This document shows, piece by piece, positions 1 to 39,247 of a DNA stretch of 39,247 nucleotides (positions are counted from its first letter, which is position 1; every line of letters starts with the position of its first letter). This DNA is from a virus. Where the stretch lies: the IMG/VR virus record IMGVR_UViG_3300037069_001452, positions 1-39,247 of that record; one strand, given 5' to 3'. A program made the translations under genes and the position numbers. The notes under the pieces were generated by a model that was given only the letters and a program-made list of their open reading frames with translations, had not been told where the DNA came from and made no database searches.

Positions 1-126
1 GTTGGATGCACTTTGTCTTTATCGCCTTTTTTGTAGAAAGAACCATCTTTTACGATTTCAATTTCTACTAAATCGAAATGACTATTTCCTTTGTAATTTG
101 TTTGACTTTTTACAACTGAATCTTTT
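1..126. repeat. Terminal direct repeat, left copy
   Basis: Positions 1-126 are identical to 39119-39244; the window then diverges in its last three bases. A repeat of this size at both contig ends is what a circular or circularly permuted molecule gives when assembled as a line. An open reading frame continues in phase across the join, which supports circularity and a unique length of about 39118 bp. A true short terminal repeat cannot be excluded from sequence alone. Confidence 0.9.
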
Positions 127-152
127 GTAAATTTTTTTGCTTCGTCTGACAT
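1..152 (-). CDS. Junction-spanning small head-region protein, N-terminal part
   Basis: The ATG is at 150-152 on the minus strand. The frame runs off position 1 and continues in phase at 39118 down to a TAG at 38986-38988. Joined, it encodes 94 residues beginning MSDEAKKFTKDSVVKSQ and ending TIGEKEL. It is hydrophilic and lysine-rich with no recognised domain. It lies between the major capsid gene and a connector-like gene, where phages often keep small head-completion or connector proteins; that role is inference from position. Its stop lies one base before the next start codon at 38984. Confidence 0.8.
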   Translation of the reverse strand, partial: MSDEAKKFTKDSVVKSQTNYKGNSHFDLVEIEIVKDGSFYKKGDKDKVHP

Positions 153-178
153 TTTATATATTTTTTAAATTAAAATTT

Positions 179-205
179 AACCGCCCCAAAAACATTAGAG
201 CGGTA
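179..205 (-). terminator. Hairpin terminator after major capsid gene
   Basis: ACCGC at 180-184 pairs with GCGGT at 200-204, just beyond the capsid stop. On the minus strand the stem is followed by an interrupted T-rich run. The + strand side also has a T run, so it could act in both directions. The T tract is imperfect, so some read-through into the junction gene is likely. Confidence 0.5.
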
Positions 206-219
206 TATTTTTTTACTTC

Positions 220-1542
220 TTAAGGTACAATTAATTCAATTGCTGTCTTAACTGCTGCAAAAGTAGTTTTCAAGAAAGCAACTTTTTCGTTCTCGTAAAC
301 CCATAAATGATAACGAGATTCTCCGATAAGAGTATACATATTGCTTTCAAAATCTGAAACAATATTAGCAGCTGTTGCGCTTCCAACGATACCTTGACCA
401 ATTCTAACCGTGAATGATTTGTAATTTTCCATTCTTAATTTTTTCCAATCAGCAACAATAAATGTTCCAGCAGGAACTGAAACACCGTCAGCAACCTCTA
501 CAATTCTTACTCCTGAAATTGTAGTACCATCAGGCATCACGAATGGAGGAAAAACGTAATTATTGTTTTTGTCTTTAGTCGCTCCCATTGTGTATAAATC
601 GGATGATGGCACTAATACAGCATTCGGAACATAAAGACCTTTTGACGCAATTTTTACAGCAAAAATAGCCGCTCTAATCGCATCATAATTCGTAGGCGAA
701 ATAGTCGAAGCTGCTAAAGAACCAGCTACGAATGCAGGTGCAAAAGCAGATACAGTCGTGAACACATCAGTCTGCACACCAATAGCGTGTTCGTAAGCTA
801 ATTCATTACGAATTGCAGACATAATGAAAGGAATATCATCTAAAGCTTCTTCTGAAATTTTAGTTCTTCCTGCCATTTTTCTTGCCTGGGAATAACGAAT
901 AATAAAACTAATAGAGATAAGCGGTTTCAATGCCCCTTCATTAGTGATTGTCATTGTTCCTTCAGTAGGCGATTTGTCTACATAAGCAATAGTAGCTTTT
1001 CCTGTATTTCCTCTTGAAATATAATTCAATATGTACTCTTGCTGTCTTACATCTTCGGCGTAAGTTGTTTGGTCTTGAGCTACATAGCTAACAGGCACAG
1101 AATAACCTGTAGTAACAGACCCTGTATTCATATTGACAGGCGATTTTACAGTCATTTCGATCTCAAAACCATTTCGTCCAGAAGCTTCTGATTTTGCTTT
1201 TACTTGCGGTAAAAACGTTTTCAATCCTTCTTCAATAGCTTTGAATAAATCGAATTCACCTTTTCCGTTAACAGCGGCTGGGTTTTCTTTGATAATTCGA
1301 ATATCTTCCTTGAATTCGTCCAATTGCTCTTTAGTAATTCCTAAAGAAGATTTTAAAGCATCAACCTGAGAGGTAATTTCAGCTTTCTGAGCCTCGGTAA
1401 GCTCATATTTCAACGCTTTATTACCCTCTGTAATCGCTTTTTTTAACAGTTCGGCTTCGTGAGCTCTTTTTTCGGTTGCGTAAGTATCTCTCTCCGCTGC
1501 CGACATTGCCTCTAATTGGGCATCAGTTTTGTAAACAAACAT
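220..1542 (-). CDS. Major capsid protein, HK97 fold
   Basis: About 440 residues. The first ~95 residues are charged and helical (an AERDTYATEKRAHEAELLKK-type stretch), matching the scaffold-like delta domain that HK97-type capsids lose on maturation. The rest has the HK97-fold character: an N-arm after MNTGSVTTGYSVPV, an E-loop rich in small residues, and an A-domain region with GATKDKNNNYVFPP and the sequence FIVADWKKLRMENY. I chose the ATG at 1542, 13 bases after the protease stop; an in-frame ATG at 1593 would overlap the protease gene by 38 bases. The protease immediately upstream supports processing. No other capsid candidate exists in the genome. Confidence 0.9.
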   Translation of the reverse strand: MFVYKTDAQLEAMSAAERDTYATEKRAHEAELLKKAITEGNKALKYELTEAQKAEITSQVDALKSSLGITKEQLDEFKEDIRIIKENPAAVNGKGEFDLFKAIEEGLKTFLPQVKAKSEASGRNGFEIEMTVKSPVNMNTGSVTTGYSVPVSYVAQDQTTYAEDVRQQEYILNYISRGNTGKATIAYVDKSPTEGTMTITNEGALKPLISISFIIRYSQARKMAGRTKISEEALDDIPFIMSAIRNELAYEHAIGVQTDVFTTVSAFAPAFVAGSLAASTISPTNYDAIRAAIFAVKIASKGLYVPNAVLVPSSDLYTMGATKDKNNNYVFPPFVMPDGTTISGVRIVEVADGVSVPAGTFIVADWKKLRMENYKSFTVRIGQGIVGSATAANIVSDFESNMYTLIGESRYHLWVYENEKVAFLKTTFAAVKTAIELIVP

Positions 1543-1555
1543 AGTTTTCGTGTGT

Positions 1556-2320
1556 TTAATTAATAAATGTTTTTCGTCTAGTTTGAGTGACAATTGCCGG
1601 CTCGGTATTATTTTTAGAAGTATCTAAGACGGCTTCTTTATTTTGCAAAAGCGTCATTAGTTCTTTAACGCTAATCATTTGAGTATAAACTTTTAAATCT
1701 CCAGAAATAGAATCCGTAATTACGTTTTGAAAGTCCATTTCGTGTTCTTGTAAAAGTAAATCATATTTTGATTCGTTTATTGATTTTTTCCATAGTCCAG
1801 GGATATGAACATCTTTGTGACTATCTAGCACGTTACTTGGAGAAATAGCACATTTTACTTTTATTGTATTTTCATCAATAATTTCAATCGATAAAACAGG
1901 GGTTAAGAAATTAGACCCTTTTACAACAGCCGATCCTTCAATATTTTTAGCCTCCAAAACAGCCCAGAAATATTCCGAAACATCTTCTTTATTTAGAATT
2001 TGAGAATAATATTTATCATAATTCTCTTTATTTTGAGCATACTCCGCATCATTTGAATCATAGCAAAAAAGCAGCTTAAAATACCTCATTCCAACCGAAT
2101 GATTTAAAACATAGCCTTTTAAATATTGATCGAACATAAATTCATTTCGATCTTTTTTTACAACAGCTTCGTAAACCAAAACTTCTAGTTTATCGATACC
2201 AGAAGCTGTGGCTTTTTGAACAGAATCTAAAAGAACAGCCGAAAAATCAGACTTTTGAATCTCTGATTTTTTTTTCAACATTGCTAATTCTTTATCGGCT
2301 AATATTTCTTTTAAAGTCAT
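1556..2320 (-). CDS. Prohead maturation protease, permuted order
   Basis: 254 residues. It should cleave the capsid delta domain and scaffold inside the procapsid. Signatures of the herpesvirus-like S78/U35 prohead protease fold are present: NHSVGM (73-78, the usual S-[IV]-G serine block), YFWAVLEAKNIEGSAVVKGSN (117-137, the strand motif that normally ends the domain), DSHKDVHIPGLWKKS (166-180, normally the first motif) and QEH (191-193, catalytic His). The order is therefore serine block, end block, first block, His block, the reverse halves of the canonical order. The N-terminus (MTLKEILADKE) resembles other Bacteroidetes phage proteases as I remember them. It starts in an ATGA overlap with the small ORF upstream and sits between portal and capsid genes as expected. 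Catalytic roles are assigned by motif only. Confidence 0.85.
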   Translation of the reverse strand: MTLKEILADKELAMLKKKSEIQKSDFSAVLLDSVQKATASGIDKLEVLVYEAVVKKDRNEFMFDQYLKGYVLNHSVGMRYFKLLFCYDSNDAEYAQNKENYDKYYSQILNKEDVSEYFWAVLEAKNIEGSAVVKGSNFLTPVLSIEIIDENTIKVKCAISPSNVLDSHKDVHIPGLWKKSINESKYDLLLQEHEMDFQNVITDSISGDLKVYTQMISVKELMTLLQNKEAVLDTSKNNTEPAIVTQTRRKTFIN

Positions 2321-2430
2321 TTATTAACTGTTTTATCTATTTCTTTTAATCTTTTTTCTAAAATCCGTTTAACAACAGGATTATTAGTTTCCTGTATTTG
2401 CTTGACTATTTCCGATTTTTGCTGATCCAT
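2317..2430 (-). CDS. Small 37-residue ORF between portal and protease
   Basis: Starts at the ATG at 2428-2430, overlapping the portal 3' end by 47 bases in another frame, and stops in an ATGA overlap with the protease start. The product (MDQQKSEIVKQIQETNNPVV...) is charged and likely one helix. No known domain. The tight coupling on the protease side favours real translation, or it may simply carry ribosomes to the protease start. The overlap with portal lowers confidence. Confidence 0.5.
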   Translation of the reverse strand: MDQQKSEIVKQIQETNNPVVKRILEKRLKEIDKTVNK

Positions 2431-3643
2431 AATCTAGTTTTGTAAAATTAGTGTCCATACATTGGTTAATTTCGTCTATCGAAACACCTGCTTTCATTAA
2501 ATTAAGCAACGTTTCAGATTTTGTTTTATCAGTTTCGGCTCTTTCTTTAGCGAAAACCTGCATAAAAGGCAAATGTTCCCAATCCATTATAATTTTCTTA
2601 CCTTCTTTATTGTATCCGAAAAAATTAGTATGTCCTTCTAGAAACATATCGCCTTTTGGCTGTAGGCAGTAAGAAACAAATGCACCTCTCGCTTTTTCTT
2701 GATTCTCATAAGTTCCAGAATTATAAGCCTCTAGAACATCTTTAGGTATGTTGTACATTGAACCTATTAAAAAATATTGATCTAAATAAGTTTCTGATAG
2801 TTTTAACTTTCCAATATCAGTAACAAATCTCTTAACATCAATCATCGATTTAACAGCGTGAACATTCTTACTGCCGTTCATTTTACTCTCAATGTCTTGT
2901 TTTTCAACTTCAGACATTGGCATTTGAGTAACATTATTCGGATCTTGCTGCCCAGCTACCATAAACTTTCCGCTATAACGAACGTTTATGTTAGTTGCAT
3001 CTAAAGCAGCTTCTGAATTACTAATGACTTTTATTAAAGCGTCAATCCTGCTACTTCCTTTAAACCAATTACCAGTACCGTTTGAAAGGTCTGGCATATG
3101 AACAATATTGCCCCATTTTAATTGAGTATTACTCCCATCTGCATATAAATAATTTATTTGAAAATTATTTATTTTATTCAATTCCGATTTAGATAAAACT
3201 ATTTTATCTCTGTAAGAATCCATTTCTTGTGGAAATTGAATCTTATTATTTTCAAGAATGTACAGTTTATTGTCTTCTGAAACTATTCTTGATTCACAAT
3301 AATTATAAGTATTTCCTAACATATTCCAAAACATTACATCCCAAAGAAATTGAGATTGCATTTGAAATGGATTTGGATTTTTAATCATTTTTAAATATTC
3401 ATCATCTGGCAGCTCTACATCATCTTTGTAAACATAAACTTTTCCGATACTAAATAGATCACATTGTAAAGCAAATACTTTTAACAATGCTTGATTAGAG
3501 AAAATTAATTTTAATTTTAAATAATCGGTAGTATAATCATTATAATTAGTCGTTCCATTCAATTCTTTATTGACAAACATCACCAAAGAATCCAGATTAT
3601 CTAATCCTAAATAATTAATAAGTCCTTGTTTTATCCAGTTCAT
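2384..3643 (-). CDS. Portal protein
   Basis: 419 residues, in the usual range for HK97-type portals. The portal forms the dodecameric ring at the capsid vertex through which DNA enters and exits. Support: an N-terminal stretch MNWIKQGLINYLGLDN, the NPNPFQMQSQFLWDVMFWNMLGNTY region (roughly 90-112) typical of this family, the SRIDALIKVISNSEAALDATN helix, and IPKDVLEAYNSGTYENQEKARG near residue 300, the stem/crown segment with the conserved pattern of family PF04860. It lies directly after large terminase and before protease and capsid. A TAnnTTTG box lies 19 bases before the start. Confidence 0.92.
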   Translation of the reverse strand: MNWIKQGLINYLGLDNLDSLVMFVNKELNGTTNYNDYTTDYLKLKLIFSNQALLKVFALQCDLFSIGKVYVYKDDVELPDDEYLKMIKNPNPFQMQSQFLWDVMFWNMLGNTYNYCESRIVSEDNKLYILENNKIQFPQEMDSYRDKIVLSKSELNKINNFQINYLYADGSNTQLKWGNIVHMPDLSNGTGNWFKGSSRIDALIKVISNSEAALDATNINVRYSGKFMVAGQQDPNNVTQMPMSEVEKQDIESKMNGSKNVHAVKSMIDVKRFVTDIGKLKLSETYLDQYFLIGSMYNIPKDVLEAYNSGTYENQEKARGAFVSYCLQPKGDMFLEGHTNFFGYNKEGKKIIMDWEHLPFMQVFAKERAETDKTKSETLLNLMKAGVSIDEINQCMDTNFTKLDYGSAKIGNSQANTGN

Positions 3644-3661
3644 TTAAAATCTATTATAAAG

Positions 3662-3669
3662 CAAATATA
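3662..3669 (-). promoter_or_regulatory. Possible -7 box for portal operon
   Basis: Minus strand reads TATATTTG, a full match to the Bacteroidetes -7 consensus TAnnTTTG, located 19 bases before the portal ATG in the short gap after terL. I see no TTG at the -33 distance, so this is a partial match. Confidence 0.35.
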
Positions 3670-3679
3670 GTAAAAGTTT

Positions 3680-5053
3680 TTATAACTTATGTATTATTCC
3701 CTCTTTTTGCAAATGAAGCACAACATATCTAGTCGGATCCATTAAATGATTATCTTTATCTTCGGCTTCATCTTGCACTACTCCATATTTATCAACAACT
3801 CTTGAATAGTTTTCTTGTTCGTAAGCCAAGTTTTCCGAACAATCTGTGTAAAAAACTTCTAAATCATCTATTAAATCAATTCCATCTAAAATAGATCCAG
3901 GTGGTTTTATAGCAGCTATTGCTCTTTCCCAGCCAGCATTTCTAAGGGCAAGTATTTTTAAAGGACGATTATTGTCACATATAATATCGTTATTTTGGTT
4001 TATGTTTAATTTCCTGAAAAGCCACATCACAAACCCTTCATTATGCCCTTGAATATTTTGCCTTTCTAAAGGTGTTAATTTATCTTGCCATTTGTTTTCA
4101 GAATCATAATTTAATTCGTGGAGATATAATTTACCATCGTAATATTTAGCTTCCAAAATACCAAAAGCATCTACTTTGCCCCAGTCAACTCCGATATATG
4201 TTTTTACGTTTATTTTAAGATATTCCGAGTAAGAAATTGGTTTCCAATGAAAAATTCTATTTGGTTTTTCAGCTTTTATTCCGAGTCCATAAATATCCCA
4301 CTTTGTTATGTTCGAACTTCGTTGCTCTTCATTAAGCAAACATCGGTACATTTCTTTTAAATGCAATTCAGAAAAGCCTAAAACATTTTTATCAAAGTCA
4401 TAACCAGCGACGTCAAACTCTTGTATTAGTTTTTTTTCTATAACATAACATCTTTTTAATGGCTGATATGATAAAATTTTTATACGCTGTTCTTCAGGAC
4501 AAAAAGGGTTGTCTTGAAATGTAGAATGAATAACAATTGCGTTCTTTTGCTTTGCAATATCATCAATCCAGTGTGATTTTTTAGGGTTCCAGTCGATAAA
4601 AATAAGATCACTCCTTTGGTCAATCTGGTCGAAAGTATCTTTAGAAATTTTATAAGGTTCATTTAGCCAAGACACATTCTGCGTAAGTCCGTGTACTTTT
4701 TCTTCATCATCAGCTCCGTGAATCTCAAAAGTAGTATCGTTTTGTGGGTAAGAATAATAAGATTCTGTTTTGTTTCTGTTTTTATAAATCATCCTTCCGG
4801 AAACAGAAAGAACTTTTTGGAAATCTTTCCAAATAGTATCTTTAGCATCTTTTTTCGTATCTCGCCAAGCTGTTACCCGGAAATCTTTATTGTTTTCGCA
4901 AATACGATGAAGTAATTCAATTAACGAAAAAGTTTTGGAACTTCTTGAGCTCCCAGTATTTATGATATATTTATATTTTCGCTTACCATTTTCGTCTTTT
5001 GCTTTTAACGCTTGGTAGTTTTTATAAAAGACTGGTGTAATTCCATACTTCAT
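3680..5053 (-). CDS. terL: Terminase large subunit (ATPase and nuclease)
   Basis: 457 residues. It drives DNA into the procapsid and cuts the concatemer. Walker A GSSRSSKT lies at 34-41, Walker B VSWLNE at 127-132 with the catalytic Glu, and the coupling motif HSTFQDNP at 176-183. The C-terminal RNase H-like nuclease begins YIGVDWGKVDAFGI with its first acidic residue at 290. Its start codon overlaps the terS stop (TAATG), typical of coupled translation. Length and motif order match complete terminases, so it looks intact. Confidence 0.95.
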   Translation of the reverse strand: MKYGITPVFYKNYQALKAKDENGKRKYKYIINTGSSRSSKTFSLIELLHRICENNKDFRVTAWRDTKKDAKDTIWKDFQKVLSVSGRMIYKNRNKTESYYSYPQNDTTFEIHGADDEEKVHGLTQNVSWLNEPYKISKDTFDQIDQRSDLIFIDWNPKKSHWIDDIAKQKNAIVIHSTFQDNPFCPEEQRIKILSYQPLKRCYVIEKKLIQEFDVAGYDFDKNVLGFSELHLKEMYRCLLNEEQRSSNITKWDIYGLGIKAEKPNRIFHWKPISYSEYLKINVKTYIGVDWGKVDAFGILEAKYYDGKLYLHELNYDSENKWQDKLTPLERQNIQGHNEGFVMWLFRKLNINQNNDIICDNNRPLKILALRNAGWERAIAAIKPPGSILDGIDLIDDLEVFYTDCSENLAYEQENYSRVVDKYGVVQDEAEDKDNHLMDPTRYVVLHLQKEGIIHKL

Positions 5054-5520
5054 TAGTCTATTGAGAAATCATCAATTATTTTTCCATCAGGCATTGTGAT
5101 AGCTAAATTAACAGATCCTTGGAGTTGTTCGCCTCCTGTGGTAATATCTGATTTTTCAGCAAGTCCATTCAAACGTTGCGTAATGCTTGGGTTAAAAACC
5201 CCAAGCATACCTCCTAATATTTGATTTTCACGAATTGAGTTTTTTATACGGGAACAGATATGGCGAAATTCTTCATAAGCTTCTTCGCTATTCTTAAAAT
5301 AATGCTCAATACAACCTACTTCTTCATCCCAGCAATAACGCTTAAACCCCTCGAAAGTTAAAGGTAATTTTAAAGAATCTGATTTTCTTTCCCCTTCTTT
5401 TCCAACATACTGAATTTTCAACCATTCCGACTCTTTTAATTTTAAATCAACGACATATCCTTGGAATAATTCCCAAAGTCGTTCTGGATTTTCTACGTTT
5501 CTTGGTCTACCTGCTGCCAT
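5053..5520 (-). CDS. terS: Terminase small subunit, GP3_package type
   Basis: 155 residues. Recognises phage DNA and regulates the large subunit. It starts MAAGRPRNVENPERLWELF and has the conserved block LPLTFEGFKRYCWDEEVG, HYFKN, YEEFRHICSRIK, IRENQILGGMLGVFNPSITQRLNGL, the signature of the GP3_package family (PF16677) common in Bacteroidetes phages. It overlaps terL by one base at TAATG. A TAAATTTG box lies only 4 bases before its ATG. Confidence 0.9.
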   Translation of the reverse strand: MAAGRPRNVENPERLWELFQGYVVDLKLKESEWLKIQYVGKEGERKSDSLKLPLTFEGFKRYCWDEEVGCIEHYFKNSEEAYEEFRHICSRIKNSIRENQILGGMLGVFNPSITQRLNGLAEKSDITTGGEQLQGSVNLAITMPDGKIIDDFSID

Positions 5521-5524
5521 CTTC

Positions 5525-5532
5525 CAAATTTA
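5525..5532 (-). promoter_or_regulatory. TAAATTTG box abutting terS start
   Basis: Minus strand TAAATTTG matches TAnnTTTG and is preceded by a run of Ts and G. It is 4 bases from the terS ATG, so initiation about 7 bases downstream would give an almost leaderless message. The same T-run plus GTAAATTTG arrangement lies before the ATG at 36671. It may be chance in AT-rich DNA. Confidence 0.25.
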
Positions 5533-5552
5533 CAAAAAATATTTATAAATAA

Positions 5553-6056
5553 TTACACAATCTTTTTACCAAGTTGTTTTTCGGCTTCATCTTTAGTGAT
5601 GGTTTCGATAATTGTAGCCCAAATGCCGTTTTCGAAAATACTGCGATTACAAAATAAAAGCTTGTTGTCTGATATTACATGTCCAAAAGTAATGGTTTTA
5701 TAAGCTTCTATTATTTTATCTCCGTATTCGTCATTTGTAGATTTAAAATAAGCACCCTCAACAAACCCCCTCCTAGCCGCTTCATTTTTCAAAGCCTCAA
5801 AAACTTCTGATTCTGACATAGGTTCGCAATACTTTTTTATATACAAATACATTTTATCAGAATTCGTTTGCCAACTTCCGACTGAATTAACACCATAATT
5901 TTCTAAAGTTTTGAAATCTACATACCAAAACCATTTCTGATGTAGTCCATTTTTATGCTTAAACCATCCTGTTTTAAAGTTTTCAAACACCTCCGGAAAC
6001 ACTTCTCTCATTGTTTTATTTTCATTCTCTTTGATAAATTCTTTAGTAATTTTCAT
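5553..6056 (-). CDS. Hypothetical phage protein, 167 residues
   Basis: Starts MKITKEFIKENENKTMREVFPEVFE. Contains SEVFEALKNEAARRGFVEGAYFKS around 103-126 and ends TKDEAEKQLGKKIV. I recognise this as a recurrent phage protein type (EAxxRGF plus a C-terminal WATIIE...EAEKxLGKKI) but know no function. No membrane segment. It sits one base from the next upstream gene in the early part of the packaging operon. Confidence 0.85.
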   Translation of the reverse strand: MKITKEFIKENENKTMREVFPEVFENFKTGWFKHKNGLHQKWFWYVDFKTLENYGVNSVGSWQTNSDKMYLYIKKYCEPMSESEVFEALKNEAARRGFVEGAYFKSTNDEYGDKIIEAYKTITFGHVISDNKLLFCNRSIFENGIWATIIETITKDEAEKQLGKKIV

Positions 6057-6057
6057 T

Positions 6058-6264
6058 TTATTTGTTTTTTAGGTTAACTATCCCGTAATTGAAATAGTCT
6101 AATTTATTTTGTAATTCTTGTAATCGTTCTGGATTTTCTTTTGATACTAATAATAATTTTCGCTCTTTGTCCAGGTCTTCTATAGTTGGATTATTGTAAT
6201 CGGCACATTCAACTTTACCAAACTTTTTACAACTGTTTTCGCAGAATTTACATAGGACTTTCAT
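6058..6264 (-). CDS. Small cysteine-containing protein, 68 residues
   Basis: Starts MKVLCKFCENSCKKFGKVEC, giving cysteines at 5, 8, 12 and 20, a spacing that could bind zinc. The rest is a charged helix. The start overlaps the upstream gene's stop in ATGA. Function unknown. Confidence 0.75.
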   Translation of the reverse strand: MKVLCKFCENSCKKFGKVECADYNNPTIEDLDKERKLLLVSKENPERLQELQNKLDYFNYGIVNLKNK

Positions 6265-6422
6265 TTTTCTTCAAATAAATCCAGTTGATTAACTGTTAGT
6301 TTTTCTAGTTCTTCCAAAACATCTTCTTTGCTGTCGATTTGTTTTTGAATTGCGTTACGTTCGTATTTTAGCGACTTTATTTCAATACGCAATTCTTTTA
6401 TTCTTTCGATTAAGTCTTTCAT
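6261..6422 (-). CDS. Small coiled-coil protein, 53 residues
   Basis: The ATG is at 6420-6422 and the TGA at 6261-6263. The product (MKDLIERIKELRIEIKSLKY...) has leucine/isoleucine heptads throughout, so a short coiled coil is expected. It overlaps both neighbours by four bases (ATGA at each end), a strong sign that it is a translated gene. No known family. Confidence 0.8.
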   Translation of the reverse strand: MKDLIERIKELRIEIKSLKYERNAIQKQIDSKEDVLEELEKLTVNQLDLFEEK

Positions 6423-6604
6423 TCTTTAAACATTTTAATTGATGTTTTTTTAATTCCAATTTTAGTAGTTTTACCATCGTGAGATACTAATGTGAGCTTT
6501 ATAAAAGCGTGTTTGTCTGCTAGTGCGTCATAAATTGCATCTACAGACTCTTTTACAAAAATATTTTCACTTCCTTTAATCGTTGTTTTTACTGATGTTT
6601 TCAT
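6419..6604 (-). CDS. Hypothetical protein, 61 residues
   Basis: Starts MKTSVKTTIKGSENIFVKES and is rich in Lys and Thr with predicted alternating strands. It is the first gene after the terminator/attenuator-like leader at 6612-6707 and so the first gene of the packaging/head operon. No recognised domain. Stop overlaps the next start (ATGA). Confidence 0.75.
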   Translation of the reverse strand: MKTSVKTTIKGSENIFVKESVDAIYDALADKHAFIKLTLVSHDGKTTKIGIKKTSIKMFKE

Positions 6605-6611
6605 AATTTTA

Positions 6612-6707
6612 AATATAAAAAGAAAACCCCTAAAGAGCTACTACACATCTTTAAGGGTTTCTTTGTTAGTCTATTGACTAAATTTCTTAAATGCAAGTAG
6701 TAGATTG
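6612..6707 (-). ncRNA. Putative transcription attenuator leader
   Basis: Read on the minus strand this leader contains, in order, segment B (6703-6686), a perfect 6-bp hairpin TTAGTC/GACTAA (6681-6666), then a terminator hairpin. B can pair with 6655-6638 in blocks of 6 and 7 bases (CTTAAA/TTTAAG and GTAGTAG/CTACTAC). That takes up half of the terminator's 5' arm and its whole pairing loop, so the B pairing and the terminator exclude each other. A TAnnTTTG box at 6714-6721 would place the transcript start just before B. It could instead be a pseudoknot or a stable RNA. Inference from pairing only. Confidence 0.5.
6614..6660 (-). terminator. Intrinsic terminator before packaging operon
   Basis: 6624-6636 pairs with 6648-6660, 12 of 13 positions, loop of 11, followed on the minus strand by TTTTCTTTTT. 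This is a strong intrinsic terminator between the replication block and the first packaging-operon gene at 6604. Confidence 0.8.
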
Positions 6708-6713
6708 CTTCGA

Positions 6714-6721
6714 CAAATGTA
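6714..6721 (-). promoter_or_regulatory. Possible -7 promoter box before attenuator
   Basis: Minus strand TACATTTG, full match to TAnnTTTG. It lies just upstream of the leader at 6612-6707, so a transcript would start at the first pairing segment. No clear -33 TTG was found. Confidence 0.4.
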
Positions 6722-6725
6722 GTAA

Positions 6726-6968
6726 TTATTTATTCATTTTGCTTTCATAAATATGAAAAATTTCAGTTGTTTTCATTGGGTAATATTTCACAACCTCTCT
6801 TTTCCAAACATTGTTTTTAATTTTATCAATATCCTCTGGATCATACATTTTAAATCTATGTTTGGTTCTAACCGGTTTAATTCCTAGTTTTTTGATATGA
6901 TTATAAACAGTTTCTTTGTTTATATTTAACATAAAAGCTATTTCATTTTGATTATATAATGGTTTCAT
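6726..6968 (-). CDS. Small helix-turn-helix DNA-binding protein
   Basis: 80 residues. YNQNEIAFMLNINKETVYNHIKKLGIKPVRTKHRFKMYDPEDIDKI is a MerR/excisionase-like winged HTH: a first helix, a recognition helix at about 17-27, then the basic wing ending in the YxxEDI pattern. It is the last gene before the terminator and attenuator leading to the packaging operon, so control of that switch is possible; that is inference. Confidence 0.75.
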   Translation of the reverse strand: MKPLYNQNEIAFMLNINKETVYNHIKKLGIKPVRTKHRFKMYDPEDIDKIKNNVWKREVVKYYPMKTTEIFHIYESKMNK

Positions 6969-6985
6969 AATTAATAAATTGGTGG

Positions 6986-7498
6986 TTACTTGTGAAATTC
7001 ATAATCGGTTTTGTTTAAATACGTTCCGTTAAGCATACTGTAAAAATAATTGTATGAATATTTTGTTTTTAATCTAGCGTCATTTATACAATCAAAAACT
7101 TCATTAGTAATTATATTTATTACTTTTCTTGCGTTTGGATTTTTTCCTGCATATTGTGTTTTTAATCCTTTTTTATAAGCGTGTTTTAGGTTTTCGCTAG
7201 AAGTTACCCATTCTAAATTTTCTACTCGATTATCTGTTTTAATTCCATTTATATGATTAACTTCTATTTTGTTTTCTATATTAGGAATAAAAGATAAAGC
7301 AACTAAGCGATGTATAAGTACCGTTTTTGTTTTTTTATTTGATTGCAAAACAGCTTGTAAATAACTGTATTTATTTACTTTAGGTTTTATTAAAGTTTCT
7401 TTTTTAAAACCTCTCACCCATTTTTTAGCGTTACTAATCAGCACTCCATCACTAGTAACTGAATATAAACCTTCGTAATTTTCAATATCTTTTTTCAT
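6986..7498 (-). CDS. HNH homing endonuclease with NUMOD4
   Basis: 170 residues from the ATG at 7498. The N-terminus DIENYEGLYSVTSDGVLISN is the NUMOD4 motif. The HNH_3 core follows: HRLVALSFIPN, then VNHINGIKTDNRVENLEWVT with the His-Asn-His positions. The C-terminus RKVINIITNEVFDCINDARL is NUMOD1-like. An upstream in-frame ATG at 7594 would overlap the preceding gene and is less likely. Such free-standing endonucleases are selfish elements that spread between phage genomes; no intron or inteins are visible nearby. Confidence 0.85.
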   Translation of the reverse strand: MKKDIENYEGLYSVTSDGVLISNAKKWVRGFKKETLIKPKVNKYSYLQAVLQSNKKTKTVLIHRLVALSFIPNIENKIEVNHINGIKTDNRVENLEWVTSSENLKHAYKKGLKTQYAGKNPNARKVINIITNEVFDCINDARLKTKYSYNYFYSMLNGTYLNKTDYEFHK

Positions 7499-7530
7499 TT
7501 CTTTTTTTTTATAAAGATACAAATAATTAT

Positions 7531-7917
7531 TTAATAAATAGGTAAAAGTGGTCTTACTATTGGTTGGTAGTGGGAAATATACAAAATCCACCAATTTTTC
7601 GTATTTAAATGAAATCTTCTTAAATGAACTGAATTACCAATAATACACCAAACATCACAATCCTCTTTCGGCAAATCTTCCTCACTTTCAATTTTAATCC
7701 AACCGTTATTACTAAATATACCTTTTAAATTTGAAGGCATATAATCTGTTGTGCCCCAACAAATACCTTTTTGAATTGCATTTATTATTTTAGATATTTC
7801 AGGATTTTTAACACAATCAATATATCCGTTTTCTTTAATGGCGTATTTTATAAGATTGTATTTTTCTTCTCCGTACAGAGAAACCCATTCTTGTTTTATA
7901 ATTTCTTCTTTTTTCAT
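7531..7917 (-). CDS. DUF551-domain protein, core copy
   Basis: 128 residues. The C-terminal half WIKIESEEDLPKEDCDVWCI ... HYQPIVRPLLPIY is the DUF551 pattern (W-x-x-IESEEDLP, a strand-rich middle, then HYQPI-x-x-P). The N-terminal half is helical. Function of DUF551 is unknown; it recurs in phages. A second protein with this domain sits in cassette 5 of the array (17296-17607), so the family occurs both in the phage core and in the mobile array. Confidence 0.8.
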   Translation of the reverse strand: MKKEEIIKQEWVSLYGEEKYNLIKYAIKENGYIDCVKNPEISKIINAIQKGICWGTTDYMPSNLKGIFSNNGWIKIESEEDLPKEDCDVWCIIGNSVHLRRFHLNTKNWWILYISHYQPIVRPLLPIY

Positions 7918-7941
7918 AGTTTTTTATTTTTAAGTTATTAT

Positions 7942-8163
7942 TTATTTGATATATCCGGTTAATTCTTTTTTTCTATCGTATCGATCTACTTTTCCGGCAA
8001 ACATATCAAACGCTCCGTGACAAGAATTTATATTTCCATAATAATCTGAATAAGCAATCATTCTATTATTTTTTACAGCATATAAAAATGTTTGATACGA
8101 ATAAACTCCATCTTTACGTGTTTTAGCTTTTTCTGTTAATAGGTTTCTAACATCTATGATCAT
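7942..8163 (-). CDS. Hypothetical protein, 73 residues
   Basis: Starts MIIDVRNLLTEKAKTRKDGVYS; tyrosine-rich, soluble, no recognised family. It lies in the run of small genes downstream of rusA, with no overlap to neighbours. Confidence 0.65.
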   Translation of the reverse strand: MIIDVRNLLTEKAKTRKDGVYSYQTFLYAVKNNRMIAYSDYYGNINSCHGAFDMFAGKVDRYDRKKELTGYIK

Positions 8164-8210
8164 ATTTATTTCGTTTTAAGTTATTATTTGTTTGAATTTA
8201 ATAAATGGTG

Positions 8211-8537
8211 TTAATATATTTTGAATTTTATAAATTCCTGTCCTTTGGTTACTATTTCTTTAAATACGTGCATTTCGTAAATGTAACGGTCATCTATTTT
8301 GTATTTCTTAACCAAACAATCTAAAAACGATTTGCAGCAATTATCAATATCAGAAAGACTAGAACTAAATCCAAAAATGATAGCTATTTTAATATTCTTT
8401 TCATCAGGAAATTTAATATTGTTAGGCAAAAGAAACATCATATTTCTAATAAATGAATCATACTTATCAGTGCGATATTTCTTTCCTTTAAACGCTTCAT
8501 TTACCGATAATGGTTTAATTTTTATAGTGTGATTCAT
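8211..8537 (-). CDS. rusA: RusA-like Holliday junction resolvase
   Basis: 108 residues. Cuts Holliday junctions and branched DNA before packaging. The RusA motif is visible: SVNEAFKGKKYRT near the N-terminus, then S-D63-I-D65-N66-C-C-K69 and I-D82-D83-R-Y-I, followed by K93. These are the acidic residues and lysine of the active site. It is slightly shorter than the E. coli enzyme (about 120). The start overlaps the previous gene by four bases. Confidence 0.88.
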   Translation of the reverse strand: MNHTIKIKPLSVNEAFKGKKYRTDKYDSFIRNMMFLLPNNIKFPDEKNIKIAIIFGFSSSLSDIDNCCKSFLDCLVKKYKIDDRYIYEMHVFKEIVTKGQEFIKFKIY

Positions 8538-8800
8538 AACCTACTATTTATTATTTTCCTGTAAACACAATTTACACTTTCTTTATTAATTCCACGTTCT
8601 GAATAGAATTTAATAATTCTATTAATCCTTTGTAACGGTGATTGTTTTTGTTTCATAAGTTTTTGTTTTATAGATGAAATTGATAATGGGTTAATTTGTT
8701 CTACATATTCAACTTTCTTTGCTATTTGTTTGTTCGCCCACAACCAAAGGTGAGTATTCATTTCTAAAGCTAATTCCTGATCATCTTTATTTTTATACAT
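8534..8800 (-). CDS. Hypothetical protein, 88 residues
   Basis: From the ATG at 8800 (MYKNKDDQELALEMNTHLWLWANKQ). An upstream in-frame ATG at 8881 would run 61 bases into the helicase gene, so the internal start is preferred. Basic and helical, with a C-terminal segment SPLQRINRIIKFYSERG. It overlaps rusA by four bases and probably belongs to the replication block. Confidence 0.7.
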   Translation of the reverse strand: MYKNKDDQELALEMNTHLWLWANKQIAKKVEYVEQINPLSISSIKQKLMKQKQSPLQRINRIIKFYSERGINKESVNCVYRKIINSRL

Positions 8801-8819
8801 AGTTTTAACTTTTAAATTA

Positions 8820-10667
8820 TCAAAAAGGACAATCTTCTGATTCATCTTCATTTGTAACTTCATAAAAATTAACAACCTCAAATGCTTCTGTCGGTGTCGC
8901 TGTTATTTGTTCAGTTTCTTCTTGTGAATAATCTTCACTTTTAACCATATCGCTTTCGTGCAACGGGTCCCAAATCGAAAATCTAGGGACTTCTTCACCG
9001 ATTGCATAATACCGGCCGGATGGTAAATGATAATCATATTCAACTTGTCCACCAATTTCACCTTGAAACTTCATTTTAGTTTTTAGGTTTTCGAATACTG
9101 TTTTGGGTTCGTTTTCTTCATCACCAAAAAATCTATAAATACTAAATCCATCATGAGTTTGGTTCCTAAAATCCGAACTTCCGGAAACATCATATAATGT
9201 TGGCGAACCATAAAGTCCGGAACTATCTTTTTGCATTTTAGTTGGATGGGCCACTAAAAATATAATAACATTATTCATTTGAGCAAACATCGTTAATTTT
9301 GTCAGTACCTCATTAATTTGCTGTAATCTGTTTCCAGTACCGGTAAAAGCCAACTTATTAAAAGCATCAATTATAAAAATATCAATTCCATAACTAAAAA
9401 GTTGTTCTTTGAATTTATTAAATAACCAATCCCATGTTGGAAACTCTCCATTTTCTGTACCGGTTAAATAAATCTTTTCTTCGGCCCATTGTTGATACTT
9501 TGCAATTTCATATTTATTTACTCTTTTGCAATCATCATTATCTTTCCAAAAACTACGGCCGGTTGCTTTTTCAATAAATGTAGTATGATGTAATGAAAAT
9601 GGGTGATGTTCAGGACTGAAAAAAGAAGCTTTCATATTGTAATCTCGGACCAAGTTCAAAACATACCATTCAGTAAAATTAGATTTACCGTGTGATGGTA
9701 TTCCTGTTCCTGTTATTAAATGGCCACGCATTACTGAAAATACATTTTTAAGGTCCCCAAAACATCTATGTTTAGGCGATATTGTTTCTGGAGGTCCATT
9801 TTCATAAAGGGCCACAATATCATCATAACAATCTGAAACTTTAAAAGTTCCAGCCACAGGATATTTTACAGTTTTGTAAATTGATTTTTCTAAAACACCA
9901 CTTACCAAGTCCTCGTTTGCGTCTTTGCCATCAAACAAAATCCTTTCACAACGGAACCGGCCCAAACGCTGTGCAATCTTCTCGGCCACTTCATCGCCTT
10001 TGGTATCGTTATCGGTCCCAATATAGAATTTTTTAATGTCTTTGATGTATTTTTCAGAATTAATCCAATAATTATCATTGTCGTTGGCCCCATTAGGAAC
10101 TGATATAACATTTTTAATTCCAATTTCATAAAGGGCCATTACATCAATCTCTCCTTCAACAATATAACATTCATCTTGGCCAATGATTGAATTAACATTA
10201 TAGAAAATAGATTTAGCGTTTTTTGATTGAGTAAATTTCTTTCCTCCTGAGCGATATTTTTTATTAACTAATACATCACCCTCAAAATAATTAAATACGA
10301 TGTTATTAACTTCTTTCTGTAACTGTGGTTGATAATATTTCTCCTCTGTAACTTCGAAATGTTTTAATGTGAATTGATTAATTTTTCTTTCTTCAAAATA
10401 CTTAACAACCGAATCAGAAATGTTCGTGTAATTTTTCCACGTTTGTATTGGCAAAGTAAAGTTTTCTTTTTCTGTATTTTTCTGAATACTCTCTTTAAAA
10501 AACAATCCTTCACAATGAAAACATTTTGCAACTCCGGAAGTAAAATTTATATAAAGGCTTTTGTCGGCCTTATTTTTACGTTCCTGACCACAAACAGGAC
10601 ATTTAACTTTTGCTGTTCCTGAAGTTTTATTTGTAATGATTAGGTCCCAATTATGAATATTGCTCAT
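8820..10667 (-). CDS. T7 gp4-like primase-helicase
   Basis: 615 residues. Makes RNA primers and unwinds DNA at the phage fork. Zinc ribbon CPVC (23-26) and CFHC (49-52). Toprim domain with YIVEGEID (168-175, catalytic Glu) and GTDND (217-221). Helicase: Walker A GTGIPSHGKS (320-329), Walker B IFIID (430-434), and a VAHPTK sensor motif. The acidic C-terminal tail ends EDESEDCPF. All parts are present, so it appears functional. Overlaps the upstream DUF6291 gene by four bases. Confidence 0.93.
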   Translation of the reverse strand: MSNIHNWDLIITNKTSGTAKVKCPVCGQERKNKADKSLYINFTSGVAKCFHCEGLFFKESIQKNTEKENFTLPIQTWKNYTNISDSVVKYFEERKINQFTLKHFEVTEEKYYQPQLQKEVNNIVFNYFEGDVLVNKKYRSGGKKFTQSKNAKSIFYNVNSIIGQDECYIVEGEIDVMALYEIGIKNVISVPNGANDNDNYWINSEKYIKDIKKFYIGTDNDTKGDEVAEKIAQRLGRFRCERILFDGKDANEDLVSGVLEKSIYKTVKYPVAGTFKVSDCYDDIVALYENGPPETISPKHRCFGDLKNVFSVMRGHLITGTGIPSHGKSNFTEWYVLNLVRDYNMKASFFSPEHHPFSLHHTTFIEKATGRSFWKDNDDCKRVNKYEIAKYQQWAEEKIYLTGTENGEFPTWDWLFNKFKEQLFSYGIDIFIIDAFNKLAFTGTGNRLQQINEVLTKLTMFAQMNNVIIFLVAHPTKMQKDSSGLYGSPTLYDVSGSSDFRNQTHDGFSIYRFFGDEENEPKTVFENLKTKMKFQGEIGGQVEYDYHLPSGRYYAIGEEVPRFSIWDPLHESDMVKSEDYSQEETEQITATPTEAFEVVNFYEVTNEDESEDCPF

Positions 10668-11305
10668 GAGTATGTTCCTTTATTAGTTGGTCCTGATATT
10701 TTAGGCTGCTTATTTATCCAATTTACAAAATGCCTGCAATATTCTTTTTTGTTTTCTTTAAAATCAAAAGATGAATTAATCTGATCGTTGTATTTTTTTA
10801 ATAATGTTTTAACTTGGACTGATTTATATTTATTTGGGGCTTGCATTCCTGTAGTGTTTAACCATTCATCAGAAATAATTAATTCGGCAAAAAAAACATT
10901 ATTTTTATTTTCTTTATTTATTTCATTTCCACTTACACTTACACTTACACTTACATTATCATTAACACTTACAGTTGGATTTGTTGGTGTTTGTTGAACA
11001 AAATCAACATTTGTTGGATTTGTTGATATTTGTTCGTTTAATTTAGCCAATCTTCTTGCTTCAGCAGATGCTTTACCGGCTGTGGATCTGCCTTCTTTTG
11101 TTTTCTCCCATTTCTTTAAATCACGTTTAAGTTGTAATTTAATCATTTCAAAAACTAAAGCTATTGAACTATCTATTATTGGATTTTCATCATTTACGTA
11201 CGCAAATAATGTTTTTAATAAAAGTCCGGCCTGTTCATTTGAAAGTAAATCTATTATTGACTTACTGTCTGAATAAAGAACGAATGATGTTTTGTTTTCT
11301 GCCAT
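10664..11305 (-). CDS. DUF6291-type replication-associated protein
   Basis: 213 residues. The N-terminus (NKTSFVLYSDSKSIIDLLSNEQAGLLLKTLFAYVNDE) matches the DUF6291 pattern of phage proteins encoded next to replicative helicases. The linker contains a run SVSVSVSG encoded by a tandem repeat (see the repeat at 10931-10956). The C-terminus (EYCRHFVNWINKQPK) resembles the DnaD/DnaT-like tail of helicase-loader or initiator proteins. A loader role is inferred from adjacency and a four-base overlap with the helicase gene. Confidence 0.8.
   Translation of the reverse strand: MAENKTSFVLYSDSKSIIDLLSNEQAGLLLKTLFAYVNDENPIIDSSIALVFEMIKLQLKRDLKKWEKTKEGRSTAGKASAEARRLAKLNEQISTNPTNVDFVQQTPTNPTVSVNDNVSVSVSVSGNEINKENKNNVFFAELIISDEWLNTTGMQAPNKYKSVQVKTLLKKYNDQINSSFDFKENKKEYCRHFVNWINKQPKISGPTNKGTYS
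10931..10956. repeat. Short tandem repeat in DUF6291 gene
   Basis: Four consecutive copies of the 6-mer cacttA/acttac (CACTTA unit on +) encode alternating Ser-Val in the protein linker. Because the unit is six bases, copy changes keep the reading frame and alter only linker length. Confidence 0.7.
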
Positions 11306-11313
11306 AAATATAA

Positions 11314-11700
11314 TTATTTAATAGATTGAAAATATAATTCAGATAAAACAGCACTATTTTTTTTAAAAGTCACTATATGTTCTAATTTTGATTCATTAAT
11401 AGAAAATAAAGCAACTCCTCCATTATCAACAATTGCAATAAAACATTCATTTATTTTTATAGCATTTATAATTAAACCAATATCATTGTGAAATGTTTTT
11501 AAATAATGACAATCTTTACAAAGAGTTTCTAAATCTTCGTTTGGTGCGTTTTCAGGATTAGGCCCTGTATATTTTAAATGATGCACATGTAATTCTGTTT
11601 CTTCATCACCACAAAGACAACATTTAAAACTATCTCTTTGCAAAACTTCTAACCGTTTCTTTTGCCATTTAGGACTTTTTAATTTATCTGAATAATTCAT
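11314..11700 (-). CDS. HNH endonuclease
   Basis: 128 residues. Starts NYSDKLKSPKWQKKRLEVLQRDSFKCCLCGD, then LHVHHLKYTG and LETLCKDCH: the CxxC...HH...CxxC HNH arrangement (cysteines in KCCLC and CKDC, catalytic His in HVHH). Phages often use such nucleases in packaging or replication, but this one sits in the replication block, not next to the terminase. The C-terminal 60 residues have no recognised domain. Confidence 0.85.
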   Translation of the reverse strand: MNYSDKLKSPKWQKKRLEVLQRDSFKCCLCGDEETELHVHHLKYTGPNPENAPNEDLETLCKDCHYLKTFHNDIGLIINAIKINECFIAIVDNGGVALFSINESKLEHIVTFKKNSAVLSELYFQSIK

Positions 11701-11736
11701 AATATTAAACTATGTATAGTTATTATTGAAAATTTT

Positions 11737-11886
11737 TTATTCTACCTTAATTAAGGTAGCTCCGTTTACAGTAACTGTTTTTAGTTCTCCGGCCTTAACC
11801 ATTTGATTAACTCGGCCCCTTGTAAGTCCTATTTTTTTAGCATATTCACTTTGAGTGTACAAATCTTTTCTTATCTCTTTTATCAT
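11737..11886 (-). CDS. Small HTH protein, 49 residues
   Basis: The ATG is at 11884-11886 and the TAA at 11737-11739. The sequence YTQSEYAKKIGLTRGRVNQMVKAGELKTVTVNGATLIKVE is a MerR/HTH_17-type helix-turn-helix with a short wing. It is the first gene of the replication block, just downstream of a promoter-like box and a hairpin, so it may regulate that block or act as an excisionase-like factor; both are inference. Confidence 0.8.
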   Translation of the reverse strand: MIKEIRKDLYTQSEYAKKIGLTRGRVNQMVKAGELKTVTVNGATLIKVE

Positions 11887-11911
11887 TATACAAGTTTTAA
11901 TTTTTTAATCA

Positions 11912-11940
11912 AATAAAAGGCTAATTTTCACTAGCCTTAT
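11912..11940 (-). terminator. Intrinsic terminator ahead of replication block
   Basis: AAGGCTA (11917-11923) pairs with TAGCCTT (11932-11938), loop of 8; on the minus strand the stem runs into TTTTATTT. It ends transcription from the methyltransferase/DUF4494 block. It also lies just downstream of the box at 11950-11957, so it could attenuate that promoter. Confidence 0.7.
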
Positions 11941-11949
11941 TTCTTGTGT

Positions 11950-11957
11950 CAAATATA
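11950..11957 (-). promoter_or_regulatory. Possible -7 box for replication block
   Basis: Minus strand TATATTTG, a full TAnnTTTG match, between DUF4494 and the HTH gene. The terminator hairpin at 11912-11940 would be inside its leader. No -33 TTG was seen at the usual spacing. Confidence 0.4.
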
Positions 11958-11974
11958 CGAATAACTTTTTAATA

Positions 11975-12418
11975 TTATTCTGTTTCTTTACTAAAATACG
12001 GAAAAACATTAATTATTTTAGTTTCAGATACTGCAGGAATTGAATACTCTCCCATTGTATTTTTCATTGCCACAATAGTTTTGTCGTAAGCATCTTTTGC
12101 GTCGTTGGCTTCTACTAATAAATAAATGTTTGTTTTTCTTTCCTTACCACTTTCTTCATCGTAAGCCAATAAAGAAATTTTTGATTTAAACCAATGAAAT
12201 GAATCATCTGAAGAATGAACTTCTGAATAATTAGTAACTTTAATATTAGTTACTCTAAATTCTTCACTAATATAAGCTTTAATTTCTTCATTTATTCGAC
12301 TTTCTGCTTCTGTAAAAGAAATAGCATCTACCAAATAAGATTCTGTAACTACTTTTTGAGTTCCGTTTTCTGTAGTTTTTCTGTATTTCACACTACAATC
12401 ATACCAAGTTTTATTCAT
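11975..12418 (-). CDS. DUF4494 protein
   Basis: 147 residues. KTWYDCSVKYRKTTENGTQKVVTESYLVDAISFTEAESRINEEI followed by WFKSKISLLAYDEESGKERKTNIYLLVEANDAKDAYD matches DUF4494, a two-strand-repeat domain frequent in Bacteroidetes genomes and their phages. Function unknown. Followed by a terminator. Confidence 0.85.
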   Translation of the reverse strand: MNKTWYDCSVKYRKTTENGTQKVVTESYLVDAISFTEAESRINEEIKAYISEEFRVTNIKVTNYSEVHSSDDSFHWFKSKISLLAYDEESGKERKTNIYLLVEANDAKDAYDKTIVAMKNTMGEYSIPAVSETKIINVFPYFSKETE

Positions 12419-12469
12419 AATTTTAATATTTATGTCTTTTGACGGTTATTTATTTTAATTTTTTCGACT

Positions 12470-12691
12470 TTATTTCAAAAACAATCTAATTAAATCTTTA
12501 ATATCAGAAATAGTTTTGCAGTTTGGCACTTCAATCCAGTAGTTATCTTGAATTTTAATCTCAATTGTTTCAACACCAGTAATTTCAATACTAAAATTTT
12601 CCTTTGTTAGTAAAAATTCGGTGTATCTGTGACCTTCTTCAGTATAAGAATTGTCTACAAATCCAAGGTTTAAGAGTTCTTTTTTATTCAT
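12470..12691 (-). CDS. Hypothetical protein, 73 residues
   Basis: Starts MNKKELLNLGFVDNSYTEEGHRYTEF, then alternating strands and a C-terminal helix SDIKDLIRLFLK. No assigned function. The start overlaps the methyltransferase stop by four bases. Confidence 0.75.
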   Translation of the reverse strand: MNKKELLNLGFVDNSYTEEGHRYTEFLLTKENFSIEITGVETIEIKIQDNYWIEVPNCKTISDIKDLIRLFLK

Positions 12692-13341
12692 AAGATTTCA
12701 ATAATTGAAGCTGGGGCTAGTTTTGCGCTTTCAATGATGTGCAGTCCTAGTCTTGGATGTACACAGTTTCGTAAAATCTGTACCGGACAATGGTTGCCAT
12801 CATAATATATATTTTCTTCATAATGAATACCTAACCAGTCCATCATTTGTTTTTTCTGTCCAACAGTTGCAAGATTCATCATTCCTTTTGGCGATTTAGG
12901 TATATCAATCATTTCAGGAATATCGAAATTTGACCAAAAAAGATGTCTTCCTAATTTCGTTGGATTTCCGTAAGGTTCATAATAAGGAACTACGTTTTCT
13001 ACAAACCATTTTCCTTTAAAATAAGTTTTTAAGAAAATAATTTCTTCAAACAATTTTCCGTCTACAAATCGAACCATATTATGCCTTGTCGCACGATTCA
13101 TTTTTGAATGAGTTTGGCAAGGGATTCCAGAAATAATAAAATCGTACTCCTGGTAATTTTCTAAAAGAAATTGATGTGCATCGGCAATTATTACTTTTTG
13201 ATTTGGTTTTCGTTCCTGTAGAACTTTTGCTATTTTTGGATTTAATTCTACGTGAGTTATTTCAAACTTATTTTCATCCAATAAATCAGTAGTTCCTCCA
13301 AGACCTGCGTACAAATGTAAAACACGTACTTTTTCGTTCAT
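12688..13341 (-). CDS. DNA (cytosine-5) methyltransferase, compact
   Basis: 217 residues. Motif I LHLYAGLGG (8-16) binds S-adenosylmethionine. Motif IV GIPCQ places the catalytic Cys at 75, and motif VI FVENVVP has Glu115. The canonical motif VIII QRRxR is not evident and the target-recognition region is short, so it is well under the usual 300-400 residues of stand-alone C5 enzymes. No restriction partner is nearby, so it is an orphan that probably protects phage DNA from host restriction. Starts at TAATG overlapping the membrane protein stop. Confidence 0.85.
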   Translation of the reverse strand: MNEKVRVLHLYAGLGGTTDLLDENKFEITHVELNPKIAKVLQERKPNQKVIIADAHQFLLENYQEYDFIISGIPCQTHSKMNRATRHNMVRFVDGKLFEEIIFLKTYFKGKWFVENVVPYYEPYGNPTKLGRHLFWSNFDIPEMIDIPKSPKGMMNLATVGQKKQMMDWLGIHYEENIYYDGNHCPVQILRNCVHPRLGLHIIESAKLAPASIIEIL

Positions 13342-13505
13342 TATTTCTTATTTTTAAGTTTATCATATCCAGCCTCGAATGTTTTTGCTAGGTTTGTTTG
13401 GTACTCGATTTCTCCGTCTTTGTCTTTGATTACGACATTCTGAACTATTACGATAGCTATTAGAAAGATGATTATTACTGATAGCGTGATTATTATGTAT
13501 TCCAT
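13341..13505 (-). CDS. Small single-pass membrane protein, 54 residues
   Basis: The ATG is at 13503-13505 and the TAA at 13341-13343. Residues 3-22 (YIIITLSVIIIFLIAIVIVQ) form a clear membrane helix, followed by a charged helical tail with little hydrophobicity. The shape resembles an inner-membrane anchor with a cytoplasmic or periplasmic coil. Role unknown; it is far from the lysis genes, so I do not call it a spanin. Confidence 0.75.
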   Translation of the reverse strand: MEYIIITLSVIIIFLIAIVIVQNVVIKDKDGEIEYQTNLAKTFEAGYDKLKNKK

Positions 13506-13507
13506 AT

Positions 13508-13750
13508 CTATAACTTATTAAGAGCTATTATTGTTTTTTGAATTTCAGCGTTTAAAATATCGCTTCTGCGTTTCAATTCGTGAATTCCATCCTCACGCAT
13601 TGTCCGAATTATCAAAGATATTTCTTCGTTTGTAAAATCGTTAATCAAAATTTCTTGCATCAATTCAGATACTTTTTGATTGATTATTTCAGCTCTAGTC
13701 TTGACTTTTGGCGTGAAATATTTTTGGAGTTGTAAGAGTAGTTTTTTCAT
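13508..13750 (-). CDS. Hypothetical helical protein, 80 residues
   Basis: From the ATG at 13750 (MKKLLLQLQKYFTPKVKTRAE); the longer ATG at 13786 is possible but less typical. Helical and charged (NQKVSELMQEILINDFTNEEIS). Its stop lies two bases before the next start. No known family. Confidence 0.65.
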   Translation of the reverse strand: MKKLLLQLQKYFTPKVKTRAEIINQKVSELMQEILINDFTNEEISLIIRTMREDGIHELKRRSDILNAEIQKTIIALNKL

Positions 13751-13798
13751 ATTAAAAAGGTGTTTTTGTTTTGGTATTACTTCCAATTGACTTATAAT

Positions 13799-14605
13799 TT
13801 ATATTGGCAAAGCCATTTTAGATAAAATATTTGTGCTTACGTGTGTATAAACTTCTGTCGTTTTACTACTTGCGTGGCCCAAATGTTTTTGAATGATTCT
13901 TAAATCTGTTCTTGCTTCCAATAATGCGGTGGCGTTTGAATGTCGTAGCAAATGAAAGTGAAACTCTTTACCGAGATACTTTTTTACGATTTCATTACAA
14001 CTTGTATGTGAATATTGTATATTATTTCCTTGACCATTGAACAAGTATTCTTTTGGTCGATATTCGGTAAAATAAACACTCAATATCTCTAAAATCTTGT
14101 CAGACAACCCCACGATCCTGTCTTTTCTTCCTTTACCTTGTCGAATGGTGATAATCATTCGCTTACTGTCAATATCAGCAATTTTCAAATTACAAACTTC
14201 ACTTACTCGCATTCCTGTTGAATAAGCCAAAGCAATAATGGCTTTATGCTTACTGTTGGCGATTTTTGAAATTGCATCCAATAAAAATTCCTTTTCAATG
14301 ATTTGCGGAAGTTTTCTTTCTGATCTTGGATATTCAATATGTTTGAATTTCAATGGTTGCTTTCCGGTAAGTTTATAAAACAATTTCACAGCAGATATTC
14401 GATGTTTCCTGCCATTAATTGAGTTTGCCAACATCAGCCAATTTTTAATTTGTTTTTCTGATATTTCAGAAGGTTTTGTCGCTACATTGTTGAAATACTC
14501 CAAAAACAATTTTACCTGACTAGAATAGTTAGAAATAGTATTTTCAGAATAGTTTTTCAGTCTTAAATCTTCGGAATACAATTCCACATACTTTCCGATA
14601 TTCAT
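13799..14605 (-). CDS. Tyrosine recombinase next to cassette array
   Basis: 268 residues. An N-terminal SAM-like core-binding domain (YVELYSEDLRLKNYSENTISNY) is followed by the catalytic domain with Arg133 (STGMRVSEV), Lys158 (GKGRKDR), His218-Arg221 (HLLRHS), His244 (LGHASS) and Tyr253 (VYTHVS). All catalytic residues are present. It is about 70 residues shorter than integron integrases and has no insertion between the Lys and HxxR motifs where IntI proteins carry their extra helix, so by sequence it is XerD/phage-integrase-like. It points away from the array and starts about 50 bases from the first cassette junction, the canonical intI position. It may move cassettes, integrate the phage, or both. 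Confidence 0.92.
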   Translation of the reverse strand: MNIGKYVELYSEDLRLKNYSENTISNYSSQVKLFLEYFNNVATKPSEISEKQIKNWLMLANSINGRKHRISAVKLFYKLTGKQPLKFKHIEYPRSERKLPQIIEKEFLLDAISKIANSKHKAIIALAYSTGMRVSEVCNLKIADIDSKRMIITIRQGKGRKDRIVGLSDKILEILSVYFTEYRPKEYLFNGQGNNIQYSHTSCNEIVKKYLGKEFHFHLLRHSNATALLEARTDLRIIQKHLGHASSKTTEVYTHVSTNILSKMALPI

Positions 14606-14667
14606 AGTCTTAGGTGTTAAGTTTGTTGGTGTTTACAGATGGTTTTTACATATAGGAGTTATCACTC
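14606..14667. other. attI- or attP-like site beside recombinase
   Basis: The gap between the recombinase start and the first cassette. It ends in G|TTATCACTC (G at 14658), the same box that opens cassette 2. No palindrome lies to its left, as expected of an attI rather than an attC. Two related stretches, TTTACAGATGG (14631-14641 region) and TTTACATATAGG (about 14645-14656), resemble the direct repeats that integrases bind in attI sites. It could equally be the phage attP. Confidence 0.5.
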
Positions 14668-14878
14668 ATTTTACAGAACGTTTACTGATAACGAGTTCAG
14701 ATTTACGAATAATGCAAATTTCATTTTCAAAAGGCGTTTCAAAATTCCATCTATCAAGAGTAAATTTTGATATTCCAATTTCGTGAGTATTACACAAAAT
14801 TGTCAAATCTCCGTAGTAAAAATGCTTTTCGTTTTCGATTGCGTTTTTAAATTCTATGTGATATAATTTTTTATTCAT
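14666..14878 (-). CDS. Cassette 1 hypothetical protein, 70 residues
   Basis: Starts MNKKLYHIEFKNAIENEKHFYYGDL; beta-rich, soluble. Ends ...ISKRSVK with its TGA inside the cassette's terminal box. The last three residues and stop (SVK) are shared with the last gene of cassette 2 because both cassettes begin with the same 22 bases. Overlaps the upstream gene by four bases. No known family. Confidence 0.75.
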   Translation of the reverse strand: MNKKLYHIEFKNAIENEKHFYYGDLTILCNTHEIGISKFTLDRWNFETPFENEICIIRKSELVISKRSVK

Positions 14879-15081
14879 TTGTTTTGTTTGTTATATTCTC
14901 TCAGGAAATCTAATACTGCTTTACATTTTTTATATTCTTTTTTCATTTTTTCTGCATCTTCAAGAGTTTTAGTATTTTTTCCTAAAAAAGCATTAGGATT
15001 TTCTAAATACCTCGGAATCATCATTGCTGAAAATTCAGATTGTTGCATTCTTTTTTCTATGAATTTTTCAAGTGATTCCAT
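14875..15081 (-). CDS. Cassette 1 hypothetical protein, 68 residues
   Basis: Starts MESLEKFIEKRMQQSEFSAMM; a helical, lysine-rich protein with the segment TLEDAEKMKKEYKKCKAVLDFL, likely a coiled coil. Middle gene of a three-gene cassette, overlapping the next by four bases and one base from the previous. Function unknown. Confidence 0.75.
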   Translation of the reverse strand: MESLEKFIEKRMQQSEFSAMMIPRYLENPNAFLGKNTKTLEDAEKMKKEYKKCKAVLDFLREYNKQNK

Positions 15082-15082
15082 A

Positions 15083-15466
15083 TTAAATACTTATTCTGTG
15101 AATTAAGTGAGCAAACTCATAAAAATGTTCCCAATTAGACGAATGATCTAATTTTCCGTATTTTTTAAAGAAATCATCTTTAGAATATCCTTTTTTAACG
15201 GCTTGTGTGTAGATTTTTACTTTTGCATATTCGCTTTTAGCTTCTGACATCAATAAATCAACATTTGAAATATTGTTTATTTTTACAACTTCTTTTTTAA
15301 TAGTTTCAGAAGTAATGCCAGTATTTTTAGTAGCACAAGTTGAACCGTAATAAAATTCATTCCCATCAATAGAAACACAATAAGTTCCTTTCAATCCTGT
15401 TTTACCACAACAATCACAATCTGTAACTTTATCTGTAAATCCTATTATTTTAATTTCTGTTGTCAT
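15083..15466 (-). CDS. Cassette 1 zinc-binding-like protein, 127 residues
   Basis: The N-terminal region VTDCDCCGKTGLKGTYCVSIDGNEFYYGSTCATK has CxC-C and later Cys residues arranged like a treble-clef or zinc ribbon, a type I recall from other phage small proteins. The C-terminal half is helical and charged. It is the first gene of cassette 1 and is preceded by a TATATTTG box. Function unknown. Confidence 0.8.
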   Translation of the reverse strand: MTTEIKIIGFTDKVTDCDCCGKTGLKGTYCVSIDGNEFYYGSTCATKNTGITSETIKKEVVKINNISNVDLLMSEAKSEYAKVKIYTQAVKKGYSKDDFFKKYGKLDHSSNWEHFYEFAHLIHRISI

Positions 15467-15493
15467 AACTTCTATTTGCTTATATTTCTTTTA

Positions 15494-15501
15494 CAAATAT
15501 A
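15494..15501 (-). promoter_or_regulatory. -7 promoter box in cassette 1
   Basis: Minus strand TATATTTG, full TAnnTTTG match, 27 bases before the ATG at 15466. No TTG at the usual -33 spacing. It would let cassette 1 express its three genes independently. Confidence 0.5.
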
Positions 15502-15574
15502 ATGATTAATATTTGTATAAACCTAATTTAATTACAAATATTATTAATAAAAATTGTAAATAAATAAAAAAACG

Positions 15575-15676
15575 AGTGATAACACGTGCTATGAGCAATA
15601 TTGCCAATAACGTTTAGTGCTAAACGACAACTTTTTTCTACGGCAATACTGCACATAGCACCATCCGTTATCACTC
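15575..15676. other. attC-like element 1
   Basis: Left box GAGTGATAAC then A; right box CG|TTATCACTC (G at 15667). Inner arms GTGCTATGAGCAATATTGCC and its near complement before the right box pair over about 20 bases with two mismatches. The right spacer (4 bases) is longer than the left (1 base). The loop contains a small inverted repeat CGTTTAG/CTAAACG. Confidence 0.8.
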
Positions 15677-15872
15677 ATTTTACAGAACCGCCTCGTTCAA
15701 GTTTACATTTAGAAATTCTATACTTTTCATTTTCGAATTCTAATTGTTTTTTTCGGCTGAAATGGTATTCTAAACTTTCATCTTTCAATAAAGGAAAGTT
15801 TTTTTCCATTACAGGCAAAGAACCAAAAAGTCTAAGCTTATTTAGTTCTTTGTCTAAAATAATAAATGGCAT
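15675..15872 (-). CDS. Cassette 2 hypothetical protein, 65 residues
   Basis: Starts MPFIILDKELNKLRLFGSLPVME; basic, with KQLEFENEKYRISKCKLERGGSVK at the end. The stop is inside the cassette terminal box. Start and upstream stop overlap by one base. No known family. Confidence 0.7.
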   Translation of the reverse strand: MPFIILDKELNKLRLFGSLPVMEKNFPLLKDESLEYHFSRKKQLEFENEKYRISKCKLERGGSVK

Positions 15873-16135
15873 TAAAATCTGTCTAAATGATAATCACAAC
15901 TAGAAAAATTTCCTTTGCTCCAAGCTTCTAAAAATAAAGAACGATGAGCATTATTTTTAAATTCATTTTCTAATTTTTCTCTTTGTGAATTTCTCCACTT
16001 GTAAACATCAATACTTGCTTGAATTCCACCTTTTTTTTGATATTCTTCTTCTAGCTTTTGTTCTTTAACATAAGCATCAAAAAGTATTTTTTTAGACTCT
16101 AATGCTATTGCTTCGTATTCTTCAAAATTTTTCAT
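15872..16135 (-). CDS. Cassette 2 hypothetical protein, 87 residues
   Basis: Starts MKNFEEYEAIALESKKILFDAYVKE; a long charged helix, likely coiled coil, ending SSCDYHLDRF. First gene of cassette 2, preceded by a well-formed promoter. The start context AATAGAAATTATG is nearly the same as at 19156 and 22688. Function unknown. Confidence 0.75.
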   Translation of the reverse strand: MKNFEEYEAIALESKKILFDAYVKEQKLEEEYQKKGGIQASIDVYKWRNSQREKLENEFKNNAHRSLFLEAWSKGNFSSCDYHLDRF

Positions 16136-16186
16136 AATTTCTATTTATTAAAGTTTGCCGTGTAACTCACTTCCTTAACTCTGATA

Positions 16187-16215
16187 CAAATATATAACTT
16201 ATTTTGTAATCGCAA
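16187..16215 (-). promoter_or_regulatory. Promoter of cassette 2
   Basis: Minus strand TTG (16215-16213), 18-base spacer, TATATTTG (16194-16187). Both halves match the Bacteroidetes -33/-7 promoter. It lies inside the cassette and drives its two genes. Confidence 0.65.
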
Positions 16216-16264
16216 GCTGTTTTTACAAAATATTTAAAATAAAACGTAAAATAAAAATAAAAAC

Positions 16265-16399
16265 GAGTGATAACAACAGCTTGTAGCAATTGCAATATTA
16301 GTTTGTACTTGAATTATCGGGTAAAATTTAAAAACTGTTTTGTGTTTGTAAAAATAGTCTTAAATTTTTGCAACTGCTACAAGCTGAAACGTTAGTGGC
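16265..16399. other. attC-like element 2
   Basis: Left box GAGTGATAAC, right box CG|TTAGTGGC (G at 16391). Inner arms AGCTTGTAGCAATTGCAA and TTGCAACTGCTACAAGCT pair with one mismatch. The boxes do not match each other beyond TAAC/GTTA; the left pairs with the start of cassette 2 and the right with the left box of element 3. Confidence 0.85.
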
Positions 16400-16406
16400 A
16401 ACCGCC

Positions 16407-16676
16407 CTAGATTCTTTCAAACAAATGGAAAACCCACATTCCATCTTGTAACTGAAAAGTGCCTATAAAGATTCTGCTTATTCCATCACAAGGAACCTCT
16501 TGGCCTGTTCCGAAAACTTCAATAACTTTTTCTTTCATTGGTGCTTTTGGATCTACTAATGCCCATATACAAGGCTTATTATTTTGAACTTGAACAGATA
16601 GTATTTCTGCACCTTTTGGCATTTCTATTGATAAATTATCAACTGATAATTCAAATTTCCATATTACTTTTTTCAT
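16407..16676 (-). CDS. Cassette 3: DUF7352 protein
   Basis: 89 residues from the ATG at 16676; an in-frame ATG at 16709 lies inside the attC and is not used. MKKVIWKFELSVDNLSIEMPKGAEILSVQVQNNKPCIWALVDP ... FIGTF ... FHLFE is the DUF7352 pattern seen in many phages and mobile elements. Function unknown. Only gene of its cassette, without its own promoter box. Confidence 0.85.
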   Translation of the reverse strand: MKKVIWKFELSVDNLSIEMPKGAEILSVQVQNNKPCIWALVDPKAPMKEKVIEVFGTGQEVPCDGISRIFIGTFQLQDGMWVFHLFERI

Positions 16677-16740
16677 AATTTCCTGTTTTACGTGGTATGC
16701 CACTAACAATCGCTACATTTCATCTTTTGCATTTGGCATT
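16669..16740. repeat. 72-bp direct repeat, copy A
   Basis: Identical to 19938-20009. It covers the start codon region of the cassette 3 gene, the leader and the left half of attC-like element 3. The match extends on both sides of the box, so it reflects a shared cassette end, not a single G|TT recombination. Confidence 0.9.
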
Positions 16741-16837
16741 AGGTTAATATTGTTTTGTATTTGTGATTATTTCGCTTATCAGAAGCACCTCGCTTTTTTA
16801 CCCCAAGCCGAAAGTGTAGCGATGGACGTTATACACA
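16699..16837. other. attC-like element 3
   Basis: Left box GCCACTAAC, right box CG|TTATACACA (G at 16828). Inner arms ATCGCTACATTTC and GAAAGTGTAGCGAT pair with one bulge. Its left half recurs at 19968-20009. Confidence 0.85.
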
Positions 16838-16838
16838 A

Positions 16839-17141
16839 TTATAATCTGTAGTCATAAGAAACTCTTTCGATTTGAATCAACCTCTCATAATTGATTTTCT
16901 TTTTCCTTAGAAAGAATCTTAATTGGTATATTATTCTGTGTGCTTTTTCTAGCGATTCTTCACTATCTTCGACTTTGAAATCTTGTGTCAATGGTTCGCT
17001 ATTTGATTTCCATTCTCCTTCGTGTAAATCAATTGAAAAATTATTTATGTGTCCTGCATAATTTGTAAAACAATGATGACCAAGTTCGGTACATTGCATT
17101 GCTAAAAACTGTATTTCTAATATTTTACTTTTAATTTTCAT
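16839..17141 (-). CDS. Cassette 4 hypothetical protein, 100 residues
   Basis: Starts MKIKSKILEIQFLAMQCTELGHHCFTNYAGHINNF, with Cys/His residues in a short span, then acidic LTQDFKVEDSEESLEKAHRIIYQLRFFLRKKKINYERL. Soluble. The stop is two bases from the attC box. No assigned family or promoter. Confidence 0.75.
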   Translation of the reverse strand: MKIKSKILEIQFLAMQCTELGHHCFTNYAGHINNFSIDLHEGEWKSNSEPLTQDFKVEDSEESLEKAHRIIYQLRFFLRKKKINYERLIQIERVSYDYRL

Positions 17142-17150
17142 AAGAATAAC

Positions 17151-17289
17151 TGTGTATAACAGTGGTTTTGCTCAATGGCTGGATTTGGCAAAATTTAAAC
17201 ACTGTCTTTTGTTTGTAAAAATTGTTTTTTTAATCAATAATTTAGGCTTACTTTTCAGCCACTAAGCAAAGCCACGAAACGTTAGGAGC
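17151..17289. other. attC-like element 4
   Basis: Left box TGTGTATAAC, right box CG|TTAGGAGC (G at 17281). Inner arms GTGGTTTTGCT and AGCAAAGCCAC pair, then ATGGCTG with CAGCCACT further in. Left spacer 1 base, right spacer 5. Confidence 0.85.
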
Positions 17290-17295
17290 AACCGC

Positions 17296-17607
17296 CTATG
17301 ATGGTAGATTATTAGGCTTAATTATTTGTTGATAATGCGTAACTCCATCGTAAATATTTCCGTTAAATGTTTTAAATGTTTTTTGAATTTTGCAAAACCT
17401 GCCTAAGCCAGTTTCTCCATCTCCAAATAAGAAAAATAAACCATCACTTTCTGGTAAATCTTTTTCACTTTCAATTTTCACCCAATCTTTTTTTAAAACA
17501 TCCTTTACATATCCTTCTATTAAGTCGGATATAATATCAGTAGTTCCAATTTCCATAAAATCTCTATCGGAAACATTTGTACTTTTTAACCATTCTTTTG
17601 GTGTCAT
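17296..17607 (-). CDS. Cassette 5: DUF551-domain protein
   Basis: 103 residues. WVKIESEKDLPESDGLFFLFGDGETGLGRF ... VTHYQQIIKP is the DUF551 pattern, similar to the core protein at 7531-7917. The N-terminus MTPKEWLKSTNVSDRDFMEIG differs. Function unknown. The start lies 46 bases from the cassette box; no promoter seen. Confidence 0.8.
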   Translation of the reverse strand: MTPKEWLKSTNVSDRDFMEIGTTDIISDLIEGYVKDVLKKDWVKIESEKDLPESDGLFFLFGDGETGLGRFCKIQKTFKTFNGNIYDGVTHYQQIIKPNNLPS

Positions 17608-17644
17608 AATTTTTAATTTTTAAATTAATATTCGTTCGTGGTAT

Positions 17645-17773
17645 GCTCCTAACACTCGTTTGGCAATAGAGCAAGCTTTAGTGGAATTACCGTTTTTTAA
17701 TAATAAATTTCTGCAAAACCGAAACTTTACGTTTCTTAATTTTGCTCCATCGCCAAGCGATAGAACGTTATCG
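17645..17773. other. attC-like element 5
   Basis: Left box GCTCCTAAC, right box CG|TTATCG (G at 17767). Inner arms TTTGGCAATAGAGCAA and TTGCTCCATCGCCAAG pair with mismatches. The stop codon of the cassette 6 gene lies against the right box. Confidence 0.8.
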
Positions 17774-18097
17774 TTAAGCTTGGTTGGAGTCCTTAACGTG
17801 AGAATATGAATTATCACTGTTTTTAGTCCATTTTCTGTTTTCATTAATAGTTAATTTTTTCTCAAATGCTTCAAATATTTCTTCAACAGTAATTGGATTT
17901 TCTTGTCTTCCTGCGCTATCAAAAAGACACATTAAGGCATCCGCATATTCTTCGGGTCTTCTAACTTTGTTTTCAATATCTGATTCTATTTCTTTAATTT
18001 CAGATTCACATTTTCTTAAAGAGGAAATTGATGTAGCTTCTTTAAAAGTGATTTTAGACCATTTCAAACGTCTGTTTTCTAATTCTATAATATTCAT
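17774..18097 (-). CDS. Cassette 6: DUF550, MazG-like pyrophosphohydrolase
   Basis: 107 residues from the ATG at 18097; a longer in-frame start at 18244 would read through the attC. LKWSKITFKEATSISSLRKCESEIKEIESDI ... PEEYADALMCLFDSAGR ... INENRKW is the DUF550 pattern. The metal-binding arrangement E33xxE36 then E50xxD53 is that of MazG-type NTP pyrophosphohydrolases. Such enzymes in phages can hydrolyse non-canonical nucleotides or alter alarmone levels; which applies here is unknown. The C-terminus SHVKDSNQA ends against the attC box. Confidence 0.8.
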   Translation of the reverse strand: MNIIELENRRLKWSKITFKEATSISSLRKCESEIKEIESDIENKVRRPEEYADALMCLFDSAGRQENPITVEEIFEAFEKKLTINENRKWTKNSDNSYSHVKDSNQA

Positions 18098-18123
18098 AAT
18101 AGTTGGTGTTAAAAAAGCCGAAA

Positions 18124-18260
18124 CGATAACAATTTCTTTGCGATGATTTTCGGCTTGGTTTATAAATTTATTGTTGGTTGTGTGTTTGTGATTATTGGTG
18201 TTTATCCGAAGCTTGGTTTTGTGCAACTCCGAAAAACCTCGCAAAGAATCAACGTTACCT
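18124..18260. other. attC-like element 6
   Basis: Left box CGATAAC, right box CG|TTACCTG (G at 18254). Inner arms ATTTCTTTGCGA and TCGCAAAGAAT, then ATTTTCGG with CCGAAAAA, pair with small bulges. Confidence 0.85.
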
Positions 18261-18261
18261 G

Positions 18262-18432
18262 CTATTTATCCTCAACTTTGTAGATAATCGAGTCTTTGTA
18301 GGTTATTGGAAATTTTAAGCTTTTTAACGAATGATAAGGTAATTCGAATTCCAAGCATAGTTTTTTAAAATTACCCCTTGCAATCGGCTCTTTATCGGGT
18401 CGTATTAGGATGATTATTGATTTTCTTTGCAT
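18262..18432 (-). CDS. Cassette 7 small protein, 56 residues
   Basis: The ATG is at 18430-18432 and the TAG at 18262-18264, adjacent to the attC box. The product MQRKSIIILIRPDKEPIARGN... is basic and beta-rich with GNFKKLCLEFELPYHSLKS, reminiscent of a small DNA-binding fold. No family assigned. Last of four genes in this cassette. Confidence 0.75.
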   Translation of the reverse strand: MQRKSIIILIRPDKEPIARGNFKKLCLEFELPYHSLKSLKFPITYKDSIIYKVEDK

Positions 18433-18456
18433 TGCTTTAATTTAAAAAATTGTTAT

Positions 18457-18696
18457 TTAGTCTTTTATCCATTTTTTTATTACAAAATCAGTATTTATTT
18501 CTTTTGGACTTATTTTTTTTAAATTAGCTATAATAGATTCCTTTGATTCAGGATTAATATAACATCCTTTTTCTTCGTCATATTCTAAATCCAACATTTC
18601 AGCAATTTCAATTATCTTGTCCGGATTAGGATTTGATATGTTTAATTTTTCAAAAGCTAAGTCGAATATTTGTTCTTCTGTTAAATACATATTCAT
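18457..18696 (-). CDS. Cassette 7 hypothetical protein, 79 residues
   Basis: Starts MNMYLTEEQIFDLAFEKLNISNPNPDKIIE; acidic and helical, no membrane segment. Small intergenic gaps on both sides. Unknown function. Confidence 0.7.
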   Translation of the reverse strand: MNMYLTEEQIFDLAFEKLNISNPNPDKIIEIAEMLDLEYDEEKGCYINPESKESIIANLKKISPKEINTDFVIKKWIKD

Positions 18697-18707
18697 AATT
18701 TAGTTTT

Positions 18708-18965
18708 TTATGGTAATTGATTTTGATTTCTTGCAAATTTAGGTCTCATAAAATATAATAAAACCTGTTGCCAATACAACCATTGCTCACTATCATTTTC
18801 CCACTTTTTAAGAAGTAATCTTAATAAAGACCCTGTAGAATGTATTCTATCTGATTCCTTAAATTTTAAAAGTAGGCTTTCAGTAACGAAACTTTCAAAC
18901 TCAGAAGTAAACTTTTCTTTTAAGTTTACTTCTTCTAATTCTTGCAATATTATTTCATATGTCAT
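18708..18965 (-). CDS. Cassette 7 hypothetical protein, 85 residues
   Basis: Starts MTYEIILQELEEVNLKEKFTSEF; helical, with a tryptophan-rich stretch LLKKWENDSEQWLYWQQVLLYF. The start codon overlaps the preceding stop by one base (TAATG). Unknown function. Confidence 0.75.
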   Translation of the reverse strand: MTYEIILQELEEVNLKEKFTSEFESFVTESLLLKFKESDRIHSTGSLLRLLLKKWENDSEQWLYWQQVLLYFMRPKFARNQNQLP

Positions 18966-19156
18966 TAGAATACGTTTTTAATGTGGTTTTCTAAGAATGA
19001 TATTTCTATTTTGTAGTCAGAATTTAATTTTAAAAATTCTTTTACTTCAAAATCTTCCATTTCGTCAATTCTATAAAGTAAGCAATCGTTAGCATAATTT
19101 AATTGACCTTTCAAGCTTGCTAATTCTTCTCTTTTAATCATTTCTACGTGTGACAT
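18965..19156 (-). CDS. Cassette 7 hypothetical protein, 63 residues
   Basis: Starts MSHVEMIKREELASLKGQLNYAND; helical, acidic. First gene of the four-gene cassette 7, behind a promoter. Unknown function. Confidence 0.75.
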   Translation of the reverse strand: MSHVEMIKREELASLKGQLNYANDCLLYRIDEMEDFEVKEFLKLNSDYKIEISFLENHIKNVF

Positions 19157-19195
19157 AATTTCTATTTTTTAGTGTTATTGTTTTTAATTCTGATG

Positions 19196-19225
19196 TAAAG
19201 ATAATCAATATATTTACATAAACAA
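19196..19225 (-). promoter_or_regulatory. Promoter of cassette 7
   Basis: Minus strand TTG (19225-19223), 19-base spacer, TATCTTTA (19203-19196): one mismatch to TAnnTTTG. It lies inside cassette 7, 39 bases before its first ATG. Confidence 0.5.
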
Positions 19226-19271
19226 GTCTTTTTTAGAAAAATATTAAAAATAATTACAAAAAAAATAAACA

Positions 19272-19404
19272 GCAGGTAACAATTGCTATAAAACAGTTGG
19301 GCATTGTGATTAATTTAAACATTTGGACTATCCGAATGATTGGATCTTGGCTCGAAGTTTTGGGAATCTCTGCCCCAACCGTCTTATAGCAAAAACGTTA
19401 TAGG
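19272..19404. other. attC-like element 7
   Basis: Left box GCAGGTAAC, right box CG|TTATAGG (G at 19397). Inner arms ATTGCTATAA and TTATAGCAA, then GTTGGGCA with TGCCCCAAC, pair with small loops. The outline (TAACAATT ... CGTTA) is the closest here to classical attC sites. Confidence 0.85.
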
Positions 19405-19640
19405 TTATTTAAAAAACCGATAACACTTTCATCTTTTATTTCAGAAATTAATCCAAAAGTTACTGTTTGTGTTTTAATATAGTTTTCTATTTCTTCATCA
19501 GGAATATCAAAATCGTGAAAATTTCCAAAAGGAGAATCACATCCACAATAAAAGCATTTTAATGTATTTACAAATGGAGTTACTTTTCCACATTCGTCAC
19601 AATATTCAAATATTGCTGAAAAAGATAAACAACCTATAAC
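19398..19640 (-). pseudogene. Cassette 8 zinc-ribbon gene lacking a start codon
   Basis: An open frame of about 75 codons from the cassette edge reads ...LSFSAIFEYCDECGKVTPFVNTLKCFYCGCDSPFGNF and ends FLNNL with the TAA inside the attC box. CxxC pairs suggest a zinc ribbon. No ATG, GTG or TTG lies in frame between the upstream stop (in element 8) and the first Cys pair, so it either lost its 5' end at the cassette junction or starts at a rare codon such as ATA. Unknown function. Confidence 0.6.
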
Positions 19641-19771
19641 AGTGGTTTTGCGAGATTTTCGGCACTTGGTTTAATTTATTGTTTAGTTTGTATCTGTTGT
19701 TTTTTGGGCTTATCTGAAAGATTACGCATCCTTAACCGAAAATCCTCGCAAAGCCACAATACGTTATCAGC
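19632..19771. other. attC-like element 8
   Basis: Left box AACCTATAAC, right box CG|TTATCAGC (G at 19763). Inner arms GTGGTTTTGCGAGATTTTCGG and CCGAAAATCCTCGCAAAGCCAC pair over about 20 bases with one extra base in the right arm, like the extrahelical bases that set attC strand choice. Its right box does not match the left box of element 9. Confidence 0.85.
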
Positions 19772-19782
19772 AACCGCCAGTA

Positions 19783-19945
19783 TTAGTCATTAACTTCGTA
19801 TTCTAAATCTGCAAAAGCGAAACCTATTGCATCTGCTGTTTCGTCTATTTGTTCATTGTCTCCTTTTACTTTTTCAAGAATGTCAATTGCTTCTTGAAGT
19901 TTAATCATTGCCTGTTTTACAGCATTTTTTTGTTGTGTTTTTCAT
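19783..19945 (-). pseudogene. Cassette 9 small gene with frame break
   Basis: The ATG at 19943-19945 is followed by a run of seven A residues after which the frame ends. With six A residues it would read a 53-residue protein (MKNTTKNAVKQAMIKLQEA...) ending DLEYEVND at 19783. An intact shorter version starts at the ATG at 19908 (41 residues). Either a sequencing/assembly error, a real frameshift or slippage-tolerant expression. Acidic helical product, unknown function. Confidence 0.55.
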
Positions 19946-20009
19946 AATTTCCTGTTTTACGTGGTATGCCACTAACAATCGCTACATTTCATCTTTTGCA
20001 TTTGGCATT
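19938..20009. repeat. 72-bp direct repeat, copy B, with half attC
   Basis: Identical to 16669-16740. It includes the left half of element 3 (box GCCACTAAC at 19968-19976 and the inner arm to 20009) but the matching right arm is absent downstream. It marks the truncated right edge of the array. Confidence 0.9.
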
Positions 20010-20013
20010 GTGA

Positions 20014-20190
20014 TTATTTATTTTTGTACTTAATGTGCCAGCATCCGATTGAACTTTGTTTTTTGGATATGTTTTCTTTTTCATACCAAAAAATATTTTC
20101 AACTAAATTAAGAAAATTAAAATTTTTTACCTCGATTGCTCCCGGAGGCTTACATAGTTCTATCTTTTCAATACTATACCCTGCTTTCAT
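20014..20190 (-). CDS. Hypothetical protein at array edge, 58 residues
   Basis: From the ATG at 20190 (MKAGYSIEKIELCKPPGAIEVKNFNFLNLV); a longer start at 20211 is possible. It overlaps the upstream gene by 17 bases. Ends four bases from the half attC, so its 3' end may have been altered by the array boundary. No known family. Confidence 0.6.
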   Translation of the reverse strand: MKAGYSIEKIELCKPPGAIEVKNFNFLNLVENIFWYEKENISKKQSSIGCWHIKYKNK

Positions 20191-20407
20191 ATTGTTGTTT
20201 TTTAAGTTCAAAAATTGTCAACCCCACTCTCGCTTTCGGAGGTCTGACATTTACGCATTCAATCTCGTTGATTTCTTTTTTGATAGCCAACAAAATACGA
20301 TAGTATTTGTCAATTTTAGGATTGTTAGTCTGCGTGTAGTGGTTGCTTTCGTTTGCAAGAATCAGTTTATCACGCCTATTTCTGAGTGTTTGGAGTCGAG
20401 TAGTCAT
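20174..20407 (-). CDS. Hypothetical protein, 77 residues
   Basis: Starts MTTRLQTLRNRRDKLILANESNHYTQTNN; basic, helical, with IDKYYRILLAIKKEINEIE and VGLTIFELKKQQYE. Likely coiled coil. The start overlaps the upstream stop by four bases. Unknown function. Confidence 0.75.
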   Translation of the reverse strand: MTTRLQTLRNRRDKLILANESNHYTQTNNPKIDKYYRILLAIKKEINEIECVNVRPPKARVGLTIFELKKQQYESRV

Positions 20408-20667
20408 AATTCTCGTTGTTTTAGCATTGCATCAGCAACCTCGTAAGACACTACCGTAATCACAGCTTCTGCAAATCCTTTTTCGGTAGTCATTCCTTTT
20501 TCTAGCTTATGCTTAAGTATAGTTTGCATTGCGGAATTAGCAAAATAATCCCTTAAAGTCATTCCGTCCTGACACCCTGTTTGTTGTCCTGACTCATTAA
20601 ATATTCCTACCGTATCCATTGGAGTTGGAAATACGTTTGGGTTCAATGGTTTTTTAACTGTTTCCAT
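20404..20667 (-). CDS. Hypothetical phage protein, 87 residues
   Basis: METVKKPLNPNVFPTPMDTVGIFNESGQQTGCQDGMTLRDYFANSAMQ; the DGMTLRDYFA..AM pattern recurs in small proteins of many phages and prophages. Function not known. One base from the upstream regulator. Confidence 0.8.
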   Translation of the reverse strand: METVKKPLNPNVFPTPMDTVGIFNESGQQTGCQDGMTLRDYFANSAMQTILKHKLEKGMTTEKGFAEAVITVVSYEVADAMLKQREL

Positions 20668-20668
20668 A

Positions 20669-20926
20669 TTAATAATTTTTTACTGTTTTTAATAGTTTTT
20701 TTAACTCTGCATTCTTGGTTGAATTGTTTCTTATATCCTCTTCTAACATAGGAATCAGAATAACTAAAGCGGATTCCACAACTTCTTGCAATCTACTTGT
20801 TATTAATTTGCCATTTTCCATATTAGCATAATTAGACTGTTCAATCCTTAGTAGTTCAGCTAAAAAATATTGTTTCATTCCTACTGCTTTACGAACTGTT
20901 TTTACATCTGTAATTGTCGGTTTCAT
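20669..20926 (-). CDS. XRE-family small regulator
   Basis: 85 residues. VRKAVGMKQYFLAELLRIEQSNYANMENGKLIT is a Cro/C1-type HTH with the recognition helix at about 29-39; the rest is helical. It has its own promoter and follows a strong terminator. It is transcribed with, not against, its neighbours, so it does not form the usual divergent cI/cro switch. Confidence 0.8.
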   Translation of the reverse strand: MKPTITDVKTVRKAVGMKQYFLAELLRIEQSNYANMENGKLITSRLQEVVESALVILIPMLEEDIRNNSTKNAELKKLLKTVKNY

Positions 20927-20950
20927 ATATAATTATCTTGTTTTGTTATA

Positions 20951-20980
20951 CAAATATAATTCATTTTTATATACAAACAA
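20951..20980 (-). promoter_or_regulatory. Promoter for XRE regulator block
   Basis: Minus strand TTG (20980-20978), 19-base spacer, TATATTTG (20958-20951), 25 bases before the ATG at 20926. A full match to the Bacteroidetes -33/-7 pattern. Confidence 0.7.
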
Positions 20981-21007
20981 TTCTTTACTTGTAATTTAGA
21001 ATGATTA

Positions 21008-21040
21008 TAAAAAAACCCACTCTCTCAAGTGGGTTTCTAA
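21008..21040 (-). terminator. Strong terminator after recombination block
   Basis: AAACCCACT pairs with AGTGGGTTT (9 bp, loop about 6) followed on the minus strand by seven Ts. Ends the 22914-21176 transcript. The 21041-21175 gap to the DUF3127 gene holds no convincing gene. Confidence 0.9.
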
Positions 21041-21175
21041 AATCAATTCAACTGCAACTCGCTAAAAATAACAACAACGATTTTGGCGTGAGTTTTTTTT
21101 GCTCGTTTGATTTTATTTTAAAATAATTGCAATTATAATGCAAATTAATAAAAAGTTTGTCATAACGTTTATTTG

Positions 21176-21442
21176 TTACTGTTTTTCAATTTTCCAACCG
21201 TTAATACTGCAAAAGTACTTACCGTTGTGTTCGTTTCCTTTGATATTTATACCTACTTTCACGTCTTCGCCAATAGAATAACTATCTAATACACTCGTTT
21301 TGTCCTGTACAAAATCAATAGGTATTTTTTGACTGTATTGCTCAGAAGTTTCGACTACTAACAATCTTTTTTTGAAAGTTCCTGCGCTTCCTACTGTTTC
21401 TGTTTCTCCAATAAAATGGATTTTTCCAATTATTTCGCTCAT
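21176..21442 (-). CDS. DUF3127 ssDNA-binding protein
   Basis: 88 residues. IIGKIHFIGETETVGSAGTFKKRLLVVETSEQYSQKIPIDFVQDK ... GINIKGNEHNGKYFCSINGWKIE is the DUF3127 OB-fold pattern, used as a single-stranded DNA-binding protein in Bacteroidetes phages and plasmids. Two bases from the YqaJ stop; acts with the exonuclease in recombination or replication. Confidence 0.88.
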   Translation of the reverse strand: MSEIIGKIHFIGETETVGSAGTFKKRLLVVETSEQYSQKIPIDFVQDKTSVLDSYSIGEDVKVGINIKGNEHNGKYFCSINGWKIEKQ

Positions 21443-21444
21443 TT

Positions 21445-22155
21445 TTAAAATTTTAGTTTATTTAATTCAATTTCTATTTCATTTTTTAATAAATCAGCGT
21501 TAAATTTCGCTAATTCAACCCATTCCCTAATTGTTCTAAAATCGGTAACAGTTTCGGTCTTTGGTTTTATTTCTTTACCACCAACACCGTATTGCTTTAT
21601 TTCTACTTTTTTCTTTACACCTAAATCAATAACGCTATCTAAAGTCAATTCTTTTACAAAAATAGGCTTATAAATATTTTCTGGTCGGTAACTACAAAAA
21701 TAATGTTTTTGCAGTTTAGGATTAACTGTAAAATAATGCAAACATTGATGTATATTGTCAGCAGGAATTTCTCCAGAACGTACCGTTTTTAAATGCTTTT
21801 TTGACGCAGGACATTTAATTTCTGCGCTTATTGTTTCATCTTCTGTTATACCGTCGGGTGAAATCCCTATGTATTCATTTTCCTCTGATTGAAGCCATCC
21901 GCATTCTAGTAATTCAATTCCTAAATAAGCATTTAATGATTTACGTGCTTCTGGCTCTAATTCGTTTCCACGAACCATGTCAAAAGATTGGTAACTTTCC
22001 TGTAAATCAAAATCTTCTACAAGTTCAGAAAGAACATCTTCTAAAAGGGTGTCTGATTTAATAAACAATCCTTTAGACAAAGTACCGCCTACTTTTCCAT
22101 AGCGTATTTTGTGCCATTCCTCTGAACCTTGTTCAATTTCGTAGTGTGCTATCAT
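21445..22155 (-). CDS. YqaJ/lambda-exonuclease-type recombinase
   Basis: 236 residues. Degrades 5' ends to make 3' single strands for annealing. QGSEEWHKIRYGKVGGT near the N-terminus, GNELEPEAR (63-71), GISPDG with Asp101, and AEIKC with Glu112 and Lys114, then Gln137: the PD-(D/E)xK-type active site. Start and the preceding stop share one base (22155). Intact by length. Confidence 0.9.
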   Translation of the reverse strand: MIAHYEIEQGSEEWHKIRYGKVGGTLSKGLFIKSDTLLEDVLSELVEDFDLQESYQSFDMVRGNELEPEARKSLNAYLGIELLECGWLQSEENEYIGISPDGITEDETISAEIKCPASKKHLKTVRSGEIPADNIHQCLHYFTVNPKLQKHYFCSYRPENIYKPIFVKELTLDSVIDLGVKKKVEIKQYGVGGKEIKPKTETVTDFRTIREWVELAKFNADLLKNEIEIELNKLKF

Positions 22156-22688
22156 TACTTTAAAGTAGTTTTAAGTTTTTCTTTTAATGCGATTACAGTA
22201 GGTAAATGTTGTTCAATTGGCGGTATTTTTATCCAATTAGTTTGTAGCTCTGCAATAGTTTTAGAGCCATTTAAAATAGCTAAAGCGTTTACGTCTGAAA
22301 TTACTTTTTTTACAACCGCTTTTACTTTTATACCTCCAGTAACTTTCCCCATCATTTTAACGCTTGGATCAAAAAACAAATCAATCTGAATTCCCTTCCA
22401 ATTTGGAAGCATTCTGCTTTCCGCTGAGCTACATCCTAGTTTTTCTTTTACGATTTCATTGATAATTTTTCTATTTCCTGAGTTTGCAACCATAGCCTTT
22501 ACAGGTTCTTCAAACTCAATAAAATAACCGTCTGTTTTATTTCCTGAAACATCTACGCCTCTATCGTAGTAAGCTTCTTTTATTGTCAAAATACAACTAC
22601 CTTTTTCTTCAACAATTGCCTCGACATCGATACCAGCTAAATGCGTGGATTTTCGATATTTCATACTATCAATTTCTAGTTCTTTCAT
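22155..22688 (-). CDS. Phage recombination-module protein, 177 residues
   Basis: MKELEIDSMKYRKSTHLAGIDVEAIVEEKGSCILTIKEAYYDRGVDVSGNKTDGYFIEFEEPVKAMVANSGNRKIINEIV matches a family widespread in phages next to recombination or ssDNA-binding genes: a THLAxxD start, a beta-rich core and an N-x-x-N motif followed by a W-x-G segment (WKGIQIDLFF). Biochemistry not established that I know of. Position upstream of the YqaJ exonuclease suggests a partner. Confidence 0.8.
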   Translation of the reverse strand: MKELEIDSMKYRKSTHLAGIDVEAIVEEKGSCILTIKEAYYDRGVDVSGNKTDGYFIEFEEPVKAMVANSGNRKIINEIVKEKLGCSSAESRMLPNWKGIQIDLFFDPSVKMMGKVTGGIKVKAVVKKVISDVNALAILNGSKTIAELQTNWIKIPPIEQHLPTVIALKEKLKTTLK

Positions 22689-22731
22689 AATTTCTATTTA
22701 TTTAAATTAATATTTTTCAAAACCGCTTCTA

Positions 22732-22914
22732 CTATTTTTTAACTTCTTTCAACTTCTCCAATACTAATCCCTGATACTTTTCTGGAATTGCCCAAAATCC
22801 GCCAAACCAATTATTATAAATACTTATTGCTCCCGTGCCTGTTAATAGGTGTAGTTCTTGACAAAAAGCCCTTTTATCTTTCAATTCTCCATAGAGTGTT
22901 TTAATTTCTTTCAT
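22732..22914 (-). CDS. Small protein, 60 residues, first of recombination block
   Basis: MKEIKTLYGELKDKRAFCQELHLLTGTGAISIYNNWFGGFWAIPEKYQG looks like a small HTH-type protein (helix, TGTGAISIYNNWF turn, helix). Preceded by a promoter box. Regulatory role is only inferred. Confidence 0.65.
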   Translation of the reverse strand: MKEIKTLYGELKDKRAFCQELHLLTGTGAISIYNNWFGGFWAIPEKYQGLVLEKLKEVKK

Positions 22915-22955
22915 TTTATTGTAATTTTAAATTATTTTTAGTTTATTAAGTGAGA

Positions 22956-22963
22956 CAAATATA
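22956..22963 (-). promoter_or_regulatory. -7 box for recombination block
   Basis: Minus strand TATATTTG, full TAnnTTTG match, 42 bases before the ATG at 22914. No -33 TTG at the standard spacing. The stretch 22915-23174 otherwise holds terminators and no gene. Confidence 0.5.
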
Positions 22964-23090
22964 CAGCACTTATTTTAATAAATAATTATAATTATAATAA
23001 ATTAACGCAATTTAAAACAGTTCCAAATAAAAAACCCCCGCTCTTTCGAATGGGCTCTTGGAATTGATTTATGTATTTTGTTTCAGTAAT

Positions 23091-23122
23091 AAAAAAGCCA
23101 AACAAATTAATGTTCGGCTTAA
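23091..23122 (-). terminator. Terminator after lysis genes
   Basis: AAGCCAAAC (23095-23103) pairs with GTTCGGCTT (23112-23120), followed on the minus strand by six Ts. It closes the late transcript after the spanin candidate. A second weaker hairpin (TTCCAA/TTGGAA around 23021-23063) lies just beyond. Confidence 0.85.
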
Positions 23123-23174
23123 TCAATCACCTAAAAAATTTTAAATTATGAAAGCATAAAGATAGTAATATTAT

Positions 23175-23756
23175 TTACACGAACCAAATCTTATCCCGAT
23201 ACTTATTCCAAGCCCAATAGCATAGTCCAATTGGAATCAATAACCAAAGCCAATTAAAAATACTCCAAGCATCACGTTTTACGTGAATGACTTCGTCTGC
23301 TTTTTTAGAATCTGATTTTGATTTTATATTGTTAGCTATCGATTCTTTTTTGCTAGTTGTTTCTGCTGTTTTTTCAGAAGCATCTGTTTTAGCTAAAGCA
23401 TTAGTTTTAGTATTGTTTTTTTGAGTAGTTATCTTAGTTGTAACCTTTGCGTTATTCAAGACTTGTTTGTTTCCTGAAGCATCAATATAAGATGCTTCTT
23501 TGTACGGATCCAAAGGCTCTAAAACTTCCTCAATAGTTGTTGTTTGATTTTGATTATTTACCGTTACCAATTCGGTTTTTTTGATATTGGTTTCAGTTTT
23601 GGCTTGATCAACTTCTGACTTATCAGTTTTTGACTTATCAATAAGTTCCGTTTTTGTAGATTCTTCTGTTCGGTTTTTTTCTACTTTACGAGCGCCACAA
23701 GACCATATTCCCGAGACTAGGAAAATGGTAAATAATATTGATAATAATTTTTTCAT
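23175..23756 (-). CDS. Candidate unimolecular spanin (lipoprotein with C-terminal TM)
   Basis: 193 residues. The N-terminus MKKLLSILFTIFLVSGIWSC has a signal peptide with a lipobox-like ending and Cys20 for acylation. The middle is a long hydrophilic Lys/Thr/Asn-rich linker. The C-terminus has a hydrophobic helix at about 163-183 (AWSIFNWLWLLIPIGLCYWAW). An outer-membrane lipid anchor joined to an inner-membrane helix is the layout of u-spanins, which fuse the two membranes at lysis. It follows the endolysin gene directly, the right place. Sequence alone cannot prove the function. Confidence 0.6.
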   Translation of the reverse strand: MKKLLSILFTIFLVSGIWSCGARKVEKNRTEESTKTELIDKSKTDKSEVDQAKTETNIKKTELVTVNNQNQTTTIEEVLEPLDPYKEASYIDASGNKQVLNNAKVTTKITTQKNNTKTNALAKTDASEKTAETTSKKESIANNIKSKSDSKKADEVIHVKRDAWSIFNWLWLLIPIGLCYWAWNKYRDKIWFV

Positions 23757-23759
23757 AAT

Positions 23760-24251
23760 TTATGAATAATAAGTTTCTACTTCTTCTTTTCTTCTAGCAA
23801 TAAGTCCATTTAATTTTACACCTCCGCCTGTGATTGCCAACGACTCCCAGTAGCGAATCATTTCCTTTTTTGGTATTTCCTTGTTCACATTCTCAAATAA
23901 ATTGTAATAATGAACTTTTCCATCTTTTCCGGTATATGTTGCACCTGCATTGTAGATAAAATCAGCGAGGGAATCGAATTCATTTTGGTCTAAATCATCA
24001 CGACAAAGCTTGTCAACTAATGGAGAAACGATTGTACTAAAGTGACCTCGCAACAATCTATCTGCTTCTAATTCTGAAATGGGCTTATCAGACATTGTTA
24101 CCTTTTTGCCCGTATCAAAATACCGTGTAGTTCCATAACCAATCGTATAAGGTTCTTTTTTTGTACCCGGATCAGGATAAGGTTTTGCAGAAAATCCCTC
24201 TTTCTTTTTGGTCTTGGCGATTAATGACTCGCTTACATTTGTAATTTTCAT
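23760..24251 (-). CDS. GH24 endolysin (T4-lysozyme type)
   Basis: 163 residues. Cuts peptidoglycan at lysis. Catalytic triad positions as in T4 lysozyme: Glu18 (KKKEGF), Asp27 (YPDP) and Thr36 (YTIGYG). No signal peptide, so it needs a holin. The start overlaps the holin-like gene at 24248-24424 by four bases (ATGA). The length matches the family. Confidence 0.92.
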   Translation of the reverse strand: MKITNVSESLIAKTKKKEGFSAKPYPDPGTKKEPYTIGYGTTRYFDTGKKVTMSDKPISELEADRLLRGHFSTIVSPLVDKLCRDDLDQNEFDSLADFIYNAGATYTGKDGKVHYYNLFENVNKEIPKKEMIRYWESLAITGGGVKLNGLIARRKEEVETYYS

Positions 24252-24424
24252 ACCCCTGTCACATCATTATCTTTAGCTAAAAAACCTAAAGCAGCTATTA
24301 AAATAGCTATTGCATATCTCGGTAAATCTTTTTTTAAATCAAAAGTTCCTGTTCCCATCATTGGTTGCAAAGCGTATAAAATAGCCAAAGCGCAACCTGT
24401 AAATGTAGTTTTGTAGTTTTTCAT
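24248..24424 (-). CDS. Small holin-like membrane protein, 58 residues
   Basis: The ATG is at 24422-24424 and the TGA at 24248-24250. Two hydrophobic stretches (about 8-21 and 37-50: AIAILIAALGFLA) around a short hydrophilic turn. It lies between another holin-like gene and the endolysin, with ATGA overlaps at both ends. May act as a second holin or antiholin. Confidence 0.7.
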   Translation of the reverse strand: MKNYKTTFTGCALAILYALQPMMGTGTFDLKKDLPRYAIAILIAALGFLAKDNDVTGV

Positions 24425-24711
24425 TTGCTCCCGTTTAATCTAAAATTAGATATTAATATTTCCACCGCTTTCATTCCTGAATATCCTAATAAAAAGGCAA
24501 CTCCGTATAATACCCTACTGTCTAAATGTAGCCAATCTCCAGCCAAAGGCGTTAAATAATTAGCCGACAATCCTCCCGAAAGTACGGTTAAAAATTGTTG
24601 TGATTTTGTCATTTTCGTGTTTTTCGTTAAAAATACCACCGCCCCGCTTGATCCCGCTATGAAAATCGGAGCTTCGATTCCTATATATTTTAATGCTTCA
24701 ATAAAAGTCAT
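24421..24711 (-). CDS. Phage holin family protein, 96 residues
   Basis: Three hydrophobic segments: about 9-29 (IGIEAPIFIAGSSGAVVFL), 39-57 (FLTVLSGGLSANYLTPLAG), and 67-88 (VLYGVAFLLGYSGMKAVEIL). GGLSANYLTP and the C-terminal LGYSGMK pattern match the LydA-like holin family. It makes lethal holes in the inner membrane to release the endolysin. Confidence 0.8.
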   Translation of the reverse strand: MTFIEALKYIGIEAPIFIAGSSGAVVFLTKNTKMTKSQQFLTVLSGGLSANYLTPLAGDWLHLDSRVLYGVAFLLGYSGMKAVEILISNFRLNGSK

Positions 24712-24795
24712 ATCTGTAGGTTGAAATTATTGTATAAAAATAATAAAAAAAACCGTCATAAAATTAACGGTTTTAGTTTTTATATAAATTATCTT

Positions 24796-25170
24796 TTAAA
24801 GCAATTTTACGGAAGCAACACAATGTCCTCCTTTTTTCCAATTTGAATAGTCAATAGCAAACAAAAAATAATAAACAAACCATCCTATTTTGCTCAATGA
24901 TTTTTCAATACTTTTTTTACCTAACACACTTGACATAGTTTCTTTTTCGTTTCCAAACAGATAACCTCCAGTTGAAAGCCAAAAATTTAAAGCTGTGCGA
25001 TAATTATGATTTGCGTAGCAATCTCTATCCAATGCTCCTGAGAAAAAGAACCCATTTATGGTTTTCCAAAACTGATATTTTTTTGCATTCAAACACATTA
25101 CCGTTATAAAACTTCCAATCTCAAAAAAAGGTGTTAAAATCCACGTAATTATTATTAAAATCAATCCCAT
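24796..25170 (-). CDS. Hypothetical membrane protein in lysis region
   Basis: 124 residues. N-terminal membrane helix (LILIIITWILTPFFEIGSFITVMCL), then a cytoplasmic-type segment with GALDRDCYANHNYRTALNFWLS and GNEKETMSSVLGKKS, a pattern I recall from Bacteroidetes phage lysis regions. A further hydrophobic stretch near WFVYYFLFAI. Function unknown. Confidence 0.7.
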   Translation of the reverse strand: MGLILIIITWILTPFFEIGSFITVMCLNAKKYQFWKTINGFFFSGALDRDCYANHNYRTALNFWLSTGGYLFGNEKETMSSVLGKKSIEKSLSKIGWFVYYFLFAIDYSNWKKGGHCVASVKLL

Positions 25171-25556
25171 TACTCTTCTGTTTCAATTATTGGTTCAGGT
25201 GTGAATTCCCAATCTTCTGGATTTAAGCCGTGGATTGTTTTTCCATTTGGCAATAAATTCATTTGAGTATCTAACATCAAACCTAATTGCACTTTTTTCA
25301 TTTCTTTTTTCACTTTGCTCAATCCAGAAAAGTCATTATTTGCATTTAAATAATTGTTGACTTCTTCCACTTTTTCTTCTGAATAGAAATAATTTTTAGA
25401 TGAAATAGCTATTGGAGGATCTACTGAAATATCCCAATCTACTATCAGATACTTCCACCCCTCATTTGTCAATTCTAGCGGTCTAGCTTCAATTTTGATT
25501 ATACCTAATTTTCCATTTCGTTCCCCGTAAACTACAGGCATTCTAGTTTGTATCAT
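25170..25556 (-). CDS. Tail-fibre-adjacent protein, 128 residues
   Basis: From the ATG at 25556 (MIQTRMPVVYGERNGKLGII); the longer ATG at 25640 overlaps the fibre gene. Beta-rich N-terminal part, helical middle. Directly downstream of the fibre gene, so a fibre chaperone or accessory is plausible but not shown. The stop shares a base with the next start. Confidence 0.65.
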   Translation of the reverse strand: MIQTRMPVVYGERNGKLGIIKIEARPLELTNEGWKYLIVDWDISVDPPIAISSKNYFYSEEKVEEVNNYLNANNDFSGLSKVKKEMKKVQLGLMLDTQMNLLPNGKTIHGLNPEDWEFTPEPIIETEE

Positions 25557-25578
25557 TTGTTTTGTTTTTTTTAAATTA

Positions 25579-28248
25579 TTAGTGGCATACCCAAGTTGTT
25601 CCGTTGTAAAAGACTGGACAAACAACTGCACCGCCCCCAACTACTGGGGCGAGATACGCAGGTGTTAAAGCATCTGATACCGTTGCGTAAGCTTTTGTTG
25701 CTCCTGGAGGTGTTGGCAAAGTAGCTACTGTATAAACAGTATTTGCGTATGTAATATCGGTTGACAACGTACCAATAGTTGCGCCACCAACCAAGAAGCC
25801 TACACCTCCTGTAGTTTGCAAATATGATCCGTTATAAGACCAAAAATCCTGATTTGAAACACGCCACGTATTAATTGCAACTTTTTCAAGTATCAATGTA
25901 CCACCGTGTCTAGTTGCTGGAGTTACTCCTATTAAAGTGACTCCAGAAGCTCCAACAACGGAAACTAAACCAGGCTGCGCTCCGTCATCCGTAAGCACTA
26001 CTATATCCCCAATAGTAAACGGTACAGTTGAATTATTTGGAACGGTAACAGTAAAAGTTACATTAAAACCGTGTGATATTGTAATTCTTTTTCTCGTGTG
26101 AGTTAAATCTAAAGTAAGTGCTGTTCCAGAAGCAGTTGCTTGCGCTCTACCAACGGCATTGGTAACATCATCTAATAAGGCAACTGTTCCGCTTTTGTCT
26201 GGGTCGGTGTATGTTCTTGATGCTGTGTTCGAATTGGTTCTAAAAGAAGTGAATGTATTAGCTACATTTCTAAACCCAATCATTCCGTCTAAAAATGTTT
26301 TTAAAACAGAAACCGTTTGAGCACTTGTAGTATCTAATATAGAAGAACTTAGTATCTTTTCAACATTCTTAGTACCAGTATTGTAAGTCAAGATATTGTA
26401 AGCTCCAGCGGATGTTACAGGAGCATTATTTATCGTTATAATTCCTGTATTTGAAAATGTAAACAAGGCAAAATTATTTGTATCGTTGATTATAAAATTA
26501 CCAGAACTATACAGTAAGTTCCTTGCATAAACACCCCAGTTAGCAGCCGAAACTGCTGTATAATTTTGTGAATAAGCATTGGCTACAGTTACGTGACTAG
26601 CATCTATATATGCTGAAATAATCTGCTGATCTCCATTTATAGTTAATTGCGCTCCGACATCGGTACTAAAGAATTGACCCACAGATGTAGCTATATTCAC
26701 ACCGCCTGTAACAGTAACCGTGCCAGTTGGCGTAAATCTTCTAGTTGTGTGGTATGATGTGAACCCATCCTTTAAAGCAAATTTTGTCAAGAAATAAGCC
26801 AATAATGTCGATTTTCTGTCTGAAAATAAAACTGATTTCGCTGTTCCTGTCACAGAATCATAAATAACATCCTTATCAGCATCTACTTGTGTTGCTTTTG
26901 ATGCTAGGGTATTTATAAAAGCCCCAAAAATAGCCGCTGTTAATTGGTCTTGTTTAGTAGATATTATATCATTAATTTGCTTCTGAATCTTTCCAAAAGC
27001 CTGTAAAACAGTATCGGTAGCCGTTATTGCTGTTCCTGTTACAAAAGAAATTCCGCTTAATACAGTAGCCAAAACTCTTGCTGTTGTGAAATATTTATTT
27101 ACAGAACCTTCGGGTAAAGCATCTGTTGTTGTTGCGCCAACATTTGTACCTAAAACCCACCCTTCGTTAGCGTCCCAGATATATTCCTGCGCAGCGACTC
27201 CGCTACCAGCATCTACAATTGCATAATCTCCGTCGTTCGAGGTCGGATGTGCCGATTGAAGATTTGCTAAACTAGTGTACTTCCCCTTGAATCTGTCGTT
27301 GTAATCGGATATGTTTAATTTTAAATTTAAAGCATCATCCAACCCCTCAATGTCTGAAATTTGGTCACGAATAATCCCGACATAATCGAAATATTTATTT
27401 CCACCACCAACAACTGATTTGAACATAACCATTTCGTTGTGTTTTAAAGCAATGGTATTCGTGTCGTTTGGAATTAAAAATACCCAAGTAGAGTCTGAAT
27501 TTCCATCAATTAAAACATCAGCTAAATCTGTTCTATCGTTATATATATAGAACGGCATTCCATCCCAAATCCAATCATAATCATTACCTGTGGTGTCGTT
27601 TAGATCAGATATAACATCCGCTTGAGCAACATTCAAGCGAGTTGCTTGAATAGGAAGATTTACATTGCCGCTCGCTTCCGTATAAACGTATGTTTGTGAT
27701 TCGGATTTAGTCGGATAAAGATTAGATACTTCGTCAGGCTTGTTTAAAATTGTGGCCGGATCAGAAGGGTCTGTTTTATTCCAGTCTGGGTTTACGTTTT
27801 TCTGCGCGTTTGCTTCAATTCCATTTAGTTTTGTTTCGTCTTCTGAAGTAAACAAACTAATAGCTTGTGTTTCTAGTTTTTGCTCGGATTCGTTGACTAT
27901 TAAAACCTGACCATCACGACCAAAATAAGAAAAAGTATCTTCTAATTCATCAAAGCGAGTAATTCCGCTGGGTGGTAAAACTAAAGTACCATCAAAAAAA
28001 CCGACTTCAATTAACTTATCCCAAAGCTCATTTGTATTAGTGAAAGTAAAAGTACCACTTGCAACAACGGTTATTTCTTCAACTAAAATATTTTGTTTTA
28101 GTATTAAATTTGCACCGTTTGCAGTTTTAAAATTGCAAAAATCTCCAACCGTTGTAAGCCTATTCTTTTCCGATATAATAGGCTCTCCACCGTCAAGAAC
28201 CAATGAAAAGAAATTCCCTGTTTGTTTGGTTATTACTAAATTACTCAT
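25579..28248 (-). CDS. Tail fibre / receptor-binding protein
   Basis: 889 residues. Starts MSNLVITKQTGNFFSLVLDGGEP. Contains NPDWNKTDPSDPATILNKP (around 155-173), a short motif common in Bacteroidetes phage fibres. Then long stretches of Ser/Thr/Asn/Gly repeats with beta character, and a C-terminal part rich in short strands. No catalytic motif. It likely forms the distal fibre that binds the host; the C-terminus usually sets specificity. No reverse transcriptase or template repeat for a diversity-generating element was seen. Confidence 0.8.
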   Translation of the reverse strand: MSNLVITKQTGNFFSLVLDGGEPIISEKNRLTTVGDFCNFKTANGANLILKQNILVEEITVVASGTFTFTNTNELWDKLIEVGFFDGTLVLPPSGITRFDELEDTFSYFGRDGQVLIVNESEQKLETQAISLFTSEDETKLNGIEANAQKNVNPDWNKTDPSDPATILNKPDEVSNLYPTKSESQTYVYTEASGNVNLPIQATRLNVAQADVISDLNDTTGNDYDWIWDGMPFYIYNDRTDLADVLIDGNSDSTWVFLIPNDTNTIALKHNEMVMFKSVVGGGNKYFDYVGIIRDQISDIEGLDDALNLKLNISDYNDRFKGKYTSLANLQSAHPTSNDGDYAIVDAGSGVAAQEYIWDANEGWVLGTNVGATTTDALPEGSVNKYFTTARVLATVLSGISFVTGTAITATDTVLQAFGKIQKQINDIISTKQDQLTAAIFGAFINTLASKATQVDADKDVIYDSVTGTAKSVLFSDRKSTLLAYFLTKFALKDGFTSYHTTRRFTPTGTVTVTGGVNIATSVGQFFSTDVGAQLTINGDQQIISAYIDASHVTVANAYSQNYTAVSAANWGVYARNLLYSSGNFIINDTNNFALFTFSNTGIITINNAPVTSAGAYNILTYNTGTKNVEKILSSSILDTTSAQTVSVLKTFLDGMIGFRNVANTFTSFRTNSNTASRTYTDPDKSGTVALLDDVTNAVGRAQATASGTALTLDLTHTRKRITISHGFNVTFTVTVPNNSTVPFTIGDIVVLTDDGAQPGLVSVVGASGVTLIGVTPATRHGGTLILEKVAINTWRVSNQDFWSYNGSYLQTTGGVGFLVGGATIGTLSTDITYANTVYTVATLPTPPGATKAYATVSDALTPAYLAPVVGGGAVVCPVFYNGTTWVCH

Positions 28249-28748
28249 ATTTTTTGAATGTATAGTTCTATGGTGTATGGTTGCATATTTTTGCCAATAC
28301 CTGATTCTCCTGCTGTGCCTGTTCTAGTTCCTCCACCTATATCATATATTCCTGAACCACCAATACTACTACCTGTCGCTATTCCTAAAGCTATTGGGTG
28401 GTCGTGAGCAACCAAAACAGCATCAGGAGAACCGCCAATACCGCTAAGCCCAGAAAATCCTGTTCCATAACCTATAATTGTTCTACCTGCAAGATTATCT
28501 GTTCCATTGTTTCCATTACAAATAGCCCATCCAGCACGTAAATTTTTGCCTAACCCATCTATTTCAAAATTAGCATTTAAATAGGTAATATCACATTTAA
28601 TAGGCTTTATATCTCCAGTCGAAGCCAGATTTGCCTGAATATAATTAAGTAAAGCCTGTTCGACTTCACGGTGCTTAGTAGCTGTTATTTTGGTTCCGCT
28701 TCCAAGATTTGAATTTATCAAATCTTGTATATCTGTATATGTACTCAT
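28245..28748 (-). CDS. Tail-collar-like protein
   Basis: 167 residues. GWAICNGNNGTDNLAGRTIIGYGTGF ... HDHPIALG ... GGSGIYDIGGG ... MQPYTIELYIQKI is the phage tail collar pattern (GWxxCDG-type start, NLxGR, HxH, and a PPY-like end). It is a fibre component or tip adaptor. Overlaps the fibre gene by four bases. Confidence 0.82.
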   Translation of the reverse strand: MSTYTDIQDLINSNLGSGTKITATKHREVEQALLNYIQANLASTGDIKPIKCDITYLNANFEIDGLGKNLRAGWAICNGNNGTDNLAGRTIIGYGTGFSGLSGIGGSPDAVLVAHDHPIALGIATGSSIGGSGIYDIGGGTRTGTAGESGIGKNMQPYTIELYIQKI

Positions 28749-28760
28749 ATCTTTTTATTT

Positions 28761-29570
28761 TTAATTGTAGTAATCTAAATTAGCATAGTCCGAATAATTA
28801 TAATCTGAAAATCCTTTGAAATTATCGTTGTAATTTGGCGATAAAGAAAAGCTTGTTTCTATAAAATTTTCTTGCGATATTTTTTTTGGTAATTCAATTG
28901 CTTCAAAAAGACTACATCTAATTAAATTTACATATAAAACTGGGCTTTCTAAAGCATATGTAAAATTTATTAAAACCGATTTAGCCATTAATTCAGTTCT
29001 AAAATTCTCTAAATAACTTGTTTTTATCGCTTGTGAAACCGTGTTTTTTGTAGAAACTTCGTAGTAAGTAGTAAGCTCTGTTTTCTTATCTTCTTCGTCA
29101 AACCAAGTCTGAATTCCTATGCTTTGGAATGCTTCTGATTTACTTTCTTTATAGTGCAATTGCGAAGTTTTTTCGTTGTCAATTTCTGTAAACAAAAAAG
29201 GACTAGAATAAAAAGTTTCTCCAATTGATTGAGTAATTTCTAAGTAAACTAAGCTATATCCAAAATCAAAAGGCACATTTTCAATTGACCAATACAATTG
29301 AGGCGATCCATCCGGTGCATTTGTCAAATAATCTACAAAGAAATAAGTAGTAATATCTGTTTTTATTCCTTTGTGTAAATCCACAACTCTTACAGTCCAA
29401 TCTTCTAAATTAATACCGTTCGGAGTGTCTGTAATTTGTATATATTTGTTTGGATTATTTGGCAATAATTGAATTCCTTTAAATATAAATTGCGTGTTTA
29501 TTTGGCTATTCTTGAAGTAGAAAGCCTCTTCTTTTGTACGGAATAAATTTATAAAAGGTTTTACTGTCAT
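28761..29570 (-). CDS. Tail-associated structural protein, 269 residues
   Basis: Beta-rich (LEDWTVRVVDLHKGIKTDITTYFFVDY ... SPQLYWSIENVPFDFGYSLVYLEITQ) with a Tyr/Asn-rich end FSDYNYSDYANLDYYN. Between the collar and the tail-tip genes, so probably baseplate or fibre-base. No family name known to me. A promoter-like box and a terminator precede it. Confidence 0.7.
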   Translation of the reverse strand: MTVKPFINLFRTKEEAFYFKNSQINTQFIFKGIQLLPNNPNKYIQITDTPNGINLEDWTVRVVDLHKGIKTDITTYFFVDYLTNAPDGSPQLYWSIENVPFDFGYSLVYLEITQSIGETFYSSPFLFTEIDNEKTSQLHYKESKSEAFQSIGIQTWFDEEDKKTELTTYYEVSTKNTVSQAIKTSYLENFRTELMAKSVLINFTYALESPVLYVNLIRCSLFEAIELPKKISQENFIETSFSLSPNYNDNFKGFSDYNYSDYANLDYYN

Positions 29571-29602
29571 TGCTCGTTGTCATTACGACGTTAAGTTCAT
29601 AG

Positions 29603-29610
29603 CAAATATA
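29603..29610 (-). promoter_or_regulatory. -7 box before distal tail genes
   Basis: Minus strand TATATTTG directly after the terminator at 29612-29655 and 32 bases before the ATG at 29570. It would restart transcription of fibre and lysis genes. No -33 TTG seen. Confidence 0.4.
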
Positions 29611-29611
29611 A

Positions 29612-29655
29612 ATAAAAAATCCCAATCATTCTGAAAAATGAATTGGGATAAAAAT
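29612..29655 (-). terminator. Intrinsic terminator within tail region
   Basis: ATCCCAAT and CATT (29619-29630) pair with AATG and AATTGGGAT (29637-29649) with a bulge, and on the minus strand the stem is followed by TTTTTTATTT. It ends the 36671-29673 transcript. Confidence 0.8.
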
Positions 29656-29672
29656 AGATATGTAACTTATTG

Positions 29673-29996
29673 CTATTTTGCTTTTTTAGATTGTTCTATG
29701 GCTTCGTTTATTTTTTGTTGAAACCTGCTTAACTTCCTAACATCTTCACTTAATGGATGAGCAAAAGGCGTATCTTTATTATTTTCAATTGCTTTAATAA
29801 TATCTTTAGGATTTATTTCATCCCATACTTCTTGAAATGTTTTTCCTTTAACATCGGCTAAATTCACGATAGAAACATCATTACTTCCTTTTTTATAACT
29901 AGGAATAGGCGGTTTTTGTAACTTTTGTAATTCAATAGCTAGTTTAAAAATACTCTCTATTTTTTCTACTAATTTTAATGCGTTTTTTGCTTTCAT
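29673..29996 (-). CDS. Hypothetical protein, 107 residues
   Basis: Starts MKAKNALKLVEKIESIFKLAIELQK; helical, charged, with LSEDVRKLSRFQQKINEAIEQSKKAK at the end. No signal peptide. Unknown function. One base from the small lipoprotein gene. Confidence 0.7.
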   Translation of the reverse strand: MKAKNALKLVEKIESIFKLAIELQKLQKPPIPSYKKGSNDVSIVNLADVKGKTFQEVWDEINPKDIIKAIENNKDTPFAHPLSEDVRKLSRFQQKINEAIEQSKKAK

Positions 29997-29997
29997 C

Positions 29998-30198
29998 TTA
30001 CTTACAATTATTTAAAACTTCACTTTTCTTTTTTTGATAATCAGATTCTATTTTCTGAACACAAGCGGCAGAACCGTTGCAATTGATCCAGCCTTGACTT
30101 CTTAACGTTTCCAGTTGCTGTAGTTGTGAATCACAATTAGGCTTGTCTTCTGAGCAAGATACGAAACAAATAACGAGTAATAATAGTAATTTTTTCAT
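29998..30198 (-). CDS. Small lipoprotein, 66 residues
   Basis: From the ATG at 30198 (MKKLLLLLVICFVSCSEDKPNC), with a typical Bacteroidetes lipobox VSC and following acidic residues. A mature part with four more Cys in pairs (GWINCNGSAACVQK). Overlaps the tail-tip gene by four bases (ATGA). Could be a surface or superinfection-exclusion lipoprotein; that is only a guess. Confidence 0.75.
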   Translation of the reverse strand: MKKLLLLLVICFVSCSEDKPNCDSQLQQLETLRSQGWINCNGSAACVQKIESDYQKKKSEVLNNCK

Positions 30199-32732
30199 AA
30201 TAAATTTAACCATTTTTTTAATTGTTCAACACTATTTGCATTTGCGCCATTTATAGCGACTTCCATCCAATAAATCCCGTTGTACAATCTATAGTGGTTT
30301 TCATCGAATAAATATAACTTTTCATCGATTATTTCCCATTCCAAAGCAAGTAAACGAGTTTCATTATTTACTAAAATATAATTAAATTCAGTAGAAATAG
30401 TCATACTTACTGGCTCGAATTTTTCCTCTCCTTTAATAGTCAATTCTTTTTCAAGTAATTTATAATCCATATCAACAGGGTAAATTTTTATTACTTGCTG
30501 ATTATTATCTATTGTTCTAATAAAGCCACGCTCTGAACGTATTTTGTTTTGCAAAACTATAAAATCTGAAAATTCTACATTTGCAAAAACAATATCATTG
30601 TATAACATTGGCGATAAAATAGGATTATCAGGAATAAAATTGGCTTTTTCTGTTAATTTTATTCCGTTGTATTTCGCTGTGTAATCTCCGTTATTTTTAT
30701 ACCACGTATTTTTTATCGCTTTTTCTTTCCAATATAAATTGCAAGTCGCTAAATATGATTTCCAATAATTATAAATATTTCTAGCTATTGAATACCGTCT
30801 ATTGCTGTAACTATCTGCTGAACCAAGATTTGATGTTTCGCTAAATCCTTGGTCTGTATAATTTGTAAAAGGCACGTAAGCAGCTGATAAGGTGTAGGTA
30901 AATTTAGTGTTTCTAATTCCATTCCCAGCAGAACCACCACTAGCACCTGTTAGCTCTAAAGAACTATCCAAAACAGAAAATACAGTATAAGTTCCAGTAT
31001 TTTGGTCGGGCGCATTGATTTTAAAAACACTACCTACTTGAATGCCTAATGACAAAAAATTCAAAGAACCATCGTTTATAAGAGACAATCTTCCGTTAGA
31101 TGTGGAGTAAGCGTGATTTAATGTTGCTACTTCTGTGAAACTATTGTCAAAAGTCGTGCCAATTGAATCAATGCAAAATAAAGTATCGTCGTTTTGGGAG
31201 GCTGTATTTTTGTCAATTACCAATGCTTTGCGCCTAGTTTCCTCAATCAAAAAAGCATCACGAGTCCACTGAACATTTACCTCTTTTTTATTTTCTACTA
31301 GTTTATTAAAAAACACAAAACGACTTTCCCCGTGAATAGTATCAGCACTATTAGGCTCTTCATTTTCTTTTAAAGATTGATAATTATTATATCTGTAATA
31401 AAAATCATTTACCTTATATTTTGGATTAAATGTTTTATTCATTTCTGAAAACTGCGTATTGTCAAAAAATCCGCTTTCAATTGGAGTGTAAAAATCTTTT
31501 TCAATTCCAAAAAATATTTTTCCATCACTTCCGATTTCCCAATCTCCATTCATTTCGGTTATTGATTTTTCCAAATCAGATAATGAAACCGAAAAATTTT
31601 TGTCTTTAATGACTCTTAAAAAATTACCATCTACCAGCCTATTATCATAAAATTCCCCTCCCACATCGAAACGAGGTGCATTTACTTGCAACCCGGATAC
31701 TGATTTTACAACCTGCTTCATAACATCAATCAAACGGAACGATGGAGAAACAGAGTTGTAAGCAATGCTTATTGAGTCTATCTGGGTATTAATAGAATTG
31801 ATAGACACAGACATATCGTGCTGAAGCCCTTGACCTATATATAAAAATAGCCAAATTTTTTCTCCTCTCTGAATATTTCCTATATTGTAGTTAATATCTT
31901 TAGTTATATGAATGGTAGAACCACCGCCATATCCGGTACTATCATATAAGATTACTGCATTTTTCAAAGGCGCAAAACCACTAGGAAACGAATTTGCTTT
32001 TAATAAATAAATTCTCGCTACTTTTTGTGTGTCAACACCTGTAATGCCTATATCTATGTTAGATATTTTTAACTGCACATTGTTTAGATTATTTAAGGAA
32101 TCTAATATCTGAAAACCATCGGCTCCATCCGAAGTATCTGAGATAAAAGGACACAAAGTGTTTTCAATATCTCCTTGTTTTATTGCTTGCGTAATATTTA
32201 CATATCTAGCTATATTTGTCCAATTAGAATTAGTGGGCGTCATTTGTGTCCAAATAGACCGTTGTGATATTGGCTTAGCTAGTAAAAGCACGTTGTCAGG
32301 AATTAGTCCACCAATGTAATTTCCATCAACATCTGTATTGCTTTTCAAATCAACAATAGTTTCGTTTCTTCTTTTCAACACTTGAAACGCTCCTTGTTGA
32401 ATCCCTTTACACCTGAAATATTCTAAATCATCGGTTTCGGCATCAGCAAAGTCCAATTCACAAACGAATGAATTATCTTCATCAATGTCAATTATTAAAT
32501 TAACCAATGATTCAAAACCAAACTTTCTATGATAGTATAGCAATTGTTTTAGCTCGTGATTTCTCATATGGGTAAACTCAAATTGAGCCTCTCCACTAGT
32601 TAATGAAATATCTCTAGCTATTCCATTTTCTTTTTGTTTTAAAGAAAAACTTATTTGATTTAACCCAAAAGGTTCGTCAATTATTTTCTTGCCATAATCA
32701 TCACTTTTAAAATCTAATGTAAATTTCATCAT
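30195..32732 (-). CDS. Tail tip / baseplate protein
   Basis: 845 residues. Long, mainly beta (LDFADAETDDLEYFRCKGIQQGAFQVLKRRNETIVDLKS near the N-terminus, LIDVMKQVVKSVSGLQVNAPR in the middle). Directly downstream of the tape measure gene, where siphoviruses encode the distal tail and tail-tip (Tal-like) protein. No enzymatic motif found. The family is inferred from position, size and strand content. Confidence 0.75.
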   Translation of the reverse strand: MMKFTLDFKSDDYGKKIIDEPFGLNQISFSLKQKENGIARDISLTSGEAQFEFTHMRNHELKQLLYYHRKFGFESLVNLIIDIDEDNSFVCELDFADAETDDLEYFRCKGIQQGAFQVLKRRNETIVDLKSNTDVDGNYIGGLIPDNVLLLAKPISQRSIWTQMTPTNSNWTNIARYVNITQAIKQGDIENTLCPFISDTSDGADGFQILDSLNNLNNVQLKISNIDIGITGVDTQKVARIYLLKANSFPSGFAPLKNAVILYDSTGYGGGSTIHITKDINYNIGNIQRGEKIWLFLYIGQGLQHDMSVSINSINTQIDSISIAYNSVSPSFRLIDVMKQVVKSVSGLQVNAPRFDVGGEFYDNRLVDGNFLRVIKDKNFSVSLSDLEKSITEMNGDWEIGSDGKIFFGIEKDFYTPIESGFFDNTQFSEMNKTFNPKYKVNDFYYRYNNYQSLKENEEPNSADTIHGESRFVFFNKLVENKKEVNVQWTRDAFLIEETRRKALVIDKNTASQNDDTLFCIDSIGTTFDNSFTEVATLNHAYSTSNGRLSLINDGSLNFLSLGIQVGSVFKINAPDQNTGTYTVFSVLDSSLELTGASGGSAGNGIRNTKFTYTLSAAYVPFTNYTDQGFSETSNLGSADSYSNRRYSIARNIYNYWKSYLATCNLYWKEKAIKNTWYKNNGDYTAKYNGIKLTEKANFIPDNPILSPMLYNDIVFANVEFSDFIVLQNKIRSERGFIRTIDNNQQVIKIYPVDMDYKLLEKELTIKGEEKFEPVSMTISTEFNYILVNNETRLLALEWEIIDEKLYLFDENHYRLYNGIYWMEVAINGANANSVEQLKKWLNLL

Positions 32733-35437
32733 ACCGAAAAACCTTTGCCAGCACCTCTAGCGTTATTTCTAATAGTTTTATTTCCGTTCTTTTCCGACCA
32801 ACTACGAATCCCATTTTTATCGAAAGTCGTGTGGTTAGTTTGAATTTTAGCAAAATGTTTCGACATTACCATATCCATTTCAGCAGCAGTCATACCATTG
32901 TTTTGGTAATTCTTTGACATTGAAATTCCTTTTTCATTCAGCATTGATTGCAATTGCTTTTCTCTCCATTGTTCGGGCGTAAAAATTTCGGTTCCTTTTG
33001 GCAAATCAGTCACTACATCCCTTCCTTTAAATTGCTGTGCTTTTCCGTCTGGAGTTACGACTGTTTCAATATAATTAGATCCTCCTGCATCATTAATCAT
33101 TGCTAATCCTCCACCGTGAACACCACCATCAAAGTATTGAGGAATTTTTTGTGAAGCAACCATAGCGATCTGAGCCGCTCCCATTGCTCCGACAATTACA
33201 GACAAGGGGATTCCTGCAAATCCAGCCTCTCCAAGTGTTGACATTATTGCCTGAGCTGTATCGATGGCTATATTGAAGATTGCTTGTTGTTGTTTTTGTT
33301 TCGCTTGTCTGTATTCAATGTCTTTTTGTTTCTTGTTAAAATCTTCTTCTATTTTTGCTTTTGCCGCTGCGCTATCTCCAGCATATTTAATAGCTATATC
33401 TTTTTGACTGGTTAACCTATCTTTTTCAGCGGTAAAGTTAGAATCTGAATTTTGATTTATGAAACCGAATACCTCCTGTGCGCTTTCGGCTATCGCTACA
33501 AAAGTAGTTTTGAAATTCTTTCCAAAGCCATCAATTTCATTATTTAATATCTTAAATGTTTCATCAAAACCAGTATTTTTGACAAAATCTTTATAAAATC
33601 CTGCCAAATAATCTTTTTGTTTCTTTAAAGATTCCTCTTGTTTTTTTATATTAGCATCGATTAGATCCCATTCCGCTTTTCTTATTTTTTCCTTTAAATC
33701 AAAAGAAGCTTGTTCAGCAACATCTTGTTTGTCGTGAGAATCTTTTATTAATTTGTCAACTGATTTTAATTCTTCAATATAATCGTCATTTTCTTTTTTA
33801 CGAATATTGGTTAATTTATTGCTCCAATCTTGCTGATTTTTAATCATCGCCATTTGTCTATCGGCATCAGCTGATTTAATTTTAGCCGAATTGCCTTTGG
33901 CTAATCTTACCTGTTCATTATAATCTAATTGAATTAGCATTAATTTTAATGCATTTGCTTTTTGCAATGCATCATATTGATCTTTGTATGATGTATATTG
34001 ACCATTTAAAATAGTTTCCTGTTTTAATATTTGAAGTTCTATTTCTTTTTTATTAGCATCGTAAATTGCTTTTAATGGGTCTTCTGGTTTTTCTTTTTTT
34101 ACTTTTTCGGCTTTGGTATCTCCGTATAAATTACCTCCAAATCCCTGTGCTATTTTTGCTGCATTAGTTTGGAATTTTTTAGCAATATCTATGTTTTCTT
34201 TTGCGGAATCTTCACTTATTTTAGCAACTTCTTCTCTTCTTTTTTTTCTATCTTTTATAATATCGTTTGTGGCTTTTTTGTCAGTTGCAACTGAAGTAGC
34301 CGCAGCCTCTCCTTCTAATGAAATGTTTTCTAAGAAAGATGAAAATTCAGTAAGGCTTGTAGCTCTAGTTTTTTCAGCCTCTAAAGATTGTTTTGCCGCT
34401 TCCTCCAGCGCTAAATTTGCCGCTGCTTTATACAAAGTCATTTTAACATAAGCGTCGCCATCTTTTACAAGTTTATTCTCAACCTCATTAAGTGTACTTA
34501 CCAAACCAGTGGTTTTACCCATAGTTTCATTGTATTGCTTAACTACTTGCTCTTTAGATAAAAAGCCATCCTTTGCAAGCCCTACATTTATAGTTAGTTC
34601 TTCAACATTTTTAGTAGCTTCTTTTACAGAACCTTCTTCAAATGCTTTGTTTAAAGTTTCGGCTGAAAGAGTAATTTCATCTGTTTTTTTCTTAAATAAA
34701 TCCATCTTTTCAATTAACCCCCCTATTGCTTCAAAGGCTAAATTAAAAATTCCAGCCAATCCAATACCTGGTAAAATGTATGCTAATTGTCTTATACTTG
34801 AAAAAGCTCCTTTAAATGCACCTGCAATCCCGTTGCCATAATTACCTACATTTCTTTGATAATCTCCAACAGCTTGATCTGCTGATTTTATTCTCGACCC
34901 TAAATCGTTAGCTGCTTTAGATGCGGCAACGGCTTTTGTGCTATTTTCCCCATAAGCAATAGCGGCATCTTTAGCCTCTTTTTTTAATATTAAAAGTTGT
35001 GCCGAAGCTCTGGCGTAAGCGCCAGCCAACAAAGTATTTGCTTTAAAATTTCTATCGGTTTCGGCTCTTGCTATTTGGTTTGCAATTGCGCTTTCTCTGG
35101 AGGCTTTATTGGTTGAATTAATTGCGTTACCTAAACTATTACTTTGTGTTGTCGCTGCTTGTTTAGCACGTGAAAGTTGCATTATTTGATTTTGTAACCC
35201 TGAAATTATAGTATTTTGCTTAGTTAGTTCAGCATTCAGTGCAGAAGTGCTCGAAACGGCCTTATCCATTCCGCTTGGAGTTGAAATTCCAACAATTCCT
35301 TTACTGGCTTTTAGTGCTGATTCTGATACTTTAATCAACTCAGCATCGGCAAGGCTTAATTTAGATATTAAGCTTTCAACTTGTTTGATAGCTTCCGAGG
35401 CTATTACTGTATCAACTGCATTTTGATTATTCGCCAT
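32729..35437 (-). CDS. Tape measure protein
   Basis: 902 residues, the longest gene. Sets tail length. A helical, Ala/Lys/Ser-rich protein (VIASEAIKQVESLISKL start) with coiled-coil segments. Hydrophobic stretches lie near residue 220 (LAYILPGIGLAGIFNLAFEA) and near 740 (GIPLSVIVGAMGAAQIAMVA), typical of tape measures, followed by the usual PQYFDGGVHGGG segment. It follows tail-chaperone-like genes and precedes the tail tip. Start four bases from the upstream stop region. Confidence 0.9.
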   Translation of the reverse strand: MANNQNAVDTVIASEAIKQVESLISKLSLADAELIKVSESALKASKGIVGISTPSGMDKAVSSTSALNAELTKQNTIISGLQNQIMQLSRAKQAATTQSNSLGNAINSTNKASRESAIANQIARAETDRNFKANTLLAGAYARASAQLLILKKEAKDAAIAYGENSTKAVAASKAANDLGSRIKSADQAVGDYQRNVGNYGNGIAGAFKGAFSSIRQLAYILPGIGLAGIFNLAFEAIGGLIEKMDLFKKKTDEITLSAETLNKAFEEGSVKEATKNVEELTINVGLAKDGFLSKEQVVKQYNETMGKTTGLVSTLNEVENKLVKDGDAYVKMTLYKAAANLALEEAAKQSLEAEKTRATSLTEFSSFLENISLEGEAAATSVATDKKATNDIIKDRKKRREEVAKISEDSAKENIDIAKKFQTNAAKIAQGFGGNLYGDTKAEKVKKEKPEDPLKAIYDANKKEIELQILKQETILNGQYTSYKDQYDALQKANALKLMLIQLDYNEQVRLAKGNSAKIKSADADRQMAMIKNQQDWSNKLTNIRKKENDDYIEELKSVDKLIKDSHDKQDVAEQASFDLKEKIRKAEWDLIDANIKKQEESLKKQKDYLAGFYKDFVKNTGFDETFKILNNEIDGFGKNFKTTFVAIAESAQEVFGFINQNSDSNFTAEKDRLTSQKDIAIKYAGDSAAAKAKIEEDFNKKQKDIEYRQAKQKQQQAIFNIAIDTAQAIMSTLGEAGFAGIPLSVIVGAMGAAQIAMVASQKIPQYFDGGVHGGGLAMINDAGGSNYIETVVTPDGKAQQFKGRDVVTDLPKGTEIFTPEQWREKQLQSMLNEKGISMSKNYQNNGMTAAEMDMVMSKHFAKIQTNHTTFDKNGIRSWSEKNGNKTIRNNARGAGKGFSV

Positions 35438-35440
35438 ATT

Positions 35441-35602
35441 CTAGTCTTTTAAATCTATTCTGAATAAATTATTTTCTTCTGCAAATTTTATTATTTCAAT
35501 TGCAATTCTTTGCGCTTCTTTCATTTCTTCTAAATCAAAATTATCTGATTTAATTAGTTTGCCCATTATTAATTGCTTAAATATCTTCTTTGTAATTACC
35601 AT
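35441..35602 (-). CDS. Small protein before tape measure, 53 residues
   Basis: ATG at 35600-35602, TAG at 35441-35443. MVITKKIFKQLIMGKLIKSDNFD then a long amphipathic helix. It occupies the place of the second tail-assembly chaperone (T part). I saw no slippery site linking it to the upstream gene: the -1 frame is closed by TAA before the junction. Confidence 0.7.
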   Translation of the reverse strand: MVITKKIFKQLIMGKLIKSDNFDLEEMKEAQRIAIEIIKFAEENNLFRIDLKD

Positions 35603-35604
35603 AA

Positions 35605-36234
35605 TTAATTCTGTTTAGCTTTTTCTTCTAATAATTTACAAATTTCAATCCATTCCGAAACCGTTATTTCTTTTGGATTTAATCGATATGGATATTGAAG
35701 CCCAATAGTTGCTATTTGTAATTGTTTTTGCAAAGAAGAACTTTCTTTTACTTCATCTTTTTTCAGTTCATTTTCTAGTAAATGAAACTTAGTTTTCAAT
35801 CCTTCGCACGCAACATTCACACGTTGTAATTCTTCCGCATCGCCATCTTTTGAATTGATTTCTGGAATTGAAAACCCTTTGCCGTGTTTTGCTAATTGCT
35901 GTATAAATATCAAACGTGTTTCCATTTGATTATCTCCAAAACCCAACCACATACGATTTATCAATGATTTTACAACATTATATTTTAATTTTAAATCTTC
36001 AATTTGAACTAATTTCTGAAGCCTGCTGGAAAATGAACGATCATCAATTGCTTCGAAATATTCGTCTAAAATGTTCTTTTCACACATTTCAAGCTCCAAA
36101 CTTTTAACTTTAGTTTGTCTACCATCGTAGCCAATTATAAACCAGTTCAAATCGTGGGTATTTCGGTACTTATCGAAGTTATACAAAGGCAATTCCTCGA
36201 TTGTATTGTATAATTTATAGGTTACTTTTTTCAT
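35605..36234 (-). CDS. Putative tail assembly chaperone, 209 residues
   Basis: Starts MKKVTYKLYNTIEELPLYNFDKYRN, a beta then helical domain, with TVSEWIEICKLLEEKAKQN at the end. Located between tail tube genes and tape measure, the standard chaperone slot. Annotation by position and size; the fold is not obvious from sequence. Four-base overlap with the preceding gene. Confidence 0.65.
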   Translation of the reverse strand: MKKVTYKLYNTIEELPLYNFDKYRNTHDLNWFIIGYDGRQTKVKSLELEMCEKNILDEYFEAIDDRSFSSRLQKLVQIEDLKLKYNVVKSLINRMWLGFGDNQMETRLIFIQQLAKHGKGFSIPEINSKDGDAEELQRVNVACEGLKTKFHLLENELKKDEVKESSSLQKQLQIATIGLQYPYRLNPKEITVSEWIEICKLLEEKAKQN

Positions 36235-36671
36235 AAATATTTTTTTATAAAATCCATAATTTCAGGATAAATAATATCCCAATTCACAACATCAGAATTT
36301 TGTTCAGTAAGCCCAAATAAATTACTATATCCATCGAAAAAGTTTTTCTTGTCTCCGCTTCCTGTTCCTGTTGAAAAAAGACTAAACTGCGTTAAATTCG
36401 GCAACATTTCTAATTGCATTCCATTTAAAAATTCGCCAGTTTGGTAAAAGTCATATAATTGACCTTGTTTTTCTCCTAATCTGTAATATCCAGAAAATCG
36501 CTTGTTTTTATTTATTAAAAATTGGTCATTACTTCCGATACCTCCTTCAAACTGTTCAGTATTCAGATTTATTATTTTATTCTCATTTTTCAAAATTATA
36601 CGCTCTTGTTCGTCAAGAAGATTATCCCTAACAAATTTAGCGTTTTTAATATAATCTTTTATAGTGGTCAT
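36231..36671 (-). CDS. Hypothetical tail-region protein, 146 residues
   Basis: From the ATG at 36671 (MTTIKDYIKNAKFVRDNLLDEQERII); the ATG at 36710 lies in the terminator. Contains NLNTEQFEGGIGSNDQ, and ends with a helix WDIIYPEIMDFIKKYL. I recall similar proteins after tail tube genes in Bacteroidetes phages. Role unknown. A TAAATTTG box lies just before the ATG. Confidence 0.7.
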   Translation of the reverse strand: MTTIKDYIKNAKFVRDNLLDEQERIILKNENKIINLNTEQFEGGIGSNDQFLINKNKRFSGYYRLGEKQGQLYDFYQTGEFLNGMQLEMLPNLTQFSLFSTGTGSGDKKNFFDGYSNLFGLTEQNSDVVNWDIIYPEIMDFIKKYL

Positions 36672-36676
36672 TGAAA

Positions 36677-36684
36677 CAAATTTA
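36677..36684 (-). promoter_or_regulatory. TAAATTTG box abutting ATG at 36671
   Basis: Minus strand TAAATTTG immediately follows the terminator T run and ends 5 bases before the ATG. As at terS, initiation here would give a nearly leaderless message. May be coincidental. Confidence 0.25.
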
Positions 36685-36717
36685 CAAAAAAAAGGCGTTA
36701 CAAAATGCAACGCCTTT
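36683..36717 (-). terminator. Strong terminator after tail tube gene
   Basis: AAAGGCGTT (36691-36699) pairs with AACGCCTTT (36709-36717), loop of 9, followed on the minus strand by eight Ts. It would make tail tube mRNA more abundant than downstream tail genes. Confidence 0.92.
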
Positions 36718-36741
36718 CAATCTCCTTTCTTTTAATTAATA

Positions 36742-37644
36742 CTAAGTAGCAATAACGCTTGCTGTGTTTGATTTGTAAAGAACATCAGCGGGCGTTAAAA
36801 TAATTCCATTTAATGAAACTTCAATAACATCAGATGCCACAAATGCAGGTACGGTTAATGTATATTTTTTAGTTGTCGGATTATAAACCGCAACTGTCGG
36901 GTTGCTTGCGACTCCGTTACGAATTACCGAAAAATCTCCAAATAACAAGCCTTCAACTGGATGTGTTTTGTCTAATAAAAACACACTAGCACTTAACGAT
37001 GTTCCAGCAACCGCAGGATCTACTATAACTAAAGTTTCATTTACTCCTGTTAATTCAGTATAAACAAAATCTAGTTCGCTGTTAACAACCCAACTCATAC
37101 GCTCATCAATCTCTAAACGCTCAATCAATTGCAACATTACGGTTTGGCTTGACGCAGCCGCACCATCAGAACCCATATACTTTCCGTTTTCAAACATTCC
37201 TAAAGTATATCCCTTTGGTTCTCCTGCTTTTGTAGTAGTTAAAAACAAAGTGTTTGAAACATCAAATAAAATTAGGTCGTAACCTTGGTAACTTGATAAT
37301 GAATTTAATGCCTTGTTGAAATTGATTCCATTATCAAAAGTAACGTCATACTCGTAAGGGTTCTTTCCTGCTAACACTTTAATACCGGAACCAGGTCTGG
37401 TAATAATTGTATTGTCAGCGGTTTTATCTTCAAAAGTCACAACACCCTGAAGCATAATTAAGGTTCCGGCTCGTTGTAGTTCACGTAAATAATCCTTAGT
37501 GATTTCTTCGGTAAACTTAAATCCTTTTGAAACTAATCCCAACGCTGTTACACGTTTTCTGTCCATTCTACATCCAGCTAATCCCGTACCTAGTACGCCA
37601 CCAGCCGAGCAATCTACTGTATTAATTTGTGATTCTAAACTCAT
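36742..37644 (-). CDS. Major tail tube protein
   Basis: 300 residues. Starts MSLESQINTVDCSAGGVLGTGLAGCRMDRKRV, then beta-rich parts and a C-terminal Ig-like segment ending NGIILTPADVLYKSNTASVIAT, a type often found on tail tube proteins. Followed by the strong terminator, typical of the highly expressed tube gene. Position, size and content agree; no direct family signature was matched. Confidence 0.78.
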   Translation of the reverse strand: MSLESQINTVDCSAGGVLGTGLAGCRMDRKRVTALGLVSKGFKFTEEITKDYLRELQRAGTLIMLQGVVTFEDKTADNTIITRPGSGIKVLAGKNPYEYDVTFDNGINFNKALNSLSSYQGYDLILFDVSNTLFLTTTKAGEPKGYTLGMFENGKYMGSDGAAASSQTVMLQLIERLEIDERMSWVVNSELDFVYTELTGVNETLVIVDPAVAGTSLSASVFLLDKTHPVEGLLFGDFSVIRNGVASNPTVAVYNPTTKKYTLTVPAFVASDVIEVSLNGIILTPADVLYKSNTASVIAT

Positions 37645-37805
37645 TTTATAAATTTGTTTGAGATTAAATTGTCTTTTGTTTTTCCGTTCGGTAATTCAAT
37701 TGGATTACCTACTTTGTAAAGTTTATCAAGAGTAAACTCTTTGATTACTCTAAATTTTTCAGTTTTACCTATTTTAGGTTCAAACTCTTTTTTTTCTTCT
37801 GCCAT
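37641..37805 (-). CDS. Small tail-region protein, 54 residues
   Basis: ATG at 37803-37805, TGA at 37641-37643, overlapping the tube start in ATGA. MAEEKKEFEPKIGKTEKFRVIKEFTLDKLYKVGNPIELPNGKT is a small charged beta protein that resembles the short domain of the junction protein (YKKGDKDKVHPT). Unknown role. Confidence 0.75.
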   Translation of the reverse strand: MAEEKKEFEPKIGKTEKFRVIKEFTLDKLYKVGNPIELPNGKTKDNLISNKFIK

Positions 37806-37806
37806 A

Positions 37807-38322
37807 TTATTTAAAATTAATGGTATTTATACATTGTGCTGTTCCATCTGATTTTTCATCAAATTTAATTGTAATATCCAAAACTATAACGTTCCAAAAA
37901 TCAATTGCTTTCAATAGATCTTCTTCGGTATAATTTGCATTTCTAGTTTCATCAAATTTTCCAACAATAGTGGTAACTCCACTTCTTTCAAGTGCTTTTA
38001 AAACATTCTCAAGCAACGGGTTTAAACAATTTTCGAATTCTGTATCCCAAACTTTTGGGTTTCTATTTTCGATATGCTTACTATCTTTTGCAATAATTAA
38101 TCTACACTTTCTAGTGAGTGAATGTGCTGTTCTATCAGTTGTTTGACTTCCATTTACTAACCAAACTAACGGGTATTTATTGCCTGAAATTTGCTTCAAA
38201 AACAAAATTAAATCAGGTTGATCGCCCCATTCGTATCTAATAGGAAATAATTTCGAGTTTCCATCCTTATAAGGCGGTAACTGTGAAAAAATTTCTCTTA
38301 ATATAGTTTCTGAAACAATCAT
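37807..38322 (-). CDS. Putative tail terminator/completion protein
   Basis: 171 residues. Mixed alpha/beta (ILREIFSQLPPYKDG ... YPLVWLVNGSQT ... CRLIIAKDSKHIENR), ending in strands (WNVIVLDITIKF). Between connector and tail tube genes, the usual place for the tail terminator (gpU-like). Position-based. Overlaps the connector gene by four bases. Confidence 0.6.
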   Translation of the reverse strand: MIVSETILREIFSQLPPYKDGNSKLFPIRYEWGDQPDLILFLKQISGNKYPLVWLVNGSQTTDRTAHSLTRKCRLIIAKDSKHIENRNPKVWDTEFENCLNPLLENVLKALERSGVTTIVGKFDETRNANYTEEDLLKAIDFWNVIVLDITIKFDEKSDGTAQCINTINFK

Positions 38323-38984
38323 AATCCCATTTGATTTTTAACTTCAAATACTTCTCTGTATAGATTCGGATAATCGCTATCGTGATCGTGCAAAAATTGT
38401 AATAATGAAACCTCTTTATTGGTCGGAAAATGAAATGGATAAGTGGCTGCATTGAATTCAAATGGGCTAAAAAAACCACACCCATAGTGTCGTGAATTAC
38501 CGTACAAATTAACCTGATATTGCTCTACAAAACTATTCCAAGTATTGGTCATTTTTTGAGTCGGGTTTACTGAAGTTGCTCCTTTTGGGTTTCCTTTAGA
38601 CTCCCCAACACCAGTCATATAACTAGCGTTTTCAGTTAACCAATAGTAATAAACATAATCAGCCAACAAAGAACCTTTGTAAGTTCCTTTTTCGTAAATC
38701 AACCCATTCCAGCGTAATTCAATGTCGTTTTTAGTATAAATAACACCATTTACTAAATCAATCCACTTTTGAGGAATATCGGTTTTATCTTCGGGAAATA
38801 TTCCATCAGCCAAATAGCTTTCAAATTCCGAAACTTGTTCTGATGTCAAAAAACTAAGCAACAATAGACGGCACTTTTCATCAATCAATAGTTCTAGTTC
38901 GGCAAATGATTTGCTATCTGCTTCGTCCAAATTTGGAACTTCTCTTTTTGGCGATTTAAAATAAGTGTCGTCTATTATATACAT
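38319..38984 (-). CDS. Putative head-tail connector protein
   Basis: 221 residues. Helical start SFAELELLIDEKCRLLLLSFLTSEQVSEF, then LRWNGLIYEKGTYKGSLLADYVYYYWLTENASYMTGVGESKGNPKGA and a helical end. The LLADYVYYYWL...T..G pattern is one I recall from connector-type proteins of Bacteroidetes phages. It follows the capsid and junction genes. Role by position. Confidence 0.7.
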   Translation of the reverse strand: MYIIDDTYFKSPKREVPNLDEADSKSFAELELLIDEKCRLLLLSFLTSEQVSEFESYLADGIFPEDKTDIPQKWIDLVNGVIYTKNDIELRWNGLIYEKGTYKGSLLADYVYYYWLTENASYMTGVGESKGNPKGATSVNPTQKMTNTWNSFVEQYQVNLYGNSRHYGCGFFSPFEFNAATYPFHFPTNKEVSLLQFLHDHDSDYPNLYREVFEVKNQMGL

Positions 38985-38985
38985 A

Positions 38986-39247
38986 CTATAGCTCTTTTTC
39001 TCCTATTGTTACTTTTGCAACCTCTACATCGTTCAATAATGGTGCAGCGGAATCTCTTTTTACTACTTTACTTTCGTAGTCTCCGATCAGTCCTTTTTCT
39101 TTAAGAATAGCCGCTAAAGTTGGATGCACTTTGTCTTTATCGCCTTTTTTGTAGAAAGAACCATCTTTTACGATTTCAATTTCTACTAAATCGAAATGAC
39201 TATTTCCTTTGTAATTTGTTTGACTTTTTACAACTGAATCTTTTTCC
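38986..39247 (-). CDS. Junction-spanning protein, C-terminal part
   Basis: Continuation of the gene starting at 152. The unique part is 38986-39118, encoding LAAILKEKGLIGDYESKVVKRDSAAPLLNDVEVAKVTIGEKEL and TAG. Positions 39119-39244 repeat the N-terminal coding region, so the frame stays open to the window end. Small head-region protein of unknown function. Confidence 0.8.
   Translation of the reverse strand, partial: EKDSVVKSQTNYKGNSHFDLVEIEIVKDGSFYKKGDKDKVHPTLAAILKEKGLIGDYESKVVKRDSAAPLLNDVEVAKVTIGEKEL
39119..39244. repeat. Terminal direct repeat, right copy
   Basis: Same 126 bases as 1-126. The last three window bases (39245-39247) do not match 127-129, probably an artefact of the contig end. 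Confidence 0.9.

Follow-up and report, generated by a model that had tools for sequence, protein, structure and literature searches.

In integrons, the additional domain specific to the IntI recombinase is regarded as essential for recombination (PMC9668308, PMC8138268), and it has served both as a supposed requirement for the reaction and as a marker for finding integrons. Cassettes with attC sites, some carrying DNA methyltransferase genes, have been described in phages, including one Polaribacter phage (Qi et al. 2023, PMC9892861); for P12002L of that study, no integrase is annotated and our scanner found no sites. One complete integron in Bacteroidetes proper is named by IntegronFinder 2.0 (PMC9024848), and the integrase of the Freya phages was read by its authors as a potential for a temperate lifestyle (PMC8776804). 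In the openly licensed, non-preprint literature, no published system matching the one described here was found.

The 39,247-nt stretch analysed here (the window) belongs to a phage of Bacteroidota and contains an integron-type cassette array, composed of an attI site, eight attC hairpins and a ninth, truncated one, together with a tyrosine recombinase. Two viral hallmarks, a terminase and a major head protein, are encoded inside the window, and a terminase was also found in 8 of 21 related viral records, including those of 246, 310 and 362 kb. The carrier is thus a phage and not a bacterial chromosome, although the original prediction had set the array among Bacteroidetes genomes; the box positions given there were recovered at the same places. 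None of the known RNA families or tRNAs was recognised in the window. Two features, both tested, set the system apart from the integrons known so far, namely, a recombinase without the additional domain and cassette genes that point towards attI. We consider it very probable that it is a phage-borne integron, a site-specific gene-capture system of a Bacteroidota phage lineage.

The recombinase (268 aa; 13799..14605, minus strand) matches Pfam Phage_integrase (9e-37), and its six residues R133, K158, H218, R221, H244 and Y253, the presumed catalytic set of this enzyme family, are invariant across 23 relatives. Between the motifs KGRKDR and HxLRH, however, it has only 48-50 residues, versus 94-95 in IntI1 and the Shewanella IntI; the IntI-specific additional domain is absent. 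The integron-integrase model TIGR02249 scored 136 bits, below its curated cut-off of 265, as did the XerA, XerC and XerD models (185, 159 and 156 bits against cut-offs of 220, 335 and 330, respectively). In all 21 viral records the IntI model aligned in two pieces only, with a gap at about positions 180-250 (two reach 205-207); none of the 21 passed its cut-off, and no canonical IntI above the cut-off was found elsewhere in these records. XerA is among its best matches by sequence and by fold. In the tree, the family lies outside the IntI branch, yet nearer IntI than the Xer proteins included, those of E. coli and of the Flavobacterium type.

About 52 bp from the recombinase start lies attI (14644..14667, plus strand), which reads TTTTACATATAGGAG followed by TTATCACTC with the junction at 14658/14659. 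Cassette 1 (14659..15667; ORFs 14666-14878, 14875-15081 and 15083-15466), delimited by the box chain described below and by a relative in the phage locus L005, ends in attC1 (15574..15676; scan score 44, bottom-strand fold -24.0 kcal/mol). All cassettes are on the minus strand, and all attC hairpins are given on the plus strand; attC2 to attC8 are likewise based on the hairpin scan and folding, and the cassettes on the chain and their ORFs. Cassette 2 (15668..16391; ORFs 15675-15872 and 15872-16135) is followed by cassette 3 (16392..16828), whose ORF 16407-16709 is a DUF7352 protein (2e-25), and by cassettes 4 (16829..17281; ORF 16839-17141) and 5 (17282..17767; ORF 17296-17607), both without family match; the corresponding hairpins are attC2 (16265..16400), attC3 (16698..16837), attC4 (17151..17290) and attC5 (17644..17776). 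Cassette 6 (17768..18254, with attC6 at 18121..18263) harbors ORF 17774-18097 of the dATP/dGTP pyrophosphohydrolase family (3e-9 with the longer TTG frame 17774-18244), and cassette 7 (18255..19397, with attC7 at 19271..19406) contains ORFs 18457-18696, 18708-18965 and 18965-19156. Cassette 8 (19398..19763, with attC8 at 19631..19772) has an open frame of 90 codons at 19398-19670 (minus) with a Cys-rich stretch and without an ATG start. The array closes with a broken distal end (19764..20010, minus strand), recognised from the sequence as a ninth unit whose attC is present by its left half only (box TGCCACTAAC at 19967).

In all eight steps of the array, the GTT box at the opening of a cassette and the TAAC box of its own hairpin are reverse complements over 9-10 bases, which confirms the original claim (8-9 bases). 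The box pairs are GTTATCACTC (14658) and GAGTGATAAC (15574) in unit 1, the same pair again in unit 2 (GTTATCACTC at 15667 and GAGTGATAAC at 16265), GTTAGTGGCA/TGCCACTAAC, GTTATACACA/TGTGTATAAC and GTTAGGAGCA/TGCTCCTAAC in units 3-5, and GTTATCGTT/AACGATAAC, GTTACCTGCT/AGCAGGTAAC and GTTATAGGTT/AACCTATAAC in units 6-8. At the ninth step the chain fails (GTTATCAGC at 19763 versus GCCACTAAC at 19973), which is due to the last attC being a truncated copy of the left half of attC3. Such a complete chain arises in only 2 of the 40,320 possible pairings of the eight boxes, and a match of all five variable bases is expected in 0.2% of box pairs; among the cassettes of the window and related phages, it was found at the predicted step in 187 of 257, whereas each of the other offsets tested gave 2-4 matches among 101-257 pairs (about 1-3%). 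These chance and homologous-array comparisons support the original reading of mobile cassettes each carrying its own end box. The proposed TTRRRY end did not hold: the actual box is GTTA plus five free bases (GTTA-N5), and only 16 of 251 boxes fit the GTTRRRY consensus. The statement that the two boxes inside one element agree in GTTA/TAAC alone is correct except in element 1, where both boxes are identical.

At a score of 30, the hairpin scan recognised exactly eight attC sites in the whole window, while Markov shuffles gave 0-2 hits per 39 kb. Their stems are about 20 bp long in most of the eight sites, with inverted R and L arms. In the stems of the 251 chained phage attC sites of the family, G-T wobbles are found in the bottom strand 573 times and in the top strand 198 times, and an A.C pair occupies stem position 15 in 231 of 249 sites. 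This asymmetry, and the analogy with integrons, suggest that the attC bottom strand (the minus strand of the window) folds and recombines. Extrahelical bases were also considered as a polarity mark; they are present on either arm, however, and follow no clear rule, in contrast to the distinct, fixed A.C/G-T position. Because the boxes read alike on both strands, a reading of the array from the opposite side was considered as well; it was ruled out by the conserved attI beside the recombinase and by chromosomal attC sites of equal polarity with reversed genes.

The attI motif, (T)ACATATA(G/A)TAG-TTA (the hyphen marks the junction), is conserved about 52 bp from the recombinase gene in most relatives, whose sequences diverge after the GTTA. 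One or more attC-like sites precede the recombinase in 76 of the 81 viral loci for which 1 kb or more of upstream sequence was available; many of the loci come from a single metagenome (3300020045) and are not fully independent. The density of such sites is 0.50/kb upstream versus 0.014/kb on the other side, and 205 kb of shuffled sequence yielded none. Recombinase, attI and array occur together throughout a family with amino-acid identities of 43-93%, in phages of up to 362 kb.

In the phage arrays, 150 cassette genes are directed towards attI and two away from it, whereas in the chromosomal arrays of Bacteroidota that share this attC anatomy 32 are directed away and one towards it. The phage cassette genes are codirectional with the recombinase and with the minus-strand phage genes, and are therefore probably expressed within a phage transcript. 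Most of the 144 cassette proteins scanned have no family match; the recognised cargo consists mostly of DNA-modification enzymes (nine DNA methylase family matches, and Mom). One Acb2/Tad1 hairpin domain was also found; since its cassette was not located (the whole-record search missed it, and it is absent from ten candidates), it is reported as present among the 144 only. Cassettes of the phage and chromosomal arrays share nothing beyond weak local similarity.

The mobility of the cassettes as GTT-cut units is visible when arrays are compared. An identical 385-bp cassette is situated at attI in locus L023 and inside the array in L052, two otherwise unrelated phage arrays; the identity stops at the GTT boxes, and the left flanks are unrelated. 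In L005, 1.9 kb further from attI, lies a cassette with 93% identity to cassette 1 of the window. Seven cultured Polaribacter phages (Freya_1, 2, 5, 6, 8, 9 and 10) show no differences in the region compared other than whole blocks, whose junctions are exactly at ...GGGGTG-TT next to the recombinase or at a further block boundary; the GTT common to every junction masks the exact crossover base. The Freya recombinase is only about 34% identical to that of the window, and its array gave the scanner just two weak hairpins of the attC kind; Freya as a living example therefore rests on the junctions, the nearby site and the kinship of the recombinases.

Based on these comparisons, the short tyrosine recombinase would join the GTT of attI to the attC GTT of a circular cassette, and it is the window recombinase itself that probably catalyses this joining. 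What speaks against this is that it has no additional domain, which is regarded as essential in integrons. By GTT-to-GTT joining a cassette would keep a TTA-N5 end complementary to its own hairpin, which results in the box chain. New cassettes would enter beside attI, which fits the L005 and Freya comparisons, and their genes would probably be read as part of a phage transcript that continues into the gene for the recombinase, and not from a Pc promoter directed outwards. The array may thereby store small accessory genes, including those for DNA-modification enzymes, that are exchanged among related phages, presumably to the benefit of the phage.

Stem-loops between short operons can terminate transcription and phage genomes are mosaic, so the hairpins might be terminators, MITEs or recombination hot spots, with homologous phage mosaicism behind the differences. 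We give this almost no credence: it predicts neither the box chain nor a conserved attI, nor GTT-bounded identity with unrelated left flanks, nor the wobble bias of the bottom strand. The offset test and exact junctions refute terminators, MITEs and mosaicism. The offset test, together with shuffles in which hits were rare or lacking, also rejects chance hairpins alongside the terminators and MITEs that the original prediction had excluded.

A standard bacterial integron (IntI and attC cassettes) captured by a phage, as in Vibrio and Shewanella phages, would explain the integron-like hairpins and chain, and such captures are documented (PMC9892861). It is nevertheless very unlikely here, in view of a recombinase that lacks the additional domain, lies outside the IntI branch and in none of the 21 records passes the IntI cut-off, of the opposite gene polarity, and of the pairing of recombinase, attI and array across so divergent a family. 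Phage integrases of this kind are usually annotated as lysogeny enzymes (for example, that of Freya, PMC8776804), and chromosomal Bacteroidota integrons of the same attC anatomy exist that could act in trans; a mere lysogeny integrase coincidentally adjacent to a passive array (CALIN) moved by a host integron is therefore another explanation. We regard it as improbable, because the arrays are directly upstream of the recombinase with attI at a nearly fixed distance in most relatives, the variation among the Freya isolates falls at precisely this site, and the cassette polarity is unlike that of host arrays. A second role of the recombinase in lysogeny may nonetheless exist alongside phage-borne cassette capture.

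A family that has every other integron part but no additional domain makes the supposed requirement for this domain directly testable, and, the domain being missing, profile-based surveys would miss such arrays. With phage-borne integrons, phages would have a site-specific pathway of their own for exchanging small genes, and some of these genes resemble DNA modification against host restriction; as most of the 144 cassette proteins scanned have no family, the arrays are a hunting ground for counter-defence genes not yet known. In the Freya isolates, gain and loss of cassettes could be tracked in a cultured phage and its host. We lean, with considerable reserve, towards a broader view, in which folded-attC integron recombination arose or persists in a recombinase branch that lost or never had the additional domain, and serves as the native gene-exchange platform of Bacteroidota phages, with reversed cassette polarity and an accessory pool, including counters to host defence, shared across lineages from about 40 kb to jumbo phages.

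The phage arrays share with bacterial integrons (IntI/attI/attC; class 1 and the Vibrio superintegron) an attI next to a tyrosine recombinase, an array of small cassettes, imperfect hairpins with R and L arms, the GTT junction, the box chain and the folding bias of the bottom strand. They differ in having no IntI additional domain, GTTA-N5 instead of GTTRRRY boxes, genes towards attI and a phage lineage of their own. Qi et al. 2023 (PMC9892861) described captured IntI integrons and integrase-less arrays, whereas here the arrays have their own recombinase across dozens of viral genomes. Xer recombinases (XerA, XerC and XerD) are equally short and lack the additional domain, but the phage family is tied to attI and attC arrays and is nearer IntI in the tree. 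The Freya phages (Freya_1 to Freya_10; Bartlau et al. 2021, PMC8776804) share a short related integrase, a nearby GTT site and whole-cassette differences among co-isolates; they differ in their more distant recombinase, GTTG/GTTA boxes and attC hairpins mostly under the scanner threshold. In the arrays on chromosomes of Flavobacterium, Pelobium and an Ignavibacteria bacterium (L131, L157, L141, L108 and others), the attC anatomy is the same (TAACA...T+7, A.C at position 15, CGTTA), and the recombinase is related and likewise lacks the additional domain; most of the array-bearing recombinases there differ by an N-terminal extension. The chromosomal array lies downstream of the recombinase, with attI about 100 bp past the stop codon and the genes directed away from it.

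The 39,247-base IMG/VR window encodes a terminase large subunit, a major head protein and a primase/helicase, and its larger genes lie on the minus strand. The recombinase gene (13799-14605, minus strand) is followed on its right by an attI site, TTTTACATATAGGAG|TTATCACTC, beyond which come eight hairpin elements (attC1 to attC8; 101-141 bases). Each runs from a TAAC box to a GTTA box; the middle is variable, and in most the stem measures about 20 bp. A hairpin scan of the whole window at a score of 30 returned exactly these eight elements, and shuffled copies gave 0-2. The main ORFs between the hairpins are on the minus strand, that is, facing the recombinase. The original prediction read 14658-19771 as an array of attC cassettes, the bases opening each cassette being the reverse complement of the left box of its own attC; the boxes lie where it placed them, and this chain holds in all eight steps over 9-10 bases. 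Of the 40,320 ways of pairing these boxes, only two gave eight of eight, and the two amount to one, boxes 1 and 2 having the same sequence. The chain breaks at step nine, at the distal end of the array (19764-20010): only the left half of an attC is present there, a copy of that of attC3, which suggests a scar left by deletion or recombination. In cassette 8, a minus-strand open frame of 90 codons (19398-19670) encodes CxxC-type cysteines (CDECGK...CFYCGC) and lacks an ATG start; it may use another start codon or be a remnant. Outside the array, a C5 cytosine DNA methylase-like ORF (12688-13341, minus strand) lies on the opposite side of the recombinase, and a YqaJ-like viral recombinase domain of the exonuclease family (21445-22155, minus strand) adjoins a DUF3127 protein.

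Searching viral contigs with the window recombinase yielded 80 loci, and an alignment-based search brought in a further 24. In 81 viral loci the sequence reaches 1 kb or more upstream of the recombinase. Of these, 76 have at least one attC-like site there and 55 at least one chained pair, the largest arrays having 15-16 sites; because the scanner presupposes TAAC and GTTA, divergent sites are undercounted in these figures. The density of attC-like sites is 0.50 per kb upstream of the recombinase versus 0.014 per kb on the other side, and none was found in 205 kb of shuffled sequence. The predicted box chain also extends to these homologous arrays: 187 of 257 cassettes match exactly (5/5) at the predicted step, as against 2-4 at each other offset, in contigs that are not all independent because many come from one metagenome. 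The attI is conserved among the loci as (T)ACATATA(G/A)TAG|TTA, about 52 bp from the recombinase start codon in most, and the attI regions of relatives begin to diverge past GTTA. Three viral loci with isolate-like IMG numbers (L200, L194 and L202) have, besides the recombinase and attI, few attC sites or none, and could represent cassette-poor prophages whose hosts are cultured.

Where the stems of the 251 chained phage attC sites depart from Watson-Crick pairing, the positions read as G-T pairs on the bottom strand in 573 cases and on the top strand in 198; the bottom strand is favoured in 192 sites and the top in 12. At the stem position 15 bases past the left TAAC, a top-strand A stands opposite C (G-T on the bottom strand) in 231 of 249, and T occupies +7 in 243 of 251. 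The bottom strand of attC is the folded substrate in integrons (PMC8946536), and the bias seen in these sequences fits bottom-strand folding in the phages.

Evidence of cassette exchange was found between loci. A 385-bp cassette is 100% identical in two of them, at attI in L023 and mid-array in L052; the identity starts and stops at the GTT box, and the left flanks are unrelated. Cassette 1 of the window recurs at 93% identity in a third locus (L005), 1.9 kb further from attI, the recombinase and attI regions being 88% identical in DNA. Freya_1 to Freya_10, ten phages cultured on a single Polaribacter host, have genomes of 44.0 to 48.9 kb, and their integrase was taken as a hint of a possible temperate lifestyle (PMC8776804). 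Seven Freya phages compared upstream of the recombinase share 106 bases ending ...GGGGTG, past which they switch exactly at GTT to differing block boundaries; Freya_8 is the exception, lacking one inner block instead, and one additional block in Freya_6 is the only other difference in the compared stretch. Since GTT is common to all junctions, the exact crossover base is hidden. The Freya loci (L213-L216 and L219-L228) represent co-isolates that differ by whole blocks at GTT beside the integrase. They are a related but more distant case, because their recombinase shares only about 34% identity with that of the window and has another place in the same broad clade, and their array has only two attC-like hairpins at a relaxed scanner threshold.

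Recombinases without the additional domain specific to IntI also accompany chromosomal arrays in Bacteroidota (Flavobacterium, Pelobium and others) and one Ignavibacteria (L131, L157, L155, L141, L154, L149, L144, L092 and L108), which IntI-based surveys would likewise miss. These arrays lie downstream of the recombinase, with attI roughly 100 bp past its stop codon in most, and most of the recombinases have an N-terminal extension. The anatomy of attC and its polarity relative to attI are the same as in phages, whereas the ORFs point away from attI in 32 cases and towards it in one; among chained phage cassettes, 150 have their longest ORF facing attI and two have it facing away. Therefore the gene, not the site, is turned round in phages. 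On a simple reading, phage cassettes would be expressed from a transcript that crosses the array and enters the gene of the recombinase.

The window recombinase matches Pfam Phage_integrase and fell under every curated cut-off of the XerA, XerC, XerD and integron integrase models. Its presumed catalytic residues are invariant in 23 relatives. Between KGRKDR and HxLRH, the phage enzymes have 48-50 residues, the chromosomal relatives 53-54 and Xer proteins 57-61, as against 94-95 for IntI1 and the Shewanella IntI. The IntI profile (TIGR02249) matched all 21 viral records in two pieces, skipping about positions 180-250, and none passed its cut-off. For the AlphaFold model (pLDDT 88.7), the nearest known structure by E-value was XerA, followed by the Vibrio integron integrase IntI4 (2a3v). 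In the tree, phage and Bacteroidota enzymes form one group with weak support (0.76), and IntI is closer to them than to the included Xer proteins (0.97), although two IntI and five Xer sequences are too few to tell loss of the domain from its never having been gained.

Most of the 144 cassette proteins match no family. The remainder include matches to N6/N4 (six), C5 (two) and D12 (one) DNA methylases, Mom (one), the Acb2/Tad1 hairpin domain (one), YopX (three) and DUF7352 (two); in the window itself, one DUF7352 protein and one dATP/dGTP pyrophosphohydrolase were recognised. It is plausible that part of the cargo serves DNA modification against host restriction, and the array would benefit the phage.

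In Bacteroidetes proper, the single complete integron named with IntegronFinder 2.0 is that of Salinibacter ruber (PMC9024848). Among the openly licensed papers searched, none was found to describe a recombinase native to phages that has its own attI and inverted cassettes. The phage integrons reported earlier are captured IntI integrons or integrase-less arrays (PMC9892861); in contrast to these, the arrays described here appear, judging from sequence, to combine those three features.
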